The notes below the pieces were generated by a model. The model searched no databases and had not been told where the DNA came from. It worked only from the letters and a program-made list of their open reading frames with translations. The position numbers were made by a program, and so were the translations under genes. Of a stretch of 64,000 nucleotides of DNA, positions 1-64,000 are shown piece by piece. Position 1 is the stretch's first letter, and every line of letters begins with the position of its first letter. Source of the DNA: an uncultured bacterium (GTDB taxonomy: Bacteria > DRYD01); the NCBI GenBank assembly GCA_937139605.1, contig CAKZQG010000006.1:1-64000 (forward strand), written 5' to 3'.

Positions 1-65
1 CTGATATTTAAATTATCTATTAGAACGATATTTTTATCTTTATTAACTAAAAAAGCAGATATCAT
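1..65 (-). CDS. Partial CDS, 5' end only, unknown
   Basis: An open minus-strand frame runs off the left edge. The first ATG (65-63) follows an AGGTGA-like ribosome site 16 bases upstream. About 21 residues are visible, beginning MISAFLVNKDKN. The same frame stays open further upstream to about position 125 without an ATG, so the true start may lie there with a rare codon. The fragment is too short to identify. Confidence 0.3.
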   Translation of the reverse strand, partial: MISAFLVNKDKNIVLIDNLNI

Positions 66-127
66 TTTTTTTATTTTTTCATCACCTTCTATATATATTT
101 TTATCTTAATATTAAAAATAAAGTAAT

Positions 128-173
128 AAAAAAAAAAAAAAAAAATAAAATTAAAAAAAAAAAAAAAAAAAAA
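128..173. repeat. Long poly-A runs (A18 and A21)
   Basis: Two homopolymer A runs of 18 (128-145) and 21 (153-173) bases are separated by TAAAATT. They are far longer than other A runs in the window. Their exact lengths may be unreliable in any assembly. They could form a rigid, easily unwound stretch upstream of the leftward gene. Confidence 0.7.
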
Positions 174-736
174 TCCTCTTTTTTTATCATAAAAAATTTT
201 ATTATTTTATTTACAATAATCAATTTCTTTATAAAATATTAAAAAAAATAAACAACTTTATTTATTTTTTATTTTTGAGTTATTTTTTGGGCGTTTGAGC
301 TTATTTTTCTTTGACAGTTTTCTTTTTATGTTAGATTTAGTTGCTTTTGCTTAGAAATTAATTCTTTTCCTTGGAGCTGTTTCTTATTAACCTTAAAGTT
401 ACCATATTTTCTTGAGAATATATGTTTTAGGAATTTAGTTTTTTTAAGTATTCTTTCTCTCTTTTATTTACAAATTAAAACAGTTTTTTTTAATTATTTT
501 TTTTAATTAGATTATTATTTTAAAAATAATGAATAACATCTTAAAATTATTATCTCAGATTTTGTAATAAAATTCAAAATTGAAAATAACTGTTATTTAT
601 TAAATATAGAATTCCAAGCCAAACCTAATAGATATTTAAAAGTGGTTATATATAGTAGTCCACATTTTGCTCAGCAAAAATTCTTAACTTCTTAATATAG
701 CATAAATTACTATATCTGTCACTATTGAGTATTCAT

Positions 737-892
737 TTACTGTAAGTAGTAATCCTTTCTAAATGAAAATGATAAAAATATAATACCATTATTTTGCTTA
801 TATTGTTCAAGAGTGAGTAAATTATCTTTAAAAGATAAATCTATTGTTTTAGCTTTAAAAATGTAGTTAATATAAGGATTTTTGTCAAGTAA
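737..892 (-). pseudogene. Possible decayed coding segment, unidentified
   Basis: This is an open minus-strand stretch of 51 codons with no start. Its residues look protein-like: LLDKNPYINYIFKAKTIDL near the beginning and YKQNNGIIFLSF near the end. The same frame continues upstream to about 1040 but is broken by several stops. The look is of an eroded gene, possibly a transposase, but I recognise no family motif. Confidence 0.25.
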
Positions 893-1171
893 TTACGGAA
901 CCAATATTTTATTATAAAGCAATAGAAGACTTAGAAATAAATAAATCACATAAGCCACTACTGCTAAAATAAGCTACTACTCTTTAAAAATTGCTATCTT
1001 CTTTAATGTTTTATTGTTCTATGTAAGTTTATACTGCTTATCCTCAAACCCCCCTACCATTATTTGATAGCTTTACTATAAGAGTTATGACTATTTTTAG
1101 CTGTTTGTTTTTCCCTCACTATTATTAACATTAAACATTACTCTTATACTTCAACAAGACACAATATCATA

Positions 1172-1218
1172 AAACTCTACCCACTTGTAAAATATCTCAT
1201 TTTTATAAGTGGAAGTTT
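1172..1218. repeat. Imperfect hairpin
   Basis: CCACTTGTAAAA (1181-1192) pairs with TTTTATAAGTGG (1201-1212) with one mismatch. The outer arms AAACT (1172-1176) and AGTTT (1214-1218) extend the stem. It is not followed by a T run on either strand, so it is not a typical terminator. Confidence 0.5.
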
Positions 1219-1233
1219 CATAATGGGAAATCA

Positions 1234-1242
1234 TTATCCACA
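1234..1242 (+). promoter_or_regulatory. Perfect-consensus DnaA box
   Basis: The 9-mer TTATCCACA matches the classical DnaA box exactly. A one-mismatch copy, TTATCCTCA, lies at 1038-1046. Both are in a gene-free, AT-rich region about 1.5 kb from mnmG (gidA), a gene often next to oriC. Two boxes are few for an origin, so the call is tentative. Confidence 0.35.
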
Positions 1243-1525
1243 GGTTCAAGTTTGAGGATATTATATCCTTTCTTATAAAAGATAAGTAGTTTTTGTTGAT
1301 GTTTGTTAAAAAACAAGTTTTAGGAGTGTTGCGAAAATTGTATCTGAAGGGTACAAAACAGCATTTTATTACAAAAATAAAGCTTCTTCATTTTCTAATT
1401 TTTTGATTTACAAAATCCCGTTTTACCCTTTAAGAAATCCATTCACCAAAGAATTTAGAACCTTACTTATCTTTGAGTTGCTCATACCCCTTCTTTTTTG
1501 GTTAGTTTCAGTAACAAAGGTAGCA

Positions 1526-1569
1526 TTTCACAAGAAAAGGGGAAGAAAATCCTCCCTTTTTTCGTGAAA
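1526..1569. repeat. Long A/G-rich hairpin
   Basis: TTTCAC (1526-1531) pairs with GTGAAA (1564-1569). The inner A/G-rich arm ending in GGGGA pairs with the C/T-rich arm beginning TCCTCCC, with small bulges. It lies about 70 bases downstream of the minus-strand gene ending at 1640 and could help end its transcript, although no clear T run follows. Confidence 0.4.
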
Positions 1570-1639
1570 TTTCTTTCCTGACAGAATTTTTGAAAACTTC
1601 CCAAGTTTTAGTTGTTTATTTTCGTATAATTAAAAATTT

Positions 1640-2653
1640 TTATTCATCATTAGAGGAGTATTCTTTTTGTAGAGCGGACCATACTCCTAAATCTGCCATA
1701 TCTTGTGGATATAGCTCTCCGTTTAAAAATGCATTCATTGTTGGATTAGTTCTTAAATTAGGTGCATAAACCCCATACATTGTCATTAACGGAGAATACG
1801 GATGTACAGGAGTAGTAGCAAAATTCATCATACTATTAAACATACTAGGATTACTTAATATGTTATTTAATTGATTTGAATTGATATTACTTAAATTATT
1901 CAATAAAGGAGTATTTGAATTATTTTGTGGAGTATTTAAATTATTTAAATTATTTAAATTAGGAGTAATATTATTATTAATCATACCAGAAGGAGATAAA
2001 GTTGGAATATTTAAGTTTGAATTATTTTGATTTAAGTTAAAAATAGATACGTTAGGGTTATCAGGGTTAGCATTTATAATATTAGTAGAAGTGTTATTGA
2101 TATTTTCAGTTTTAGACATAATTTCAGTAGTTTGAATTGGAATAGTGCTAGCAGGTGTAGAATCAGGTTTTAATATTTCAGATTCTTGTAATTTCTTTAA
2201 AAAATCTTCTTTAGATATTTCCTGAGTATTAGGAGTATTATTATCAGTTTTAGCTAAAAGAGAATTAGAGAAATTATTTAATTTAGAATCAGTTACTTCC
2301 ATTGCTATTTTATATTTTTTTTGGGCTAAATCAAGTTCTTCTGTTTTCCCTTCATCCATTAGTTTTACTATCTCATTTACTAATTTTTTCCTTTCTTGTC
2401 TTAATTGCTCTATATCAAGCTTTTCTATACTCCTCTTGTAATTTTCTAATTCATTATTATTATTAAGATTAGGATTTTGATTAATATTTTGATTAATATT
2501 TTGCTGTGCTTTATTTAGTAGTTTATCAAATGGATCAGTAAAAGTATTATTGGAATTATTACTAGGTATATTAACAGGATTAGAATTAAAGATAGGTGCA
2601 TTTTGATTAGTATTGTTTAAATTAACATTATTTAAATTAACATTAAAATCCAT
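1640..2653 (-). CDS. Asn-rich low-complexity protein, unknown
   Basis: This 337-residue protein is of unknown function. Residues 1-70 and about 190-270 are low-complexity and very rich in Asn with Leu, Pro and Thr, prion-like in look. Between them, about 72-125, is a charged helical segment likely to form a coiled coil. The C-terminal 60 residues are more ordered (Pro, Tyr, Met), ending near DMADLGVWSALQKEYSSNDE. There is no signal peptide or membrane segment. The start has a good ribosome site (AAGGGGGTA) eight bases upstream. It is divergent from mnmG. Its upstream DNA carries a paired TTAAC motif also seen before the M14 and C11 peptidase genes, so the three may share control. Confidence 0.75.
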   Translation of the reverse strand: MDFNVNLNNVNLNNTNQNAPIFNSNPVNIPSNNSNNTFTDPFDKLLNKAQQNINQNINQNPNLNNNNELENYKRSIEKLDIEQLRQERKKLVNEIVKLMDEGKTEELDLAQKKYKIAMEVTDSKLNNFSNSLLAKTDNNTPNTQEISKEDFLKKLQESEILKPDSTPASTIPIQTTEIMSKTENINNTSTNIINANPDNPNVSIFNLNQNNSNLNIPTLSPSGMINNNITPNLNNLNNLNTPQNNSNTPLLNNLSNINSNQLNNILSNPSMFNSMMNFATTPVHPYSPLMTMYGVYAPNLRTNPTMNAFLNGELYPQDMADLGVWSALQKEYSSNDE

Positions 2654-2705
2654 ATTATAATTACCCCCTTAAATATAGTTCTATTATTTATTTTAAATAA
2701 AATAT

Positions 2706-2721
2706 GTTAAAATTTTGTTAA
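2706..2721 (-). promoter_or_regulatory. Paired TTAAC motif upstream of Asn-rich gene
   Basis: On the minus strand two TTAAC units start exactly 11 bases apart, the second followed by ATATTTT. The same arrangement occurs upstream of the M14 carboxypeptidase (11006-11021) and the clostripain-family gene (53059-53074). It may be a promoter element or activator site. In DNA this AT-rich, chance is a real alternative. Confidence 0.3.
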
Positions 2722-2796
2722 ATAAAAGTAAAAAAAATATTAAAGTTAAAAAAAATAAAAAGGAGTAAGTATAGTTTTTTGTAGAATATAATAAAT

Positions 2797-4671
2797 ATGG
2801 TGGCGGATGTTTTTGATGTAATAGTAATAGGTGCAGGTCATGCGGGGATAGAAGCAGCGATAGCAGCTGCTAAAATGGGCTGTAAAGTTGCTGTATTTAC
2901 TATGTCATTAGAAAATATTGGACAAATGTCTTGTAACCCAAGTATAGGTGGCCCAGCTAAAGGACATCTAACTCGAGAAATAGATGCGTTAGGTGGGGTT
3001 CAAGGCATGGCCGCTGATCATACAATGATACATATACGATTCCTAAATACTAGTAAAGGTCCTGCAGTCAGAGCTCTAAGATCACAAAATGATAGGCACC
3101 TATTTAAAAAATTCATGAGAAACTTATTAGAAAAAACTCCTAACATATACATTAAACAAGAAGAAGTTGAAGATATTATTACTGAAAACAATAAAATTAA
3201 AGGAATAAAAACAAGAATAGGATTATACTATGAAACTAAAGCTTTAGTGATAGCTACTGGTACTTTCTTAAAAGGTTTGATACATATAGGAAATATAAAA
3301 TATGAAGGTGGTCGTGCAGGAGAATATGCTTCTAATTATCTAACTAATTCTTTAAAAAAGTTAGGTTTTGAAATGATTCGATTAAAAACAGGCACGCCAC
3401 CAAGAATCCATAGAAGAAGTATAAATTATGATGTCTTAAAAATAGTAGAGCCTTCAAAAGAGCCTGTTTTCTTTGAATTCTTCCCAACAGTAGAATATCC
3501 AAAAAACCAAATTAATTGTTATCTAACTCATACTACAAAAGAAACTAAAGACATAATTTTAAAGAATATCCATTTATCACCGATGTACAATGGAGAAATA
3601 GAAGCAACAGGTGTAAGATATTGCCCATCTATTGAAGATAAAATAGTTAAATTTTCTTCTAAAGACGAGCATCCTATATTTTTAGAGCCTGAAGGTTGGG
3701 ATGTAGATGAAGTGTATGTTCAAGGATTTTCTTCATCATTACCAGCAGATGTTCAATTAAAAATGTTAAGAACAATAGTAGGTTTAGAAAAAGCAGAGAT
3801 GATGAGACCAGCGTATGCTATAGAATACGATGCAGTTAAACCATTTCAGATTAATCCTACCTTAGAAACTAAAACAATAAAAGGGTTATTTTTAGCAGGA
3901 CAAATAAATGGTACTACAGGATATGAAGAAGCCGCTGCTCAGGGAATAGTAGCAGGTATAAATGCTGCTTTATACTCTAAAAACAAAGATTTAATAACTA
4001 TAAGTAGAACTATATCATATATAGGCGCATTAATTGATGATTTAACTACTAAAGAAATTACAGAACCTTATAGAATGCATACTTCCAAAGTAGAATACAG
4101 ATTATATTTAAGACATGATAATGCTGATGAAAGATTAACTCCATTAGGATACCAATTGGGGTTAATTGATGAAACTACTTATAATAAATTTAAAGAAAAA
4201 ATGAAAAAAATAAAACAAGAAATCGAAAGATTAAAAAATACTTATCCACATAAAGATAAATACTTAAGGGAAGAATTAAAGAAAATATTACAAACAGAAG
4301 AATATGTAAGTTTATATGAATTACTCAAGCGCCCAGAATTTAGCTATGAAAATTTAAAACCATTTGATTTAAATAGACCTGTCTTAGATAAAGAAATTCA
4401 AGAAAGAGTCGAAATAGAAATAAAATATGAAGGTTATTTAAAAATAGAAAAAGAAAGAATAGAAAAAATAAGAAAATATGAGAACATGTATATTCCTAAT
4501 GACATAAATTATTTTGAAATAGATGGGTTATCTTATGAAGCTAAAGAAAAATTAACTAAATACAAACCTACAAATATATCACAAGCTACAAAAATAGCGG
4601 GGGTTAGAGTATCTGATATTTCTATCCTTATTTTAGCTTTACAAAATTATTATAAAAAAAATCAAAACTAA
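2797..4671 (+). CDS. mnmG: tRNA uridine-5-carboxymethylaminomethyl modification enzyme MnmG
   Basis: MnmG (GidA), with MnmE, installs the carboxymethylaminomethyl group on wobble U34 of several tRNAs using FAD, NADH and methylene-THF. The 624 residues match the family's usual length. The FAD-binding [10 protein letters not shown] lies at 12-21, followed by the family signatures [14 protein letters not shown] (about 45-60) and, further on, [20 protein letters not shown] lies in the second FAD region. The C-terminal 150 residues are the helical MnmE/tRNA-binding domain. The ATG at 2797 has no adjacent Shine-Dalgarno; an AAGGAG lies about 35 bases upstream. It heads a plus-strand gene run with short gaps. 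Confidence 0.97.
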
Positions 4672-4690
4672 AAACTAGAAAATAAAAAAT

Positions 4691-5449
4691 ATGAATAATA
4701 TTTTACAGATAGCAAAATATACAATAGCTTTTGAATTTAAGCGATTTTTACCTCATACTATAGTATTATTCGGAATAATTTTTATATTTTTAAGTGCTTC
4801 AGTTAATTTCTTTGGATTAAAATTTCAAGAGCGTGTATTCTTTGATTTATCTTTAACTACTGTAGGTTGGTTTATGATAATACTTGCTATTAGTTTAGGA
4901 ATCTCTAATATAGCTAGCGAAATCGAAAGAAAAATAATCTATACTTTCATTACAAAACCTATAAATAGAGAACAATATTTCTTAGGAAAATTCTTAGGAA
5001 TTGTGTTCTTTTTATTTTTAGCTTTCTTGATATTTTCATTGGAAATTTTCTTTATTGAATACTTCTATACTAAAAAGACTTTATTTATAATATTTTCCGC
5101 AATATTTTTACAATTCTTAAAATCGTGTATAGTACTTTCATTTACTATGATTTTATCTTTATATGTTAGTTCTCCTATAAATATATCTTTGACTTTATTA
5201 TTTTTTGTATTTAGTGAAATGTCAATTTTATATGTATCAGCTTTTGAAGGAATAATTAAGAAAATAATGTTATTCTTAAAATTAGCACTACCTTATTTTG
5301 ATTATTTTAATATAAATCAAGCAATAGTTTTTGCTGCTTCAGGTAGTGCACATCCAATCTATATTCTTTCAGCTATTGTTTACGGTTTTTCTTATCTGTT
5401 ATTTTTCCTAACCTTAGGTACATTGCTATTTTATAAAAAAGAACTATAA
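4691..5449 (+). CDS. ABC-2 type transporter permease
   Basis: This 252-residue integral membrane protein has about six hydrophobic segments and the ABC-2 permease layout. The charged stretch SEIERKIIYTFITKPINREQ (about 76-95), between the second and third segments, is typical of the coupling region in this family. No ATP-binding partner is next to it: the following gene's ATPase is of a different, secretion/PilT-like class. Either its ABC ATPase is encoded elsewhere or the two neighbours work in an unrecognised way. It starts 19 bases after mnmG without a Shine-Dalgarno. Confidence 0.75.
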   Translation: MNNILQIAKYTIAFEFKRFLPHTIVLFGIIFIFLSASVNFFGLKFQERVFFDLSLTTVGWFMIILAISLGISNIASEIERKIIYTFITKPINREQYFLGKFLGIVFFLFLAFLIFSLEIFFIEYFYTKKTLFIIFSAIFLQFLKSCIVLSFTMILSLYVSSPINISLTLLFFVFSEMSILYVSAFEGIIKKIMLFLKLALPYFDYFNINQAIVFAASGSAHPIYILSAIVYGFSYLLFFLTLGTLLFYKKEL

Positions 5450-5481
5450 AAACTATAATTTTTATAAAAATTTTTATAAAT

Positions 5482-6645
5482 ATGGAAATATTAGAGAAAT
5501 TATTTACAGAAAACACAACAAGCATACATATAAAATCAAATAATAATGTATTAGCTAAGGTAGGAACCCCAGGAAATTGGCAATTAATAACTCTAGATTA
5601 TAAATTCTCTAAAGAAGAATTAACAAATATAATAAATGATATATTAAAAAATTCAGAGTCTTTAATAGAAATATCAAGAGAAAATACAAAAGTTATACAA
5701 TTAAATAGGTATAGAATAGTAGTCGTATTACCTCCAGTTTCAGAAGAGATAGAAATAACAATAGCTAAGCCTATAAGAAAACTAACGTTAGAAGATTATT
5801 TAAGAGAAAGTAATGTAAGTGATTTATTAAGAAAAAGGATAGAAAAGCAAGCAGAAGGATTATTAATAGCAGGTGCTCCTGGACAAGGAAAGACTACCTT
5901 TGCACAAGCTATAACAGAACACTACGCTAGTTTAAAAAAAATAGTAAAAACTCTAGAATCTCCCAGAGATTTACAAGTTAGTAGTATAGTAACTCAATAT
6001 TCTAAAACTCATGCAAATATTAATGAAATATATGATATTTTATTATTATCTCGTCCAGATTATGTTATTTTTGATGAAATGAGAAATAATGAAGATTTTA
6101 ATTTATATGTGGATTTAAGGTTAGCGGGTGTTGGGATGGTAGGAGTTATTCACGCTACTTCCCCATTTGCTGCTATTCAACGATTTATTCATAGAATAGA
6201 ACTGGGAGTTATTCCTTCTATTATTGATACTGTTATATTTATTAATAAAGGAAAAATAGAAAAAGTTCTAATGTTAAGTATAAGTGTTAAAGTTCCAGAA
6301 GGAATGTTGGATCCAGGTTTAGCTAGACCAGTAGTTGAAGTTAGGAACTTTGAAGATGGCACTTTAGAATATGAGATATATACCTTTGGAGAGCAAACTA
6401 TAATAGTACCCGTTAAAAAAATATCACAAGAATTATTAGATGAATTAAATACTAAAGTATATGAAAATGTAAAACTAATTTTAGGTAATAAAAAATTTAA
6501 AGTAGAAACTCTTAATCCTAAATATGCTATTATATGGGTTAATGAAAAAAATAGAAAAGACATTATAGGAAAAAAAGGAAAAATTATTAAAGATTTAGAA
6601 AATATACTTAATATGAAATTAGAAGTAAAAACTTTTGATTATTAA
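5482..6645 (+). CDS. Archaeal-type PilT-like ATPase with C-terminal KH domain (no PIN domain)
   Basis: This 387-residue ATPase belongs to the secretion/PilT superfamily. Walker A GAPGQGKT is at 131-138, Walker B YVIFDEM at 194-200 and a sensor-like GVIHAT at 221-226. A KH RNA-binding fold with IIGKKGKII (361-369) ends the protein. The phrases KTLESPRDLQV, DLRLAGVGM and ELGVIPSIIDTVIFI are, to my knowledge, characteristic of the archaeal PINc/VapC ATPase family, which has PIN, ATPase and KH domains. Here the N-terminal PIN nuclease is absent; residues 1-100 are a small alpha/beta region like the N domain of PilT-type ATPases. It may act on RNA or the ribosome. It is not a GspE/PilB motor. Confidence 0.8.
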   Translation: MEILEKLFTENTTSIHIKSNNNVLAKVGTPGNWQLITLDYKFSKEELTNIINDILKNSESLIEISRENTKVIQLNRYRIVVVLPPVSEEIEITIAKPIRKLTLEDYLRESNVSDLLRKRIEKQAEGLLIAGAPGQGKTTFAQAITEHYASLKKIVKTLESPRDLQVSSIVTQYSKTHANINEIYDILLLSRPDYVIFDEMRNNEDFNLYVDLRLAGVGMVGVIHATSPFAAIQRFIHRIELGVIPSIIDTVIFINKGKIEKVLMLSISVKVPEGMLDPGLARPVVEVRNFEDGTLEYEIYTFGEQTIIVPVKKISQELLDELNTKVYENVKLILGNKKFKVETLNPKYAIIWVNEKNRKDIIGKKGKIIKDLENILNMKLEVKTFDY

Positions 6646-6693
6646 TATATTGATTATTAAAGTATAAAAAAATATTTTGATAAGGAGAAACTA

Positions 6694-7698
6694 ATGAGTA
6701 TAGAAGAAATATTAAAATTAGTAGAAAATGAAAATCAGTTATTAAGAGAAAATTATATAAAGAGTTATAAGATAAAGGAAGAAGAATTTGGGATAGTTTT
6801 AGGTTCTCCTTATTGCTATATTTATTTAATAGAAGATGTATTAGTAGATATAAGTGTAAGTGCTTGGGCTTATTTACTATTAAATTTAATCAAAAATAAA
6901 TATAAAATAAATTACTTATTATTAACTCATTCTCATTATGATCATTTAGGTGGTGCTTATCTTTTAAAAGAAAATTTTAAAAACTATTTTGAAAACCTAA
7001 AAATAATTGGACATAATAATATAACAAATGTATTAAAATCTACAAATGCAATAAAAATAATATCAGATTTTAATTATAAAGATTCTTCAGAAATATACAA
7101 TATCTTAAAAATAAATGAATTGTCTAATTTTTTAGAATTCAAAACTTTTAATTTAGACTATGAGCTTCAAGAAAAAGAAAAAATAATAAATCTAAGTAAT
7201 CTAGTAAATAAAGATATAAAAGTTATATTTGTAAGTGGGCATACTAAAGATAGTGTTAGTTATTATTTTGTTAAAGAAAATGTATTAATAATGGGAGAAA
7301 GCATGGGAGTACCTAATCATAAATTTACATTTGTATTACCAGAATTCTTAACAAGCTATATCCATTACAAAAACAACATAAAATTCCAAGAAGAATTTAT
7401 TATAGATAAAAAAATAAATAATTTTTTATTACCTCATATAATGTATTTTACAAGTTTTAATGATGTTAAAGATTTTATTAAATTATCTTATCAAAGTTTA
7501 GAATTATATACTAAAAAATTTTTAGAATATATAAGTAAAACGAAAATTAATTTAGATAATTTTGATTCAAAAATAGAAGAAGTTTTCAAATATATATTAG
7601 AAGATATATATATAAAATATGAATTAACTCAGCCTATTTATGCTTTTAAAGCTAACATAACTGCTCAAGTTAAAAGTATAATAAAGGAATTAACTTAA
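6694..7698 (+). CDS. Metallo-beta-lactamase fold hydrolase
   Basis: This 334-residue MBL-fold protein has the dinuclear metal motif HSHYDH (79-84), a third His in VSGHTKDS (about 180) and a later GES motif where metal-bridging Asp often sits (here Glu-Ser). The C-terminal 100 residues are helical, as in glyoxalase II-like or lactonase-like members. The substrate cannot be told. A good ribosome site (AAGGAG, seven bases upstream) supports the ATG at 6694. It lies in the plus-strand run after the ATPase-KH gene. Confidence 0.8.
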   Translation: MSIEEILKLVENENQLLRENYIKSYKIKEEEFGIVLGSPYCYIYLIEDVLVDISVSAWAYLLLNLIKNKYKINYLLLTHSHYDHLGGAYLLKENFKNYFENLKIIGHNNITNVLKSTNAIKIISDFNYKDSSEIYNILKINELSNFLEFKTFNLDYELQEKEKIINLSNLVNKDIKVIFVSGHTKDSVSYYFVKENVLIMGESMGVPNHKFTFVLPEFLTSYIHYKNNIKFQEEFIIDKKINNFLLPHIMYFTSFNDVKDFIKLSYQSLELYTKKFLEYISKTKINLDNFDSKIEEVFKYILEDIYIKYELTQPIYAFKANITAQVKSIIKELT

Positions 7699-7739
7699 TA
7701 GAATTTTTAAATATAAAGCATAGGGGTGAAAAAAAAATA

Positions 7740-8117
7740 ATGAATACAAAAACAGGAATAGATCATAGAATCTTAGCTGCATTATCCTACCTAGGCCTCA
7801 TAACTTTAGGAATAGTACCTGGTATATTATTATTATTAGAACCAGAAAATAGATTAATTAGATTCCATTCTTTACAATGTTTATTTTTAGTTTTAATAAA
7901 CATTATAATATCAATATTTTTCTCATTTTTTAGCTGTTTTTTAAATTATCTAGGTTATATTGGAAGTATCTTTAGTTGTTTTATATTTTTATTTTTAACT
8001 GTTTATGGGTTTATATTGTTAGGATTAGTGATATTTTTAGCAGTAAAAGCATATAATGAAGAATTCTATAAGTTACCAATTATAGGGGATCAAGTAGAAA
8101 GGATAATCTTTAGATAA
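7740..8117 (+). CDS. DUF4870 (Tic20-like) small membrane protein
   Basis: This 125-residue protein has three to four membrane segments. The N-terminal LAALSYLGLITLGIVPGILL, followed by the polar N-R-x-x-R-F-H-S-x-Q motif (about 39-48), is the hallmark of DUF4870/Tic20-like proteins. Their function is unknown. GGGGTGA nine bases before the ATG supports the start. The gene ends 28 bases before tRNA-Arg. Confidence 0.8.
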   Translation: MNTKTGIDHRILAALSYLGLITLGIVPGILLLLEPENRLIRFHSLQCLFLVLINIIISIFFSFFSCFLNYLGYIGSIFSCFIFLFLTVYGFILLGLVIFLAVKAYNEEFYKLPIIGDQVERIIFR

Positions 8118-8145
8118 TAAATATATTGTAGGTAATGTAATGTTA

Positions 8146-8219
8146 GCGGCTGTAGCTCAACTGGATAGAGCATGTGACTTCGGATCACAAGGTTGTGGGT
8201 TCAACTCCCACCAGCCGCA
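8146..8219 (+). tRNA. tRNA-Arg (anticodon UCG)
   Basis: A complete 74-base cloverleaf. The acceptor stem GCGGCTG/CAGCCGC pairs perfectly, the anticodon stem is TGTGA/TCACA and the loop CTTCGGA gives anticodon TCG. The T arm is GTGGG-TTCAACT-CCCAC and the discriminator is A. CCA is not encoded. It sits inside a plus-strand protein run between a DUF4870 gene and trmB, so it is probably cut from a longer transcript. Confidence 0.97.
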
Positions 8220-8250
8220 AATATCAATAAATAAACTACACAATAATTAA

Positions 8251-8910
8251 ATGGAAATAATGACTCTAAAAATAATAAACCCATATAAACACATTATTTT
8301 CCCTTTCAATCACTTTCCTAAATTAAATGATTTTTATTTACTCTTAAAACCTAAATTCATAGAAACAAAAGAATTATTTAACAAAGATAGCAATTTATAT
8401 ATAGAGATAGGTTTTGGGAAAGGGGATTTTTTAATAAATTTTGCAAAAAATAATAAAGATAAAACAATAATAGGAATAGAAAGATCTCAAAGCTTAGTTA
8501 AAGAAGTATCTAAAAAGTTGGTTCTAAATAAAATAGATAATGTAAAATTAATAGAAGGTTTAGCAGAATTTGTTTTTTACTTTTATATACCTCATAATTC
8601 AGTAGAATTATTAATAATAAATTTCCCTGATCCTTATCCCAAAAAAGCACATATAAATAGAAGATTACTAAATAAAAAATTTTTTAAATTAATATATCCT
8701 AAACTAACTAATAACGCTTTAATTTACATTGCTACAGATTGTGATAAATATAGAGATTACATAATCCAAGAATTAAAAACATTAAATATTTATAAAATAG
8801 AGAAATTTATATTAGGATTTTATGATGAAAATTATCAAACAAAATACTTAAAAAAATGGCTTAAATTAAATAAAAAAATTTATTCATTTATTATATCTAA
8901 AAAAGTATAA
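8251..8910 (+). CDS. trmB: tRNA (guanine-N7-)-methyltransferase TrmB
   Basis: TrmB methylates G46 of tRNA using S-adenosylmethionine. The 219-residue protein shows SAM-binding motif I, IEIGFGKGDF (51-60), the second acidic motif IGIERS, and the family signature NFPDPYPKKAH. It has the usual length. A second in-frame ATG three codons in could also be the start; neither has a Shine-Dalgarno. Its place 31 bases after a tRNA gene is fitting. Confidence 0.95.
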   Translation: MEIMTLKIINPYKHIIFPFNHFPKLNDFYLLLKPKFIETKELFNKDSNLYIEIGFGKGDFLINFAKNNKDKTIIGIERSQSLVKEVSKKLVLNKIDNVKLIEGLAEFVFYFYIPHNSVELLIINFPDPYPKKAHINRRLLNKKFFKLIYPKLTNNALIYIATDCDKYRDYIIQELKTLNIYKIEKFILGFYDENYQTKYLKKWLKLNKKIYSFIISKKV

Positions 8911-8925
8911 AAAAATTTAAAAAAT

Positions 8926-9729
8926 ATGAAAAAAAACAAAATAGCTTTTTATTTAATATCATTATTTTTAGTAATTTATAGTTTATTTCCTTTATTATTA
9001 GTATTTATATATTCCTTAATTCCTAATTCTTATATTCCTCAAAATAAGATAATATTTAGTTTAAAAAATTATATAGAAATTTTAAAAACAATGAATATAG
9101 GAAACTATTTTATAAATAGTGTGATAGTATCTTTATTTTCAGCTAGTATAAATACTTTATTAAGTTTTTTAGCAGCATACGCTTTAACCAGACTTAATAT
9201 ACCATTTAAAAACTTATTAAATAATATCCTATTGTTTTTTAATGTTGTACTAATTTTAGGGGTATTTATAATTGTTCCAATTTTCGATATAATAGTTAGA
9301 TTAAAATTATTTAATACATTAACTGGTTTAATTTTAGTTTACACTTCCTTAGGATTACCATTTAGTATATTATTGTTTTCTAAATTTATAAACGAGTTAC
9401 CCAAAGAATATGAAGAAGCTGCATTAATAGATGGGTTTAGTAGATTGAAAATAATATTTAAAATAGTTTTGCCTTTAATAAAACCAGCATTAATTAGTAT
9501 ATTTATCCTTCAATTTATAGGATATTGGAATGAATTTGTATTCGCTTTAACTTTAACTAATAGTGAATTGAAAAGAACATTAGCAGTTGGAGTTACCTTA
9601 GTAAGTGCTAGTTCAAATTTTGAGATCCCATGGGGTAGCATTATGGCAGCCTCTTTTATCGCCCTTATCCCCCTTATTATATTAGTCTATAATTTTGAAA
9701 GTCTCATTATAAAAAGTGTATCATCATAA
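8926..9729 (+). CDS. Carbohydrate ABC transporter permease, MalG type
   Basis: A 267-residue inner-membrane permease with six membrane segments. The cytoplasmic EAA loop, EYEEAALIDGFSRLKIIFKI, is the docking site for the ABC ATPase and assigns it to the MalG/UgpE side of the CUT1 family. The FWNEF-like GYWNEFVFAL further supports this. It probably pairs with the MalF-type permease at 25178-26074, about 16 kb away; no binding protein or ATPase is in the window. It follows trmB by 15 bases. Confidence 0.88.
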   Translation: MKKNKIAFYLISLFLVIYSLFPLLLVFIYSLIPNSYIPQNKIIFSLKNYIEILKTMNIGNYFINSVIVSLFSASINTLLSFLAAYALTRLNIPFKNLLNNILLFFNVVLILGVFIIVPIFDIIVRLKLFNTLTGLILVYTSLGLPFSILLFSKFINELPKEYEEAALIDGFSRLKIIFKIVLPLIKPALISIFILQFIGYWNEFVFALTLTNSELKRTLAVGVTLVSASSNFEIPWGSIMAASFIALIPLIILVYNFESLIIKSVSS

Positions 9730-9734
9730 ATTAA

Positions 9735-9755
9735 ATCTAAAGCCGTTATTTAGAT
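9735..9755. terminator. Possible bidirectional terminator between convergent genes
   Basis: ATCTAAA (9735-9741) pairs with TTTAGAT (9749-9755) across a 7-base loop, between the end of the MalG-type gene and the end of the M14 gene. The stem overlaps the last codons of the minus-strand gene. It is weak, with no T run. Confidence 0.3.
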
Positions 9756-10936
9756 ACAATATACTTTTGAGTAGGGATTTTTCCTGCTGATAAATTTTTC
9801 ATAAATATTTTTACCATGGTTAAAACCTTTTGCTTTTGGCTATCTAGTTCTTCTTTAGATTTTGGAAAAAAGCTATTTCCTATTTCAAAAGTATAGCTAA
9901 ATCTACCTTCCTTATGATGATAATCTAAGCTACTACCTGTAGTTGGATATAATTTAATAGCTTGCATAACTCTAAAACTATTATTTACAAAGCTGTTCAT
10001 TTCCTTAGCAACTTCTTCATAAATTTGATCTATTTCAGTAGGGTTATTAGTATATCCCCACGGATATAATATCATATTACCATAGCTGTGAATATCTATA
10101 ACAGTATCAATATGCTTAGAATTAACTAATTTAGTAATAGCTTTAATTTCCTCTTCACTATTACCATATGGGCCTCTGTAAGTATCGGAGTAAACACTAT
10201 CACTTGCACCATAATCATCCCAAGTATTATCAGGCTTATCATTTGGTTGTCTATACAAAGTAGGATCTTTTGGAGTAAAGTAATTCCTATTTAAATCCAC
10301 TCCCATTCCATTTTCAAAAGTCTTTTTATTTTTTCTCCACCAAGCATATTCTTTTAAAGAATATTCATAACCATCTGGATTAACTACAGGTAAAATATAT
10401 ATATCTAAATCGTTAAGGTAATTATTAAGTTCGTTATCATTAGATTCTAAGAGTTTTTCAGCAATATTAAGTGCGGATTCCCCAGTAGCCCATTCTCTTG
10501 CATGATGTAATCCTGTTATTAAGATACTTTTTTTCTTACCTTCTTCATCATTGATGTTTTTACTTATTCTCATAGCAACTATATCTCTTCCTTCAAAAGT
10601 TTTACCTAAATATTCTAACTTAACTTTATCAGGATATTTTTGTTCTAATTCTTTCATCTTATTTATAATTTGGTTATAATCTCTTATAAAATCTGGCCCT
10701 TTTATTTTATCTCTTAAAAATAGTTTAAAATCTTGTATAATATTATCTTTATTAACAAATTCTATTCCTTTATCAGTAGCATAAATTTTAAAATCATCAT
10801 TTTTTACTAAGAAATCAACAATTTCATTATCATCTAAAATATGATCCCTATTAACATCTATATTTTTAGCATAATCTATATATTTATTAGATATAGCAAT
10901 TAAATTATTATTGTCTTTTATATAATATTTATCCAT
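9746..10936 (-). CDS. M14 family zinc carboxypeptidase with EF-hand-like N-terminus
   Basis: This 396-residue metallocarboxypeptidase removes C-terminal residues from peptides. The zinc motif HARE (145-148), Arg/Asn motif DLNRNY (about 215), third zinc ligand IDIHSYG (about 280) and catalytic Glu in SYTFEIG (about 355) are all present, so it should be active. Residues 27-38 (DVNRDHILDDNE) look like an EF-hand calcium loop. It is clearly of a secreted family yet has no signal peptide, like the C11 protease at 53155. The start has a strong AAGGAG site. Upstream DNA carries a paired TTAAC-type motif. Confidence 0.92.
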   Translation of the reverse strand: MDKYYIKDNNNLIAISNKYIDYAKNIDVNRDHILDDNEIVDFLVKNDDFKIYATDKGIEFVNKDNIIQDFKLFLRDKIKGPDFIRDYNQIINKMKELEQKYPDKVKLEYLGKTFEGRDIVAMRISKNINDEEGKKKSILITGLHHAREWATGESALNIAEKLLESNDNELNNYLNDLDIYILPVVNPDGYEYSLKEYAWWRKNKKTFENGMGVDLNRNYFTPKDPTLYRQPNDKPDNTWDDYGASDSVYSDTYRGPYGNSEEEIKAITKLVNSKHIDTVIDIHSYGNMILYPWGYTNNPTEIDQIYEEVAKEMNSFVNNSFRVMQAIKLYPTTGSSLDYHHKEGRFSYTFEIGNSFFPKSKEELDSQKQKVLTMVKIFMKNLSAGKIPTQKYIVSK

Positions 10937-11005
10937 AATAATTCTCCTTTCTTATTATTTATTTTAAATAATAATAAAAGAACAAATAAAAAAAATATAA
11001 AAAAT

Positions 11006-11021
11006 GTAAAAAAGTTGTTAA
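11006..11021 (-). promoter_or_regulatory. Paired TTAAC/TTTAC motif upstream of M14 gene
   Basis: On the minus strand TTAAC and TTTAC start 11 bases apart, the second followed by ATTTTTT, about 70 bases before the start codon. It matches the motif at 2706-2721 and 53059-53074 apart from one base. Confidence 0.25.
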
Positions 11022-11058
11022 ATAAAAAAATTACTATTGTTTATGTAAAAAATAGTTT

Positions 11059-12414
11059 CTATATAAAAAATGAGTTATAAATATATTTAATGGAATTAGA
11101 ATAATTCTTTTGAATTTTGATAGAGTTTTCTATAATTTTAAGAGCTTCTTCTAAGGATTGCTGATCTTTAGCAAATAATGTCATTAATTTCTCGCCTGAT
11201 TTAACATAATCACCTAATCTCTTATACATAATAATTCCTGAATTATTATCGATAACATCTTCTTTAGTTTTTCTACTTAAACCTAAAATTCCTGCAGCTA
11301 ATCCTAAATTATAAGTATCAATAAAATCTATATATCCTTCTACTTTAGAATAATAATCAAAAATAACCTTTGGAGTAAAATACTTATATTCATCATTGAT
11401 TATACTCGAATCTCCTTTTTGATTTTCTATAATTTCCTTAAATTTATTTAAAGGTTCTAAGCTATCAATTTTTTTAATTATTTTAGTTTCGTATCTATCT
11501 AATAATTCTTGAATATTTATTTCTTTAAGTTCTTTGTTATTTTGTAATTGCTCATAGTTTTCGTATAAATACAAAGATAATGAACATATTGATAAAATAA
11601 CATATTTCAATTTATTAAAATTGTTATAATTTCCTTTAAGAAAAGATATAGCAGAAACAACTTCTAAATAATTTCCAATATAACTATTAAGCATTTCATT
11701 CATATCAGAAATAATAATTCCAATAACTTTATTAAAGTATTTACCAATTTTAAGCATAGTTTTAGATAAATTAATAGCAGATTCATAATCTGTCATAAAA
11801 GCACCATTCCCATATTTAACATCTAAAACGATAATATCACTATTAGCAGCGATTTTTTTACTCATTATACTTGAAGCGATTAAAGGGATACTATCAACAT
11901 TAGCAGTTAAATCTCTTAAGGCGTATATTTTTTTATCAGCACTTGCTAAGTCTAAAGGTAAAGCAATAAAAGCACCTACTTTATTTAAGGAATCTATCAT
12001 TTCTTCTTTATTTAAATTTACATTAAAATTAGGGATAGATTCTAGCTTATCGATAGTTCCTCCAGTATGTCCTAAAGCTCTACCTGATAATTTTGGTAAC
12101 TTTATATTAAAAGTTGCCAATATAGGGATAGCTATTAAGCTAACAGTATCCCCTACCCCACCTGTAGAATGTTTATCTAATTTTATACCAGGAACTTGGG
12201 AGTAATCCATTATTTGCCCAGTTTCTATAATAGATTTTGTAAAATAAAAAGTTTCTTCTTCTGTTAAAGAATTTATAGCAATACTTGTTAAGAATGCAGC
12301 CATCTGATAATCAGGAATCTCTGAATAATAAAATTTTTTTATCATAAAATCTATTTCTTTATCAGATAACTTCTTATTCCATCTTTTTTTATGTAAAATA
12401 TCATATACGTTCAT
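11059..12414 (-). CDS. Pyrimidine-nucleoside / thymidine phosphorylase
   Basis: This 451-residue enzyme phosphorolyses thymidine or uridine to base and (deoxy)ribose-1-phosphate. The glycosyltransferase family signatures are clear: KHSTGGVGDT (81-90, phosphate loop), SGRALGHTGGTIDKLESI (about 109-126) and the SIMSKKIAANSD motif that binds the base. The C-terminal barrel-sandwich domain is present. It starts five bases after ispF ends and is probably its operon partner. The window also carries a deoxynucleoside kinase, so salvage is a theme. Pdp and DeoA cannot be told apart here. Confidence 0.93.
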   Translation of the reverse strand: MNVYDILHKKRWNKKLSDKEIDFMIKKFYYSEIPDYQMAAFLTSIAINSLTEEETFYFTKSIIETGQIMDYSQVPGIKLDKHSTGGVGDTVSLIAIPILATFNIKLPKLSGRALGHTGGTIDKLESIPNFNVNLNKEEMIDSLNKVGAFIALPLDLASADKKIYALRDLTANVDSIPLIASSIMSKKIAANSDIIVLDVKYGNGAFMTDYESAINLSKTMLKIGKYFNKVIGIIISDMNEMLNSYIGNYLEVVSAISFLKGNYNNFNKLKYVILSICSLSLYLYENYEQLQNNKELKEINIQELLDRYETKIIKKIDSLEPLNKFKEIIENQKGDSSIINDEYKYFTPKVIFDYYSKVEGYIDFIDTYNLGLAAGILGLSRKTKEDVIDNNSGIIMYKRLGDYVKSGEKLMTLFAKDQQSLEEALKIIENSIKIQKNYSNSIKYIYNSFFI

Positions 12415-12419
12415 AAATT

Positions 12420-12917
12420 TTAACTCCTTTTCTTTGAAATAGATATAACTGAAAAAGCAGCAGCACCCTCTTTATTACCAATAAATCCCATAAACTCCCC
12501 TGTTTTTGGTTTTATATTTACCCTTTCAGTTTTTAAAATCCTTTTTAAATTAGATATCATATCATTCAAATAATCTCTTAATTTTGGTTCTTGTAAAACA
12601 ACAATTACATCACAATTATTAATAAGAAATTCATTAGATATTTTAGTAACAACAGTATTTAGTAATTCTAAACTATTAGCATTTTTAAATTTTGGATCAT
12701 TATCAGGAAAAATAGTTCCAATATTATTATACTCAAATTCAATAGGTAAAGCTCCTAATATGGCATCAATAATTGAATGACAAACGATATCACCATCAGA
12801 ATGTGCATCAAATGATTTATCAAAAGGTATAAAAACACCTGCTAATATTAATCCATTACCTTTTTTAAATCTATGACTATCAAAACCTATACCTACAAAA
12901 AGGTTCTCACTATTCAT
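12420..12917 (-). CDS. ispF: 2-C-methyl-D-erythritol 2,4-cyclodiphosphate synthase IspF
   Basis: IspF makes the cyclic diphosphate in the MEP isoprenoid pathway. The 165-residue protein is of usual length. Metal ligands are in GFDSHRF (Asp13, His15) and VCHS (His47). FDAHSDGD (37-44) is the conserved loop and FMGFIGNKEG lies near the C-terminus, where the cytidine pocket forms. It shows that the organism uses the MEP rather than the mevalonate route. No other MEP gene is near. Confidence 0.96.
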   Translation of the reverse strand: MNSENLFVGIGFDSHRFKKGNGLILAGVFIPFDKSFDAHSDGDIVCHSIIDAILGALPIEFEYNNIGTIFPDNDPKFKNANSLELLNTVVTKISNEFLINNCDVIVVLQEPKLRDYLNDMISNLKRILKTERVNIKPKTGEFMGFIGNKEGAAAFSVISISKKRS

Positions 12918-12951
12918 AAATTTTATTAAAAATTTAATTTATTTATAATAT

Positions 12952-13278
12952 TTATAAATAGCTCTTAATTTCTGCTATAGATTCCTGAATAGAATTAATA
13001 AAGTTTTCTAATTTTAAACCCTTATAAAATGGTCTAAAAGATTTAAGTTTATCATAGGAATAAAATAACAATTGATAAGCTTCTTTTAAATCCCCATTAG
13101 AGTTTATAATAGAAGTAGCCTTGATTACATTAATTAAACAATTAATAAATTCTATTTCATCATTTTCATTTAGCTGATTTTTAAATTCTTCTGCTTTAAA
13201 AATAGCTAATTCAAACTCATTAGAACTAAAAAGATCCACTATTTCCTTTACTTTCTGTTTAAAAATATTATCTTCCAT
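12952..13278 (-). CDS. Small helical protein, unknown
   Basis: This 108-residue, acidic, all-helical protein has no signal peptide or membrane segment. The pattern of helix pairs (FELAIFKAEEFKNQL..., EAYQLLFYSYDKLK) suggests one or two TPR-like hairpins, but no family is recognised. It lies 34 bases upstream of ispF, probably in the same operon. Confidence 0.65.
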   Translation of the reverse strand: MEDNIFKQKVKEIVDLFSSNEFELAIFKAEEFKNQLNENDEIEFINCLINVIKATSIINSNGDLKEAYQLLFYSYDKLKSFRPFYKGLKLENFINSIQESIAEIKSYL

Positions 13279-13346
13279 TTTTTTTATTTAAAAAATTAAT
13301 TAATAAAACACACCTAAGCTCATTACTTATAAAACAATTGGATTTA

Positions 13347-14186
13347 TTAGAATAATTTTTGATTAAGCTTATCTTTGATAGAGTTAATAATATTATATAA
13401 TTTTTTTCTAGTTATATTTAATTTTTGAGATATTTCTACTTTAGTTAAGTCTGTTTTAAATAATAAATTAAATATAATTTTTTCAGCTATTGTTAATTTT
13501 TCTAAGAATTGCTCTAAAAATATTTTATCTTCTATTGATAAATCAAAATCTTTTAGTTTTTTAGATTTAATTTTATTTATATCAATTTCTTTTTTAGTAG
13601 GTAGATTTAGAATTTCTATTATAGATTCCTCTTTTATATTTAGTTTTTCTGAAATTTCAGAAATAGTTAAATTAGGATTTTTAGAAAGCAAGTTATGAAT
13701 ATTATAATAAATTTTCTTTATTGTTCTAGGAATTTTAATAAAATCAGTTTTATCTCTTATATAATGTCTAATTTCTCCTTCTATATAAGAATAAATAAAT
13801 GTAATAGGATTTAAATTATTAGATTTAACATAATCTATATCTATGTTATCTATAGCTTTAACTAATCCTAAATATCCACATTGAATTAAGTCTTCAATTG
13901 AAATATCTTTACAATTATCCTTAAATTTAAAAGCTATTTTATTAATTACTTTTGTAAATAAGGGATAAATTTTAGTTAAAAATAAATTTTGGTCTTTCGT
14001 AGTTTTATAAATAGATATGTATTCTAATATTTGTGAAGATGATAATCTAATTTCTTCTTCTTGATAATAATCACTATTTTTTGCATTACTAAAAATAGAA
14101 AAACTAAAATTATAATAATTATCTAAACTACTAATATGAATTGTACCTCTTTTATTTTTATCTTTTTTAGTTAAATTATTCTTCAA
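13347..14186 (-). CDS. RNA polymerase sigma factor, sigma-70 group 3 type
   Basis: This 279-residue alternative sigma factor has region 2 with the core-binding/-10 motif DLIQCGYLGLVKAIDNID (about 98-115). Region 3 follows (FIKIPRTIKKIYYNIHNLL), and region 4 is a helix-turn-helix near the C-terminus (LTKVEISQKLNITRKKLYNII). The length and three-domain order resemble SigB/SigF/FliA-like factors. The start is a TTG supported by AAGGAGGG seven bases upstream. It is separated from the upstream operon by 120 bases, and what it transcribes is unknown. Confidence 0.85.
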   Translation of the reverse strand: MKNNLTKKDKNKRGTIHISSLDNYYNFSFSIFSNAKNSDYYQEEEIRLSSSQILEYISIYKTTKDQNLFLTKIYPLFTKVINKIAFKFKDNCKDISIEDLIQCGYLGLVKAIDNIDIDYVKSNNLNPITFIYSYIEGEIRHYIRDKTDFIKIPRTIKKIYYNIHNLLSKNPNLTISEISEKLNIKEESIIEILNLPTKKEIDINKIKSKKLKDFDLSIEDKIFLEQFLEKLTIAEKIIFNLLFKTDLTKVEISQKLNITRKKLYNIINSIKDKLNQKLF

Positions 14187-14306
14187 AATCCTACCCTCCT
14201 TTTATTATTTTAAATTTTTTATATAAAATCCCTTTTTAAAAAAATATAAACAAAAATTAATTTTTAATCTAATTAAAATTGTAAACTACTAAAGGTAAAT
14301 TTAAAA

Positions 14307-15137
14307 TCAAAGTAGATAAATTTTATTTTCTAAAGTTGGAAAAAATTTAAGGATATCTTGTTTAAATAAAATAGGGTCAATAGAAAATTTTAATTCATTA
14401 GCATCAAAAGAATTTAAAACTATTTTTTCTAAATCAGGTTTCTTTTTTAAAAATATTTTATACCTATCCAAAATATAAAACAGTTCTTCAAATTTAATAA
14501 CAATCTTCCCAGGATCATTTAGCAAGTAATTTTTATTTTTATCTAAATTAGTTATACTTGTTAAAGAAGAAAGAAAAAGGAAATTATTATTAGAATTAGG
14601 ATTAGCTGTAGGTAGAAAAAATAATTTAATAAAAGCAACGGTAGCTCTTAAAAGGGTATTATATTCATTAGAGAAAGTAGGCCCTGTTATAAGAATAATT
14701 TTATCAGCAAAGGATAAAATATACCTTCTATCAGCAGCACCATCTAAAATTAACCTTGAAATATCTAAGTTATTTTTAAAAATAGAATTAATAAAAATTT
14801 CTAATTCAGTAGAAGAAGAAGGTCCAGCAACTTGAACATAATCCTCATTTATACATACATAAACTCCTAATTTACCCAAAAAGAAATTATCTATTTCTGT
14901 TAAAAATAATTCTTTAAAAGAAGAATTAACTAATTTTTGATAAGTAGCGATGATATTATTTTTATATATTTTAATGGGTGGTTTAGGGATCCCAAAGATA
15001 TGATCAACTAATTCTCCATCCCAACCTATACTTGTTAATAAAAAATCATTACTGTTCTTTATTTCATTTAAATATTTATTTAAAAAAGTAGTTTTTCCGA
15101 CATTTTTTGATAATCCAACAATAGCTGTTATTTCCAT
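14307..15137 (-). CDS. P-loop protein of the KamB (aminomutase reactivase) family
   Basis: This 276-residue protein starts with the P-loop GLSKNVGKTT (8-17). Three further stretches fit the KamB family, annotated as a reactivating subunit for lysine 5,6-aminomutase: TSIGWDGELVD (about 35-45), the PKPPIKIYKNNIIAT strand, and AGPSSSTELE followed by LDGAADRRY. No aminomutase gene is in the window. It sits two bases after an orphan FeoB G domain and in line with a DtxR-FeoA gene, so its role may be general nucleotide-driven maintenance of a cofactor or metal protein. Family assignment is from memory of motifs. Confidence 0.6.
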   Translation of the reverse strand: MEITAIVGLSKNVGKTTFLNKYLNEIKNSNDFLLTSIGWDGELVDHIFGIPKPPIKIYKNNIIATYQKLVNSSFKELFLTEIDNFFLGKLGVYVCINEDYVQVAGPSSSTELEIFINSIFKNNLDISRLILDGAADRRYILSFADKIILITGPTFSNEYNTLLRATVAFIKLFFLPTANPNSNNNFLFLSSLTSITNLDKNKNYLLNDPGKIVIKFEELFYILDRYKIFLKKKPDLEKIVLNSFDANELKFSIDPILFKQDILKFFPTLENKIYLL

Positions 15138-15139
15138 AA

Positions 15140-15946
15140 TTAAGCTTTTATTATCTTATTAAATACATTTTCTTGTTTAGTTAAAAATTTATGGAGTATT
15201 TTTTTAGATATAAGTTCCTTTATAAAGTTATCCCCAGCAAGTAATCTTATAGCAATCCATCTTAAATTTTCAAAATTAGATAGCTCTGGATAATTAGTTA
15301 TCAAATCGTTTTCTATTTCCTTTATTAAATACTCTATATTTTCATTAAATTTAATTTTAGTCGGTTTTATTTCTATTTTATTATCTATTATATTAATTAT
15401 TTGATCTAATAAGATATTAACATTGTATCCTGTTTGAGCTATAATAGGAACAATAGGAACCTTTAGTTTATTATGTAATTTCTCTAAATCAATATGAATT
15501 CCTTTTCTATTTGCTTCATCAATTAAATTTAAAGCTATTACTACTTTATTAGTTATTTCAACAATTTGAAAATAAAGTAATAAATTTCTTTCAATATTAG
15601 TAGCATCTAATATAAAGATAGCTATATCATAATTAGAAAATAATAGGAAATTCCTAGTTATTTCTTCATCTTGACTTATTGATAATAAAGAATAAGTACC
15701 TGGTAAATCAATTATTTTAAATATTTTATTTTTATATTCGAAATAACCTTCATATTTTAGGACAGTTTTTCCTGGCCAATTACCTACTCTTACATTCAAT
15801 TTAGTTAAATAATTAAATAAAGTAGATTTTCCCACGTTAGGATTCCCTACTAAAACAATTACATAATCTATTTTTGTAATCTTTTTTATATTTATTTTAT
15901 TTATATTACAATTTTCACATTTATTATTATCAGAATTATTAAACAT
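15140..15946 (-). CDS. Stand-alone FeoB-type GTPase domain
   Basis: This 268-residue protein corresponds only to the cytosolic G domain of the ferrous iron transporter FeoB. The motifs are G1 GNPNVGKST (34-42), the FeoB-typical VGNWPGKTV (54-62), G3 DLPGTYS (80-86) and G4 NLID (140-143), followed by the helical GDI-like region. The roughly 450-residue membrane pore of FeoB is missing and none lies nearby. The N-terminus has CxxC (Cys10, Cys13), a possible metal or redox site. It overlaps the DtxR-FeoA gene by eight bases and is two bases from the KamB-like gene, so the three are translationally coupled. Confidence 0.88.
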   Translation of the reverse strand: MFNNSDNNKCENCNINKINIKKITKIDYVIVLVGNPNVGKSTLFNYLTKLNVRVGNWPGKTVLKYEGYFEYKNKIFKIIDLPGTYSLLSISQDEEITRNFLLFSNYDIAIFILDATNIERNLLLYFQIVEITNKVVIALNLIDEANRKGIHIDLEKLHNKLKVPIVPIIAQTGYNVNILLDQIINIIDNKIEIKPTKIKFNENIEYLIKEIENDLITNYPELSNFENLRWIAIRLLAGDNFIKELISKKILHKFLTKQENVFNKIIKA

Positions 15947-17033
15947 TTATTAACTCCTTAATTTTTTCTTGATTAATATTATTTAAACTAAGTAAATCAA
16001 GGACATATATTTTAGAAGCTTGCTCTGTTCTTAAAGAAATAATACTATTTTTAATTTTATAAGCTCTTGGATCATCAGTTATAGAATTATTATACATAGG
16101 GATAACAACATTTCCTTTAATAAATCCTAATTCCATTAGCCTTTGTCTTTGAATTCCTCTTATATAAAAAGACAAACCAACAATCAACCCTGGATTCCTT
16201 AGTTTTAATTTATTTAAGGTAATAATTTCATGATTTAACAAAAAATCAAAGTAATTTTGTATTTTTTCATTTTTTTCTATTTTATTTACAAAAATGTTAT
16301 TAGCATAAAAATGAACAATATCTATTTTTTTTCCTTTATCATTTATTATACTAATATAATCTTTATTAATTTTAATAATCTTTATTTTATCAAAAGGAGC
16401 CAAATCAAGATTAACTAAATGCTCGTAAATTTCAGCAGGTTCATCTTCTATGTGTTTAACAATATATATTTCATTTTCTTGGCAATACCCGAGTGTAATT
16501 ACTTTAGAAAAAGAAGTAATATTTTCATCTAATATATTTTCATCTAATATATCTCCATGTGGATCTATACAAGGATTACTAAGCTCATTTTTAATTATAC
16601 CTATCTGTTCCTCATTAAATAGATGCTCTTTTTTATCGGCTATCTTATGAATGTCTTTTAATTTAGTAGAAGTTTTTTCAAAGAGATAACTTTCCAATAA
16701 TCTGTGCTTATTTATTATATCTTTTGCTTCTTCTTTGCCTTTGTTTGTTAATCTTATATCATTATCACTTAAATAAACATAATTTAAGGAAATTAATTTA
16801 CTAAGAATTTTTAACAAATTAGAAATAGGAATATTAATCTTCTTATGTAAAATATCTATAGTTAATATATTATTTTCTTTATTAGATTTATAAATTTCTT
16901 TTAATATATCTTGCTGTACTTTTTTGTTATCAGTAAATTTATCAGTAATTTTATTAAGCAAGTAATTTTTAATTAAAGGATAAAAAGCTAATCCTAATAT
17001 AAAACCAATTATTAAAAAATAAAACTCTTTCAT
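15939..17033 (-). CDS. Membrane-anchored DtxR-family regulator with two FeoA domains
   Basis: This 364-residue protein begins with one membrane helix (about 3-24). A DtxR/MntR-type winged helix (about 40-105) follows, then the metal-binding dimerisation part with HRLLESYL (110-117) and CIDPHGD (155-161), which supply classical DtxR metal ligands. Residues about 172-255 and 275-348 are two FeoA/SH3-like domains; the second carries GIQRQRLMELGFIKG. FeoA normally assists FeoB, so fusion to a metal-sensing repressor fits iron or manganese control. The membrane helix is odd for a DNA-binding protein. No Shine-Dalgarno precedes the ATG. A perfect palindrome lies 33 bases upstream. Confidence 0.8.
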   Translation of the reverse strand: MKEFYFLIIGFILGLAFYPLIKNYLLNKITDKFTDNKKVQQDILKEIYKSNKENNILTIDILHKKINIPISNLLKILSKLISLNYVYLSDNDIRLTNKGKEEAKDIINKHRLLESYLFEKTSTKLKDIHKIADKKEHLFNEEQIGIIKNELSNPCIDPHGDILDENILDENITSFSKVITLGYCQENEIYIVKHIEDEPAEIYEHLVNLDLAPFDKIKIIKINKDYISIINDKGKKIDIVHFYANNIFVNKIEKNEKIQNYFDFLLNHEIITLNKLKLRNPGLIVGLSFYIRGIQRQRLMELGFIKGNVVIPMYNNSITDDPRAYKIKNSIISLRTEQASKIYVLDLLSLNNINQEKIKELINV

Positions 17034-17065
17034 AAAATAAATAAAATTTTTTAAATTAAAATTAA

Positions 17066-17096
17066 AATTAAAATTAAAATCATTTTAATTTTAATT
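17066..17096. promoter_or_regulatory. 31-bp perfect palindrome, candidate DtxR operator
   Basis: AATTAAAATTAAAAT, one central C, then its exact reverse complement: 15-bp arms with no mismatch. It lies 33 bases upstream of the DtxR-FeoA start and between divergent transcription units. Its left arm is part of a short AAAATT tandem repeat (17056-17080). Position and symmetry fit an autoregulatory operator. A promoter-proximal hairpin or chance in AT-rich DNA is the alternative. Confidence 0.4.
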
Positions 17097-17314
17097 ATTT
17101 CCTATATAATATTTATAAAAAAAGATAAAATATCCTTCTAATTGTATTGAACTATTATATTGACTTTTTTCAATATTTTCAAGTATCTAAAATTCAAGCA
17201 TTTTATAAAAAAGGGAGGTTTATAATAAAGTTAATTAGAATTATATAATTAGTAAAAAATAAAAAAAGCAGTAAAAAAATAATATAAAGTAATATAAAAC
17301 AGGTAGTGGTGGTT

Positions 17315-17983
17315 ATGGGGGTGAATAGAGTGTTTGCAATAATAGATGGAAATATAGGTGCTTATAAAAGTACAGTATTAAATATAGTTTCAAAGGAACT
17401 AAATTTTTTACCAGTAGACGAACCATGGTATGAAAATAATTTTTTAGATTTATTTTATCAGGATAAAAAAAGATGGGCATATTCTACTCAATGGGAGTTT
17501 TTTACAATCAGAGCAATAAGACACATGGAAGCTCAAAATAACACTAATGAAAACTTATTATTAGAAAGATCAGTTTATTCAGATAGATACGTTTTTGCAA
17601 GATACTTATATGAAAGTGGGTATATGAACCAACGAGAATGGGATAGCTATTGTAAATGGTTTGACTTCTTATCAGAAAAGCTACTTAAAAAACCTTCGTT
17701 TATCATATACTTAAGAGCATCTACTCAATCACTTTTTAATCGAGTTAAACAAAGAAGTAGAGAAATAGAACTCCAAGACGATGGAATAACTTTTGAGTAT
17801 TTAGACGGACTTAATAAATTTTATGATCAATTCCTTTATGAAAATAAATTTAAATTAAATATTCCAATTCTAGTAATAAATACAGATGAAAAATTCTATA
17901 GAGATAATCTTGAACATAAAAATGAATTAATTAATCTAATCAAAGAATTCATGTCTGAAAAAAATATATATGCTTTTAAATAA
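17315..17983 (+). CDS. Deoxynucleoside kinase with altered P-loop
   Basis: This 222-residue kinase of the dNK/dCK/dGK family phosphorylates deoxynucleosides for salvage. The Walker A loop reads GNIGAYKST (12-20) where the family normally has GNIGAGKST, so Tyr17 replaces an invariant Gly. The ERSVYSDRYVFA motif (about 85-96) with catalytic Glu/Arg and the lid R-x-R-x-x-E (near KQRSREIE) are intact. The ATG at 17315 is preferred over the in-frame GTGs at 17306 and 17309 because the AGGTAGTGGTGG stretch just upstream can serve as the ribosome site. Convergent with the pilin-like gene. Confidence 0.88.
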   Translation: MGVNRVFAIIDGNIGAYKSTVLNIVSKELNFLPVDEPWYENNFLDLFYQDKKRWAYSTQWEFFTIRAIRHMEAQNNTNENLLLERSVYSDRYVFARYLYESGYMNQREWDSYCKWFDFLSEKLLKKPSFIIYLRASTQSLFNRVKQRSREIELQDDGITFEYLDGLNKFYDQFLYENKFKLNIPILVINTDEKFYRDNLEHKNELINLIKEFMSEKNIYAFK

Positions 17984-17984
17984 A

Positions 17985-18003
17985 TTATTCTTATTTAGAA
18001 TAA
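17985..18003 (+). terminator. Weak hairpin after deoxynucleoside kinase
   Basis: TTATTCT (17985-17991) pairs with AGAATAA (17997-18003) across a 5-base loop one base after the kinase stop. An AT-rich tract with a run of six T follows about ten bases later. It lies between convergent genes. Confidence 0.35.
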
Positions 18004-18039
18004 ATAAATATTTTTTATTATTATTCTCATTTCTTAATT

Positions 18040-18804
18040 TTAGTTAGAAGTAGTTATAGAAAATACAGAAGGTCCGTTATTTAAAGTTTTGTCAGTATTT
18101 CTATCATCATCTATTACTCTATCGGGACCCAGTTTATTTTTCATATTATTAACAATATAGAAATTAAAAGACATATTAAACTGATGTTTGTTTCTTTTTT
18201 GAAAAGAAAAATCTATTTTTATTTTATCTAATGTACTAACAAGATAAAAAGTATATTTTTTTTTACCAAAAAAATTAATACTTTCTATTATTTTGTAAAA
18301 TCCCAATGTAGATAAAATAGTAGCACTTACTGAGTTTATTTGAATCCCTTGGGATTTTACCCAGTCATCACTATTAAAAGCAACTATCATATCCTTTAAC
18401 AATGAAGCTAAATTTATACCTATATTACTGTTATTTAACCTGTTAGTAAATTCTATACTAGGCTCAATAGGATTGTTAGAATTAGTAACTCCAGTAGTAC
18501 CAGAAATAATTACACTATTAGTAGATGTATAAAAAGGAGCAATATTTGTAGTAAGTGTCCCTAAATAATCATTATATAAATAATATTTAGTAAAAATGTG
18601 GGAATGATAGTATTCATCTACTTTTCTTCTAATAACTCCTTTAATTGATATTTCTTCAAAAGATAGGAATATATAATAAGCAGTAGAAATAAGAGCTAAA
18701 ATAATAAGAGATAAAACAATAATAGTTGCTAAAACCTCTACCATAGTAAGTCCTTTAAAATTTTTCCTTAAAAATTTATTTATGCAATTTTTTAGATAAC
18801 TCAT
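18040..18804 (-). CDS. Type IV pilin-like protein (prepilin-type N-terminus)
   Basis: This 254-residue protein has a basic leader ending in FKG, then LTMVEVLATIIVLSLIILAL. This is the class III signal: cleavage after Gly by prepilin peptidase, Glu at mature position 5 and a hydrophobic helix (about 19-42). The rest is a Ser/Thr/Asn-rich globular part. It resembles minor pseudopilins such as PulJ/GspJ rather than a major pilin. A second pilin of almost the same length, frameshifted, is at 51529-52280. No assembly ATPase is in the window. Confidence 0.8.
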   Translation of the reverse strand: MSYLKNCINKFLRKNFKGLTMVEVLATIIVLSLIILALISTAYYIFLSFEEISIKGVIRRKVDEYYHSHIFTKYYLYNDYLGTLTTNIAPFYTSTNSVIISGTTGVTNSNNPIEPSIEFTNRLNNSNIGINLASLLKDMIVAFNSDDWVKSQGIQINSVSATILSTLGFYKIIESINFFGKKKYTFYLVSTLDKIKIDFSFQKRNKHQFNMSFNFYIVNNMKNKLGPDRVIDDDRNTDKTLNNGPSVFSITTSN

Positions 18805-18909
18805 ATTACTTATTATAAAGCAAATTGTAAAAAAAATATAAAATAATTGTAAAAAAAATATAAAATAATTCTTACAAAGAAGAAAAATGAATTAAATCAA
18901 AAAAGCATC

Positions 18910-21900
18910 TTAAAACCCATAAACAAAAATAAATCCAAAATTAGTTTTAGAATTATTATAAAAAGTAGAGTTAATAAGTAAAACACCTTTAGAGAACCTT
19001 TTAATTAAATAATCAACAGAAATATAATAATCATAATCCAAATTTTCAAAATTAGATTTATTTAATTTTCTTAAATAAAAAACAAAAATATTTTTAATGA
19101 TTTCTTTCCCTACTCTTATATATCCTATAGTTTTGTTATTGCTATAATCTATAATATCTAATCCCATAAAATCATTTAATCCAAAAGATAAACTACTACT
19201 TAAATTGTTTATATTAGATAAATTAAATTCCTGAAGATTTTTCTCATCTTGATATAAATTGAAATTAGATATAATAAAATCTTTAAGATTTCCTTTTACA
19301 AAAGTTAATTTATAATCAAAAGGGGTAGTCCCTAACTTTTGAGCTAATATATACATATCTCCATACAAGTTATTATCCCAATTTATATTACCCTGTATTA
19401 TTCTGTAAATACCATCATTTAGTCTTAAAGTCCCTTTATTTATTTTTAAATTCCCATTTATTTTCATTTGTTTTAAATTTATATCTAAATTAGAATCAAA
19501 TTTAACATCCCATATTATGTTTCTATTTCTTATATTTTTGCCATTAATTCTTACATTTAATTTAGTTATATAATTATATAAAAATAATTTTTTATTTTTA
19601 GAAGTGGATTTCATTATTTGTAATTCTCCTTTATTTATACTTGAAAATATGGATATTTCTAATCTATTATTTTTAAATAGAATAGATCCATTAAAATTAG
19701 CATTACCTTTATAATTAAAAATACCAGCATTTATATTTTTTAAATCTATATTAAAAGATAGTAAAGTTTCACCATTATTAGTATTTATGGTGTAATTAAC
19801 AATGCTATTATTAATGAAAATAGCAGGTATTTTTTCAAAATAAAAATAATTGTTTTCAAAATTAACACTTAGATTACCATCTATTTTTGTATTATTATTC
19901 ATATACTTAAAATTAAATTGTTTAAAATTTATAGTTAGATTATAATTCCTAAAGATTAAATTAAAGTTTCCTGTAGAATTAAGAAATTCTTTTAATAAAT
20001 CAAAATCATTTATAAAAGCTTCTGTATTTCTTAATATCTGACTAAAATTCATTCCATTACTCATTATTTTCTTTAGGGGAAGATCGTTAAAATTAACATA
20101 TCCAATATTTTTGCTATTTTCAAATAAATCAATTTTTAAATTTAAATTATAATCCTTACTTAAAAACATATTAAAATTAAATTCATAATTATAATAAAAT
20201 AAAAGAGCATTTAATTTAATTTTAGATTCATATAAAATTAATTCTAAAATGCTAAATAAACTATCTTTTTTATTAAAGTTAATAGCATTTTTATCAATAT
20301 AGAAATTTTTTAAACTAAAGGAAATAAATATAGAATTTAAAAATTCATTTAAACTATTGTTATTATTACTATTTAACAATTGATAATATTTTTCAAAATA
20401 TGGAATAATTTTAAATAAAACAAGTGGTAAATTAATATCTAAATTACATAAATATTTATTTTGTAATAAAGTAATATTAACATTATTAAAAGAAGCTAAA
20501 TAAACAGGCTCTAAAGAGAATTCTAAAGGACTAAGGTTAGCAAAGTAAAATCTAAAATCAATATTAAAATCTAAAAATGTATTACTACTTATTGCTTTAT
20601 TAAATATTTCATATAGTTTTTCTTTATTAGTAATTTCAGATAAATTAATATATAAATTATCAAATTTTAAATCCAAATCAGAATTTAAATTAAAATCAAT
20701 TATTTTAAATTCCTTAAAGCTAAAAATATAAAGATTATTTAAGTTTAGATTAAATATTATAGAATTAATTTTTATTTTATTTATTTTTTTAAAATTATCA
20801 ATAAAAATAGTACCATCAAAATCAAAACTTAAAATAGATTTATCATATATATTATTATTTCCATTATAAAAATCATTAGTTAAATTATAGAAAAATTCAA
20901 AATTAGCATCAAATAAAATATTAGAATATAAATTCATTAAAACTAAACTAAAAGGATATAAATTTATAGAGAGATTAATATTCTTATTATTAATTGCTAA
21001 CAAATTAGGGATATAAAGTAAAGAATAATTTTTAATTTTTAAGGAAATATCTAATAATTTCATTTTATCAAAAAAGTAATTTAAATATAAAAAAGTATTT
21101 TTCTTATCACTACTTAGATTAAAATCTAATCCTATAATATTATTATCATTTATATTATTATCACTTATTGAATTTATTTTAAAAAGGAAAAATTCAGAGG
21201 TTTTTATTAATTTTGCATTGTATTCTTTTAAATACATAAATTTTAAAAATTGTAAATTATAATTATTTTTTAAATAGTTTAAAATATCAAAAAAATAGCT
21301 ATCAAAAGTTAAATTAAAATAAGTTTTTTCCCAAATTTTATTAATATTACTTAAAAAATTACTTTTATAAATAAACTTAGAAATTTCCCTACTATTTTTT
21401 AACTTAAATAAAGAAATAATATTATTTATATCTTTTTGAATATCATTAACATTTAAAGTTGTAATAAAATTTAGTTTAATAAAATCTATATTATTTACTA
21501 AATTATATCCTAAAAATAAATTAGTTAAATAATTATCATTCTTTTTTTGGATATTTAAAGAAAAATTGAATAAGTATTCTTTTTTTATATTATTAAGTAA
21601 AGTATTCAATAAGAAATTTCCTTTAAAATCGGCAAAATTAATTAAAAAACTATTATAATTTAAATTAATCCTAATATCAAAATAACTAATTACATTTTTT
21701 ACTAAAAAGAATTCATTTAAAAAACAAATAATCCCATTAAATATATAATAATTATCATTGTTATTCAAAACACTTAAAACAATATTAATATTTAAATCAT
21801 TTAAACTATCATAAATATTAATAAAAATATCAATATTATTATTTAATATTTTATTAGTAAACAGCTTTATTTTTTCTAAACTTCTATTATAATAATGATT

Positions 21901-24270
21901 TATATTTAAATTTCCAATAAACATAACTTTATTATTAAAGAAAGTCCAATCTGCTAAAATTTTAATAGTATTAATTATATTGCTACTTACCAAGTACTTA
22001 ATATTGCTAAAATTAAGATCTTTGTTAATTTTAATAAATAAATTATTTAATGCTATATAAAGATAATCATTTATTCTTTTATTTAAATTATAAACTAAGG
22101 ATAGTTTATCTATAAATATATAAAAATTAGAAACACTTTTATCAAGTATATTAAAATCTAAAGAAAAATTAAAACTTAATTCTTTAATATTTAAATTATT
22201 ACTAAAAAATTGTTTGTCTAATAAAACTAAATTATTAAAATTAAAAATATTTCCAGAAATATTAAAATATCTAAAGTCATTAGAAAAAATAGAAAAATAA
22301 TTATTAAATATATTAGCTACAATATTTAAACTATAAATTTTAAAATTATTAATTTTTAAACAAGAATTAATAAAAACATTTTCATTATCAAATAAAAAAG
22401 AGCTAATGGAAAAATCAAAATTCTTATTAATTCTATTTAAATAAATATTTCCAAATAAAATAGACTTATAAATAAGATCTAAATTAACTAACTTTAAAAA
22501 ACTATCATTAATATAATTAGTATATAACTTCTCAATAAAATTTATATCATAAAAAGCATAAATTGCATTTAAACTATAATTATTACCATTATTAAAGTCT
22601 AAATATCCATTAAAGAAAATATTAGGAAATAAAATAGCAAAAACATACTTACTAAAATAGTTTTCAAATGATCTTTGAGATCTATTTTTATATATATCTT
22701 TAAAAACAATAAAACCCTTTTCAGATTCTTTAATAAAATTTTTATTAATAAAATTAAAAATCTTATTTATGTTATTAAATGAAAATAAAGTATGATTATC
22801 TTTTAAAATAGATAAAAAATGATATACTTTTAAGATAGAAAAATTTAAAATTCCAAAAAAATTATCATTATCATTACTTATTACTCCATAATCCCCACTA
22901 TCTAATAAATATAAAAAATTAAATTTATTATTTTTTAGATTTAAGCTAAACTTATAATCTTTACTAGCAAAATCCAAATCAAAATATCTTTTATTATAAT
23001 CAATATTATTTATATAACATATAATATCCTTAAAATTAAACTTTAAATTATTATTAAAATTAATATTAATTTCATCTCCAAAAATTACAAATTTATTTTC
23101 AATTGAATTATCAAAATTTTTATTAAAAAATATTCTTAAAAATAATTTAGTATTATTTAAAAAATTACTTTTATTATTTAAGCTATTAAAAATTATCTTA
23201 TCAATATTAATTTTTGAGACAATAAAATCATTAAAATAAAAAAGTAAATTTAGATTTAAACTATTAATATTTACTTTACTAATCCTATTATTATTATTAT
23301 AAAAAATTAATTCCTTAAAGGAAAAATTAAAATTAAATTCATCTTTAAAAATAAAATTTAAATAAGTATTTAAATTTTTTAAAGAAATACTATAATAATT
23401 ATTTTTAAGAAATAAAAATGGTAAATTTAGTTTAAAAGTTATATTAAAAACAGGAAACGAGTTAAATCTAAAATGATAACTAAAATTATAAATTTTAAAA
23501 TCATTTATTAAGTTAATATTATTTACAATAGAATAAAAATCTATATTAGCTTTTTCGGGATTAAATAAGGCAGTAATTTTTAAATATTTATTTTTCATTT
23601 TAAAATCAATATTTTCTATAATGAAATTATTTTGTTTTTTTAAATAGTTTAATTTGATAATAACTACAGCATCAATATTTTCTAAGTAATCATCAGGGAA
23701 AAAATTAAATAAAGCTATTCCTCCTAATTTTTCAAAAAATAGTTTTTCATTTTCATTTACTAATATTTTCTCATTTATTACATCATATAAATTTTTCTTA
23801 AAATTCTTTAAATTATATAAATTTACTCTTATGTATAAATTAATCTTATTTTTATTAAGGATTTTTAAAATATTAAAATAATATTTCAAAAAATAGTTTT
23901 TGTTTATTTGTGTATTTATAATTTCATTAAAAAATAAGAAAGTATCAGGATAATTTAAGGAATTTTTATTTAATTCATTATATATGTAAGTATTAAATTG
24001 TTCATAAACATTTTCTGGCTTCTTCTTTTCTCTTTTCAAAAGTTTAAATATAGCTGTATATATTTCATCTTTAGTATATTTAGATAAATCTATATTTATA
24101 TCTATATAAAAATTATTAAAATCTTTTACTAAAAGTTTATAATTAAGTGTTTTGCTATTAAATTTATAGGTATAATTGGAAAAATAAAGAAATAGGAAAA
24201 AACTAGAAGGAACTAAGATTAATAATATAAAACTAAAAAGTTTTACTAGTTTTAATACATTTTTTTTCAT
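18910..24270 (-). CDS. TamB-like (DUF490/AsmA-superfamily) giant envelope protein
   Basis: This 1786-residue protein has an N-terminal membrane anchor (about 8-31) and then more than 1,700 residues of repeating beta-strands rich in Asn, Phe, Leu and Ile. It is expected to form a long hydrophobic groove across the periplasm, as in TamB and YhdP, which move phospholipids to the outer membrane. The last 300 residues match the TamB C-terminal domain: strands around GNLKINKGTLRLNDGIYRII, then a region ending in FGFIFVYGF, an aromatic terminus like those that engage BamA/TamA proteins. It implies a diderm cell. It is downstream of DUF309 and an ECF sigma gene. Confidence 0.85.
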   Translation of the reverse strand: MKKNVLKLVKLFSFILLILVPSSFFLFLYFSNYTYKFNSKTLNYKLLVKDFNNFYIDINIDLSKYTKDEIYTAIFKLLKREKKKPENVYEQFNTYIYNELNKNSLNYPDTFLFFNEIINTQINKNYFLKYYFNILKILNKNKINLYIRVNLYNLKNFKKNLYDVINEKILVNENEKLFFEKLGGIALFNFFPDDYLENIDAVVIIKLNYLKKQNNFIIENIDFKMKNKYLKITALFNPEKANIDFYSIVNNINLINDFKIYNFSYHFRFNSFPVFNITFKLNLPFLFLKNNYYSISLKNLNTYLNFIFKDEFNFNFSFKELIFYNNNNRISKVNINSLNLNLLFYFNDFIVSKINIDKIIFNSLNNKSNFLNNTKLFLRIFFNKNFDNSIENKFVIFGDEININFNNNLKFNFKDIICYINNIDYNKRYFDLDFASKDYKFSLNLKNNKFNFLYLLDSGDYGVISNDNDNFFGILNFSILKVYHFLSILKDNHTLFSFNNINKIFNFINKNFIKESEKGFIVFKDIYKNRSQRSFENYFSKYVFAILFPNIFFNGYLDFNNGNNYSLNAIYAFYDINFIEKLYTNYINDSFLKLVNLDLIYKSILFGNIYLNRINKNFDFSISSFLFDNENVFINSCLKINNFKIYSLNIVANIFNNYFSIFSNDFRYFNISGNIFNFNNLVLLDKQFFSNNLNIKELSFNFSLDFNILDKSVSNFYIFIDKLSLVYNLNKRINDYLYIALNNLFIKINKDLNFSNIKYLVSSNIINTIKILADWTFFNNKVMFIGNLNINHYYNRSLEKIKLFTNKILNNNIDIFINIYDSLNDLNINIVLSVLNNNDNYYIFNGIICFLNEFFLVKNVISYFDIRINLNYNSFLINFADFKGNFLLNTLLNNIKKEYLFNFSLNIQKKNDNYLTNLFLGYNLVNNIDFIKLNFITTLNVNDIQKDINNIISLFKLKNSREISKFIYKSNFLSNINKIWEKTYFNLTFDSYFFDILNYLKNNYNLQFLKFMYLKEYNAKLIKTSEFFLFKINSISDNNINDNNIIGLDFNLSSDKKNTFLYLNYFFDKMKLLDISLKIKNYSLLYIPNLLAINNKNINLSINLYPFSLVLMNLYSNILFDANFEFFYNLTNDFYNGNNNIYDKSILSFDFDGTIFIDNFKKINKIKINSIIFNLNLNNLYIFSFKEFKIIDFNLNSDLDLKFDNLYINLSEITNKEKLYEIFNKAISSNTFLDFNIDFRFYFANLSPLEFSLEPVYLASFNNVNITLLQNKYLCNLDINLPLVLFKIIPYFEKYYQLLNSNNNNSLNEFLNSIFISFSLKNFYIDKNAINFNKKDSLFSILELILYESKIKLNALLFYYNYEFNFNMFLSKDYNLNLKIDLFENSKNIGYVNFNDLPLKKIMSNGMNFSQILRNTEAFINDFDLLKEFLNSTGNFNLIFRNYNLTINFKQFNFKYMNNNTKIDGNLSVNFENNYFYFEKIPAIFINNSIVNYTINTNNGETLLSFNIDLKNINAGIFNYKGNANFNGSILFKNNRLEISIFSSINKGELQIMKSTSKNKKLFLYNYITKLNVRINGKNIRNRNIIWDVKFDSNLDINLKQMKINGNLKINKGTLRLNDGIYRIIQGNINWDNNLYGDMYILAQKLGTTPFDYKLTFVKGNLKDFIISNFNLYQDEKNLQEFNLSNINNLSSSLSFGLNDFMGLDIIDYSNNKTIGYIRVGKEIIKNIFVFYLRKLNKSNFENLDYDYYISVDYLIKRFSKGVLLINSTFYNNSKTNFGFIFVYGF

Positions 24271-24286
24271 TAATTTAAATTAAAAA

Positions 24287-24544
24287 TTATAAAAAAGTAA
24301 AAAATTTTGTAAAATGATAAATATTTTTATATAAATTTTTTATTATTTTTTTTGCTCCTTTTAGATTATTTTGTTTTTTTATTTTATAAAATAAAGCTGC
24401 TAATTGTATAAAAATTTTAAAGAAATAATATTCTTTAGTATTTTTTTTAAATTTTCGCCAATAGCTTTCTAAGTACTCATGAGCCTCAAAATATAAACCT
24501 TTTATTATTAATTTTTTATAATATATAAAAATCTCCTTTTTCAT
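24287..24544 (-). CDS. DUF309 small helical protein
   Basis: This 85-residue protein carries the DUF309 signature: LIIKGLYFEAHEYLESYWRK (about 12-31), then FFKIFIQLAALFYKIKK. The family is a small all-helical domain of unknown function. Only 16 bases separate it from TamB downstream, and 22 bases separate it from the ECF sigma gene upstream, so the three form one unit. Confidence 0.8.
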   Translation of the reverse strand: MKKEIFIYYKKLIIKGLYFEAHEYLESYWRKFKKNTKEYYFFKIFIQLAALFYKIKKQNNLKGAKKIIKNLYKNIYHFTKFFTFL

Positions 24545-24566
24545 TAATAATTAATATAAAAAAATT

Positions 24567-25055
24567 TTACTCCTTTATTTCCTGATCTTTAATTTTTTGT
24601 AATTTCTGAATAATTCTATTAAACTTCCATATAATAGTATTTATATTTGATTTTTTAAGATTGGCTATTTCTTTAAAAGTTAAATTATCTACAATTTTTA
24701 AAACCAATATATCAATTTCTTCCTTATCTAATTTAGATAATAATTTTTCTATTAACAACTTATTTTGAACATACTCATCTAAGTCAATATTTTCCATTTT
24801 TTTTATATTATAAATTAGTTCATAATTCTGATATTTTTTATTTATTCTAAAAAAATCTATTAACTTAGTCTTTACTATTTTAAAAAGATAATTTTTAACA
24901 AAATTTTCGCCTTTATCTTTTATTAAATTATATTTAGCTATAAATTTAGTGAAAATAATACTAATTAAATCTTCAACATCTTCTTTATTAGAAATGTACT
25001 TCGAAATATAATTATAAATATATTTTTTAGTTTCTTTATAATACTTTTCTAACAT
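24567..25055 (-). CDS. ECF-type RNA polymerase sigma factor
   Basis: This 162-residue sigma factor has region 2 at about 5-75 (NKEDVEDLISIIFTKFIAKY, then VKTKLIDFFRINKKYQ) and region 4 at about 105-155 (LSKLDKEEIDILVLKIVDNLTFKEIANLKKS-type helix-turn-helix). Regions 1 and 3 are absent, which defines the ECF class. No anti-sigma gene is adjacent. It may drive envelope genes, since DUF309 and TamB follow directly. Confidence 0.87.
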   Translation of the reverse strand: MLEKYYKETKKYIYNYISKYISNKEDVEDLISIIFTKFIAKYNLIKDKGENFVKNYLFKIVKTKLIDFFRINKKYQNYELIYNIKKMENIDLDEYVQNKLLIEKLLSKLDKEEIDILVLKIVDNLTFKEIANLKKSNINTIIWKFNRIIQKLQKIKDQEIKE

Positions 25056-25177
25056 TACTAAACATTAAGAATTTAAAATTTAAAAATAAAAAAAATTAAA
25101 TATTCTAATTTTTTCTCTCCATTATATATATTACGATAAAATATAAAATAATCTTTGTAAATTATAATTGAGTAAAA

Positions 25178-26074
25178 TTATTGGTAATAAAAAAGTTGTT
25201 TTTTAAATATAAAAAGTGTAAATATAATAACAATAATAGATAATAAAGTAGAAGCAGCCGCAGCAGAATTAATATCATAACTCATAAATGCTTTTGAATA
25301 AATATACATCATTAAAGTATAAGTAGAAATTCCCGGGCCACCTTCAGTTAATACATAAATTTCAATGAATATCTTTAAAGCTGCAATAAATGATAAAAAT
25401 GAACAAAAATAAATATTACCAATAGATAACGGAAAATATATCTTTAAGAGTAAATTATACCTATTAAACCCTTCAATAATAGCGTTTTCTACTATTTCTT
25501 TATTAATTGATAAAAATCCAGAAAAATAAATAATTAGGTAATATCCTAATCCTTTCCAAAAAGTTAATAACATACAAACTAACAAAGCAAATTTATAATC
25601 GGATAAAAACGGAACCTTTAAATTAACTAAAGCTAAATACTGATTAATAATCCCTTCATCATTAAATAAAATTTTAAAAACAAATCCTATGCTAACTAAC
25701 GGAATAACTACAGGTAAATATAATATAATCCTTGAAATATAAGAAAAATAATTTAAAAAACGAAATTTAGAAATAGTTAGCTCATACAAAAAATAAGCTA
25801 TCAAAAAAGCAAAAAACTGCAACGGAAAAACAATCAAAGTATATATTACTGAATTTTTTAAAGATACCCAAAACAAAGTGTCTTTTAAGATACTAATATA
25901 ATTATCAAGAGTAAAACTTTTGAATAAAAAGAATAAATTTTTGATATTATTTTCCTTAGCAAAACTGAGTAAAATTCCCAAAATAACTGAAAAAAAATGA
26001 AATAAAATCCAAACAACTAAAAACGGAACGATTAAATAAAAATAATCTAAAATTTTTATTTTATTTAGTATCAT
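25178..26074 (-). CDS. Carbohydrate ABC transporter permease, MalF type
   Basis: An inner-membrane permease of about 298 residues with six segments. The EAA loop (NKEIVENAIIEGFNRYNLL) and the C-terminal TEGGPGISTYTLMMYIYSKAF assign it to the MalF/UgpA side of the CUT1 family. The ATG at 26074 is chosen; a TTG at 26092 would overlap the diguanylate cyclase by eight bases. The likely partner is the MalG-type gene at 8926. Being tied to a diguanylate cyclase gene rather than to other transporter genes is unusual. Confidence 0.88.
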   Translation of the reverse strand: MILNKIKILDYFYLIVPFLVVWILFHFFSVILGILLSFAKENNIKNLFFLFKSFTLDNYISILKDTLFWVSLKNSVIYTLIVFPLQFFAFLIAYFLYELTISKFRFLNYFSYISRIILYLPVVIPLVSIGFVFKILFNDEGIINQYLALVNLKVPFLSDYKFALLVCMLLTFWKGLGYYLIIYFSGFLSINKEIVENAIIEGFNRYNLLLKIYFPLSIGNIYFCSFLSFIAALKIFIEIYVLTEGGPGISTYTLMMYIYSKAFMSYDINSAAAASTLLSIIVIIFTLFIFKKQLFYYQ

Positions 26075-26084
26075 AGTTAAAAAG

Positions 26085-27836
26085 TTAAGCAAAAACTACT
26101 TTATTTCTACCTGTTTTTTTAGCTTCATATAAAGCTGTATCAGCTTTTTTTATTAAATCATCCTTAGTTATAGCATCATCTGGATAAGAAGCTATTCCTA
26201 TAGAAGCACTCACTTGGATATCCCCTTTTTTCAAACTAGAATAGCTTTGTCTTATGCGCTCAGCTATATAATATGCATCCTGTTTCTTAGTATTTACCAA
26301 TATAATAGCAAATTCATCACCACCATACCTACATACATAATCACTTTTTCTTACATTTTTTGTTAATATATTAGCAATATTTTTAAGAAGTTTATCTCCT
26401 TCAGGATGCCCAAATGTATCATTATACTGTTTAAATTTGTCAGTATCTATCATTAATAAAGTTAAAGGATAACTATAGTTTTTAGCTTTTTCCAATTCTT
26501 GAGTTAATAATTCTTGAAAATATCTATGAGTATATAATCCCGTTAATCCATCTTTTATAGCTAAATCTAAAGTTTTTGAATATTCTTTATAATATAAATA
26601 AAATACTCCAAATTGATTTGATAAAACTTGTAGAAAATCAATATCATTTTGGGTAAAAGCCTTAGAATAACTACTAGCTATATAAATAACCCCTACTATT
26701 TTATCAGAAATTATAGAAGGGCAAGCAATAAAAGATCTATCATCCATAAATATTGCCATAGCGCTACTAATAGTGCCTCCTAGATACACAATTGGTTGTC
26801 TTTCTTTCACACAACTCCCTATAGCTTTCTCTCCAATATTATATTTTAAAACTTTATTACCAACATTAACTCCATATACAGATACTAAACAATTTTCTTC
26901 TTCATCATATAAAAAAATTATTAATTTTGAAAAAGATAAACTCTTTTCTATACTATAATGTAATTTCTTATATATATCATTTAGAGAATAATTAACATCT
27001 ATTTTGGAATAAAATTCATACATAGCTTCTAATTGCCGTTTAAGATTCTCATTTTCCTTTAAAATACTTTCTTTTTCTAATTCAAATTTTTTAAATTTTT
27101 CTTTTTCTAAATATCCTTTTAATTCCTCTAAAATTAAATTATAATTTAAATCAAATAATTTTTTATTATACAAATTTCTTATTATAATTATAAATAAAAA
27201 ACAGGAAATAATAATTAATAAAAACGAAATATACTTAAACCCTGTAAACTTATCAAAAATGGAATACAAAAATATTAATATACTCAAAAACATCACTTCC
27301 AAGAATATAGAACTAAAAGGTAGTATATTAATATTAAATTTAATTTTTTCGTCTAATAAAACCATATCCTCATCAGAAATGTTTAATGAATTTTTGTATT
27401 TATTTTTAATAACTTCTAAGAATTTTTCATAACTAATTCTTTGAAGAAATACATAATGAAATAATAAAATTAATATAAAAATAATAGTGTAAAAAATAGA
27501 ATCAAATAAATTAAATAAGTTAATTAAAAATGTAATGAAAAAGAATAAAAGTAAAGTTAGCAATTTAGAAATTAAATTAAAAGATCTAATATAATTAGGA
27601 ACATTAAAATTAACTAAAAATTCTTTTATAATAAAAACCAAAATATTTATAACTAAAATAGCTAAAATTAATAAAGTATTGTCAATAAATTTATTTTTAA
27701 TAGAAAAATAATAATATAATAAAAAATTTCCCAAAAACGATATACTAATACCATCTATCCTATAAACATAATAAATAGAAAATAGTTCTAAAATAAGAGT
27801 TAATATATATATACCTATAACTATATTATTTTCCAT
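26085..27836 (-). CDS. Membrane-bound GAF-GGDEF diguanylate cyclase
   Basis: This 583-residue protein is predicted to make c-di-GMP. The N-terminal 230 residues contain about seven or eight membrane segments. A coiled coil (about 235-270) leads to a GAF domain (about 280-410) and a GGDEF domain (about 420-583). The active-site motif RYGGDEFAIIL is intact, and RKSD five residues upstream is a good RxxD inhibitory site, so product inhibition is expected. The end of the domain (SIGIASYPDD, ADTALYEAKKTGRN) is complete. It lies between a membrane-anchored unknown protein and a sugar permease. Confidence 0.93.
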   Translation of the reverse strand: MENNIVIGIYILTLILELFSIYYVYRIDGISISFLGNFLLYYYFSIKNKFIDNTLLILAILVINILVFIIKEFLVNFNVPNYIRSFNLISKLLTLLLFFFITFLINLFNLFDSIFYTIIFILILLFHYVFLQRISYEKFLEVIKNKYKNSLNISDEDMVLLDEKIKFNINILPFSSIFLEVMFLSILIFLYSIFDKFTGFKYISFLLIIISCFLFIIIIRNLYNKKLFDLNYNLILEELKGYLEKEKFKKFELEKESILKENENLKRQLEAMYEFYSKIDVNYSLNDIYKKLHYSIEKSLSFSKLIIFLYDEEENCLVSVYGVNVGNKVLKYNIGEKAIGSCVKERQPIVYLGGTISSAMAIFMDDRSFIACPSIISDKIVGVIYIASSYSKAFTQNDIDFLQVLSNQFGVFYLYYKEYSKTLDLAIKDGLTGLYTHRYFQELLTQELEKAKNYSYPLTLLMIDTDKFKQYNDTFGHPEGDKLLKNIANILTKNVRKSDYVCRYGGDEFAIILVNTKKQDAYYIAERIRQSYSSLKKGDIQVSASIGIASYPDDAITKDDLIKKADTALYEAKKTGRNKVVFA

Positions 27837-27843
27837 ATTTTTT

Positions 27844-28797
27844 CTATTTAATTAAATATCTAACGGGATAATAGGAAGCACCTTCTGGAATAACAATAAA
27901 ATCTTTTATGTAATTTTTATTAGTTAATTTATTTTCAGTATATTCTTTGTATATTTTACCTTGAGTAAAATAAGAAGTACTAAATTCATTATAGATAACA
28001 AATGCTGGTCTACTTGGGCCTCCCCTTGGATTAAAATGAATCTCTACAGATTTATTAACTACAAAATGATACATAACCTTATAAGTACCCTTTAATAACA
28101 TATTTGCTTCAATCCCAGCTAATGGAATATCTCCTACAATTATATCTTGATTTTCTGGTAAATAAGTTAGAATTCTACCTGTTCCAAATATCCCTTTAAC
28201 ATGCTTATTATCAGTTTTAAGTAAATATCTATAATTAATATTATCATTATTATTAATGACAAGTGATTCAAAATTAAAGCCATTATTAGAAAATACCCAC
28301 AAGAACCCCGATAAAAGTTCATAAGGCTTAAAAGGAATTCTAATTATATATTCTTTTTCAAATGAAACATAATTTGGAGTAAAATTTTTTAACATCTTAT
28401 TATTTATATCAGCCCCCACTTTAAAATAATCACTTCCACTACTAAATAACCCATCAATATAAACTTCATTAACTTTATCATTATAAAACTTTATAACTAA
28501 TTCTTTATAAACTTCTGATTTATTTACATGATAAAAATAAATTAAAGTAGGAGTAAAAGAAGAAATATAACCGTTAATTAAATATCCATTATTGCTAACA
28601 TATTCAGGGGAATTAGAAAAAAACATCAAAACAGGCTCTATTATAAAATTACTTTCTTCTCCCTTATTTATAAAATTATTATCATTATCATTAGAATATA
28701 CTACAAAATTATTAAAATTAAAAAATTTAAAAAATATAACAAAAATTAAAAAAAATAAAATAAATAATAATAAATTTATTATTTTTTTTATAATCAT
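27844..28797 (-). CDS. Membrane-anchored extracytoplasmic protein, unknown
   Basis: This 317-residue protein has a strong N-terminal hydrophobic segment (about 5-28) followed by a soluble beta-rich part facing outside. Notable local motifs are GTGRILTYLPENQD (about 205-220) and HFNPRGGPSRPAFVIY (about 253-270). No family is recognised. It starts 39 bases after the delta' gene and ends eight bases before the diguanylate cyclase, so it may belong to the same unit. Confidence 0.7.
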   Translation of the reverse strand: MIIKKIINLLLFILFFLIFVIFFKFFNFNNFVVYSNDNDNNFINKGEESNFIIEPVLMFFSNSPEYVSNNGYLINGYISSFTPTLIYFYHVNKSEVYKELVIKFYNDKVNEVYIDGLFSSGSDYFKVGADINNKMLKNFTPNYVSFEKEYIIRIPFKPYELLSGFLWVFSNNGFNFESLVINNNDNINYRYLLKTDNKHVKGIFGTGRILTYLPENQDIIVGDIPLAGIEANMLLKGTYKVMYHFVVNKSVEIHFNPRGGPSRPAFVIYNEFSTSYFTQGKIYKEYTENKLTNKNYIKDFIVIPEGASYYPVRYLIK

Positions 28798-28836
28798 AAA
28801 CGTAATAATAATTTTAATAATTTCAAAATTTTTAAA

Positions 28837-29865
28837 TCAATAATTATATTTATAGTTCCCATAATAAAAATCTTTTAAAATTTCATATATGCTTAAAATT
28901 AAAAAACTATATAAAATTCGTTTATTAAATTTTTGATAATTTTGTTTATTATTAAATATAGATAATTTATTAAAAAAATCTGAGACTTTAATTAAGAAAG
29001 AAGTATTATCTAATTTAAAATTTAAAATATAATTTTCCCAATCTTTATAAACCATTTTAAAAAATATCTTTTGATTAAAATAATCATTATAAAAAGAGAT
29101 AAAAATATCTCTAAAAAATAAACTAATAAATTTAACGATTATTTTAAAAGTATAAAATGATTCATATTTTTTATAAAATAACTCAGAAATATCTATAAAA
29201 GTATTTATATTATATTCTTTTAAATTTAAAAACATTAGGAATAAATTATAAAAATCTTCGTTAATTTCTAATATATTTTTTACTTTTTTAGAAGTATTAA
29301 TGAAATTGGAAATAAAATATTCAATATCTTCTAAGGAATTATTTAATCCAAAAGATACAAACTCAGCTAAACTTAAAGAGAGATTTATTTTTTTTATTAA
29401 TAAACTAACAATTTCTTCAGTTTTGGGGATAACATTAAATTTAGAAGCTCTAGATAAAATAGTAGGTAAAATAAAATAATTAGATTTAGATAAGAAAAAT
29501 AAAACATTAGTCGGTGGTTCCTCTATCGTCTTTAAAAGAGCATTTAATGAGTATATATTTAATACATCTAAATCTATAAAAACTATTTTAATATCCTGAG
29601 ACCTTAAATTTACAAAATTTAATAAATATCTTATTCTATCTATTGAAACATTATTATCTAATATAATCATTTCAGTATTTATATTTAAAGAATTTAAATA
29701 ATTATCTATTTTTTTAATAGTATTAATTTTATAAAGTAAAGAGTTTCCAAATAATACAACTGTTCTATTGAAATTAAGAAAATTATCAATAAAATAATTA
29801 AATAATTCCTTATCGTATAAATTTTCAAAAATGGTATAATTTTTATTATTTTCTTTTAATAACAT
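28837..29865 (-). CDS. holB: DNA polymerase III delta' subunit-like (HolB)
   Basis: This protein of about 342 residues is like the clamp-loader delta' subunit. Family features are the acidic IVFIDLDVLN strand, NALLKTIEEPPTNVLFFL (about 113-130) and ILPTILSRASKF (about 137-148), as in all AAA+ clamp-loader subunits. The Walker A loop is degenerate (FGNSLLYKIN), as expected for a delta' that does not hydrolyse ATP. No zinc-ribbon cysteines are seen. The ATG at 29865 is preferred over the TTG just before it. Confidence 0.82.
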   Translation of the reverse strand: MLLKENNKNYTIFENLYDKELFNYFIDNFLNFNRTVVLFGNSLLYKINTIKKIDNYLNSLNINTEMIILDNNVSIDRIRYLLNFVNLRSQDIKIVFIDLDVLNIYSLNALLKTIEEPPTNVLFFLSKSNYFILPTILSRASKFNVIPKTEEIVSLLIKKINLSLSLAEFVSFGLNNSLEDIEYFISNFINTSKKVKNILEINEDFYNLFLMFLNLKEYNINTFIDISELFYKKYESFYTFKIIVKFISLFFRDIFISFYNDYFNQKIFFKMVYKDWENYILNFKLDNTSFLIKVSDFFNKLSIFNNKQNYQKFNKRILYSFLILSIYEILKDFYYGNYKYNY

Positions 29866-29890
29866 CAAATAAAATTTTTAGATAGATAAA

Positions 29891-30778
29891 CTATTTTTTT
29901 ATTTTTCTTTTAATTTCATATCTCTCATAAAAATATACTACATTAGCAATAATAATAAATATTACAATAAGTAAATGTATAATAGATTGGGCAAACATAT
30001 TTTTAACAGATTCTGGTACATTATTAGGATCTATTTGATCTTTTAATTCTAAAATTTGGTAATCACAAGCTCCTTTAAGACCAGCAAATAATCCGATTAA
30101 TTGATTAGACATAATATATGGATACATTTCAGCAGCCATGACAGCAGTACATCCCCCAGAAATATTAACTCCATACCTAGCTCCTAATATTTTTACATAA
30201 GATTGTAAAGAATCCCCCGCAGCTACACAAAAAACTAATTTCAAATCCTTTGCTGTCCTAATATTCTTTAAGAATTCTGCATTAGAATGCTTAAGCAAAG
30301 GTATAGCAGTTTTAAGATTTATCCCCATTTTCTCAATCGCAACACTACCACCTACAACATAACCACCTATAACATAATCCTCATCTTCTTTTTTATTCAT
30401 CTTCAAAGCAACCGCTTTTATATTATTTTCAAGTAATACTGCCCCATCTGGCCATAAAGATATCGCTATAACTTTTAGATTCTTTCTAAAAGCTTGTATT
30501 AAAAATCCCTGTACTACTGGATCATTTTCTACTTTAGTAGAAGGAGCATAATCCGCTGACAATAAAACTACACTACCTTCAGGCAAACTCTCTATATAAT
30601 TATAAGCTTTTTCTGATGTCCAAGAGATACTCTTTGATAAAATATATAGATTTATTTTCTGAATAAAAGCAACATTTGAAAATATAATACTAAAAGATAA
30701 AGTTAAAGCAACTATTAAAAATATAGTTCTTCTTGTTATTTTTCTAAATAAGCCTATTATAGCACTTACCAATCCCAT
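29891..30778 (-). CDS. Membrane protein with alpha/beta domain, part of DUF6754-type trio
   Basis: This 295-residue protein has one membrane helix near each end (about 18-38 and 262-283). Between them is an alpha/beta domain with GSVVLLSADYAPSTKVEND, a Gly-rich YVIGGYVVGGSVA and SGGCTAVMAAEMYPYIMSNQLIGLFAGLKGACDY. The layout and the T-A...P...LIG...A pattern resemble the DUF6754-type protein two genes upstream, so the two look like paralogues. Function unknown. It is third of three closely spaced membrane genes (9- and 29-base gaps). Confidence 0.75.
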   Translation of the reverse strand: MGLVSAIIGLFRKITRRTIFLIVALTLSFSIIFSNVAFIQKINLYILSKSISWTSEKAYNYIESLPEGSVVLLSADYAPSTKVENDPVVQGFLIQAFRKNLKVIAISLWPDGAVLLENNIKAVALKMNKKEDEDYVIGGYVVGGSVAIEKMGINLKTAIPLLKHSNAEFLKNIRTAKDLKLVFCVAAGDSLQSYVKILGARYGVNISGGCTAVMAAEMYPYIMSNQLIGLFAGLKGACDYQILELKDQIDPNNVPESVKNMFAQSIIHLLIVIFIIIANVVYFYERYEIKRKIKK

Positions 30779-30787
30779 ATATTAAAA

Positions 30788-31513
30788 TTAATCACCTTTT
30801 CCGATATGAGATTTTTCTACTCCAAATAATAATTTTAAAGATATTATAATAGTTCCAATCCCAATAGCAATTAAAATAGCTCTTTGTGCAGCAGCATTAA
30901 GCACAGAAATTATATAATCTGATATCAAACTAATTTTTATTCCAAAAATAGAGAATATATAATCTCCGATAGGTACTCTACCAAGCATAATTATAGCTGC
31001 AGACAATAATAAAATTAAAGCTTCAAAATTTTTAGCTCTAAATGCTCTATAGGCTGCAGATGCTATAAAGAAAGCTAATAACGAAAAAGTCGCACTATTT
31101 AACGGAGTATATACACTATTAAATATTACTCCCGTAAATATATTCGTATCTCTTTTTAAAAATTCCGTCTCAATTAAAGGAAATATATAATCATTATTAA
31201 TTTTAAATACCACAAAACTTTGAATATTAGATTTAATACCATAAATTAGCCCTATTATAGTTGTTAAAACTAAGGATAAAATAACTATTATAGAAAATAT
31301 TCTATCTTCTAAATGAGTAATAGGCTCTAAAGATTTCCTTAAATTTACAATTATTAAGTTAAGGATACCTAAAAGTATAGCAAAAGAAGCTATCATAATA
31401 GTCCAATCTCTAAGAGTTTCAGTAATACCTCCAGTTAATTCAGGAAAAACAAAATTCAATATTATTAATATTCCCGTTATCGCTGTTATAAATAATGGTA
31501 ATTCCCTTTTCAT
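30788..31513 (-). CDS. Polytopic membrane protein of DUF6754-type trio, unknown
   Basis: This 241-residue protein has about seven hydrophobic segments (about 7-25, 38-58, 70-90, 135-155, 165-185 and two near the C-terminus) and one larger loop (about 92-130). No transporter signature is evident. It lies between two single-domain proteins that each have flanking membrane helices and probably forms the membrane core of the complex. Confidence 0.7.
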   Translation of the reverse strand: MKRELPLFITAITGILIILNFVFPELTGGITETLRDWTIMIASFAILLGILNLIIVNLRKSLEPITHLEDRIFSIIVILSLVLTTIIGLIYGIKSNIQSFVVFKINNDYIFPLIETEFLKRDTNIFTGVIFNSVYTPLNSATFSLLAFFIASAAYRAFRAKNFEALILLLSAAIIMLGRVPIGDYIFSIFGIKISLISDYIISVLNAAAQRAILIAIGIGTIIISLKLLFGVEKSHIGKGD

Positions 31514-31542
31514 AGTTTTTTATTATATTTTATTCATTTATT

Positions 31543-32406
31543 TTATTTATTTGTAAAGAATGTTTTTATTATTAAGTTAATAATATTAAAAAATGGTAAA
31601 TTAGCTAAATTAGGGAAGCTAACTAATAAATTATTAAATATAGCTATAAATAAAACAAAAGACATAACAATAGCTTTAGATATATCTTGGGTTTTTAAAG
31701 TTATTTTATCAATGATATCTGAAGAAAGATAAGCGGAAGCAGCAAACAATTCTTCTCCAATTAATACGTAGTCACAAGCGGCAATAAAAAACGGTAATTG
31801 AGTTATCATAGCTGTGCCAGCTATCTGGATAGCTCCCGCAGAAAATCCAGTTTCTGCTAGTATTAAAGATTCTGCATAAAATGCTCCTACTAAGAAGATA
31901 GCTCCTGGCTTTTCTCTTGAGATTATTCCATCAACAGCCGCAGCATACCCAAATTGATCATCTGTTAAATAAAAAATCTTATCTGCTCTATATAAATCAC
32001 TTCTACCCACTTTTAAATAAGATTCTTTAATAACTTCTTGAGCCACTGTCATAACAACAGATCTACTAACAGGCATTATTAACTCAGTTTCATATAATGC
32101 AGTTTTCTGCGCTATATAACTTAACAACGATAATGAAGCTAATGTCTGAATATTATCTATATCCATTATCCCAGGAATATATAAAATAGGTTTTCCTAAT
32201 TCCGTTGATCTACCTACTGCTTCATCTATAGAGTTTAAAGCTGGAATCCTTCTTATAAATATCTCCTTTATTTTCCCCATTTTGGCGTTATTTATATAAT
32301 ACCAAAAAATTATTGAAATTGTTATCAAAAATATAAAAGATACCAATACTGATGGATTTTCTTTAAAAGGTATTACAGCTTTATATAATAAATATCCTAT
32401 CTCCAT
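31543..32406 (-). CDS. DUF6754-type membrane protein
   Basis: This 287-residue protein has an N-terminal helix (about 18-38), a soluble alpha/beta domain and a C-terminal hydrophobic hairpin (about 243-285). Conserved-looking segments are RIPALNSIDEAVGRSTELGKP (about 53-73), YIPGIMDIDNIQT and ITQLPFFIAACDYVLIGEE. I assign DUF6754 from these by recall. It heads a three-gene minus-strand unit, followed by delta' and the diguanylate cyclase. Confidence 0.65.
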   Translation of the reverse strand: MEIGYLLYKAVIPFKENPSVLVSFIFLITISIIFWYYINNAKMGKIKEIFIRRIPALNSIDEAVGRSTELGKPILYIPGIMDIDNIQTLASLSLLSYIAQKTALYETELIMPVSRSVVMTVAQEVIKESYLKVGRSDLYRADKIFYLTDDQFGYAAAVDGIISREKPGAIFLVGAFYAESLILAETGFSAGAIQIAGTAMITQLPFFIAACDYVLIGEELFAASAYLSSDIIDKITLKTQDISKAIVMSFVLFIAIFNNLLVSFPNLANLPFFNIINLIIKTFFTNK

Positions 32407-32641
32407 AATTACTTTTATTAAACTTCTATATAAAAATAATAAATCCTTTTTAAAATAAACTTATTAATAAAATATTTTTTATGATAATAAAAAAAATTTT
32501 AAAATAAAAGAGGATAAAAAATATGTTTTAAGAAAATATATAATGTAGGGGTAGCATAATAAAACAAAAAATTACAAAGCTAAAAAATAAAATAAAGAAA
32601 TACAAGATAAAAATATTAAATATTTATAAGAAATTAAAGGA

Positions 32642-32713
32642 GGGGCTGTAGCTCAGTGGGAGAGCGTCTGCTTGGCGTGCAGAAGGTCGGGGGTTCAAGT
32701 CCCCTCAGCTCCA
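32642..32713 (+). tRNA. tRNA-Ala (anticodon GGC)
   Basis: A 72-base cloverleaf. The acceptor GGGGCTG/CAGCTCC has one G-U pair, the anticodon stem is TCTGC/GCAGA and the loop TTGGCGT gives anticodon GGC. The T loop is TTCAAGT and the discriminator is A. CCA is not encoded. A TATAAT box stands about 100 bases upstream (32539-32544). The next gene begins 10 bases after the tRNA, suggesting one transcript. Confidence 0.97.
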
Positions 32714-32723
32714 TTAAACTAAA

Positions 32724-33488
32724 GTGAAAAACATCCTAAATAAAAATAAAATTAACAAAACAATATTAAAAACAATCCAATTATTTTTATATTACACTAT
32801 CTTCATCTTTATATGTTATAGTTTTGCCTTTTCAATAACAATAAATAATCCAGAAATACATAACAATCAAATAATACCTATTAATAATAGTCTTAAAAAT
32901 AATAACTTAAAATCAAATCCAATCCTAAAGGTTTCAGTAAATGAAAACTCAATAAATAAAAATTTAATGCCTAATACCCAATTTCTATTATTTTCTAATT
33001 TAAATAAAAACAATTTAAATAATTATAGCATAAACTATAGTAGCTTTCTTATAAATAATAAAACACTTATAAATAAAATAAAAGAAATGAATATTTACTA
33101 TATAAATTCTACACCTTTATTTTTTAAAAAAATAAATAACTTTTATACGGGATTATATATTTCTCAAATTCCCCAAAATTTAAACTCAGTAAATCTAAAT
33201 TTAGATAATCCATTAATTTTAAATAAATTTACAAATGATAATTATCAATTAAATACCATAAATTCAGTTTTAAATTACAATTTAAATAATTACCTTTTAA
33301 ATTCATATAGCTTATCAAATAATAAATATATTTTCAATTATTTTATAAATTTTAAAGGAGTTTCAATAAAATTAAATAAAAAAAGCACTCTTAATACCGC
33401 GCTAACTATTACCACTGATATCAACTTAAATCAAGTATCAACTAATTTAATAGATAAATCCAAAATAAGTTTAACTATAAAATTTTAA
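32724..33488 (+). CDS. Asn-rich exported protein, unknown
   Basis: This 254-residue protein has a basic N-terminus and a hydrophobic segment (about 18-36, ending FAFS), a likely signal peptide or anchor. The rest is very rich in Asn, Leu, Ser and Tyr, without Cys or recognisable domains, and looks beta-prone. The start is a GTG ten bases after tRNA-Ala. With the next gene it forms a small plus-strand unit. It may be a surface protein. Confidence 0.65.
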   Translation: MKNILNKNKINKTILKTIQLFLYYTIFIFICYSFAFSITINNPEIHNNQIIPINNSLKNNNLKSNPILKVSVNENSINKNLMPNTQFLLFSNLNKNNLNNYSINYSSFLINNKTLINKIKEMNIYYINSTPLFFKKINNFYTGLYISQIPQNLNSVNLNLDNPLILNKFTNDNYQLNTINSVLNYNLNNYLLNSYSLSNNKYIFNYFINFKGVSIKLNKKSTLNTALTITTDINLNQVSTNLIDKSKISLTIKF

Positions 33489-33536
33489 ATTATAAAATTT
33501 CAAACTATAAAATTCTAAATAAATTTTTCAAAATAA

Positions 33537-34469
33537 ATGAAATCAATTTATCTTTTTACAATACTAAGCATTTCAATTATATTAGAAGTAATTATATTAT
33601 TTTTCTTATTCTATTTTGATTATAGTATATATAAACTATATAAAGAAGGTAGAGAAATTTCTTTAAAAAAAATAGAATATTATATTCAAAAGCAATCTCC
33701 AAAAATCGTTATCCTAAACTTAAGAGATTACCTAAACTATAAAGGTAAATTAAATAAAGAATTACTAAACAAAATAACTCCTGTATTAAAAGAAAGTATA
33801 TTAACAAAAGATAGTTATTTTTTAGCAAATTCTATAATAGATAAAACAAATAGACCAGAATATTTAAGAATATCCAAATTAAGTCAAGATCCATATATAA
33901 GATATATATCAAGTACATACTACTATGTATTAGTTTCTAAGGAATTCTCAGAAGCGCTAGGAAGCACATATAAAGAATTAAAAAATAAAATCCCAAATTC
34001 TTATAAATGGATAGTAGAATCAATAGAAAAACCTATCTTAAATATAGCTAAAAGCTATATGATAAATAAACTAAAGAAAGCAGCAATAAACTCTCAAGAT
34101 GATATTTCTAAAAGCTTAAGTTTAGCTGCTTTAATATCTATTTTTAATTACTATGACGAAGAATTTTATATTAATTTTCTATCAACAAATACACCAATTC
34201 TTTTCGTTATTTCCACAATAGGATTATCACAAACCGGAGAAAATTTAATAGCCAATAAACAATATCTAAAAAATTTTGAAAAATATACTTATTTTATAAA
34301 CAATAAAGAAGATTTATATAAATACTATAGCACATTATTAATAATAGTCTTTACAGATAAACAAAAAGCAACTAATCTATATAAAAATTATCTTGATTTT
34401 GATGTATTAAAAGAATATAAAGATATAACAATATCAATAGTTATGCTAAATTATTTATTTTCTTTATAA
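33537..34469 (+). CDS. Membrane-anchored helical-repeat protein, unknown
   Basis: This 310-residue protein has one N-terminal membrane helix (about 6-30) and then an almost entirely helical soluble part rich in Lys, Tyr and Ile. Repeated 30-40-residue helical pairs suggest a TPR- or HEAT-like solenoid, but no family is recognised. Its stop overlaps the 3' end of the convergent M20 peptidase gene by six bases. Confidence 0.65.
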   Translation: MKSIYLFTILSISIILEVIILFFLFYFDYSIYKLYKEGREISLKKIEYYIQKQSPKIVILNLRDYLNYKGKLNKELLNKITPVLKESILTKDSYFLANSIIDKTNRPEYLRISKLSQDPYIRYISSTYYYVLVSKEFSEALGSTYKELKNKIPNSYKWIVESIEKPILNIAKSYMINKLKKAAINSQDDISKSLSLAALISIFNYYDEEFYINFLSTNTPILFVISTIGLSQTGENLIANKQYLKNFEKYTYFINNKEDLYKYYSTLLIIVFTDKQKATNLYKNYLDFDVLKEYKDITISIVMLNYLFSL

Positions 34470-35615
34470 TGGATTTATTTTTTGAAATTGTTTTAAAAAT
34501 AATACAAAAAATTCAAAAAGGTTATTCAAATTAGGAATGAGTACATATTCATTTTTTTGATGAGCTAGGGAAGGAGTTCCTGGCCCTAAATTTAATGCAC
34601 TTATATTTCTATTAGTAAAAGTAGCAATATCAGTCCAAGCTTCCTTACCTTTTATCCCTTTCTTTAATATATTATTATAAAAATTTATAAATTTTTTAAA
34701 CATATCGTTAATTATTATCCTTCCAGGAAAAGCATAATCAGATATCTTTATTATGTAATTCTCTTTATAAAGAGTTTTATAAAAAAAGGAATTAAAAATC
34801 TTTATTACTTTTAATTTATCAAAATCAGGAGTAAATCTTATATTTATATTTAACTTAGCATATTCTGGAACAACATTTTTAAATTTATTTTCAAAATCTT
34901 TATTTAATATTCCCTTTATATCGGTTACAGTACAATTAGATCTAAAAATAATTTCATTGTTCTCATCTTTTAAAGAAAATTTAAATTCATTTTTAAAAAA
35001 ATCTTTAATGTTAGTTAATAAATTGGGTAGTTTATAAAATGGATTAATATAAGAATAAGGTCTAGCACTATGCCCAGATTTTCCTTTAATCAAAATTTCA
35101 ATATTCATTACCCCATTACATCCCAACTCTATAAAATTATCAGTAGGTTCTAAAATTATAGCTAACTCAATTTTAGAAAATAAATTCTCCAATTCCTTAA
35201 ACAAAATATTTAATCCATTATTAATATATGGCCCCTCTTCTTGATCATAAAATATCCAAACAATATTATTTAAATTATAAAATTTTTTTAATAGATTAAG
35301 CATAATAGCGATTCCTGCTTTCATATCACTACTACCTAATCCATATATTTTATCATCAATAATTTTACCGTTATATTCATTTACATTATCAACAGTATCT
35401 AAATGCCCCACAAAAGCTATAATATCTCTATTTGATAAATCCTTATGATAAATAACAATATTGTTTCTCTTATGAAAAATACTCAAAAGATCTCTATCTT
35501 CTATATGATTATTAATAAAATTAATTATATAATTTTTAATTTCATTTTCAAAACCTGTTAAAGATTTAATTTTAACTAAATCAACTAAAGTATTAATTAA
35601 AAATGAATTTTCCAT
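34464..35615 (-). CDS. M20 family peptidase, probable succinyl-diaminopimelate desuccinylase
   Basis: This 383-residue dimetal hydrolase has FVGHLDTVDN (first metal His and catalytic Asp, about 67-76), LGSSDMKAGIA (bridging Asp, about 92-102) and DQEEGPY (general-base Glu pair, about 124-130). LEPTDN (about 156) and the dimerisation-domain KGKSGHSARPYSYINPFYKL (about 173-192) follow. The last motif is close to that of the DapE version found in actinobacteria and related lineages, which makes diaminopimelate for lysine and peptidoglycan. Other M20 substrates are possible. Confidence 0.75.
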   Translation of the reverse strand: MENSFLINTLVDLVKIKSLTGFENEIKNYIINFINNHIEDRDLLSIFHKRNNIVIYHKDLSNRDIIAFVGHLDTVDNVNEYNGKIIDDKIYGLGSSDMKAGIAIMLNLLKKFYNLNNIVWIFYDQEEGPYINNGLNILFKELENLFSKIELAIILEPTDNFIELGCNGVMNIEILIKGKSGHSARPYSYINPFYKLPNLLTNIKDFFKNEFKFSLKDENNEIIFRSNCTVTDIKGILNKDFENKFKNVVPEYAKLNINIRFTPDFDKLKVIKIFNSFFYKTLYKENYIIKISDYAFPGRIIINDMFKKFINFYNNILKKGIKGKEAWTDIATFTNRNISALNLGPGTPSLAHQKNEYVLIPNLNNLFEFFVLFLKQFQKINPL

Positions 35616-35644
35616 TATTTAATTAAAAATATATTAACTAAATA

Positions 35645-37285
35645 TTAATTAATCCAATGAATATTTTTTTCCTTAGCAGTTTTTTGAGCTAATTCATATC
35701 CAGCATCAGCATGCCTAACTACCCCTATTCCAGGGTCATTAATTAAAACTCTTTCCAATTTTTCATAAGTTATTTTCTTCCCATCAGCAACAATAACAAC
35801 CCCAGCATGTATAGAATTTCCAATACCTACTCCCCCACCATGATGTACAGAGACCCAAGAAGCACCAGAAGCAGTATTAAGTAATGCATTAAGTATAGGC
35901 CAATCAGCTATAGCATCCGAACCATCTAACATCCCTTCTGTTTCCCTATAAGGAGAAGCAACTGAACCACTATCTAAATGATCTCTCCCTATAACAATAG
36001 GAGCTTTAAGAACCCCTTTTTCCACTAAATAATTGAAATACATTCCAGCTTTATCTCTCTCTTGATAACCTAACCAACATATCCTAGCAGGCAACCCTTG
36101 AAATTTTATATGATTTTGAGCCTTATTTATCCAATTAACCAATTTTTGATTATCTGGAAATAATTTTAATATAACGTTATCAGTTTCATATATATCTTTA
36201 GGGTCTCCAGATAAAGCTACCCATCTAAATGGTCCTTTACCTTGACAAAACAGATCCCTTATATATAATTTAACAAATCCTTCAAATTCAAAAGCATCTT
36301 TATATCCTGCTTTATAAGCTTGCCCCCTTATATTATTCCCATAGTCAAAAACAATAGCTCCTTTTCTTTTAAATTCTACCATAGCCTGACAATGTTTAGC
36401 AATCGTTTCTAAGCTTCTTTTTATATACTCTTGAGGATTATCTTTTCTTAGTTTTAAAGCTTGTTCAAAATCCATTTCAGGTATATACCCATTAAGTTCA
36501 TCATGAGCAGAAGTTTGATCAGTAACAACATCTGGAATAATATCATTTTTAAGCATATAAGTATATAAAGTAGCAGCATTAACAGGTATAGCAATAGAAA
36601 CAGCTTTCCCTTCATTTTTATATTCTAAAGCCATTTTAATAGCTTGATCCATATTATCTATAGCCATATCCAAATACCCAGTTTCAAGTCTTCTTTTTAT
36701 TCTATTGTAATCAACTTCAGCTATTAATGCAACGCCTTCATTAAATTTAATAGCTAAAGGTTGAGCTCCCCCCATACCTCCTAATCCAGCAGTTAATACT
36801 AATTTATTTTTTAAAGTAGAATTAAAATGTTTTTCAGCTAAAGCAGCAAACGTTTCATAAGTTCCTTGAATTATTCCTTGAGTGCCAATATAAATCCAGC
36901 TACCTGCAGTCATCTGCCCATACATTATTAAACCCTTAGCTTCTAATTCCCTAAAATATTCCCAGGTAGCCCATCTAGGAACTAACATTGAATTAACTAT
37001 CAAAACCCTCGGAGATAATTCAAAAGTTCTAAAAACAGCTACTGGTTTTCCAGACTGTATTAATAAAGTTTCATCATTTTTGAGTTTAGTAAGAGCTTCT
37101 ATGATTTTATAATAAGCTTCCCAATTTCTGGCAGCTCTTCCACTACCACCATATACTATCAATTCACTGGGGTTTTCTGCAACTTCATTGTCTAAATTAT
37201 TCATAAGCATTCTCATAGCAGCTTCTTGGGGCCAGTCCATACAACTTAATTTGTTTCCTCTTGGGGCTTTTATGGTTACCTTCAT
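35645..37285 (-). CDS. hutU: Urocanate hydratase
   Basis: HutU converts urocanate to 4-imidazolone-5-propionate in histidine degradation, with NAD+ as an internal electrophile. The 546 residues match the family. Clear signatures are [10 protein letters not shown] (about 45-54), the NAD-binding [16 protein letters not shown] (about 167-182), [15 protein letters not shown], and [15 protein letters not shown] near the C-terminus. The start has a strong GGAGGTGA site. No other hut gene is adjacent, so the rest of the pathway must be elsewhere. A palindrome lies about 130 bases upstream. Confidence 0.97.
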
Positions 37286-37412
37286 TTAAATTCACCTCCA
37301 CATATTTTTTCAGCTCCTTTCTTTTCCTATTTTTCTACCCATAATATTTTATTCTACAAAGGAGTCTTTTTTCTTTTTTCTAATTATATATAAATACAAA
37401 AAAATCTAGATA

Positions 37413-37428
37413 CCTATTTAAAAATAGG
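37413..37428. repeat. Small palindrome upstream of hutU
   Basis: CCTATTT, a 2-base loop, then AAATAGG: 7-bp perfect arms in the gene-free stretch between hutU and the leader RNA. It is about 130 bases before the hutU start, a possible operator. No T run follows. Confidence 0.3.
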
Positions 37429-37480
37429 ATAGTTAAAATATAAGATATATAGGGAACAATTAAAATAAATTCAATTTTAT

Positions 37481-37618
37481 ATGCAAGAGTTTATAAAAAA
37501 AACAAGAAGAATATTTAAAAGAAAGAAAAACAACGTAAAAAACAATACTAAAATTTATAAAAAACCCCTAGAACAACAAATAATCAAAATTAACAAACAT
37601 ATTAAGTTAATAAGCTAA
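37481..37618 (+). CDS. Possible 45-aa basic small protein
   Basis: An ATG-started frame of 45 codons encodes a very basic peptide (MQEFIKKTRRIFKRKK... ending HIKLIS). The nearest purine-rich site, AGGGA, is about 25 bases upstream, too far to be convincing. Lys/Asn-rich frames arise by chance in DNA this A-rich, so it is listed only as possible. Confidence 0.2.
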   Translation: MQEFIKKTRRIFKRKKNNVKNNTKIYKKPLEQQIIKINKHIKLIS

Positions 37619-37747
37619 ATATAAAAAACATAAACAGTAAACCAAAAATCCCCAAAATGAAGGCAACTATTTAAAGGAAAAAGAAAATAAGATACTTTTA
37701 AAGAGTTGTTAAAGGAGTTTTTGTATATAGATAAGCTATATTTTTTA

Positions 37748-37870
37748 CTTGGTACAAGGTTAGCCTAATACCGCCTGCAGACCATAAGGCTAATATGATT
37801 AACATCAATTGGCGGGATACAAATAGGTCTGCCAAAAGTGTATAAGAATATACACTTTTGCTAACCAGGA
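37748..37870 (+). ncRNA. Candidate pseudoknotted structured RNA / riboswitch leader
   Basis: The leader of the gene at 37877 folds into a compact shape. An outer stem GGTTAGC (37758-37764)/GCTAACC (37860-37866) encloses two interleaved helices: CCGCC (37771)/GGCGG (37811) and GCAGACC (37777)/GGTCTGC (37826), an H-type pseudoknot. A perfect 11-bp hairpin (37834-37859, loop AGAA) then abuts the outer stem. CTTGGT (37748-37753) could instead pair with ACCAGG (37864-37869), covering the AGGA ribosome site. The region is visibly richer in G+C than its surroundings. It fits none of the known riboswitch or ribozyme consensus sequences I recall. Confidence 0.55.
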
Positions 37871-37876
37871 TAAAAA

Positions 37877-38353
37877 ATGGAAAATCAAAATAATACCAAA
37901 AATCAAGGTACTTCAATAACAGAACATTTCTCAAATATCCTTAATTATTTACAATCTTCATACAATGATTTAAATAATGAACAAGATGAATCTAAGAAAA
38001 ATGAAATTATAGCCAAATTACAAGAACTAAAAGAATATATTCAAACAGATATAGAGCAAATAAATAATATGCTTAATTCTTCTTTAGAAAAGAAAGAAGA
38101 AGATATAAATAATTCTGATTTATCAGAAGACATAAAAGAGTTTTTAGTAGCTATGCATGATGCTATGATTGATATACATACCCATTTTCTAAATATAGCA
38201 GAATTATTCCTTGAATTCATAGATACTCTTAATCCAGAAATTTTAAGTAATATAAAGCAATTAATAAATGATGGGGTAATAAAATTAGAAGAGTTTAGTG
38301 AAATTAACAAACAATTAAAAGAGCTATTAGAAAAGCAAGAATTCAATGCCTAA
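37877..38353 (+). CDS. Acidic helical protein downstream of structured leader, unknown
   Basis: This 158-residue, acidic, all-helical protein has no signal peptide and no cysteines. Residues about 15-90 look like a coiled coil, and a second helical block (about 95-155) contains DIHTHFLNIAELFLEFIDTL. No family is recognised. The ATG follows AGGA by six bases, and that site can be masked by the upstream RNA, so expression is probably controlled at initiation. Confidence 0.65.
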   Translation: MENQNNTKNQGTSITEHFSNILNYLQSSYNDLNNEQDESKKNEIIAKLQELKEYIQTDIEQINNMLNSSLEKKEEDINNSDLSEDIKEFLVAMHDAMIDIHTHFLNIAELFLEFIDTLNPEILSNIKQLINDGVIKLEEFSEINKQLKELLEKQEFNA

Positions 38354-38480
38354 AATAAATATTAAAGATAATTACTATAAAGCATTATTAATAAAAATTG
38401 ATATTTTTATTTAAGTGTATTTTTATATAACTCTACTCTAGATAAATCTTAAATAATTTTCCATATTAAATAAATTATTT

Positions 38481-39629
38481 TTATAATATATCACTTATCT
38501 TTGTTTTCTTTTTAAATTCTTCTTTTTCATAGAAAATATTACCTTTTAAGGCATAATTAATAGCTGCTTGATTATCTAAAGTTGATCCTAATAACCCACC
38601 GGCGAGTAATCCAAATATAGCGCCTATAATAGGTCCTCCCATTATAGATGCTCCCAAAGTACCTAGTAATACTGATCCCAAAGTAGCTCCCAAAATAGTA
38701 TAACCCATACCACCTAATGGAGAATCAAAATTATTAAGTAAATTATATATTTTACTATCTTTATTTGAAGCTATTAAATCCAATCTAACATTTCCAAAAT
38801 CCACACCCTTGTCCCTTAGTAAATACAATAAATCTATTACTTCTTTTGGTAAAGTTTTTCTAAATCCTGTTTTTCCTTTTGTCATATCAAAAATCATATC
38901 TTCTCTTATTTCATATCTACCTATATTAATAGGATTTCCATTTTCATCATCAGTAAAAGTCGATACATAAGCTCTCCCTCTATCAGGCTGGATATCAACA
39001 TGATGTCTATATACTTTTCCGTCTTTAATTTCTTCTAAATCTAATTTCTCCATAACGGGCGGAGCACTTTCCCATTTTTTTATCCTTATATTAGGTACTA
39101 ATTCAACATTTTCTAACTCTTTATAATTTTCTTCTAATTTTTGAGTAACATACATCAAACGGTCTATTATTTTTATTCTTTGATCAGGAGTTAAAAATTT
39201 TATATATGAGTAAATCCCATTTTTGATTATATCTTGCTTTCCTTCCTTAGTTTTTGAATATTTTAAATAAGCATTAAAAGCTTGTAAGTCATCTTGATAA
39301 GGAAATTCATTTTGATATTTTTTTATATTATACTTTAGAGATTCTAAATAATTTCTTAAATTATCATAATCAAAATTGTTATTAATAATATTTTGTTTAT
39401 TGTTTTCAGTATCAACTTTTCCTTGAGCATTAATTTTTTCTTTTGTATCATTAAATATTTCCTTTAGTAATTTTTTAGCATCCTCTAAAGATAAATTATC
39501 AATTATTAAATCTATAGGATTTTTTTCAATTTCTTTATTTTGGAACTGAACTTCAGTATTTTCATTTTTTTTATCCATTATTTCTTTATTAGTATTTATG
39601 GAACTATTATTTAACTTATCTATATTCAT
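38481..39629 (-). CDS. Protein with C-terminal glycine-zipper membrane segment, unknown
   Basis: This 382-residue protein begins MNIDKLN, close to the MNINKLN start of the C11 protease at 53155. Residues 1-110 are charged and low-complexity; the middle is a soluble domain (VYRHHVDIQPDRGRAYVSTF, about 210-230). Residues about 303-355 are a Gly/Ala/Leu-rich hydrophobic stretch with small-residue zippers (LGATLGSVLLGTLGASIMGG) that could insert into membranes or oligomerise. No signal peptide. The start has a very strong GGAGGTGG site. Function unknown. Confidence 0.7.
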   Translation of the reverse strand: MNIDKLNNSSINTNKEIMDKKNENTEVQFQNKEIEKNPIDLIIDNLSLEDAKKLLKEIFNDTKEKINAQGKVDTENNKQNIINNNFDYDNLRNYLESLKYNIKKYQNEFPYQDDLQAFNAYLKYSKTKEGKQDIIKNGIYSYIKFLTPDQRIKIIDRLMYVTQKLEENYKELENVELVPNIRIKKWESAPPVMEKLDLEEIKDGKVYRHHVDIQPDRGRAYVSTFTDDENGNPINIGRYEIREDMIFDMTKGKTGFRKTLPKEVIDLLYLLRDKGVDFGNVRLDLIASNKDSKIYNLLNNFDSPLGGMGYTILGATLGSVLLGTLGASIMGGPIIGAIFGLLAGGLLGSTLDNQAAINYALKGNIFYEKEEFKKKTKISDIL

Positions 39630-39689
39630 ATTTTACCACCTCCTACTTTATTAATCATGATAATTTGATCAAAAATCCTTTATAATAAT

Positions 39690-40490
39690 CTAACAATAGT
39701 TTTTGAGGATATCTATCATATAGTTATGAATTAATCCATTAGAGGCTACAATAGTTTTATCATAAATAGAGTAATTTTCATTTTTATAAGTAGTGACAAT
39801 GCCGTTAGCTTCCAAGACTAAAATATATCCAGCAGCAGTATCCCAAGGATTTAAATCGAATTCCCAGAACCCATCAAAAATACCTGCAGCAACATACGCT
39901 AAATCAATAGCAGCACTCCCTGCTCTCCTAACAGCTTCAGTCCTTACAGACAATTCCTTAAAAAAACTAATATGTGGTTCTGGATTAGATACTAATGCAT
40001 AAGAAAATCCCGTTGCTAATACACTCTTTTTTAATTCATCAGTGTTAGATACATATATCCTTTGATCATTTAAATAAGCTCCACTACCCTTTTCTGCTAT
40101 AAATAACTCATTTAAAACGGGACTATAAATAACCCCTAAAACTATCTCTTTTTTATACTGTAAAGCAATAGAAACACAAAAAAATGGAAACCCTTTCCTA
40201 AAATTAACAGTACCATCCAAAGGATCTATTATCCATAAATAATCTTCATAATTCTTGTAATAATCTATATTTAATTCATTAAATTCTTCCTCAGCTAAAA
40301 AAACGCTGTTCTTAAAGTTCTTTGATATTATTTCTTTAATTATTCTTTGGGATTCGATATCCGCAAAAGTAACTGGATTTCTATCTGATTTATAATCAGC
40401 TTTAATATCAGTTCTATAAAGTTTTTTTAAAAACTCCCCAGCGGTTAAAGCAGCTTCAATAGCAACAGTAGTAAAATACCCTACTCTCAT
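39690..40490 (-). CDS. suhB: Inositol monophosphatase family protein (SuhB-like)
   Basis: This 266-residue Mg2+-dependent phosphatase has the metal-site motifs EEEF (about 68-71), WIIDPLDGTVNF (about 86-97) and NPWDTAAGYILVLEANG (about 215-231), all complete. It could act on inositol-1-phosphate, fructose-1,6-bisphosphate or related substrates; sequence alone does not decide. It starts 38 bases downstream of the PilM-like gene and may be in the same unit. Confidence 0.88.
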   Translation of the reverse strand: MRVGYFTTVAIEAALTAGEFLKKLYRTDIKADYKSDRNPVTFADIESQRIIKEIISKNFKNSVFLAEEEFNELNIDYYKNYEDYLWIIDPLDGTVNFRKGFPFFCVSIALQYKKEIVLGVIYSPVLNELFIAEKGSGAYLNDQRIYVSNTDELKKSVLATGFSYALVSNPEPHISFFKELSVRTEAVRRAGSAAIDLAYVAAGIFDGFWEFDLNPWDTAAGYILVLEANGIVTTYKNENYSIYDKTIVASNGLIHNYMIDILKNYC

Positions 40491-40527
40491 ACCCTAAACC
40501 CCTTCCTTAATTTATTAATTAAAATCA

Positions 40528-41559
40528 CTATATTTTTACATCTATTATTATATCATTTAGTAAATTTAAAAAAAGATTATCTACTTTATAGCTAGATATA
40601 ATTAAAAAATTACCGTCATATATATCTTCTATAACTTGTAAATCCATTTTAATAAAAATATCTATAAACATTTTCTTTAAAGCAATATAAAAATCTTGTA
40701 AAATAAATTTAAACTCATAATAATATAATTCCTTCTTAATAAAACTATCTTTATATTTAGATATTAATTCTATTTTTTCCTTATCAAATTTCCCAGAAAC
40801 TATATAAAAAATATTTCCTAAAAAATAATTGACCAAATCAACTAAATCAAAATATTTTATAAATATTCCCTTCTGATACAAAAAAGAATATAATTTAGAA
40901 AATAAATCTTTATAACTTACATTATAATAACGATTAGTTAGATAATATAACAAATTTCCAAAAGATACAACAAATAATTCAATATTATAATATCCAAAAT
41001 AAATAAATAAATAAGCTCTATTGTGATTTAACTTAAATTTATATAAATCAAAATAATATTTCCAAGTATCTATAATTTTTACTTTTTTATTAAAATAAGA
41101 AAAAATATCAAAAATAATTTTAGTTTGAAAATTATCAAAATCAAATCTTTTAATAAAAACTATCTCTTGACAAAACTTTAAATTATGATATAATAATTCC
41201 CAATCAATATAAAAAATCCTATAATCTTGATAATCTTTTTTATAATGATTATCTAAATTTACTAAATTACTAAAAAGACTATCTTTAGTAAAAATAGAAT
41301 TAACTATTTTAAAAAATATCTTTTCATTATCTAAAACATTGTTATTTATAATTTTTTTTATTACTTTATTATTTAAAGAGATAGAATCAAGTAAAATAGA
41401 TTTTCTTAAATACTGATTAAATAAAATATATTGTAAAAAAGAATAAGCTCCAAAATTAGTTAGATTATTATTAGAAATAGTATAATAAACAGGTATCAAA
41501 AAATTAATATCATTATTAAAAAAATTTATATATTGATTTCCAAAAACAAAATAAAACAT
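40528..41559 (-). CDS. Unknown protein, possibly PilM/actin-like fold
   Basis: This 343-residue protein is rich in Phe, Tyr, Ile and Asn, with no signal peptide or membrane helix. One stretch (RAYLFIYFGYYNIELFVVSFGNLLYYL, about 180-206) has the shape of the phosphate-1 strand pair of actin-like PilM/FtsA proteins. The preceding FNKKVKIIDTWKYYFDLY fits PilM's link between its two halves. The nucleotide motifs are too weak to be sure. If right, it would work with the scattered pilin-like genes. It has no Shine-Dalgarno. Confidence 0.45.
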   Translation of the reverse strand: MFYFVFGNQYINFFNNDINFLIPVYYTISNNNLTNFGAYSFLQYILFNQYLRKSILLDSISLNNKVIKKIINNNVLDNEKIFFKIVNSIFTKDSLFSNLVNLDNHYKKDYQDYRIFYIDWELLYHNLKFCQEIVFIKRFDFDNFQTKIIFDIFSYFNKKVKIIDTWKYYFDLYKFKLNHNRAYLFIYFGYYNIELFVVSFGNLLYYLTNRYYNVSYKDLFSKLYSFLYQKGIFIKYFDLVDLVNYFLGNIFYIVSGKFDKEKIELISKYKDSFIKKELYYYEFKFILQDFYIALKKMFIDIFIKMDLQVIEDIYDGNFLIISSYKVDNLFLNLLNDIIIDVKI

Positions 41560-41597
41560 TTATAAAGCTAAATTATTATTTTAAAATAGTCATTTAA

Positions 41598-41759
41598 TTA
41601 TTTTGATAAACTACTACCACTTATTAAGTAATAGATTTCTAATATGGAATCCTTTATTATAACAAAGTGAAAATCATTTTAAGCATCTTCAAATTTTATA
41701 AGCTTTTCAGCCTTATAAGCTTGAGTTTATTCTTTTTTACTACTAATACTCTTCAAGTC
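41598..41759 (-). pseudogene. Decayed coding remnant between por operon and PilM-like gene
   Basis: The 318-base gap 41560-41878 holds a minus-strand frame that reads like protein (TQAYKAEKLIKFEDA and NDFHFVIIKDSILEIYYLIS) with two in-frame stops and no start. No family can be named. The rest of the gap shows nothing further. Confidence 0.3.
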
Positions 41760-41878
41760 AAAAATTACTATTATATAAAGATTCATCTACATTTCATTCT
41801 ATTTTATAGAAATTGAAAAACTTTTCGCTCCTGTTTATTAAAAAATTGTATATTTCGTATTAATATTTTAGAATTTTA

Positions 41879-42781
41879 TTAAAATATTTTTTTTCCATCC
41901 AATTGAGCATATTCTTCAGAAACAGCATCAATCCACTCTTCTATTTTTTTAATATCATCTTCTTTTAAATGTTTAAATCTTCCTTGGATTTGTAGATATT
42001 CTATTACTGGTTTTCTTTTTTCTTTTTTAAGATAAGCCTTACTTGGAGGACTAACCCTAAAAACACCATTTTCTATTTCGAATAAATGATACATTCCTGT
42101 TTGAACTCCCAATCTTGCAGATTCTACACTTTTTTCAGTAGGTAGCAACCATCCAGGAGTACATGGCGCTAAGACTTGAATATACTTAAATCCTTTTATT
42201 GATTTAGCTTTTAAAATTTTATCATATAAATCAGTAACATAAGCTACACTAGCAGTAGCAACATATGGAATATTATGAGCAGCCATAATTAATGGTAAAT
42301 TCTTTTTGTTTTCTCTTTTTCCAGTAGGAGTAGTTCCAGTGGAAGTTAAAACAGGAGTAGCACTAGATCTATGACCACCAGTATTCATATATGCTTCATT
42401 ATCATAGCAAATATAAAGGATATCTTCATTTCTTTCAGCTGCACCACTAACAGTAGCAAGACCTATATCAAAAGTTCCACCATCTCCAGCCCAAACCATA
42501 ACAACAGCATCTTTGCCATTCTTCCTTAATGCCCTAACCATACCACTAGCAGCAGCTGCTGCCGCTGCAAATGGAGTGTTAAGTAACGGCACAGTTGCAG
42601 AAGAATTAGGAAACGGACTCTGTACTACACTTGAACAAGATGCTGGCACTATCATATAAACTTCACTACCTAACGCTTTTAATACATTCCTTAAGCCAAT
42701 AGTTAATCCACATCCCGGACAACTACCATTACCTGCTAAAAAATACTCCTCATATGGAATACTCTTTATTGATGTTGGCAT
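41879..42781 (-). CDS. porB: 2-oxoacid:ferredoxin oxidoreductase, beta subunit (PorB-like)
   Basis: The TPP-binding subunit that, with alpha, gamma and delta, oxidises pyruvate or a related 2-oxoacid to acyl-CoA and reduces ferredoxin. In 300 residues it shows the cluster-binding CPGC (about 20-23), the TPP motif GDGGTFDIGLATVSGAAERN (about 98-117), then DNEAYMNTGGHRSSATP, and a later conserved Cys in APCTPGW. The ATG at 42781 is preferred over the GTG at 42793 because GGGGTGA lies eight bases before it. It is the last gene of the operon. Confidence 0.94.
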   Translation of the reverse strand: MPTSIKSIPYEEYFLAGNGSCPGCGLTIGLRNVLKALGSEVYMIVPASCSSVVQSPFPNSSATVPLLNTPFAAAAAAASGMVRALRKNGKDAVVMVWAGDGGTFDIGLATVSGAAERNEDILYICYDNEAYMNTGGHRSSATPVLTSTGTTPTGKRENKKNLPLIMAAHNIPYVATASVAYVTDLYDKILKAKSIKGFKYIQVLAPCTPGWLLPTEKSVESARLGVQTGMYHLFEIENGVFRVSPPSKAYLKKEKRKPVIEYLQIQGRFKHLKEDDIKKIEEWIDAVSEEYAQLDGKKIF

Positions 42782-42826
42782 ACCTAAAATCACCCCTCAT
42801 TAATTTATATAAAAATTAAAAAATAT

Positions 42827-43195
42827 CTACATAACGGATTTACTTTTTATAAAAACATCTTTTATTTGATTTAAATCAAAACCATCTTCTTCTTCAATAT
42901 TTTTCCAAGATAACTTAACTTTATCTTCTAATAAATCATTATTTATTATAGATTTAGTATTATCTTTTTTATTTTCAGTTTTCTTTTTAGGAGGAAAAGG
43001 TAGAAATGGTTCCTCATTTGGCTTTTTGTTTAATTCATTTATCTTTTTTTCAGGAGGAAAAGGCAAAAACGGTTGATCATTTGGTTTTTTGTTTAGACTA
43101 TCCCCTTCTTTTAAAGATTTATCACTAATTTCCTTATTTTTAGGAGGAAATGGGAGAAATGGCATTTTATTTGGATCATTATTTATTTTATCCAT
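42827..43195 (-). CDS. PFLPFPP-repeat protein in por operon, unknown
   Basis: This 122-residue hydrophilic protein lies between the alpha and beta subunit genes, 38 and 45 bases from them. It contains three copies of PFLPFPP followed by a basic/acidic K/E-rich tail (residues about 12-18, 42-48 and 67-73), at 25-30-residue spacing with DP/KPN-type linkers. The C-terminal 35 residues (KLSWKNIEEEDGFDLNQIKDVF) are not repeated and may be a docking helix. Apart from the hydrophobic repeats it is probably disordered. It has its own ribosome site (AAGGAGTG). I know of no such subunit in other por operons. Confidence 0.75.
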   Translation of the reverse strand: MDKINNDPNKMPFLPFPPKNKEISDKSLKEGDSLNKKPNDQPFLPFPPEKKINELNKKPNEEPFLPFPPKKKTENKKDNTKSIINNDLLEDKVKLSWKNIEEEDGFDLNQIKDVFIKSKSVM

Positions 43196-43233
43196 AAAAA
43201 ATCACTCCTTTTTATATTCATATTTTTTTATAT

Positions 43234-44484
43234 TTAAATTTCAATAGCAAATTTATTATAACTTTCTAAATCTAAATTAATCCATTTACATAATTGTACA
43301 TCTTTTTTATTATCCGCAATATCTTTAAGTTCAAGGAAAATATTTTCAAAATCCTTAATTTTAATATCTCTTCCTCCAAGTCCTCCAATATAAGATTGTA
43401 TTTTAGGTCTTTTAGGTAAATCATATAAAGTGAATTTAATTTCAGTAGCAATCATTCCTCCTAACCCTGGTGACATATTTCTATCAATAACCCCAACAGC
43501 TTTTATATTATAATTATTAAAAATCTTGTATAATCTTTTAATAGGAAAGGGTCTAACACTTCTAAGTCTAATAACTCCAGCTTTTATATTATATTTTTCT
43601 CTAACTAATTTAGCAGTTTCTTTAGCATCCCCACTAGATGCTCCCATAATAACAATAGCTACCTCTGCATCATCAAGCATATACTCTTCTATAACTCCTC
43701 CATAATCTCTACCAGTTAATTTAGCCCAAGCTTTATTTATTTCATCAACTAAATCTTGCGATTCTTCTATTGTTTTAAAGATATCCCATCTCATTTCTTG
43801 GTATAATTGATGATAAACAGCATTCCCATGAGTAGAAGGATCTTTAGTATCTAAAGCATAAGGTTTAGGACTATTTTTAGGAATAAAAGCATCTACTAAT
43901 TCTTGGGAAGGTAATTCAATAGGCATAGTAGTATGACTTAAAATATATCCATCTAATCCAACTATAACAGGAATAAATGTAGAATCTGCTAATTTATAAG
44001 CTTGAATAATAGTATCAAAAACTTCTTGATTATGTTCAGGGACTAATACCATCCATCCCCATTCCCTAGGTAAAAGCATATCAGTATGCTCATTTCCAAG
44101 TACCCAAGGAGCACCCATAGCTCTAGAAGTGATAACCATAACAACAGGTAACCTAGAACCTGCTACCCAATAAACCATCTCGGCCATATAAAGTAATCCT
44201 TGAGAAGCAGTCGCAGTAAAAGCTCTTGAACCTACTGCAGCAGCACCCATAGCAACTGCCATAGCACTATGTTCAGATTCAACCCTAACTATCTCTAAAT
44301 CCAATTTCTCAGTTTCCTGATATTTTGTAAGATATTCCATTATACTGGTTTGTGGGCTAATAGGATAAGCTCCAACTACATCAACTTTTGCATACTTAAC
44401 TGCCAAAGCTACTGCTTCATTAGCAGTAACTACTTTTATGTTTTTCTTTATACTTGTTTCTTTTCTATCTTCTATTATACTCAT
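43234..44484 (-). CDS. porA: 2-oxoacid:ferredoxin oxidoreductase, alpha subunit (PorA-like)
   Basis: This 416-residue subunit contains the pyrimidine-binding domain (GAYPISPQTSIMEYL, about 38-52, and ESEHSAMAVAMGAAAVGSRAFTATA split over about 70-95). The C-terminal transketolase-like domain follows (VAIVIMGASSGDAKETAKLV, VIDRNMSPGLGG). Length and order match the alpha chain of the four-subunit enzymes of Thermotoga and archaea. GGGGG at the ribosome site supports the ATG at 44484. The physiological substrate (pyruvate or a branched 2-oxoacid) is not decided by sequence. Confidence 0.95.
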   Translation of the reverse strand: MSIIEDRKETSIKKNIKVVTANEAVALAVKYAKVDVVGAYPISPQTSIMEYLTKYQETEKLDLEIVRVESEHSAMAVAMGAAAVGSRAFTATASQGLLYMAEMVYWVAGSRLPVVMVITSRAMGAPWVLGNEHTDMLLPREWGWMVLVPEHNQEVFDTIIQAYKLADSTFIPVIVGLDGYILSHTTMPIELPSQELVDAFIPKNSPKPYALDTKDPSTHGNAVYHQLYQEMRWDIFKTIEESQDLVDEINKAWAKLTGRDYGGVIEEYMLDDAEVAIVIMGASSGDAKETAKLVREKYNIKAGVIRLRSVRPFPIKRLYKIFNNYNIKAVGVIDRNMSPGLGGMIATEIKFTLYDLPKRPKIQSYIGGLGGRDIKIKDFENIFLELKDIADNKKDVQLCKWINLDLESYNKFAIEI

Positions 44485-44523
44485 AAAAACCCCCTTATAT
44501 TTATAATTTAAAATATAAATAAA

Positions 44524-44775
44524 TTAATCATCAACCATATCAATAGCCTTAGTAGGACATTCATTAGCACAAACCCCACAGCCTTTACAATATTCGTAAT
44601 CTATAGAAACACTATTATCAGAATGCCTAATAATAGTAGTTTCGGGGCAAAAAGCCCAACATATAACACATTTTATACATTTGCTTTCATTAACAACAGG
44701 TTTACTTGTTCTCCATAACCCTGTTTTACCCACAGCACCCTTAGCTGGTTTAGATTTAGGAATTAATACCTTCAT
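44524..44775 (-). CDS. porD: 2-oxoacid:ferredoxin oxidoreductase, delta subunit (PorD-like, 2x[4Fe-4S])
   Basis: This 83-residue ferredoxin-like subunit transfers electrons from the beta-subunit cluster to external ferredoxin. Two full CxxCxxCxxxCP motifs are present: CIKCVICWAFCP and CKGCGVCANECP. The N-terminus GAVGKTGLWRTSKPV is typical of PorD. It is 39 bases upstream of porA. An AAGGAGT ribosome site is present. Confidence 0.95.
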   Translation of the reverse strand: MKVLIPKSKPAKGAVGKTGLWRTSKPVVNESKCIKCVICWAFCPETTIIRHSDNSVSIDYEYCKGCGVCANECPTKAIDMVDD

Positions 44776-44943
44776 ATAAACTCAACTCCTTTTATAATAC
44801 TATTTTACCTACTATCAATATAAACCCCCACCTATAGATTTTCCTTTCCTTATTATCGCTAAGCAACTACATTTCTAAATTTAATAGCTAATTTTTTTTC
44901 TTTTATTCTAGGATTAATATTAGCGCACTGTTTTTATCCCATT

Positions 44944-44965
44944 AAAAACTATCCTTTTAGTTTTT
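44944..44965 (-). terminator. Possible terminator/attenuator after porC
   Basis: On the minus strand AAAAACTA, a 6-base loop, then TAGTTTTT: a perfect 8-bp stem nine bases past the porC stop and about 170 bases before porD. The T run is part of the stem. It could lower transcription between porC and porDAB, which have a long 198-base gap. Confidence 0.35.
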
Positions 44966-44973
44966 ATATAAAC

Positions 44974-45549
44974 TTAACTTTTTAGCATTTGTTTTTGAAC
45001 GACTTCATAAGTCTCGTTATAAGCTTTAATAGTAGCTTCAATATTTTTTTGAGCAATAGATTCTTTCCAATTTTGTTTAATAGCTTTAACAATAGAATCT
45101 AAAGAAACTATATTAGTAGCTTTAGATAGAGAACCTAATATAGCGGTATTAACAACAGCCCATCCTGAAATAATTAATCCCAATTCCTGACATATCCTAG
45201 TAGCATCTACTATAAACAGTTTTCCATTAGGTACTATAAAATCTTCTATAACTTTATCAGTATTTAAAATAACTATTCCATTTTCTTTTAAACCATTTAA
45301 AACATTAGTCATCTGGAGAATTTTTTTATCTAAAACTACAACAATATCAGGATTATATATCTGTTGATGTACATTAATAGGATTGTTATCTATACGTGCA
45401 TAGCCATTAACAACAGCTCCTCTTCTTTCTGCGCCAAAAGAGGGGTAAGCTGAACCATATTTCCCTTCCAAAAAGGCAGCTTGAACTATTAAATTAGCTG
45501 CAGTAACAGCCCCTTGACCACCTCTACCATAAAATATTATTTCCTTCAT
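44974..45549 (-). CDS. porC: 2-oxoacid:ferredoxin oxidoreductase, gamma subunit (PorC-like)
   Basis: This 191-residue subunit begins MKEIIFYGRGGQGAVTAANL, the signature of the gamma domain that binds CoA-side elements. YPSFGAERRGAVVNGYARID (about 35-54) is equally typical. The order gamma, delta, alpha, (extra gene), beta matches the Thermotoga-type operon apart from the insertion. The start has a GAGGGAGAGG purine-rich site. It is the promoter-proximal gene of the cluster. Confidence 0.94.
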   Translation of the reverse strand: MKEIIFYGRGGQGAVTAANLIVQAAFLEGKYGSAYPSFGAERRGAVVNGYARIDNNPINVHQQIYNPDIVVVLDKKILQMTNVLNGLKENGIVILNTDKVIEDFIVPNGKLFIVDATRICQELGLIISGWAVVNTAILGSLSKATNIVSLDSIVKAIKQNWKESIAQKNIEATIKAYNETYEVVQKQMLKS

Positions 45550-45622
45550 TTTTTCAACCTCTCCCTCTACTTATATTTTATACAAAACAAACTAAAATAC
45601 CTTTTATTAAAATAAATTTCCA

Positions 45623-46901
45623 TCATTTTATCACAATAATTTTATTTTTAAAAACTAAAAAAAATAAAAATGCAATTATTTCAATTATAAAACTAATGAA
45701 ATAAACGAAATTGAATTCAAAATATTGAGAAAAGAAAGTTAAAAAAGAGGATCCAATAAACCAACTTAAACCAAATAAAGTATGAAACATCCCAAACATT
45801 TTTCCCACATTTTGTTCATTACTAAAAATAGATATTAATATTTTAAAAGTAGTTTCAAAAGTTCCTAAAGCCCAACCCCAAAAAATAGATACTAACAAAA
45901 ACACAAAAATATTTTTATAAAATATAACTAAAATTAGAGGATAAAATATAACTAAAATCAGAGAAAAAATAATAACAAAAAAAGGAGATTTTTTAAATAA
46001 AGAAGAACTAATAAATCCACCTATCGCACTACTTACCATAGCTAACGAATAGCAAATAATAGCCAAGTAGTCATTATTAAAACCATAAATACTCTTAAAA
46101 TGATATAAAATAATAGGTAAATCGATATACCCAAAAGCTACTAACATACTAAAAATAACTAAAATTAAATAACTATATCTAGAATTTTTATCCGAACTAT
46201 TTAACTTATTAACTTCATTTAATTCAATAGAAGATTTCCTATCATTAAATTGAGAATCATTAATATCATTAAATTGAACTTTATTTTTAGAACTATTTTC
46301 TAAATGGTAAATATAATAAAATATTTTGTTAAAATAAATATTAGTCAAAATGAGGAGTAAAAAAACAAAAATAATAGGGATTCCCAAAATTAGGAAAGCT
46401 AATTTATAGTGATAAACATCATTAAATTGAAAATAAAAAAATATAATAGATAAAAAGCCAGGTCCAACAAATGCTCCTAACTGATTAACTAATGATGAAT
46501 TCCAAATATTTTAGCACTTTCTATATTACACTTATTAGAAACGATAGAAAATACCGCATCCCTTGGTGGAATCCTTAAACCTTTCCCAAATCTTTCTAAA
46601 AACATCAAAACCAAAATAAAATAAAAATTATTAGCAAAATATAATAATGGAACACTAAGTAAATTAAAAAAATATCCTAAATATATAAACAGAAACCTAA
46701 AACTACTAAATTTATCAATAAAAGAACCAACAAAATACCTAATAAAATATCCAATAAACTCTGAAAAACCAACAACTATACCTAAATAAAATATAGGGAT
46801 ATTTAACAGTAAAAAATATTGTCCCAAAATGGATCTGCAACTTTGTAAATAATTTAGTGAAATTTATACACATATATTCGCTACATCATTAAAAAAAATA
46901 C
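45623..46901 (-). pseudogene. Broken MFS transporter
   Basis: A major facilitator protein is spread over two frames. Upstream, FFNDVANICV matches the usual first-helix motif but is followed by an in-frame TAA (46866-46864). The next part contains LERFGKGLRIPPRDAVF, the loop motif typical of one MFS group. At about 46490 a one-base deletion after FGIHH shifts frame; the other frame resumes with LVNQLGAFVGPGFL and continues to 45623 through about seven more helices. Two independent lesions argue for a real pseudogene rather than a sequencing slip. Confidence 0.85.
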
Positions 46902-47043
46902 TTATTAATATCCACTACTACTTTTTTTATAATAAATGATTTAAAATATTGTATAAAAATTATATAAAAAATACTTTTATTAATAAGAAGTTTTTATTCT
47001 TAAATGATAATTTACTTATAAAGAAGTGTAAGTAAAAAGTAAT

Positions 47044-47233
47044 AAAGAAATAACCTTAATTATCCTTAAACATGATGCTATTCAAAGAAAATTAACTGGT
47101 AAAATTATGATTCGTTTGAAAGATAAAAGGTTTAAGATAGTTAGTTTAAAATTGTTATGTTACTAAAAGGAGTAGATGTAGTTAATCAAGTAAAGCTAAG
47201 ATAGCAGTTCTCAAAAAATTCTATTTTATTTAA
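47044..47233 (+). pseudogene. ndk: Nucleoside diphosphate kinase remnant
   Basis: The frame from 47044 reads KEITLIILKHDAIQRKLTGK and continues IRLKDKRFKIVSLKLL, a clear match to the Ndk N-terminus (TLxIIKPDAVQRGLxGEI...RFExKGLKIVALKM). The invariant Pro of KPDA is His and no start codon exists. The frame ends at TAA (47164-47166). A second patch in another frame (47195-47230, AKIAVLKKFYFI) resembles the later AVLKEKPFY region; the middle and the catalytic-His half are gone. An intact copy must be elsewhere if the enzyme is needed. Confidence 0.75.
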
Positions 47234-47385
47234 CCTAAAAGTATTTTTTACCTTCATATATAAAATCTGATAAAAAACTAACTATACTTAAATTAATAAC
47301 AACTAGCCATCCGATCCTATTTAAATTAATTAACCTATTACTCTCATTTTTCATACTAATTATATTTTTTATATTATCTTTAAAT

Positions 47386-47408
47386 AACCTCTTTATTAGA
47401 GGTTTTTT
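47386..47408 (+). terminator. Rho-independent terminator
   Basis: AACCTCT (47386-47392), 5-base loop, AGAGGTT (47398-47404), then a T run. It sits downstream of the ndk remnant and 57 bases before the next gene. It is probably the surviving terminator of the decayed unit. The stretch 47234-47385 shows nothing else. Confidence 0.7.
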
Positions 47409-47464
47409 AATAAAAAAAATAGAATTAATAAAAAGAAATAACTAAATAAAAATTCTTTTGGCTT

Positions 47465-48100
47465 ATGATAAAAAAAATTACAAAATTAATTATATGCTTA
47501 TTAGTAGTTATATTTATTATTTTAAGTTATAATTCTTTTGCAAATAATACTGAATTAAATAACACTTCAATAGATTACAAAGAAATATATAAAAAAGTAT
47601 ATAAAAATATAGAATATGAAAAAGCCAAATATGGAGATATAAATAATTTTGTTAATTTAAGCTATGAATATGAAGGAGTTAGCTTAAGTTTTAGATTATA
47701 TATGAGAGAAGAAGAAAAAAGCTTATATATAAATAATTTAAGTGAAACTTGGGAAAATAATATAATAAGAGTATCAAAGGGTGTAAAAGAATATTGGGGA
47801 TATGTATTTAAATACGCTTTGTTTATAATTTATAAAAAACAAGGAAATATTTATTGGAAAATATATTCAACAGACAAAGGGCAAGAACTATATGGAGGAT
47901 TCTTAACAAGTGAAAATATCCTAGAAAAAGAATTAAAAGACGTTTATTTCGCACCTTATAAAAAAGGAGCCTTTACTTCATTAGTCTTTTTTGATTCACT
48001 TAATAAAATGTATTACCAAATTTATTACATAGATATCTGGGGAAGACATGATTTAGTTTTTTACTCTAATATCTCAGATAACCCAAATGTATCAAAATAA
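47465..48100 (+). CDS. Exported protein, unknown, paired with transglutaminase
   Basis: This 211-residue protein has a basic N-terminus and a hydrophobic segment (about 8-26) ending NSFANN, a likely cleavable signal peptide. The mature part is rich in Tyr, Lys and Asn and beta-prone, without cysteines. No family is recognised. Its last 14 bases overlap the transglutaminase gene, so the two are translationally coupled and probably work together outside the membrane. Confidence 0.7.
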   Translation: MIKKITKLIICLLVVIFIILSYNSFANNTELNNTSIDYKEIYKKVYKNIEYEKAKYGDINNFVNLSYEYEGVSLSFRLYMREEEKSLYINNLSETWENNIIRVSKGVKEYWGYVFKYALFIIYKKQGNIYWKIYSTDKGQELYGGFLTSENILEKELKDVYFAPYKKGAFTSLVFFDSLNKMYYQIYYIDIWGRHDLVFYSNISDNPNVSK

Positions 48101-50204
48101 TATAAACAATAACTGTCTAAATAATGAAAATCAAATAGAAAATTCCATATTAGTAAGATTATCTATATATCTTGTTTGTATATATACTATTTTATCTTTT
48201 GGTTTTTTAATATATAATGAATTAAACGAAATAGAATTTTTAATTAATTCTTTCATCTATTTAATATTTATAACAATAGGATATATATGGAGTTATATAT
48301 TTAGAAATAGTAAGCAGTATTTTTTAAAGTTTCTATTGGCTTTATTAATGATAATTTTTATGTTAAACTTTTTTAAAGATTTATCATCAAATCTATATGA
48401 TCCAAGAATCCCTTTAGCTAACTTATTAATTACTTTATTAGTAATTCACAGCTATGATTTACCTAAAAAAAGGGATTTATTATATTCTTTATTATCTTCT
48501 ATTATCGTATTTATAACCTTATCAGTTATAATTACTAATCCCATATTTATAATATTTATTTTAGGGATAATTATATTAGTTTTTTCTTCAATAAATTCTC
48601 TTAATATAAATATAAAAGATCTTCCAAACTTTTTATTTAATTTCAACATTAATGTTATTATGGGGTTTATATTTTTTTTAATAGCATTGTTATTTTATCT
48701 TATATTACCTAAACCCCAAGCTGGATACTATTTTAAAACAGTCTTAGCACCTAAAAGCTTAAAAGAAGAAGAACCTAAAAATTTATTCCAAAAACAAAAA
48801 GAATCCAAACAACTAAATAATCAAATACTAAACAAAGAATATACTTATAAAGCATTTAAAGGAGAAGTAGATCTAAATAATAGAGGATTATTACCTCATA
48901 TATTATTAATGAAAGTAAAATCCCCAATATTAACATATATAAAAGGAGTACATTACAGTTATTATGACGGTAAAAAATGGAAATATTCAGAAAATAAAGA
49001 CTCTTTTATCTCTTCATATGAAACTTCCTTTTTTGAATTAGAAACATTTAATGATATATATTTAGTAAATAACTATGATGAAATAACGGTATATTTTGTT
49101 ATTCAAGAAGATATGCCTGATATACTCTACCATATCCCAATAATTTATCAAGCATATATTCCAACAGAAAACTTAATAACTAAGGATTATAATTTCTTTA
49201 GTGATTATCCATTAGTTAAAGGTATGACTTATACAATTATTTCAAAAGTTCCAAGAATAGATTATAATGATTTAAATAATTATACTATCCAAGATTACCA
49301 AAATTTTCTAGATTACATTTATAAAAAAAATAAAAAAGAACTATATAAAAATTTACAAATTCCAGATAATTTACCAACAGAAATAAAAGAATTATCAATA
49401 AACTTAACTAAAAACGAAAATTATTTTATCCAAAAAGTTAATAAAATAAAAGAATACTTAGAACAAAATTATAAATATAATTTATTTATAAAGGAACTAC
49501 AAGCAGAAGATGCAGTTTATGATTTTTTGTTTATAAAAAAAGAGGGGTATTGTGAGCAGTTTGCAAGTGCTATGGCAGTTATGTTAAGAACAATTGGCAT
49601 CCCTACTAGACTAGTTATAGGTTATGCTCCTGATAGCAAAGATTACCTAACAGGATTTATAAACGTATATGCAGATGATGCTCACGCATGGGTAGAAGTT
49701 CTAACCCCTTACGGCTGGATGCCATTTGATCCTTCCCCAGTTAATATAGATCAAAAAACCTTAAACTATTTACAAAATTTAAAATCATTTAGCATATTTA
49801 AGAATTTCGGCTTTAATGAACAAGACCTGAAAAATATTTCAATCATATTTAAAATATTTATAAACATATTTATTATAAGCTTTATAATCTACTTAATAAA
49901 AATTAGTTTTACATTACTTAATTTTATCAACTTAAAAAATTTTGTTATAAATTTTACAAATAAACATAATTTAGAAGATATAGAAAAATTGAGCAAAAAA
50001 GAATTAATAAAAGTTTTTAATTCATTTTTTAAATATCTTAGAACTTCTATACCCTATGAAAACAATTTAACTTTAAGAGAATATTATATTAAATTAAAAT
50101 CTTCTAAAATAAACTTAGAAAAGCAAGAAAATATAAATAAAATAATCACTTTATTTGAAAAAATAATAATAAACTATGAAAAAATAATTTATAAAAACAA
50201 TTAA
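48087..50204 (+). CDS. Membrane-bound transglutaminase-like protein (TgpA type)
   Basis: This 705-residue protein has about six N-terminal membrane segments (about 25-210), an extracytoplasmic region, a transglutaminase-like cysteine protease core, and a further membrane helix (about 590-615) with a cytoplasmic helical tail. The catalytic triad is visible: Cys in GYCEQFASAMAVMLR (about 488), His in DDAHAWVEV (about 533) and Asp in FDPSP (about 548). The architecture matches TgpA (DUF3488 plus transglutaminase core), a periplasmic peptidase or transamidase of unknown substrate. Confidence 0.9.
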   Translation: MYQNNINNNCLNNENQIENSILVRLSIYLVCIYTILSFGFLIYNELNEIEFLINSFIYLIFITIGYIWSYIFRNSKQYFLKFLLALLMIIFMLNFFKDLSSNLYDPRIPLANLLITLLVIHSYDLPKKRDLLYSLLSSIIVFITLSVIITNPIFIIFILGIIILVFSSINSLNINIKDLPNFLFNFNINVIMGFIFFLIALLFYLILPKPQAGYYFKTVLAPKSLKEEEPKNLFQKQKESKQLNNQILNKEYTYKAFKGEVDLNNRGLLPHILLMKVKSPILTYIKGVHYSYYDGKKWKYSENKDSFISSYETSFFELETFNDIYLVNNYDEITVYFVIQEDMPDILYHIPIIYQAYIPTENLITKDYNFFSDYPLVKGMTYTIISKVPRIDYNDLNNYTIQDYQNFLDYIYKKNKKELYKNLQIPDNLPTEIKELSINLTKNENYFIQKVNKIKEYLEQNYKYNLFIKELQAEDAVYDFLFIKKEGYCEQFASAMAVMLRTIGIPTRLVIGYAPDSKDYLTGFINVYADDAHAWVEVLTPYGWMPFDPSPVNIDQKTLNYLQNLKSFSIFKNFGFNEQDLKNISIIFKIFINIFIISFIIYLIKISFTLLNFINLKNFVINFTNKHNLEDIEKLSKKELIKVFNSFFKYLRTSIPYENNLTLREYYIKLKSSKINLEKQENINKIITLFEKIIINYEKIIYKNN

Positions 50205-50232
50205 AAATTATAAAAAATGGGGTGAAAAAGGT

Positions 50233-51504
50233 ATGGAAAATATAAAAACAAACATATTTCAAATTGAAAATTTCTTAAAAGATATAGTTATAAAAAATGA
50301 AACAAAGTTAGTATTATTTGTAATGGATGGATTAGGAGATATCCCTAATCCGAGTTATTCATATAAAACTCCATTAATGGTAGCAAAGAAAGAGAATATA
50401 AAGAAGATATTAAATAAAAGTGCATTAGGGTTAGGGATCCCAGTATTTAGAGGTATAACACCTGGAAGCGGCCCAGGACATACTGCATTATTCGGTTTTG
50501 ATCCTATCTTATATCAAATAAAACGTGGAATACTAGAGGTATTAGGAATGGATATGGAAATCCAAAAAAATTCTATAGCTATCAGAGGTAACTGGGCTAA
50601 AGTAAAACAACAAAACAATAACTACTTAGTATTAGACAGACGTGCAGGTAGATTACCTACACAAGAAAATATTAGACTAGTTAATCTCATACAATCTATT
50701 ATTAATAAACTAAATGAAAAATATAATGTAAAAATAGATATTAAATCAGGCTTAGAACATAGATTAGGAATAGTAATAACTCCAATTAATTTCAATTTTG
50801 AGGATATAGATATAGGAGATAATGATCCTCAAAAAGAAAATAAATATGTAAAAGACTTTACTAAAAATAATACGTTATCTATTTTATTAAACGAGTTAAA
50901 TAAAGAAGTATATAAACTACTAGAAAATGATAAAGCAAATTATATATTATTTAGAGGGATAACAGGAGTACCCTCGCTTCCGCATTTTGAAGAAATATAT
51001 AAACTAAAGCCATTAGCAATAGCTAAATATCCCATGTACCTAGGGATTGCTAAACTTTTTGGATTTGATATCATTAAAATCCAAGATTATAAAGATTTAA
51101 ATAACATTAAAGAAATTATAAAAGAAAATATAAATAATTATGATTTTATTTTCTTTCATTACAAATATACAGATATGGCGGGAGAAGATGGGAACTTTGA
51201 ATTAAAAGTTAATTCAATAGAAGAAGCAGATAAAATAGTAGGATTATTTTTAGAATTTGATCCAGATGCAATGGTAATAACAGGAGACCACAGTACCCCT
51301 TGTATTTATAAATCTCATTCATTCCAAGGTACCCCATATATGATATACTCTAAAAACCAAGATGTACTAAATGCTAATTTAAATATAAATACGGATTTTA
51401 ATGAAATAGAATGCCTAAAAGGAGAATTAGGAACTTTTGAATTAAAATATAATATATCATTAATGTTAGCATATTCTAAAAGATTACAAAAATACGGTGC
51501 ATAA
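50233..51504 (+). CDS. apgM: 2,3-bisphosphoglycerate-independent phosphoglycerate mutase, archaeal type
   Basis: This 423-residue enzyme interconverts 3- and 2-phosphoglycerate and belongs to the alkaline phosphatase superfamily. Metal/nucleophile motifs are VMDGLGD (about 32-38), TPGSGPGHTALFGFDP (about 77-92, containing the Ser) and VITGDHSTPCIYKSHS (about 351-366). The short ApgM form differs from the 510-residue GpmI of most bacteria and is common in archaea, Aquificota and several candidate phyla. GGGGTGA before the ATG supports the start. Confidence 0.94.
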   Translation: MENIKTNIFQIENFLKDIVIKNETKLVLFVMDGLGDIPNPSYSYKTPLMVAKKENIKKILNKSALGLGIPVFRGITPGSGPGHTALFGFDPILYQIKRGILEVLGMDMEIQKNSIAIRGNWAKVKQQNNNYLVLDRRAGRLPTQENIRLVNLIQSIINKLNEKYNVKIDIKSGLEHRLGIVITPINFNFEDIDIGDNDPQKENKYVKDFTKNNTLSILLNELNKEVYKLLENDKANYILFRGITGVPSLPHFEEIYKLKPLAIAKYPMYLGIAKLFGFDIIKIQDYKDLNNIKEIIKENINNYDFIFFHYKYTDMAGEDGNFELKVNSIEEADKIVGLFLEFDPDAMVITGDHSTPCIYKSHSFQGTPYMIYSKNQDVLNANLNINTDFNEIECLKGELGTFELKYNISLMLAYSKRLQKYGA

Positions 51505-51528
51505 AAATAAAATAACTAACAAAAAATA

Positions 51529-52280
51529 ATGATTAACAAAAAAGTAATATTGATAAAAAAGGGATTAACATTAGTAGAAACATTCGTTAGTATAACAATT
51601 ATATCATTACTAATGATTATAATAGTTCAAATTATGCTAATATTTTCTAAATTAAGTAAAAAAGCAACTTATTTATCTGATTCAGATATAAAAACAAAAG
51701 AAATAGCACTCAAAATAGAACGCGCTATATATAATGTTAAAAACTTAAACTATTTTAATCCCCAATTTTTATATATCACCAGAGATATTCCAAACCCTTT
51801 TGATAAAAATAAAGTGTCTGATATAATATATACGATCTATCAAGGCCAAACAAAACCAATTGCAAGAATTTATATATACCCTACTTTGTTAAATAAAAAA
51901 TACTATAGAAAAGTAATTGTTTATTATTATAAAAAAACTTTAATAATTACAAACTTAATTATCTTTATTTACCTGAAGAAACTTTCTGGAAAATAGAAGA
52001 AATATTATATAAAGACAATAATAACTTCTATAAAGGTAATTATGTTATATATAATCCTAGTATAAGTAATATATATACTACTTATCAAATGTCAAATATA
52101 AATAGAAGAATTTATGATTTACAAAGGTTTAACACTTATTTTTATTTTTATGCACCAGATATAAATAATAGACCATATAGCTTATATAAAAATTATCCTA
52201 ATTTTCTAAGAAATGAATATAAGAAAAAATACTTTACAAAAAAATCATTTTTTATTATTTTTGATTACCTTTATTATTAA
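51529..52280 (+). pseudogene. Pilin-like gene with frameshift at an A7 tract
   Basis: The first frame (51529-51996) starts with a prepilin signal: basic leader, KKG, then LTLVETFVSITIISLLMIII with Glu5. It runs on into an odd tail after 51937. The second frame, open from the A7 run (51931-51937) to 52280, continues naturally as NFNNYKLNYLYLPEETFWK. One extra A would give a single product of about 250 residues, nearly the length of the other pilin (254). Only one lesion, in a homopolymer, means it could be a sequencing error, phase variation or a gene rescued by polymerase slippage. Confidence 0.75.
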
Positions 52281-52315
52281 AATTATTAGATTTTATTTTT
52301 TTAATATTTATAATT

Positions 52316-53023
52316 ATGAGAAACCAATATAAAATATACGATATAATTTTAAGTAGTTTTATTTCAGTATTAATAATATCAAATATAGTTACATTAAAAG
52401 TATTTAAAATAGATGTGCCTATTATAAATAAGGAGTTAGTTTTTGATGGTGGGGCATTGATTTTTCCCTTAAGTTACATATTTGCTGATATATTTACTGA
52501 AGTTTATGGATATAAAAAAAGTAGAAAAATAATATGGTTAGGATTTATTTTTTTAATAATTTATAATATTTTGTTATATATAGTGATATTATTACCTCCA
52601 GAAAATTCTTGGAATTCATCAGTAGGGCAAGAAAATTTTGAAAAAGTATTTAATTTTAGTTACAGAATAGCAATAGCAGGAATAATTGGATATTTTTTTG
52701 GAGAATTTGTTAATTCTATTGTATTAGCAAAAATGAAAATATTTTTTAAAGGGAAATATTTATTTTTAAGGGTTATAGTATCAACAATATTTGGTCAATC
52801 TGCAGATACTACTCTATTTTGCCTAATTGCCTTCTATAAAATAATTGATAATAATGCAATGATAAACTACATAATAACCGGATATTTCTATAAAGTTTTA
52901 GTAGAAACAATTATGTCTCCAATCACCATTAAAATAATAAATAAAATAAAGCAAATAGAAAATGAAGATTACTACGATTATAATACTAATTTTAATCCTT
53001 TTCTAGTTAATCTAAAAGATTAA
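52316..53023 (+). CDS. Queuosine precursor transporter (VUT family, YhhQ-like)
   Basis: This 235-residue inner-membrane protein has about six segments. Family signatures are GGALIFPLSYIFADIFTEVYGYKKSRKIIW (split over about 42-71) and LRVIVSTIFGQSADTTLFCLIAF (about 152-174). Members import preQ0/preQ1 or queuine for queuosine in tRNA. Together with mnmG and trmB it adds to tRNA modification in the window. No Shine-Dalgarno is present. Confidence 0.9.
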   Translation: MRNQYKIYDIILSSFISVLIISNIVTLKVFKIDVPIINKELVFDGGALIFPLSYIFADIFTEVYGYKKSRKIIWLGFIFLIIYNILLYIVILLPPENSWNSSVGQENFEKVFNFSYRIAIAGIIGYFFGEFVNSIVLAKMKIFFKGKYLFLRVIVSTIFGQSADTTLFCLIAFYKIIDNNAMINYIITGYFYKVLVETIMSPITIKIINKIKQIENEDYYDYNTNFNPFLVNLKD

Positions 53024-53058
53024 TCATAAAATTTATTACCTACATTATTACTCATATT

Positions 53059-53074
53059 TTAACTTTTTTTTAAC
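53059..53074 (+). promoter_or_regulatory. Paired TTAAC motif upstream of C11 protease gene
   Basis: Two TTAAC units start 11 bases apart (53059 and 53070), the second followed by ATTTTA. TTAACA (53070) and TATAAA (53094-53099), 18 bases apart, could also be the -35 and -10 boxes of a promoter. The same pair stands upstream of the genes at 2653 and 10936. Confidence 0.3.
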
Positions 53075-53154
53075 ATTTTACCAATCTAATTTTTATAAAT
53101 TTTTAATATTTTATAATTAAGAATAAAATGATAATAATAAAGGAGGTAAAAGTA

Positions 53155-54735
53155 ATGAATATAAATAAATTAAATATCCAAAATGAAAAGCCAATATATC
53201 CTGATTTTTCTATGGTAGATATTTACGACAAGTACCCTACTAATCCTGAACAAGAAATAGAAGATAATTACACAAATGAAACAAAAGTGCCAGAAGAAGG
53301 GCAAAAGAAAAAATGGTTAGTTATTCTTTATAGTGCAGGTGATAATAATTTAGCTTCTTTTTTACATGAAGATATAAATGAATTAGAGAGTGTAGGTTCC
53401 GATGAGAACACTCATATAGTAACAATCGCAGATCAAGGGAAGCAATGGAATGCAGCTTTTAAAGGAGCTAAAGTTTTCTATCTAAAAAAAGATCCAGATA
53501 TGAATAAAATAAATTCTCCGTTATTAAAGAATTTAGGACAAGTTAATACAGCAGATCCTAAATTTATGGCTACTTCTATTGCAGAAGTTATAAAAAGATT
53601 CCCTGCTGATCATATTGCTATAATAATAGGAGACCATGGTAATGGATGGGAAGGAGCTATTGAGGATGATACTCATAATAAGTTTATGTCATTACCAGAA
53701 ATAAGGGAAGCGTTAGAAGAAATATATCAAAAAACAGGAAAACGAATAGATTTACTAGCTTTTGATGCTTGTTTAATGGCAATGGCTGAGGTAGGATATG
53801 AATTAAAAAATGCAGTTAAATACTTAGTAGCATCTGAAGAAACCGAAGGAGGAAGCGGGTATAATTACTCTATAGTATTTAGTAAAGCAATAAAAGATGC
53901 TATATCTAATCTACAACAAGCTGCTTTATTTAAAGTAAATGTTGATCCAGAGGAATTTGCTAAAATAATTGTAGAATCTGCTAAACAATATATCAACGAT
54001 ATAGAAACTATCTCAGCAGTTGATTTAGATAAAGTTAATGAATTAGTTTCTAAAATAGATGAATTTGCTAAATTGGTTATACCCAAAACGAAAGATGCCA
54101 AACTATATGATTATTTCCAAAAATTAAAGGAAACTTCAAATAGTTTAACTGAACTATCCAATTATAAAAACCTTAATACCAATGATTTACAAAAAATAAT
54201 AGAAGAATTAGATAAATACAAATCTTTAGTAGATGCTTTATCTAATGTTTTAGGAAATCAAAATAATAACAATTTAAATAACATAGATTATAAAACTTTA
54301 CTAACTCAATTAAATGACCTACAAAACAAACTTAATAATTTATTATCTAAAACTCAAACTACCTTAGACGTTAAGAAAATAGAATCATTCTTAAATGAAT
54401 TATCTTCCTCTAAGGAAGATATAAATAAAATAAAAGAAAAGATAAGAAAAACACAAAATTTTGCGGTAGGATCATATAGAGACTTATATCACTTTGCTAA
54501 GTTAATATATGAAGATAATACAATTTCTCAAGATTTAAGAGATAAAGCAAAAGAAATTATGGATGCTATTGATAAATATATTATAAATGAATTTAGTAAT
54601 GATAAATATAAGAATGCTTATGGAGTTAGTATTGAGTTACCAACTTACGGTAGCGTATCAAATAAATACAAAGATACTCAATTTGCAAAAAACACTTCTT
54701 GGGATGAAATGTTAGACAAATTAAATAAAACATAA
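53155..54735 (+). CDS. Clostripain-family (C11) cysteine protease
   Basis: This 526-residue protease has the clan CD dyad: His161 in GDHGNGWEGA and Cys206 in LLAFDACLMAMAEVG, the signature of clostripain-like enzymes that cut after Arg or Lys. Residues about 290-435 are an inserted Asn/Leu/Lys-rich helical region, probably coiled coil, before the conserved C-terminal part (YGVSIELPTYG). The start is placed at 53155 because AAGGAGG (53139-53146) precedes it; the in-frame ATG at 53128 would put the ribosome site inside the gene. There is no signal peptide. The N-terminus MNINKLN resembles the protein at 39629. Confidence 0.92.
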   Translation: MNINKLNIQNEKPIYPDFSMVDIYDKYPTNPEQEIEDNYTNETKVPEEGQKKKWLVILYSAGDNNLASFLHEDINELESVGSDENTHIVTIADQGKQWNAAFKGAKVFYLKKDPDMNKINSPLLKNLGQVNTADPKFMATSIAEVIKRFPADHIAIIIGDHGNGWEGAIEDDTHNKFMSLPEIREALEEIYQKTGKRIDLLAFDACLMAMAEVGYELKNAVKYLVASEETEGGSGYNYSIVFSKAIKDAISNLQQAALFKVNVDPEEFAKIIVESAKQYINDIETISAVDLDKVNELVSKIDEFAKLVIPKTKDAKLYDYFQKLKETSNSLTELSNYKNLNTNDLQKIIEELDKYKSLVDALSNVLGNQNNNNLNNIDYKTLLTQLNDLQNKLNNLLSKTQTTLDVKKIESFLNELSSSKEDINKIKEKIRKTQNFAVGSYRDLYHFAKLIYEDNTISQDLRDKAKEIMDAIDKYIINEFSNDKYKNAYGVSIELPTYGSVSNKYKDTQFAKNTSWDEMLDKLNKT

Positions 54736-54786
54736 ATGCTTAATTGATACAAATATTTAATAAAATATAAAATTAAATACATAATA

Positions 54787-54827
54787 AATAAGAAGGGGAT
54801 TATTAAAAAAGTCCCCTTCCTTATTTT
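54787..54827 (+). terminator. Rho-independent terminator after C11 protease
   Basis: AAGAAGGGGA and TCCCCTTCCTT form a strong G+C-containing stem with one mismatch, followed by ATTTTA. It ends 10 bases before the next ATG and so separates the protease from the DUF2905 gene. Confidence 0.8.
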
Positions 54828-54837
54828 ACTTATAATA

Positions 54838-55074
54838 ATGAAAACTATAGAGTACTTAGGAATAATTCTTATAATTATAGGAATCTTATTAATTATATTT
54901 TCAAGAGTAATGTTTTTATTTCCTAATTTATTTAAATTTTTATCAAAAGGAGATATAATAATAAAAAATGAGAATTTTACTTTTTACTTTCCAATTGCTA
55001 CATCTATATTTATAAGTATAATTTTGTCTATAATTTTAACTGTTATTATTAACATTTTTTTCAAAAAATTTTAA
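54838..55074 (+). CDS. DUF2905 small membrane protein
   Basis: This 78-residue protein has two membrane helices (about 5-28 and 52-74). Between them GDIIIKNENFTFYFPIATSI is the DUF2905 signature (GDIxIxRxNFxFYFPLxTSI). The family is widespread in bacteria and of unknown function. It follows the terminator directly, so it needs its own promoter, which would overlap the hairpin. Confidence 0.88.
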   Translation: MKTIEYLGIILIIIGILLIIFSRVMFLFPNLFKFLSKGDIIIKNENFTFYFPIATSIFISIILSIILTVIINIFFKKF

Positions 55075-55108
55075 TTTCTTTTTAATATTTTTTTTTATTA
55101 TTATAAAG

Positions 55109-56014
55109 GTGGGGATAAAAAGTTATTTAAATAAAAAAATAGCTAAGTATAGTATAAAAGGAAGTGTTTTATTATTAGCTCTTTTTGTTTTATTATTTAC
55201 TTTTACTATTATAATTATACTTTACCTAATAAATAAAAGATACCTTATATATGCTAAATCAGAAAGAACAAACTATAAAGAAGTATATTCCCAAAAAAAG
55301 AAAGATATATTAGAGTACTTAATAAAAAAATCCATCCAAGAATATTATAACGCTCAAATAATATATAATCAAGAAAATTTAAATAATATTTATAGCACAA
55401 AAGAAACATTTTATAATCCTATAAAATTAAATGGAACTATATCTAATTTATATATGCTTTATCAATTATACTTTACTAGTAATTCAACAACTTCAATATA
55501 TTATATAGATTTTAATTTGTACGGATATGATACAGCAACTACTATCTACGCTACTTCTAAAAACGTAGATTTAAGCAATTATCTGATTTATGAAAATAAT
55601 AATTTTAAATTCAAAGATTTTATTTCTAAAAATTCTTTAAATCCTTTGGAAAAAGAATTAATAAAAAAAATAATTGATACAAATAAACAGCAAATACAAC
55701 TTACATTCGGGGATTTAGGAACAGTTACATTTCAAAATAGTAAGTACATATATGAAATAGATTATGGTAATCCCAATTCATCAAACTTATCAATTACTAG
55801 AAATATAAAAAACATAATTATTTATTTTTATGTAAATGATACTCCTTATAAACTTTTAATAGGAAATACTACAATAAAAACTAATATATCAAATGAAATA
55901 GATATTAACACAACAATAGATTCATCAAATAATACGATAGTATATCCATACATGAATACATATATAAAAAGTACTGTAATAAAATCAACAAATGCTCAAA
56001 TAATAAAACTTTAA
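55109..56014 (+). CDS. PilX-like pilus assembly protein
   Basis: This 301-residue protein has a short basic N-terminus, then KGSVLLLALFVLLFTFTIII (about 17-36), the PilX_N type start of minor pilin-assembly proteins (KG-S-x-L-L-x-A-L). It lacks the Glu5 of true pilins. The rest is a Thr/Asn/Tyr-rich soluble part. The start is a GTG within AGGTGGGG; no ATG is available. With the frameshifted pilin 3 kb upstream it suggests a type IV pilus-like system with dispersed genes. Confidence 0.6.
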   Translation: MGIKSYLNKKIAKYSIKGSVLLLALFVLLFTFTIIIILYLINKRYLIYAKSERTNYKEVYSQKKKDILEYLIKKSIQEYYNAQIIYNQENLNNIYSTKETFYNPIKLNGTISNLYMLYQLYFTSNSTTSIYYIDFNLYGYDTATTIYATSKNVDLSNYLIYENNNFKFKDFISKNSLNPLEKELIKKIIDTNKQQIQLTFGDLGTVTFQNSKYIYEIDYGNPNSSNLSITRNIKNIIIYFYVNDTPYKLLIGNTTIKTNISNEIDINTTIDSSNNTIVYPYMNTYIKSTVIKSTNAQIIKL

Positions 56015-56039
56015 AACCATAAAAAAATATGAAATAAAA

Positions 56040-58346
56040 ATGGATATATATATTTTAGAAAATTCCTCCTTTAATATTGAAAAAGAACAATTAAATATTT
56101 ACTATAAAATAGAAGATAAAATAAATAAAGATAAATGTGTAAAAATAGAACAAGACTTAAAAGATTTTATTCCATATGAATATCTAAATCCTATTCAAAC
56201 TATATTTTTTAAATATTATGAACAAGGGAATTGTATAGTATCAACTCCAACATCTTCAGGTAAAACAGGAATAATATATATAACTTTTTACAAAAATTAT
56301 CAAAAAAATAAAGATTTTAAATTTATATATACTGCACCTACTAAAGCTTTAATTGAGGAAAAATTCAATGAATTTTCTAGATATTTTAACAATATTTTTA
56401 AAGATAATAAAAAACGTGTAGATATAAAAACAGGGGATTATTTTACTAAAAAAGTAGATAAAGATTGTATATTAATAACAACAACATTTGATAGCTTAGC
56501 AATAGCATTAAGAAATAATCTAGATTGGATTGATAATAGGAACTTAATAATAATAGATGAAGTTCATAGTTTTATAAATAACATGGGGAAATTTATACCT
56601 GAGATATTAGCTATATCACTAGAAAAAAATATCCCATTAATATTATTATCAGCTACTTTGCCAATAATTAACGATTTAAAAGACTATATAAAAAGCGATC
56701 TTAATATAATTAGCAATTTTAGACCTGTTAAATTGAATAAATACCATATTCATTTAACTAAGGATAATATAGAAAGAAGTTTTTTAAATAAAATGAAAGA
56801 ATTAAAAATAACAAAAGCAAACGATATGTATATTTTATACGTTTTAAAAGAAGCATATAATAGAGCAATATTAGGGGAAAAAGTAATAATATTTACTTGG
56901 TCAAAAAAATTAGGCTGGCAATTCTTACAAAAATCTATTTTATTTAATTTAAAAATATTTAATAAAACAATAAATTTTGAATTAGAGAACAAATCAAAAA
57001 ATAGTAATGTTAATGAAAACAAAAATATTTGGATAGCTTTTCATAATGCAGATATCCCTTATGATGAAAGAAAAGAAATAGAAGAAGCATTTCGAGATGA
57101 GCAAAGTGACTTAAAAATACTAATATCTACTCAAACTTTAGCGTTAGGAGTAAACCTACCCGCTGATACCGCCTTTATTAATATTAAAGCTTATTATAAT
57201 GACAATTTTAATATAAGTTTATTACCTTCTAATTTAGACATAATTCAAGAGGAAGGAAGAGTAGGTAGATTCGGTTTAAAAGAAGAAGGATTTTCTTTTA
57301 GAACTACTTGGTCAGTACCTTATAATATCAGAAAAAATATAGACTATTTTATAGATAATTTTGACTCAAAATTATTTATAAAGAAATATCTCGATAATTC
57401 TTCTATTTATAATAATATTTTTCTGTTAATTTTAAGTTCATTTAAAATTTTTAAAGATGAAAGATTAATTTATAAATCAATCTTTTATAGATATCTTAAA
57501 AATAGTTTAAAAGAAATAGCATATTACTTAACAGATTTACTAAAAAAATGGGAATTTATAGATAAAAATAACGAATTAACATTTAAAGGAAACTTATCAC
57601 TATTTACTAATATTCCCCCACATTATCTAAATGGATTTTTATCAATTTATTACACTAACAATGATATAAAAATAAAATACTTTGATATAAATAAAATATT
57701 GGCAATTAGATTATTATTACATAATAAATCTTTTAATTCATTTAACGAAATGTACTCTAAATTAGAAAATCTTGAAAAAAATTTTTTTAAATATTACAAT
57801 TTTCCTAAATTTAAAATAAAAAATATTATATTAAAAATAACAGAATATATGGGATTATTTGAGTTAGATGAAAGAAATAAAGAAAAAATAGAAAACGGGG
57901 TATGGGAGTATCTATTTTGGATATCTTCTATTATAACTTCAGATACATCATTTATTAAGCCTATAGGAGAATATTCTAACCTATATCTTGAAGCTAACTA
58001 CCTATCCTGGACATTAAATAGAATTATTAAATACTACAATAATCCCGATAAATTAAATGAAGTAAATTTTTTAAAAAGGTATTTATTAAGTTTAATATAT
58101 GGTTGTAATCCTAATTATTCTGTTTTAGCAAAAATTAAAAATATAGCACATAAAAGATTAGCAATAATCTTCAAAATACTATCTTATTTTAACGTAAATT
58201 ATTTAGAAACAGAAAAAGATATCCTAAATTATATAGATCTCTTTGATAAAGCTAAAAATATCATAGATAACAATGAACAGGAGGAATTAAAAAAAATAAA
58301 AAATATATTAAAAGAACTAAAATTAAAACAAAACATAATAATATAG
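56040..58346 (+). CDS. Ski2-like superfamily 2 helicase
   Basis: This 768-residue DExH helicase shows motif I TPTSSGKT (about 69-76), Ia YTAPTKALIEEKF (about 99-111), II IDEVHSF (about 173-179) and III LLSATLP (about 204-210). Motif V-like TQTLALGVNLPADTAF (about 362-377) and motif VI QEEGRVGRFG (about 403-412) follow. The motifs place it in the Ski2/Hel308/Lhr-like part of SF2. The C-terminal 350 residues are helical and not recognisable. No nuclease, methylase or partner typical of defence islands is adjacent, so a house-keeping RNA or DNA role is as likely as defence. Confidence 0.85.
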   Translation: MDIYILENSSFNIEKEQLNIYYKIEDKINKDKCVKIEQDLKDFIPYEYLNPIQTIFFKYYEQGNCIVSTPTSSGKTGIIYITFYKNYQKNKDFKFIYTAPTKALIEEKFNEFSRYFNNIFKDNKKRVDIKTGDYFTKKVDKDCILITTTFDSLAIALRNNLDWIDNRNLIIIDEVHSFINNMGKFIPEILAISLEKNIPLILLSATLPIINDLKDYIKSDLNIISNFRPVKLNKYHIHLTKDNIERSFLNKMKELKITKANDMYILYVLKEAYNRAILGEKVIIFTWSKKLGWQFLQKSILFNLKIFNKTINFELENKSKNSNVNENKNIWIAFHNADIPYDERKEIEEAFRDEQSDLKILISTQTLALGVNLPADTAFINIKAYYNDNFNISLLPSNLDIIQEEGRVGRFGLKEEGFSFRTTWSVPYNIRKNIDYFIDNFDSKLFIKKYLDNSSIYNNIFLLILSSFKIFKDERLIYKSIFYRYLKNSLKEIAYYLTDLLKKWEFIDKNNELTFKGNLSLFTNIPPHYLNGFLSIYYTNNDIKIKYFDINKILAIRLLLHNKSFNSFNEMYSKLENLEKNFFKYYNFPKFKIKNIILKITEYMGLFELDERNKEKIENGVWEYLFWISSIITSDTSFIKPIGEYSNLYLEANYLSWTLNRIIKYYNNPDKLNEVNFLKRYLLSLIYGCNPNYSVLAKIKNIAHKRLAIIFKILSYFNVNYLETEKDILNYIDLFDKAKNIIDNNEQEELKKIKNILKELKLKQNIII

Positions 58347-58385
58347 TAAATGAAAAATAAAAATAAAACGGAGATGGTTTTGAAT

Positions 58386-59378
58386 ATGGGAATACTAAAT
58401 AATAGAATAAAAAAAGCAATGATATTAGCAGGTGGAGAAGGAACACGATTAAGACCATTAACATATATACTTCCAAAACCATTAGTTTATGTAGTTAATC
58501 GCCCATCTATAGAATATATTATAAAGTTCCTGTATGATTTTGGGATAAGAGAATTCGCAATTAATATTAGTTATAAATCAGAATTAATGGAAGAATACGT
58601 AGAAACCAGATTTAAAAAAGAATTTAAAGATTGTAGTTTATATATATTAAAAGAGAAGAGTTTATCGGGTACTGCAGGACCAGTTAAAAAATTACAAAAT
58701 TTCTTCCAAAATGATAACTTCATAGTAATAGGTTGTGATGATATCTTTGATTTTGATTTAAATTACTTAATAGAAACACATATAAAAAATGAAAATGTAG
58801 CAACAATTGCATTGTACAAAATAAATGATCCTTCACAATTTGGAGTAGCTATAATTGACGATAATAATAATATAATCAACTTTCAAGAGAAACCAAAAGA
58901 AAATCCAATATCTTATTTAGCTAACACAGGCGTATATATATTTAGTAGTAAAATATTTGATTATATCTTAAGCGAAGAATTCTATGACTTCGGAACCCAA
59001 GTATTTTTTAATTTAATAAATGATAAAGCTAAATTTCAAGGAATAGATATAACAGATAAACCATTTCATTTAAAATACTCATATTGGATAGATATAGGTA
59101 ATATAAAATCTTATTTTGAAGCTAATAAAAAATTAATAGAACTAAAGCATCCATATATAAACTCTAGAATAATAAAAGCAATAAATAGTATATTAGTATT
59201 AGGAGAAAATGTCGAAATAAACTCTAATACAATAATAGAAGGATTCGCTATAATAGGAGATAACTCCAAAATCTCAGGATATATCTCTAACTCAATCATT
59301 TGGCCTAATAACACCATATATAACTCATATATCAAAGATAGCATTATAACTAACACTAATAGTTTAAAAAATCATTAA
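58386..59378 (+). CDS. Sugar nucleotidyltransferase (NDP-sugar pyrophosphorylase)
   Basis: About 330 residues. The N-terminal nucleotidyltransferase domain has the catalytic loop AGGEGTRLRPLTYILPKPLV (about 15-34), a metal-binding GCDDIFDFD, and the sugar-site NTGVYIFSSKIFD. The C-terminal 80 residues show hexapeptide-like turns of a left-handed beta-helix. The substrate (mannose-1-P or glucose-1-P) is open. The ATG at 58386 is preferred because a GGAG lies 12 bases upstream; in-frame ATGs also occur at 58350 and 58374. Confidence 0.88.
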   Translation: MGILNNRIKKAMILAGGEGTRLRPLTYILPKPLVYVVNRPSIEYIIKFLYDFGIREFAINISYKSELMEEYVETRFKKEFKDCSLYILKEKSLSGTAGPVKKLQNFFQNDNFIVIGCDDIFDFDLNYLIETHIKNENVATIALYKINDPSQFGVAIIDDNNNIINFQEKPKENPISYLANTGVYIFSSKIFDYILSEEFYDFGTQVFFNLINDKAKFQGIDITDKPFHLKYSYWIDIGNIKSYFEANKKLIELKHPYINSRIIKAINSILVLGENVEINSNTIIEGFAIIGDNSKISGYISNSIIWPNNTIYNSYIKDSIITNTNSLKNH

Positions 59379-59404
59379 TAACTAAAATATCTCTTAAATA
59401 TAAG

Positions 59405-60478
59405 ATGATAACAAACATAAATACAAATAAAATTATTAATATAATTTTAATTTCAATTTTAATTCTAATTATATATCGATTCTTTTTATTTTTTCAAGAT
59501 ATTATTACGTTAGTAATCTTTGTTATATTTTTTTCTTTTATTATAAAATCAATCATAGAATCAATAGAAAATTTTAAAAAAAAATACCCATTTATAAGAA
59601 AAATACTTAACTTTAGTAATGATTTTATAATATTTATTTTAATATCGTTCTTTATTTTTCTAATTACAATTATTATTTTAATACTAACTCCAACTATATA
59701 TTCTTCTTTAAGAGATATAGCTTCAAATATAACTGATTTTATAAAAAGTATTCTAATTTTAATAAATAATTACTTTGTATTTTTAAAAATTAACTTAGGA
59801 TTAGAGAATATTAATTTAGATGAAATATATAAAAACATAATAAATGAAATAAATAATTACATCCCTAATTTAGCTAATCTACTATTAAATTTTGTAGTAA
59901 ATAGCACAACGATTATAGGAAAAATCATTTTAGTAGGTATCCTTACTTTCTATTTTGTTAAAGATTATAATAAAATATTAGATTTTTATTTAAAATTATT
60001 TACCAAAAACCAAGAACAAGTAGAAAAATTAAAAGAAATAATAAATATAATAGAACATACTATAAGCAAATTCATAATAGGACAACTTTTTGCAGCAACA
60101 TATATATTTTTCTTTATTTTCATTATACTATCTTTATTAAAAGTAAAAAACGGATTTATAATAGCACTAATAGCAGGAATCTTTGAATTAATTCCATTTA
60201 TAGGAGCCTTTATTGGATTCTTTTTATCTACTATTTTCATCATCCCCCTAGGATTAGAAAAAATAATCATTTTTATAATATACATAACAATAATTTATCA
60301 ATTATTAGCAAAACTAATATATCCAAACTTTGTTGGAAAAATATTAGATATATCAGTAATAACAGTGCTACTTTCATTACTAATAGGCTATAAATTAGCA
60401 GGTATAATAGGAATGTTTATCAGCATCCCTATTGCATCCATTATAAAAAAAATTATTATAAAAAATTATAATACTTAA
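59405..60478 (+). CDS. AI-2E family transporter (PerM/UPF0118)
   Basis: This 357-residue membrane protein has about eight hydrophobic segments, with the characteristic large amphipathic middle (about 95-165) and the signature ELIPFIGAFIGFFLS (about 262-276). FVGKILDISVITVLLSLLIGYKLAGIIGMFISIP follows over about 310-345. Members are exporters of unclear substrates; AI-2 itself is established only for a few. It ends the long plus-strand run. Confidence 0.9.
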   Translation: MITNINTNKIINIILISILILIIYRFFLFFQDIITLVIFVIFFSFIIKSIIESIENFKKKYPFIRKILNFSNDFIIFILISFFIFLITIIILILTPTIYSSLRDIASNITDFIKSILILINNYFVFLKINLGLENINLDEIYKNIINEINNYIPNLANLLLNFVVNSTTIIGKIILVGILTFYFVKDYNKILDFYLKLFTKNQEQVEKLKEIINIIEHTISKFIIGQLFAATYIFFFIFIILSLLKVKNGFIIALIAGIFELIPFIGAFIGFFLSTIFIIPLGLEKIIIFIIYITIIYQLLAKLIYPNFVGKILDISVITVLLSLLIGYKLAGIIGMFISIPIASIIKKIIIKNYNT

Positions 60479-60535
60479 AAATAAATAAAACAAACTTAAA
60501 TAAATCTTTTACATTAATTAAATATCAAACTTATC

Positions 60536-60970
60536 CTAAGGTTTTAGTAAATAAAGCCCAATATCTTGATTAAAAACCCTTTCTAATTTATCATTAACAG
60601 TAATAATAGCTAATTCACAGGTTACACTTACAACAGCTTTCTTAAGATGTCCACCATAAACCACACAATTACTATCACTTATAGCCATATGAGCATGAAT
60701 TATTACCTCATCAGAAGCATAAACATAACTTATATTACCTAATAAACTAACTATTTCATATTCTCCATTAAATTCCTTATCAATGTACTGCTTAGAATTT
60801 AAATCATAATAAGATAAAACAATATCTTTAACAGCACCTATTCCATAAAAGAATCCACCATATATACTCTGTTTTTTAACTATTTCCTTTAAAGAAGAAA
60901 TAATCTCATCTTCTTTATCTAAACGGCAAATAATTATATTTTTTTCCATACTTGTTAATTCATATTTCAT
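60536..60970 (-). CDS. PPC/DUF296 domain protein
   Basis: This 144-residue protein consists of one PPC (DUF296) domain, the trimeric fold also found in plant AT-hook proteins. FFYGIGAVKDIVLSYYD (about 40-56), the metal-site IHAHMAISDSNCVVYGGHL (about 91-109) and the following V-T-C-E-L are all typical. In bacteria the stand-alone domain is of unknown function, often annotated DNA-binding. GGAGGAG before the ATG gives a strong start. Confidence 0.9.
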   Translation of the reverse strand: MKYELTSMEKNIIICRLDKEDEIISSLKEIVKKQSIYGGFFYGIGAVKDIVLSYYDLNSKQYIDKEFNGEYEIVSLLGNISYVYASDEVIIHAHMAISDSNCVVYGGHLKKAVVSVTCELAIITVNDKLERVFNQDIGLYLLKP

Positions 60971-61006
60971 TATATCTCCTCCAAATTTTATTCTTTATTA
61001 TTATAT

Positions 61007-63685
61007 TTATTTATTAGCATATTTTCTAAGATATTCTTTAAAGACATATTGTAAAATTCCACCATTTTTATAATATTCTATTTCAACTTGAGAATCTAAT
61101 CTTAAAATAACATTAAATTTAGTTTTTAAAGTTTTATCAGAATTATAAACCAATACTTCAATTAATTGTTTAGGTTTAAGATCTTTAGGTAATAATATAG
61201 TATATAATTCTTTCCCTGTTAAATTAAGATTTTTATAATCTTGATTTTCTAAGAATTGTAGGGGTAGTACTCCCATTCCAACCAGGTTGCTTCTATGGAT
61301 TCTTTCAAAGCTTTGAGCAATAACAGCTTTAATCCCTAGTAATCTAGTACCTTTAGCAGCCCAATCTCTCGAAGATCCACTACCATATTCTTTACCTGCT
61401 ATTATAATTAAATCTTTATTTTTTTCTTTATATTTCATTGCAGCTTCATATACCGTCATTATTTGCTCTTCTTGAGTTTCATCATCAATAAATAAAGTAT
61501 AACCTCCTTCAATATTTACTAATAAATTTTTTAATCTAACATTAGCAAATGTTCCCCTAATCATAACTTCATGATTCCCTCTTCTACTACCGTAAGAATT
61601 AAAATCTTTAATACTTACACCTTTAGATATTAAATATTTTCCAGCGGGAGAATCTGGCTTAATACTTCCTGCTGGAGAGATATGATCAGTAGTTACACTA
61701 TCACCTAGTAATAATAATACTCTAGCTTCTTTTATATCCTTTATTTCAAAATTAAGGAATTCTTCACTAAAAAATGGAGCTTCCTTTATATAAGTAGAGT
61801 TATCATCAAATTCAAAAACCTCTTTATCAGGGAACTGTAAATTTTTCCAATATTCGTCACCTTCAAATATTTCTGAATATACTTTTTCAAAATCTCCAGG
61901 ATCTACAACTTTATGAATTAATTCCATTATTTCTTCTCTAGTAGGATAAATATCTTTAAGATAAATAGGTTCTCCGTTAGGGTCATATCCTAATGGTTCA
62001 TTTTCAAAATCAATATCAATTCTTCCAGCTAAAGCATAAGCAACTACTAAAATAGGAGAAGCTAAAAAATTCATCTTAACATTAGGATTAATTCTTGCTT
62101 CAAAATTTCTATTACCAGACAAAACTGCTGCAACTACTAAATTATTATTATTAATAGCTTCTAAAATAACCTTAGGTAATGTTCCAGAATTACCTATACA
62201 AGTAGTACATCCATAACCACTAACGAAAAATTTCAAAGCTTCTAAGTACGGTAATAACCCCGCCTTTTCTAAATAAGAGGTTACAACTTTAGATCCTGGA
62301 GCTAAAGTAGTTTTAACCCATCTTTTAGAAGCTAATCCCCTTTTAACAGCATTTCTAGCTAAAATCCCTGCACCTAACATAACATAAGGATTAGAAGTAT
62401 TAGTACAACTAGTTATAGCAGCTATAACTACACTACCATCACTCAATTCATAACTCTCTAAATCCTCTTTTATACTAACTTTATTTATTATTTTTTCCTT
62501 TACTAAAACAGATGAATCACTTTGAATAAAATTAGATTTATAAGGAGATAATAGATCTATGAATTTTGATTTTATTTCCTTGAGATTAATTCTATCCTGT
62601 GGTCTTTTAGGTCCAGCTAAACTAACCTCTACTTTAGATAAATCTATTTCTATTACATCTTTATAAATAATTTTTTCTTCATTTTCTCTAAATAATAAAT
62701 TCTCTTTAGCATACCTTTCAACTAAGTTAATCAACTCTTTTGGTCTATTAGTTAATTTCAAATAATTTAATGTTTGATTATCGATAGGGAAATAAGTTAT
62801 AGTAGATCCAAACTCAGGAGACATATTAGAAATAGTAGCTCTATCAGGTACAGTAAGATTATCTAAAGCAGGTCCAAAAACTTCAACAAATTTACCAACT
62901 ACCCCATATTTCCTTAATCTTTCGGTAATAACTAAAACTAAATCAGTAGCAGTAGCATTATATGGTAACTCATTAATTAATTTAACCCCAATAACTTCTG
63001 GCAAAGTCATATATAGGGGTTGTCCAAGCATAACTGCCTCAGCTTCTATACCTCCTACACCCCACCCTACTACTCCAATTCCATTAACCATAGGGGTATG
63101 AGAATCAGTACCTAAAACCGTATCAGGGAAAGCTAAATTATCTTTAGTATATACTACTTTTGATAAGTACTCTAAATTAACTTGATGACAAATACCTGTA
63201 CCTGGAGGTACTAATCTAAAATTATTAAAATATTTTTGAGCCCATTTTAAAAATGAATATCTCTCTTTATTTTGTTCATACTCTAATTCCACGTTTTTAT
63301 AAAATGAATAATAAGTTCCAAAATATTCAACCACAACAGAATGATCTATAACTAAATCAATAGGAATTAACGGATTAACTAATTTAGGATTAGCATAATT
63401 ACCAAAAGCTTTTCTAAAAGATGCTAAATCTACAATAGCAGGTACTCCTGTAAAATCCTGCATCAATATCCTATTTACTACAAACGGTATCTCCTTATCA
63501 ATTACATTCTTTGGATCATAATTTAAAATTAAATTAACATGTTCATCATTAACTTTAAATCCATCATAATTCCTTAATATATTTTCTAATAAAATCCTAA
63601 TAGAAAATGGGAATTTTTCAATATTTTTAACTGAAGTTATATCAACATAATTAAAGTCTGTGCCCTTTAGTTTTTTTAAATCCAT
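61007..63685 (-). CDS. acnA: Aconitate hydratase (AcnA type)
   Basis: This 892-residue [4Fe-4S] enzyme isomerises citrate and isocitrate. The three cluster cysteines are in AAITSCTNTSNP (about 425) and GYGCTTCIGNSG (about 491-494). GTDSHTPMVNGIGVVGWGVGG (split over about 190-211) and the C-terminal swivel-domain motifs GDSVTTDHISPAG, YGSRRGNHEVM and GKEYGSGSSRDWAAKG are complete. The length fits the AcnA/IRP group. AAGGGGGTAG before the ATG supports the start. With the ferredoxin oxidoreductase it suggests part of a TCA cycle. Confidence 0.97.
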   Translation of the reverse strand: MDLKKLKGTDFNYVDITSVKNIEKFPFSIRILLENILRNYDGFKVNDEHVNLILNYDPKNVIDKEIPFVVNRILMQDFTGVPAIVDLASFRKAFGNYANPKLVNPLIPIDLVIDHSVVVEYFGTYYSFYKNVELEYEQNKERYSFLKWAQKYFNNFRLVPPGTGICHQVNLEYLSKVVYTKDNLAFPDTVLGTDSHTPMVNGIGVVGWGVGGIEAEAVMLGQPLYMTLPEVIGVKLINELPYNATATDLVLVITERLRKYGVVGKFVEVFGPALDNLTVPDRATISNMSPEFGSTITYFPIDNQTLNYLKLTNRPKELINLVERYAKENLLFRENEEKIIYKDVIEIDLSKVEVSLAGPKRPQDRINLKEIKSKFIDLLSPYKSNFIQSDSSVLVKEKIINKVSIKEDLESYELSDGSVVIAAITSCTNTSNPYVMLGAGILARNAVKRGLASKRWVKTTLAPGSKVVTSYLEKAGLLPYLEALKFFVSGYGCTTCIGNSGTLPKVILEAINNNNLVVAAVLSGNRNFEARINPNVKMNFLASPILVVAYALAGRIDIDFENEPLGYDPNGEPIYLKDIYPTREEIMELIHKVVDPGDFEKVYSEIFEGDEYWKNLQFPDKEVFEFDDNSTYIKEAPFFSEEFLNFEIKDIKEARVLLLLGDSVTTDHISPAGSIKPDSPAGKYLISKGVSIKDFNSYGSRRGNHEVMIRGTFANVRLKNLLVNIEGGYTLFIDDETQEEQIMTVYEAAMKYKEKNKDLIIIAGKEYGSGSSRDWAAKGTRLLGIKAVIAQSFERIHRSNLVGMGVLPLQFLENQDYKNLNLTGKELYTILLPKDLKPKQLIEVLVYNSDKTLKTKFNVILRLDSQVEIEYYKNGGILQYVFKEYLRKYANK

Positions 63686-63714
63686 ATAATCTACCCCCTT
63701 AAATAAATCTTTAA

Positions 63715-64000
63715 TTATTTTTTTATTTTTAGTTTTTCAAAAAATTCTTCTACCTTTTCTCTTATATTAAATTTTATTTTACCATTATTATTTTTATTAA
63801 TAAAAAATAAATTATTAAAAAAATTTTCAAATAAATTGTTTTCAATTAAATTAATATCTTTAAAGAAGTTTTCTTTAATTAAAGAATTAAGGTTTTCTAA
63901 GTTAAGTTTTTGAAGGATATTTTCTTTTTCACCTCTAGGGGTATCTAATTCATTAATTAATGGTTTACCGGTAATTCTATGGAATAAAAAATTAGCGACA
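63715..64000 (-). CDS. Partial CDS, C-terminal end, unknown
   Basis: A minus-strand frame enters from the right edge and stops at TAA (63717-63715), giving 95 codons. The visible end begins VANFLFHRITGKPLINELDT and closes with a charged helix, KVEEFFEKLKIKK. No family can be named. It lies 29 bases upstream of the acnA start and is probably in the same transcript. Confidence 0.65.
   Translation of the reverse strand, partial: VANFLFHRITGKPLINELDTPRGEKENILQKLNLENLNSLIKENFFKDINLIENNLFENFFNNLFFINKNNNGKIKFNIREKVEEFFEKLKIKK

Follow-up and report, generated by a model that had tools for sequence, protein, structure and literature searches.

A pseudoknotted leader RNA upstream of unrelated genes in Aquificota and in the family of an uncultured bacterium, with some copies at the right end of TnpB-type elements

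Results

A copy of the leader RNA lies upstream of a gene of no assigned function

The window, the 64-kb stretch of DNA analysed here, contains one copy of a leader RNA on the + strand, at positions 37759 to 37860. The features of the locus are as follows.

37455-37869, + strand: probable inserted unit, an internally deleted TnpB-type element, with inferred borders
37748-37753, + strand: CTTGGT loop strand, which can pair with ACCAGG at 37864-37869
37759-37766, + strand: P1 5' strand, GTTAGCCT, pairing with 37787-37794
37771-37775, + strand: P2 5' strand, CCGCC, pairing with GGCGG at 37811-37815
37777-37783, + strand: P3 5' strand, GCAGACC, pairing with GGTCTGC at 37826-37832
37787-37794, + strand: P1 3' strand, AGGCTAAT, partner of 37759-37766
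37811-37815, + strand: P2 3' strand, GGCGG, partner of CCGCC at 37771-37775
37816-37825, + strand: A-rich conserved loop, GATACAAATA, which crosses P2; RATANAAATA is nearly constant among members
37826-37832, + strand: P3 3' strand, GGTCTGC, partner of GCAGACC at 37777-37783
37833-37860, + strand: P4 hairpin, 11 bp (AAAAGTGTATA/TATACACTTTT) plus a closing C-G pair
37864-37869, + strand: ACCAGG, the constant right end of the element, whose AGG is the present ribosome site
37877-38353, + strand: downstream gene, 158 aa, no assigned function

A first-pass annotation of the window had described a closed structure at this locus, with an outer 7-bp stem, two interleaved helices of 5 and 7 bp, and a perfect 11-bp hairpin. 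Both interleaved helices are present in the letters at the positions given for them, as is the hairpin, which has an additional closing pair. The segment ends, as the annotation had noted, on the ribosome site of the downstream gene (AGG, 7 nt before the ATG at 37877), and it is richer in G+C than its surroundings (0.398 versus 0.228 for the whole window). Even with the pseudoknot excluded, the nested fold of the segment has a z-score of -5.2, and none of 200 shuffled sequences folded as well. The outer 7-bp stem did not hold up: its strands, GGTTAGC and GCTAACC (37758-37764 with 37860-37866), exist as letters, but the pairing is not retained in most other copies or in Aquificota, and we rejected it as a real helix. 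Its 5' strand belongs instead to P1, a strongly covarying helix that the annotation had overlooked.

The 158-aa protein encoded downstream has no Pfam match above the cut-off and, among 40 genomes searched, is confined to the family of the window's genome. Its orthologs in the sister genome G001 (80% identical) and in G002, G003 and G005 (about 50%) all lack a leader of the type seen in the window.

The leader RNA belongs to a family concentrated in Aquificota

A DNA search of the window's genome, G000, found 16 similar copies including that in the window, all in the same orientation and just upstream of a start codon, and each before an unrelated gene. The same search of G001 found one partial copy, before an isocitrate dehydrogenase (IDH)-like gene, with a wholly different P1 (GGGAAC/GGTTCC) whose pairing is still intact. 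A model of the core (R1) recovered divergent members with different P1 and P3 sequences, and broader searches brought the family to ~200 members in total. A strict pattern matched records classified under Sulfurihydrogenibium, Hydrogenobaculum, 'Acidobacteria' and, for G001, 'Deltaproteobacteria', names that may be in error for metagenome-assembled genomes; it was absent from the viral contigs searched. A looser exact pattern found members in 62 of 136 Aquificota genomes. The reversed pattern gave no matches in genome sets that have well over 100 matches to the real one, indicating that occurrence exceeds chance.

Copy numbers were counted with a second covariance model, R2, in which P2 is treated as a pair. 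They were 35 in G091, 25 in G000, 18 in G060, 16 in G104, nine each in G001 and G002, and six each in G003 and G005; R2 found no copies in G093, G043, G105, G108 or G154. A domain-wide sample of 386 genomes yielded few members outside the hot-spring bacteria of the Aquificota and the window's own family. One of these outlying members, in G283, precedes argG; another, shared by three genomes of a single genus, precedes a phenylacetate-CoA-ligase-like gene; and a third, in G323, precedes a transporter-like gene. Pattern matches in G511, G361, G390, G323 and G295 looked accidental, the real-looking member in G323 being a separate one. Members end ~10-60 nt upstream of a start codon on the same strand; open reading frame starts were picked by length, so that the distance for any single copy may be wrong.

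The annotation had proposed a search of Rfam, and no known class was matched. No Rfam 15 family reached its curated gathering cut-off for the leader RNA (the window and 17 loci), and the window stretch, on its own strand, gave nothing up to E = 10. A tRNA-like or tmRNA reading found support from neither ARAGORN nor Rfam. The leader RNA is not described in the main text of a 2014 survey of Aquificales non-coding RNAs, and our search of the openly accessible literature found no description of it.

Three mutually interleaved helices covary

The helices follow the order P1, P2, P3, P1', P2', P3', usually with the P4 hairpin next. Because P1 is interleaved with both P2 and P3, the fold is of the form ABCABC. 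We aligned 45 diverse members (alignment A3) and observed changes on both sides in nine of nine P1 pairs and six of seven P3 pairs. The structure as a whole was 86.0% paired, compared with 74.2 ± 0.8 for shuffled alignments, and covariation was 0.336, compared with 0.135 for shuffled alignments and at most 0.155 for slid controls. P2 appeared invariant in A3 because the search pattern had required it. Among 72 members found by R2, in an alignment that was fitted to P2, this helix covaried in four of five pairs and was 99.7% paired (covariation 0.337 versus 0.124), with the variants CCGCC/GGCGG, GCGCC/GGCGC, CCGCT/AGCGG, GCACC/GGTGC and CTGCC/GGCAG. As an independent control, P3 was read at a fixed offset; 122 of 136 copies had it complete. 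The check that the annotation had named, compensatory changes in its two interleaved helices, thus came out in favour of the structure, and the loss of these helices in homologues, which it had named as grounds for refutation, is the opposite of what we found.

Copies that have no transposon sequence upstream (solo copies, described below) retain the same features. Their P1 strands form a mean of 9.2 bp with their own partners versus 5.2 bp with swapped partners. In solo copies outside the window's family, a P4 hairpin of varying sequence is present in 106 of 129, with 17.5 expected; P4 is frequently missing within the family. Two single strands, AATA and RATANAAATA, are near-constant, the constancy of the latter being partly imposed by the search pattern. 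A protein-coding cause of the conservation was considered and rejected: the open frame ...SLIPPADLRANLKWRDTNRSA seen in Aquificota is explained by tnpB, whose end extends into the RNA in full-length transposon units, and most G000 copies break this frame, their P3-P2 spacer lengths not being multiples of three. We conclude that the pseudoknot RNA family is almost certainly real.

Leaders precede housekeeping genes of many functions

NCBIfam named 38 of 40 downstream proteins tested, all as products of ordinary housekeeping genes, with matches that mostly begin no more than a few residues from the N-terminus; a BFN-like and an L32-like protein were left unnamed. The genes named by NCBIfam encode, among others, ribosomal proteins (S4, S11, S18, S20, L17, L21 and L25), RpoA, EF-Ts, IF-3, RRF, trigger factor, Rho, Hfq, HPF, RecA, FtsZ, FtsH, thioredoxin, IlvC, malate dehydrogenase, AcpP, HtpX, MreB, ArgG, Asd, Kbl, AtpB and AtpH; other names, including L32, BFN, NuoL, TrpS, LexA and LeuC, were assigned by reading the sequence only. 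The same gene can carry a leader across genomes, as at 13 htpX loci, five acpP loci and five hsp20 loci. A -10-like box starts 10-19 nt upstream of P1 in 49 of 133 leaders, versus 18.9 ± 3.8 in shuffled sequence; other leaders lie within operons, near the preceding stop codon. Upstream of a bifunctional-nuclease-like gene in G001 and G000 (L064 and L082), the leader starts a few tens of bases past a tRNA gene, an arrangement that suggests co-transcription and processing.

Of the Aquificota leader genes, 62% (background 44%) also have a Shine-Dalgarno match of 4 nt or longer, and in the window's family the figure is 25% (background 28-34%); with uncurated starts and rough genome-wide figures, these values amount to no clear depletion. 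The retention in Aquificota argues that the leader does not generally replace the Shine-Dalgarno sequence.

The breadth of the gene set bears directly on what the annotation had inferred, namely a new riboswitch class or an autoregulatory site gating a single gene. The first idea stands in part: this is a conserved, pseudoknotted, cis-acting leader that matches no Rfam family. A metabolite switch would be expected upstream of genes of one pathway or of one ligand's transport, and the downstream genes are unrelated, making a single-pathway metabolite switch unlikely. The second idea finds no support. Ribosomal-protein autoregulation would be restricted to the regulator's operon, and the leader precedes many unrelated genes; gating or autoregulation of one gene of no assigned function is likewise at odds with an RNA that precedes dozens of others, and the G001 ortholog of the gene at 37877 has no leader.

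Some copies form the right end of a TnpB-type element

Among 140 collected copies, 45, including that in the window, also share sequence upstream of P1 (element-type), and 95 have no element sequence upstream (solo). Several element-type units hold a complete tnpB gene encoding about 540-560 aa (NCBIfam TIGR01765, TIGR01766), and several copies overlap the tnpB 3' end. These full-length units have a constant right end, ...ACCAGG(T), followed in most by a host start codon 4-11 nt on, and a left end shortly upstream of the tnpB start codon. Their left ends are not uniform, and the left flanks resemble a Shine-Dalgarno sequence in only six of 13. Of the 45 element-type copies, 32 contain CTTGG and 26 contain CCAGG; the corresponding counts among the 95 solo copies are one and three. 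The right-end CCAGG can pair with the upstream loop CTTGG, much as GAGGCTG pairs with CAGCCTC at the end of a sister TnpB clade, whose right end is complete without the leader RNA. CTTGGT at 37748-37753 is probably what remains of the guide-RNA pseudoknot of the element.

G001 has no counterpart of the unit at 37455-37869: both flanks align at its orthologous site, and the ortholog of the 37877 gene has a clean Shine-Dalgarno sequence there, GCGGAGG. The upstream part of the unit is common to other G000 copies and includes a weak tnpB remnant at ~37553-37612 (57% over 21 aa, E = 0.48). Its left border, set at the GG of ATATAGG, is uncertain by tens of bases. Several further orthologous sites in G001 have no element and a clean GGAGG-type Shine-Dalgarno sequence; some sites were unreadable, and two have no clear Shine-Dalgarno sequence. 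Insertion of IS607 elements involves no duplication. These elements have ends and targets in GG (PMC6188088), and the target-adjacent motifs (TAMs) of IS607 TnpB proteins are AGGAG or GAGGG (PMC11061315). The constant right end CCAGG and the GGAGG at several empty sites in G001 would fit this published behaviour. Given the shared upstream sequence, the constant right ends and the element-free sites in G001, internal deletion of such elements is the best reading of the 16 copies in G000, in which weak tnpB remnants persist. Judged from sequence comparison, the window copy appears to be the right end of such a TnpB (IS607-like) element inserted into the Shine-Dalgarno sequence of the 37877 gene, with inferred borders. 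Homing of TnpB only into pre-existing leaders is disfavoured because the readable G001 starts have no leader, save that of the IDH-like gene, which is of the solo type.

We observed no tnpA (serine recombinase) gene beside the tnpB units inspected. One unit has a 253-aa open reading frame immediately upstream (L293, 1864-2625, in G140), a candidate transposase. Five full-length tnpB units in G138 (L217, L219-L221 and L223) have a common ~50-nt insert upstream of P1, which contains an inverted CRISPR-repeat-like sequence, ATCGTGTTTCAAA...TTTGAAACACGAT. Element-type copies have a single P1 sequence within a genome, differing between genomes (G138, G140, G141, G071, G122/G123 and G072), as would be expected if one unit had spread recently and its P1 sequences had evolved in concert. 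The loop of P4 in the window (37833-37860) and in other G000 copies occurs in both orientations, AAGAAT and ATTCTT, as if inverted.

The leader also occurs in genomes in which TnpB was not found. A TIGR01766 search found no TnpB in G000, G001, G060, G042, G075, G098 or G118, drafts that may miss genes, and all seven contain leader members. A TnpB clade probably took up a host leader; alternatively, the leaders may have been domesticated from element ends.

Discussion

The location of the leader and its gene set favour, with a probability of roughly 0.55, a general cis-acting leader that acts on translation or mRNA stability and that is also transposon-borne. Such a leader would require no dedicated ligand. 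It would form a rigid block before the ribosome site, supporting translation initiation, shielding the 5' end of the mRNA, or both. In the window, insertion appears to have replaced the native ribosome site of the 37877 gene with the leader and the terminal AGG of the element. In this way the leader could let needed genes stay active when the element occupies their Shine-Dalgarno sites. A fuller version of this proposal is more tentative: in thermophiles, dozens of housekeeping genes would depend on the pseudoknot leader to recruit the ribosome or to sense a global growth signal, and a TnpB clade would have built it into its right end, inserting into the Shine-Dalgarno sites of needed genes with translation kept.

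The alternative that survives best, although we consider it unlikely, is a switching leader, bound by a global signal (alarmone, nucleotide, Mg2+ or temperature) or by one RNA-binding protein and coordinating translation of a large growth and stress regulon. Its position next to the ribosome site, the growth and stress functions in the gene set, and loops conserved well beyond base pairing are all consistent with this role, and a switching leader would show the same location and gene set as a general one. The gene set contains no single pathway, however. The annotation had proposed a competing 6-bp pairing that would cover the ribosome site; CTTGGT/ACCAGG is present in the letters and could mask the AGG in element-type copies, but solo copies conserve no alternative pairing.

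It is improbable that the RNA is only the omega RNA scaffold at the right end of TnpB elements, its copies being remnants with no host function. The omega RNAs described in the literature are pseudoknotted and terminate at the element's right end (PMC11061315, PMC10278001), and the element sequence upstream of 45 of 140 copies and the overlaps with the tnpB 3' end agree with this. The location expected of an omega RNA, at the tnpB right end and ahead of the guide, is seen for the full-length units and not for the 95 solo copies; covarying leaders occur in genomes with no detected TnpB and before the same gene in many genomes, and the right end of the sister TnpB clade is complete although it lacks the RNA.

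A self-cleaving ribozyme that trims the mRNA 5' end is the least probable reading, since the compact multi-pseudoknot fold, the conserved single strands and the location of some copies inside operons are set against an unconserved UAA and the lack of any Rfam ribozyme match (E ≤ 10 for the window, gathering score for 17 loci). We rejected twister in particular: GCCUAAUACCGCC resembles the twister cleavage strand, a likeness of strings with no family match, and the helix order is unlike those of twister, HDV and pistol.

The family is a large and well-supported addition to the structured RNAs of a deep phylum, Aquificota, in which, to our knowledge, few regulatory RNAs are known. Neither the fold, with its three interleaved helices, nor the range of genes served matches a leader class known to us. 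Two questions can now be tested: whether a pseudoknot in bacterial mRNAs promotes initiation or protects 5' ends in thermophiles, and whether a TnpB transposon captured a host leader for harmless insertion into Shine-Dalgarno sequences or the leaders derive from transposon ends.

Comparison with known systems

The closest parallel among transposon RNAs is the TnpB omega RNA, or IS607 right-end RNA (the RAGATH-18-derived reRNA; PMC11061315, PMC10278001), which is likewise pseudoknotted. In one TnpB clade the leader lies at the right end, where it overlaps the tnpB terminus and precedes the end sequence; for IS607, GG ends and Shine-Dalgarno-like TAMs are reported (PMC6188088, PMC11061315). By contrast, a search of Rfam gave the leader no RAGATH-18 match, tnpB is missing from most copies, the RNA is tied to host start codons, and the sister TnpB clade does without it.

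Like the preQ1 and SAM-II translational riboswitches, the leader is a small pseudoknot adjoining a ribosome site, and an A-rich loop runs alongside one of its stems. It differs from them in having three mutually interleaved helices, dozens of unrelated downstream genes and no known ligand, and in that the Shine-Dalgarno sequence of solo copies lies outside the fold. Autoregulatory ribosomal-protein leaders such as the rpsO pseudoknot also place an mRNA pseudoknot near the ribosome site, and some copies of the leader precede ribosomal protein genes, but the leader spans unrelated genes rather than a single operon. The stabilising 5' stem-loops of the ompA type resemble it in providing a structured 5' end, with a -10-like box before P1 in about one-third of leaders; unlike them, the leader is a conserved pseudoknot family with a near-constant loop sequence, distributed over many genes and genera.
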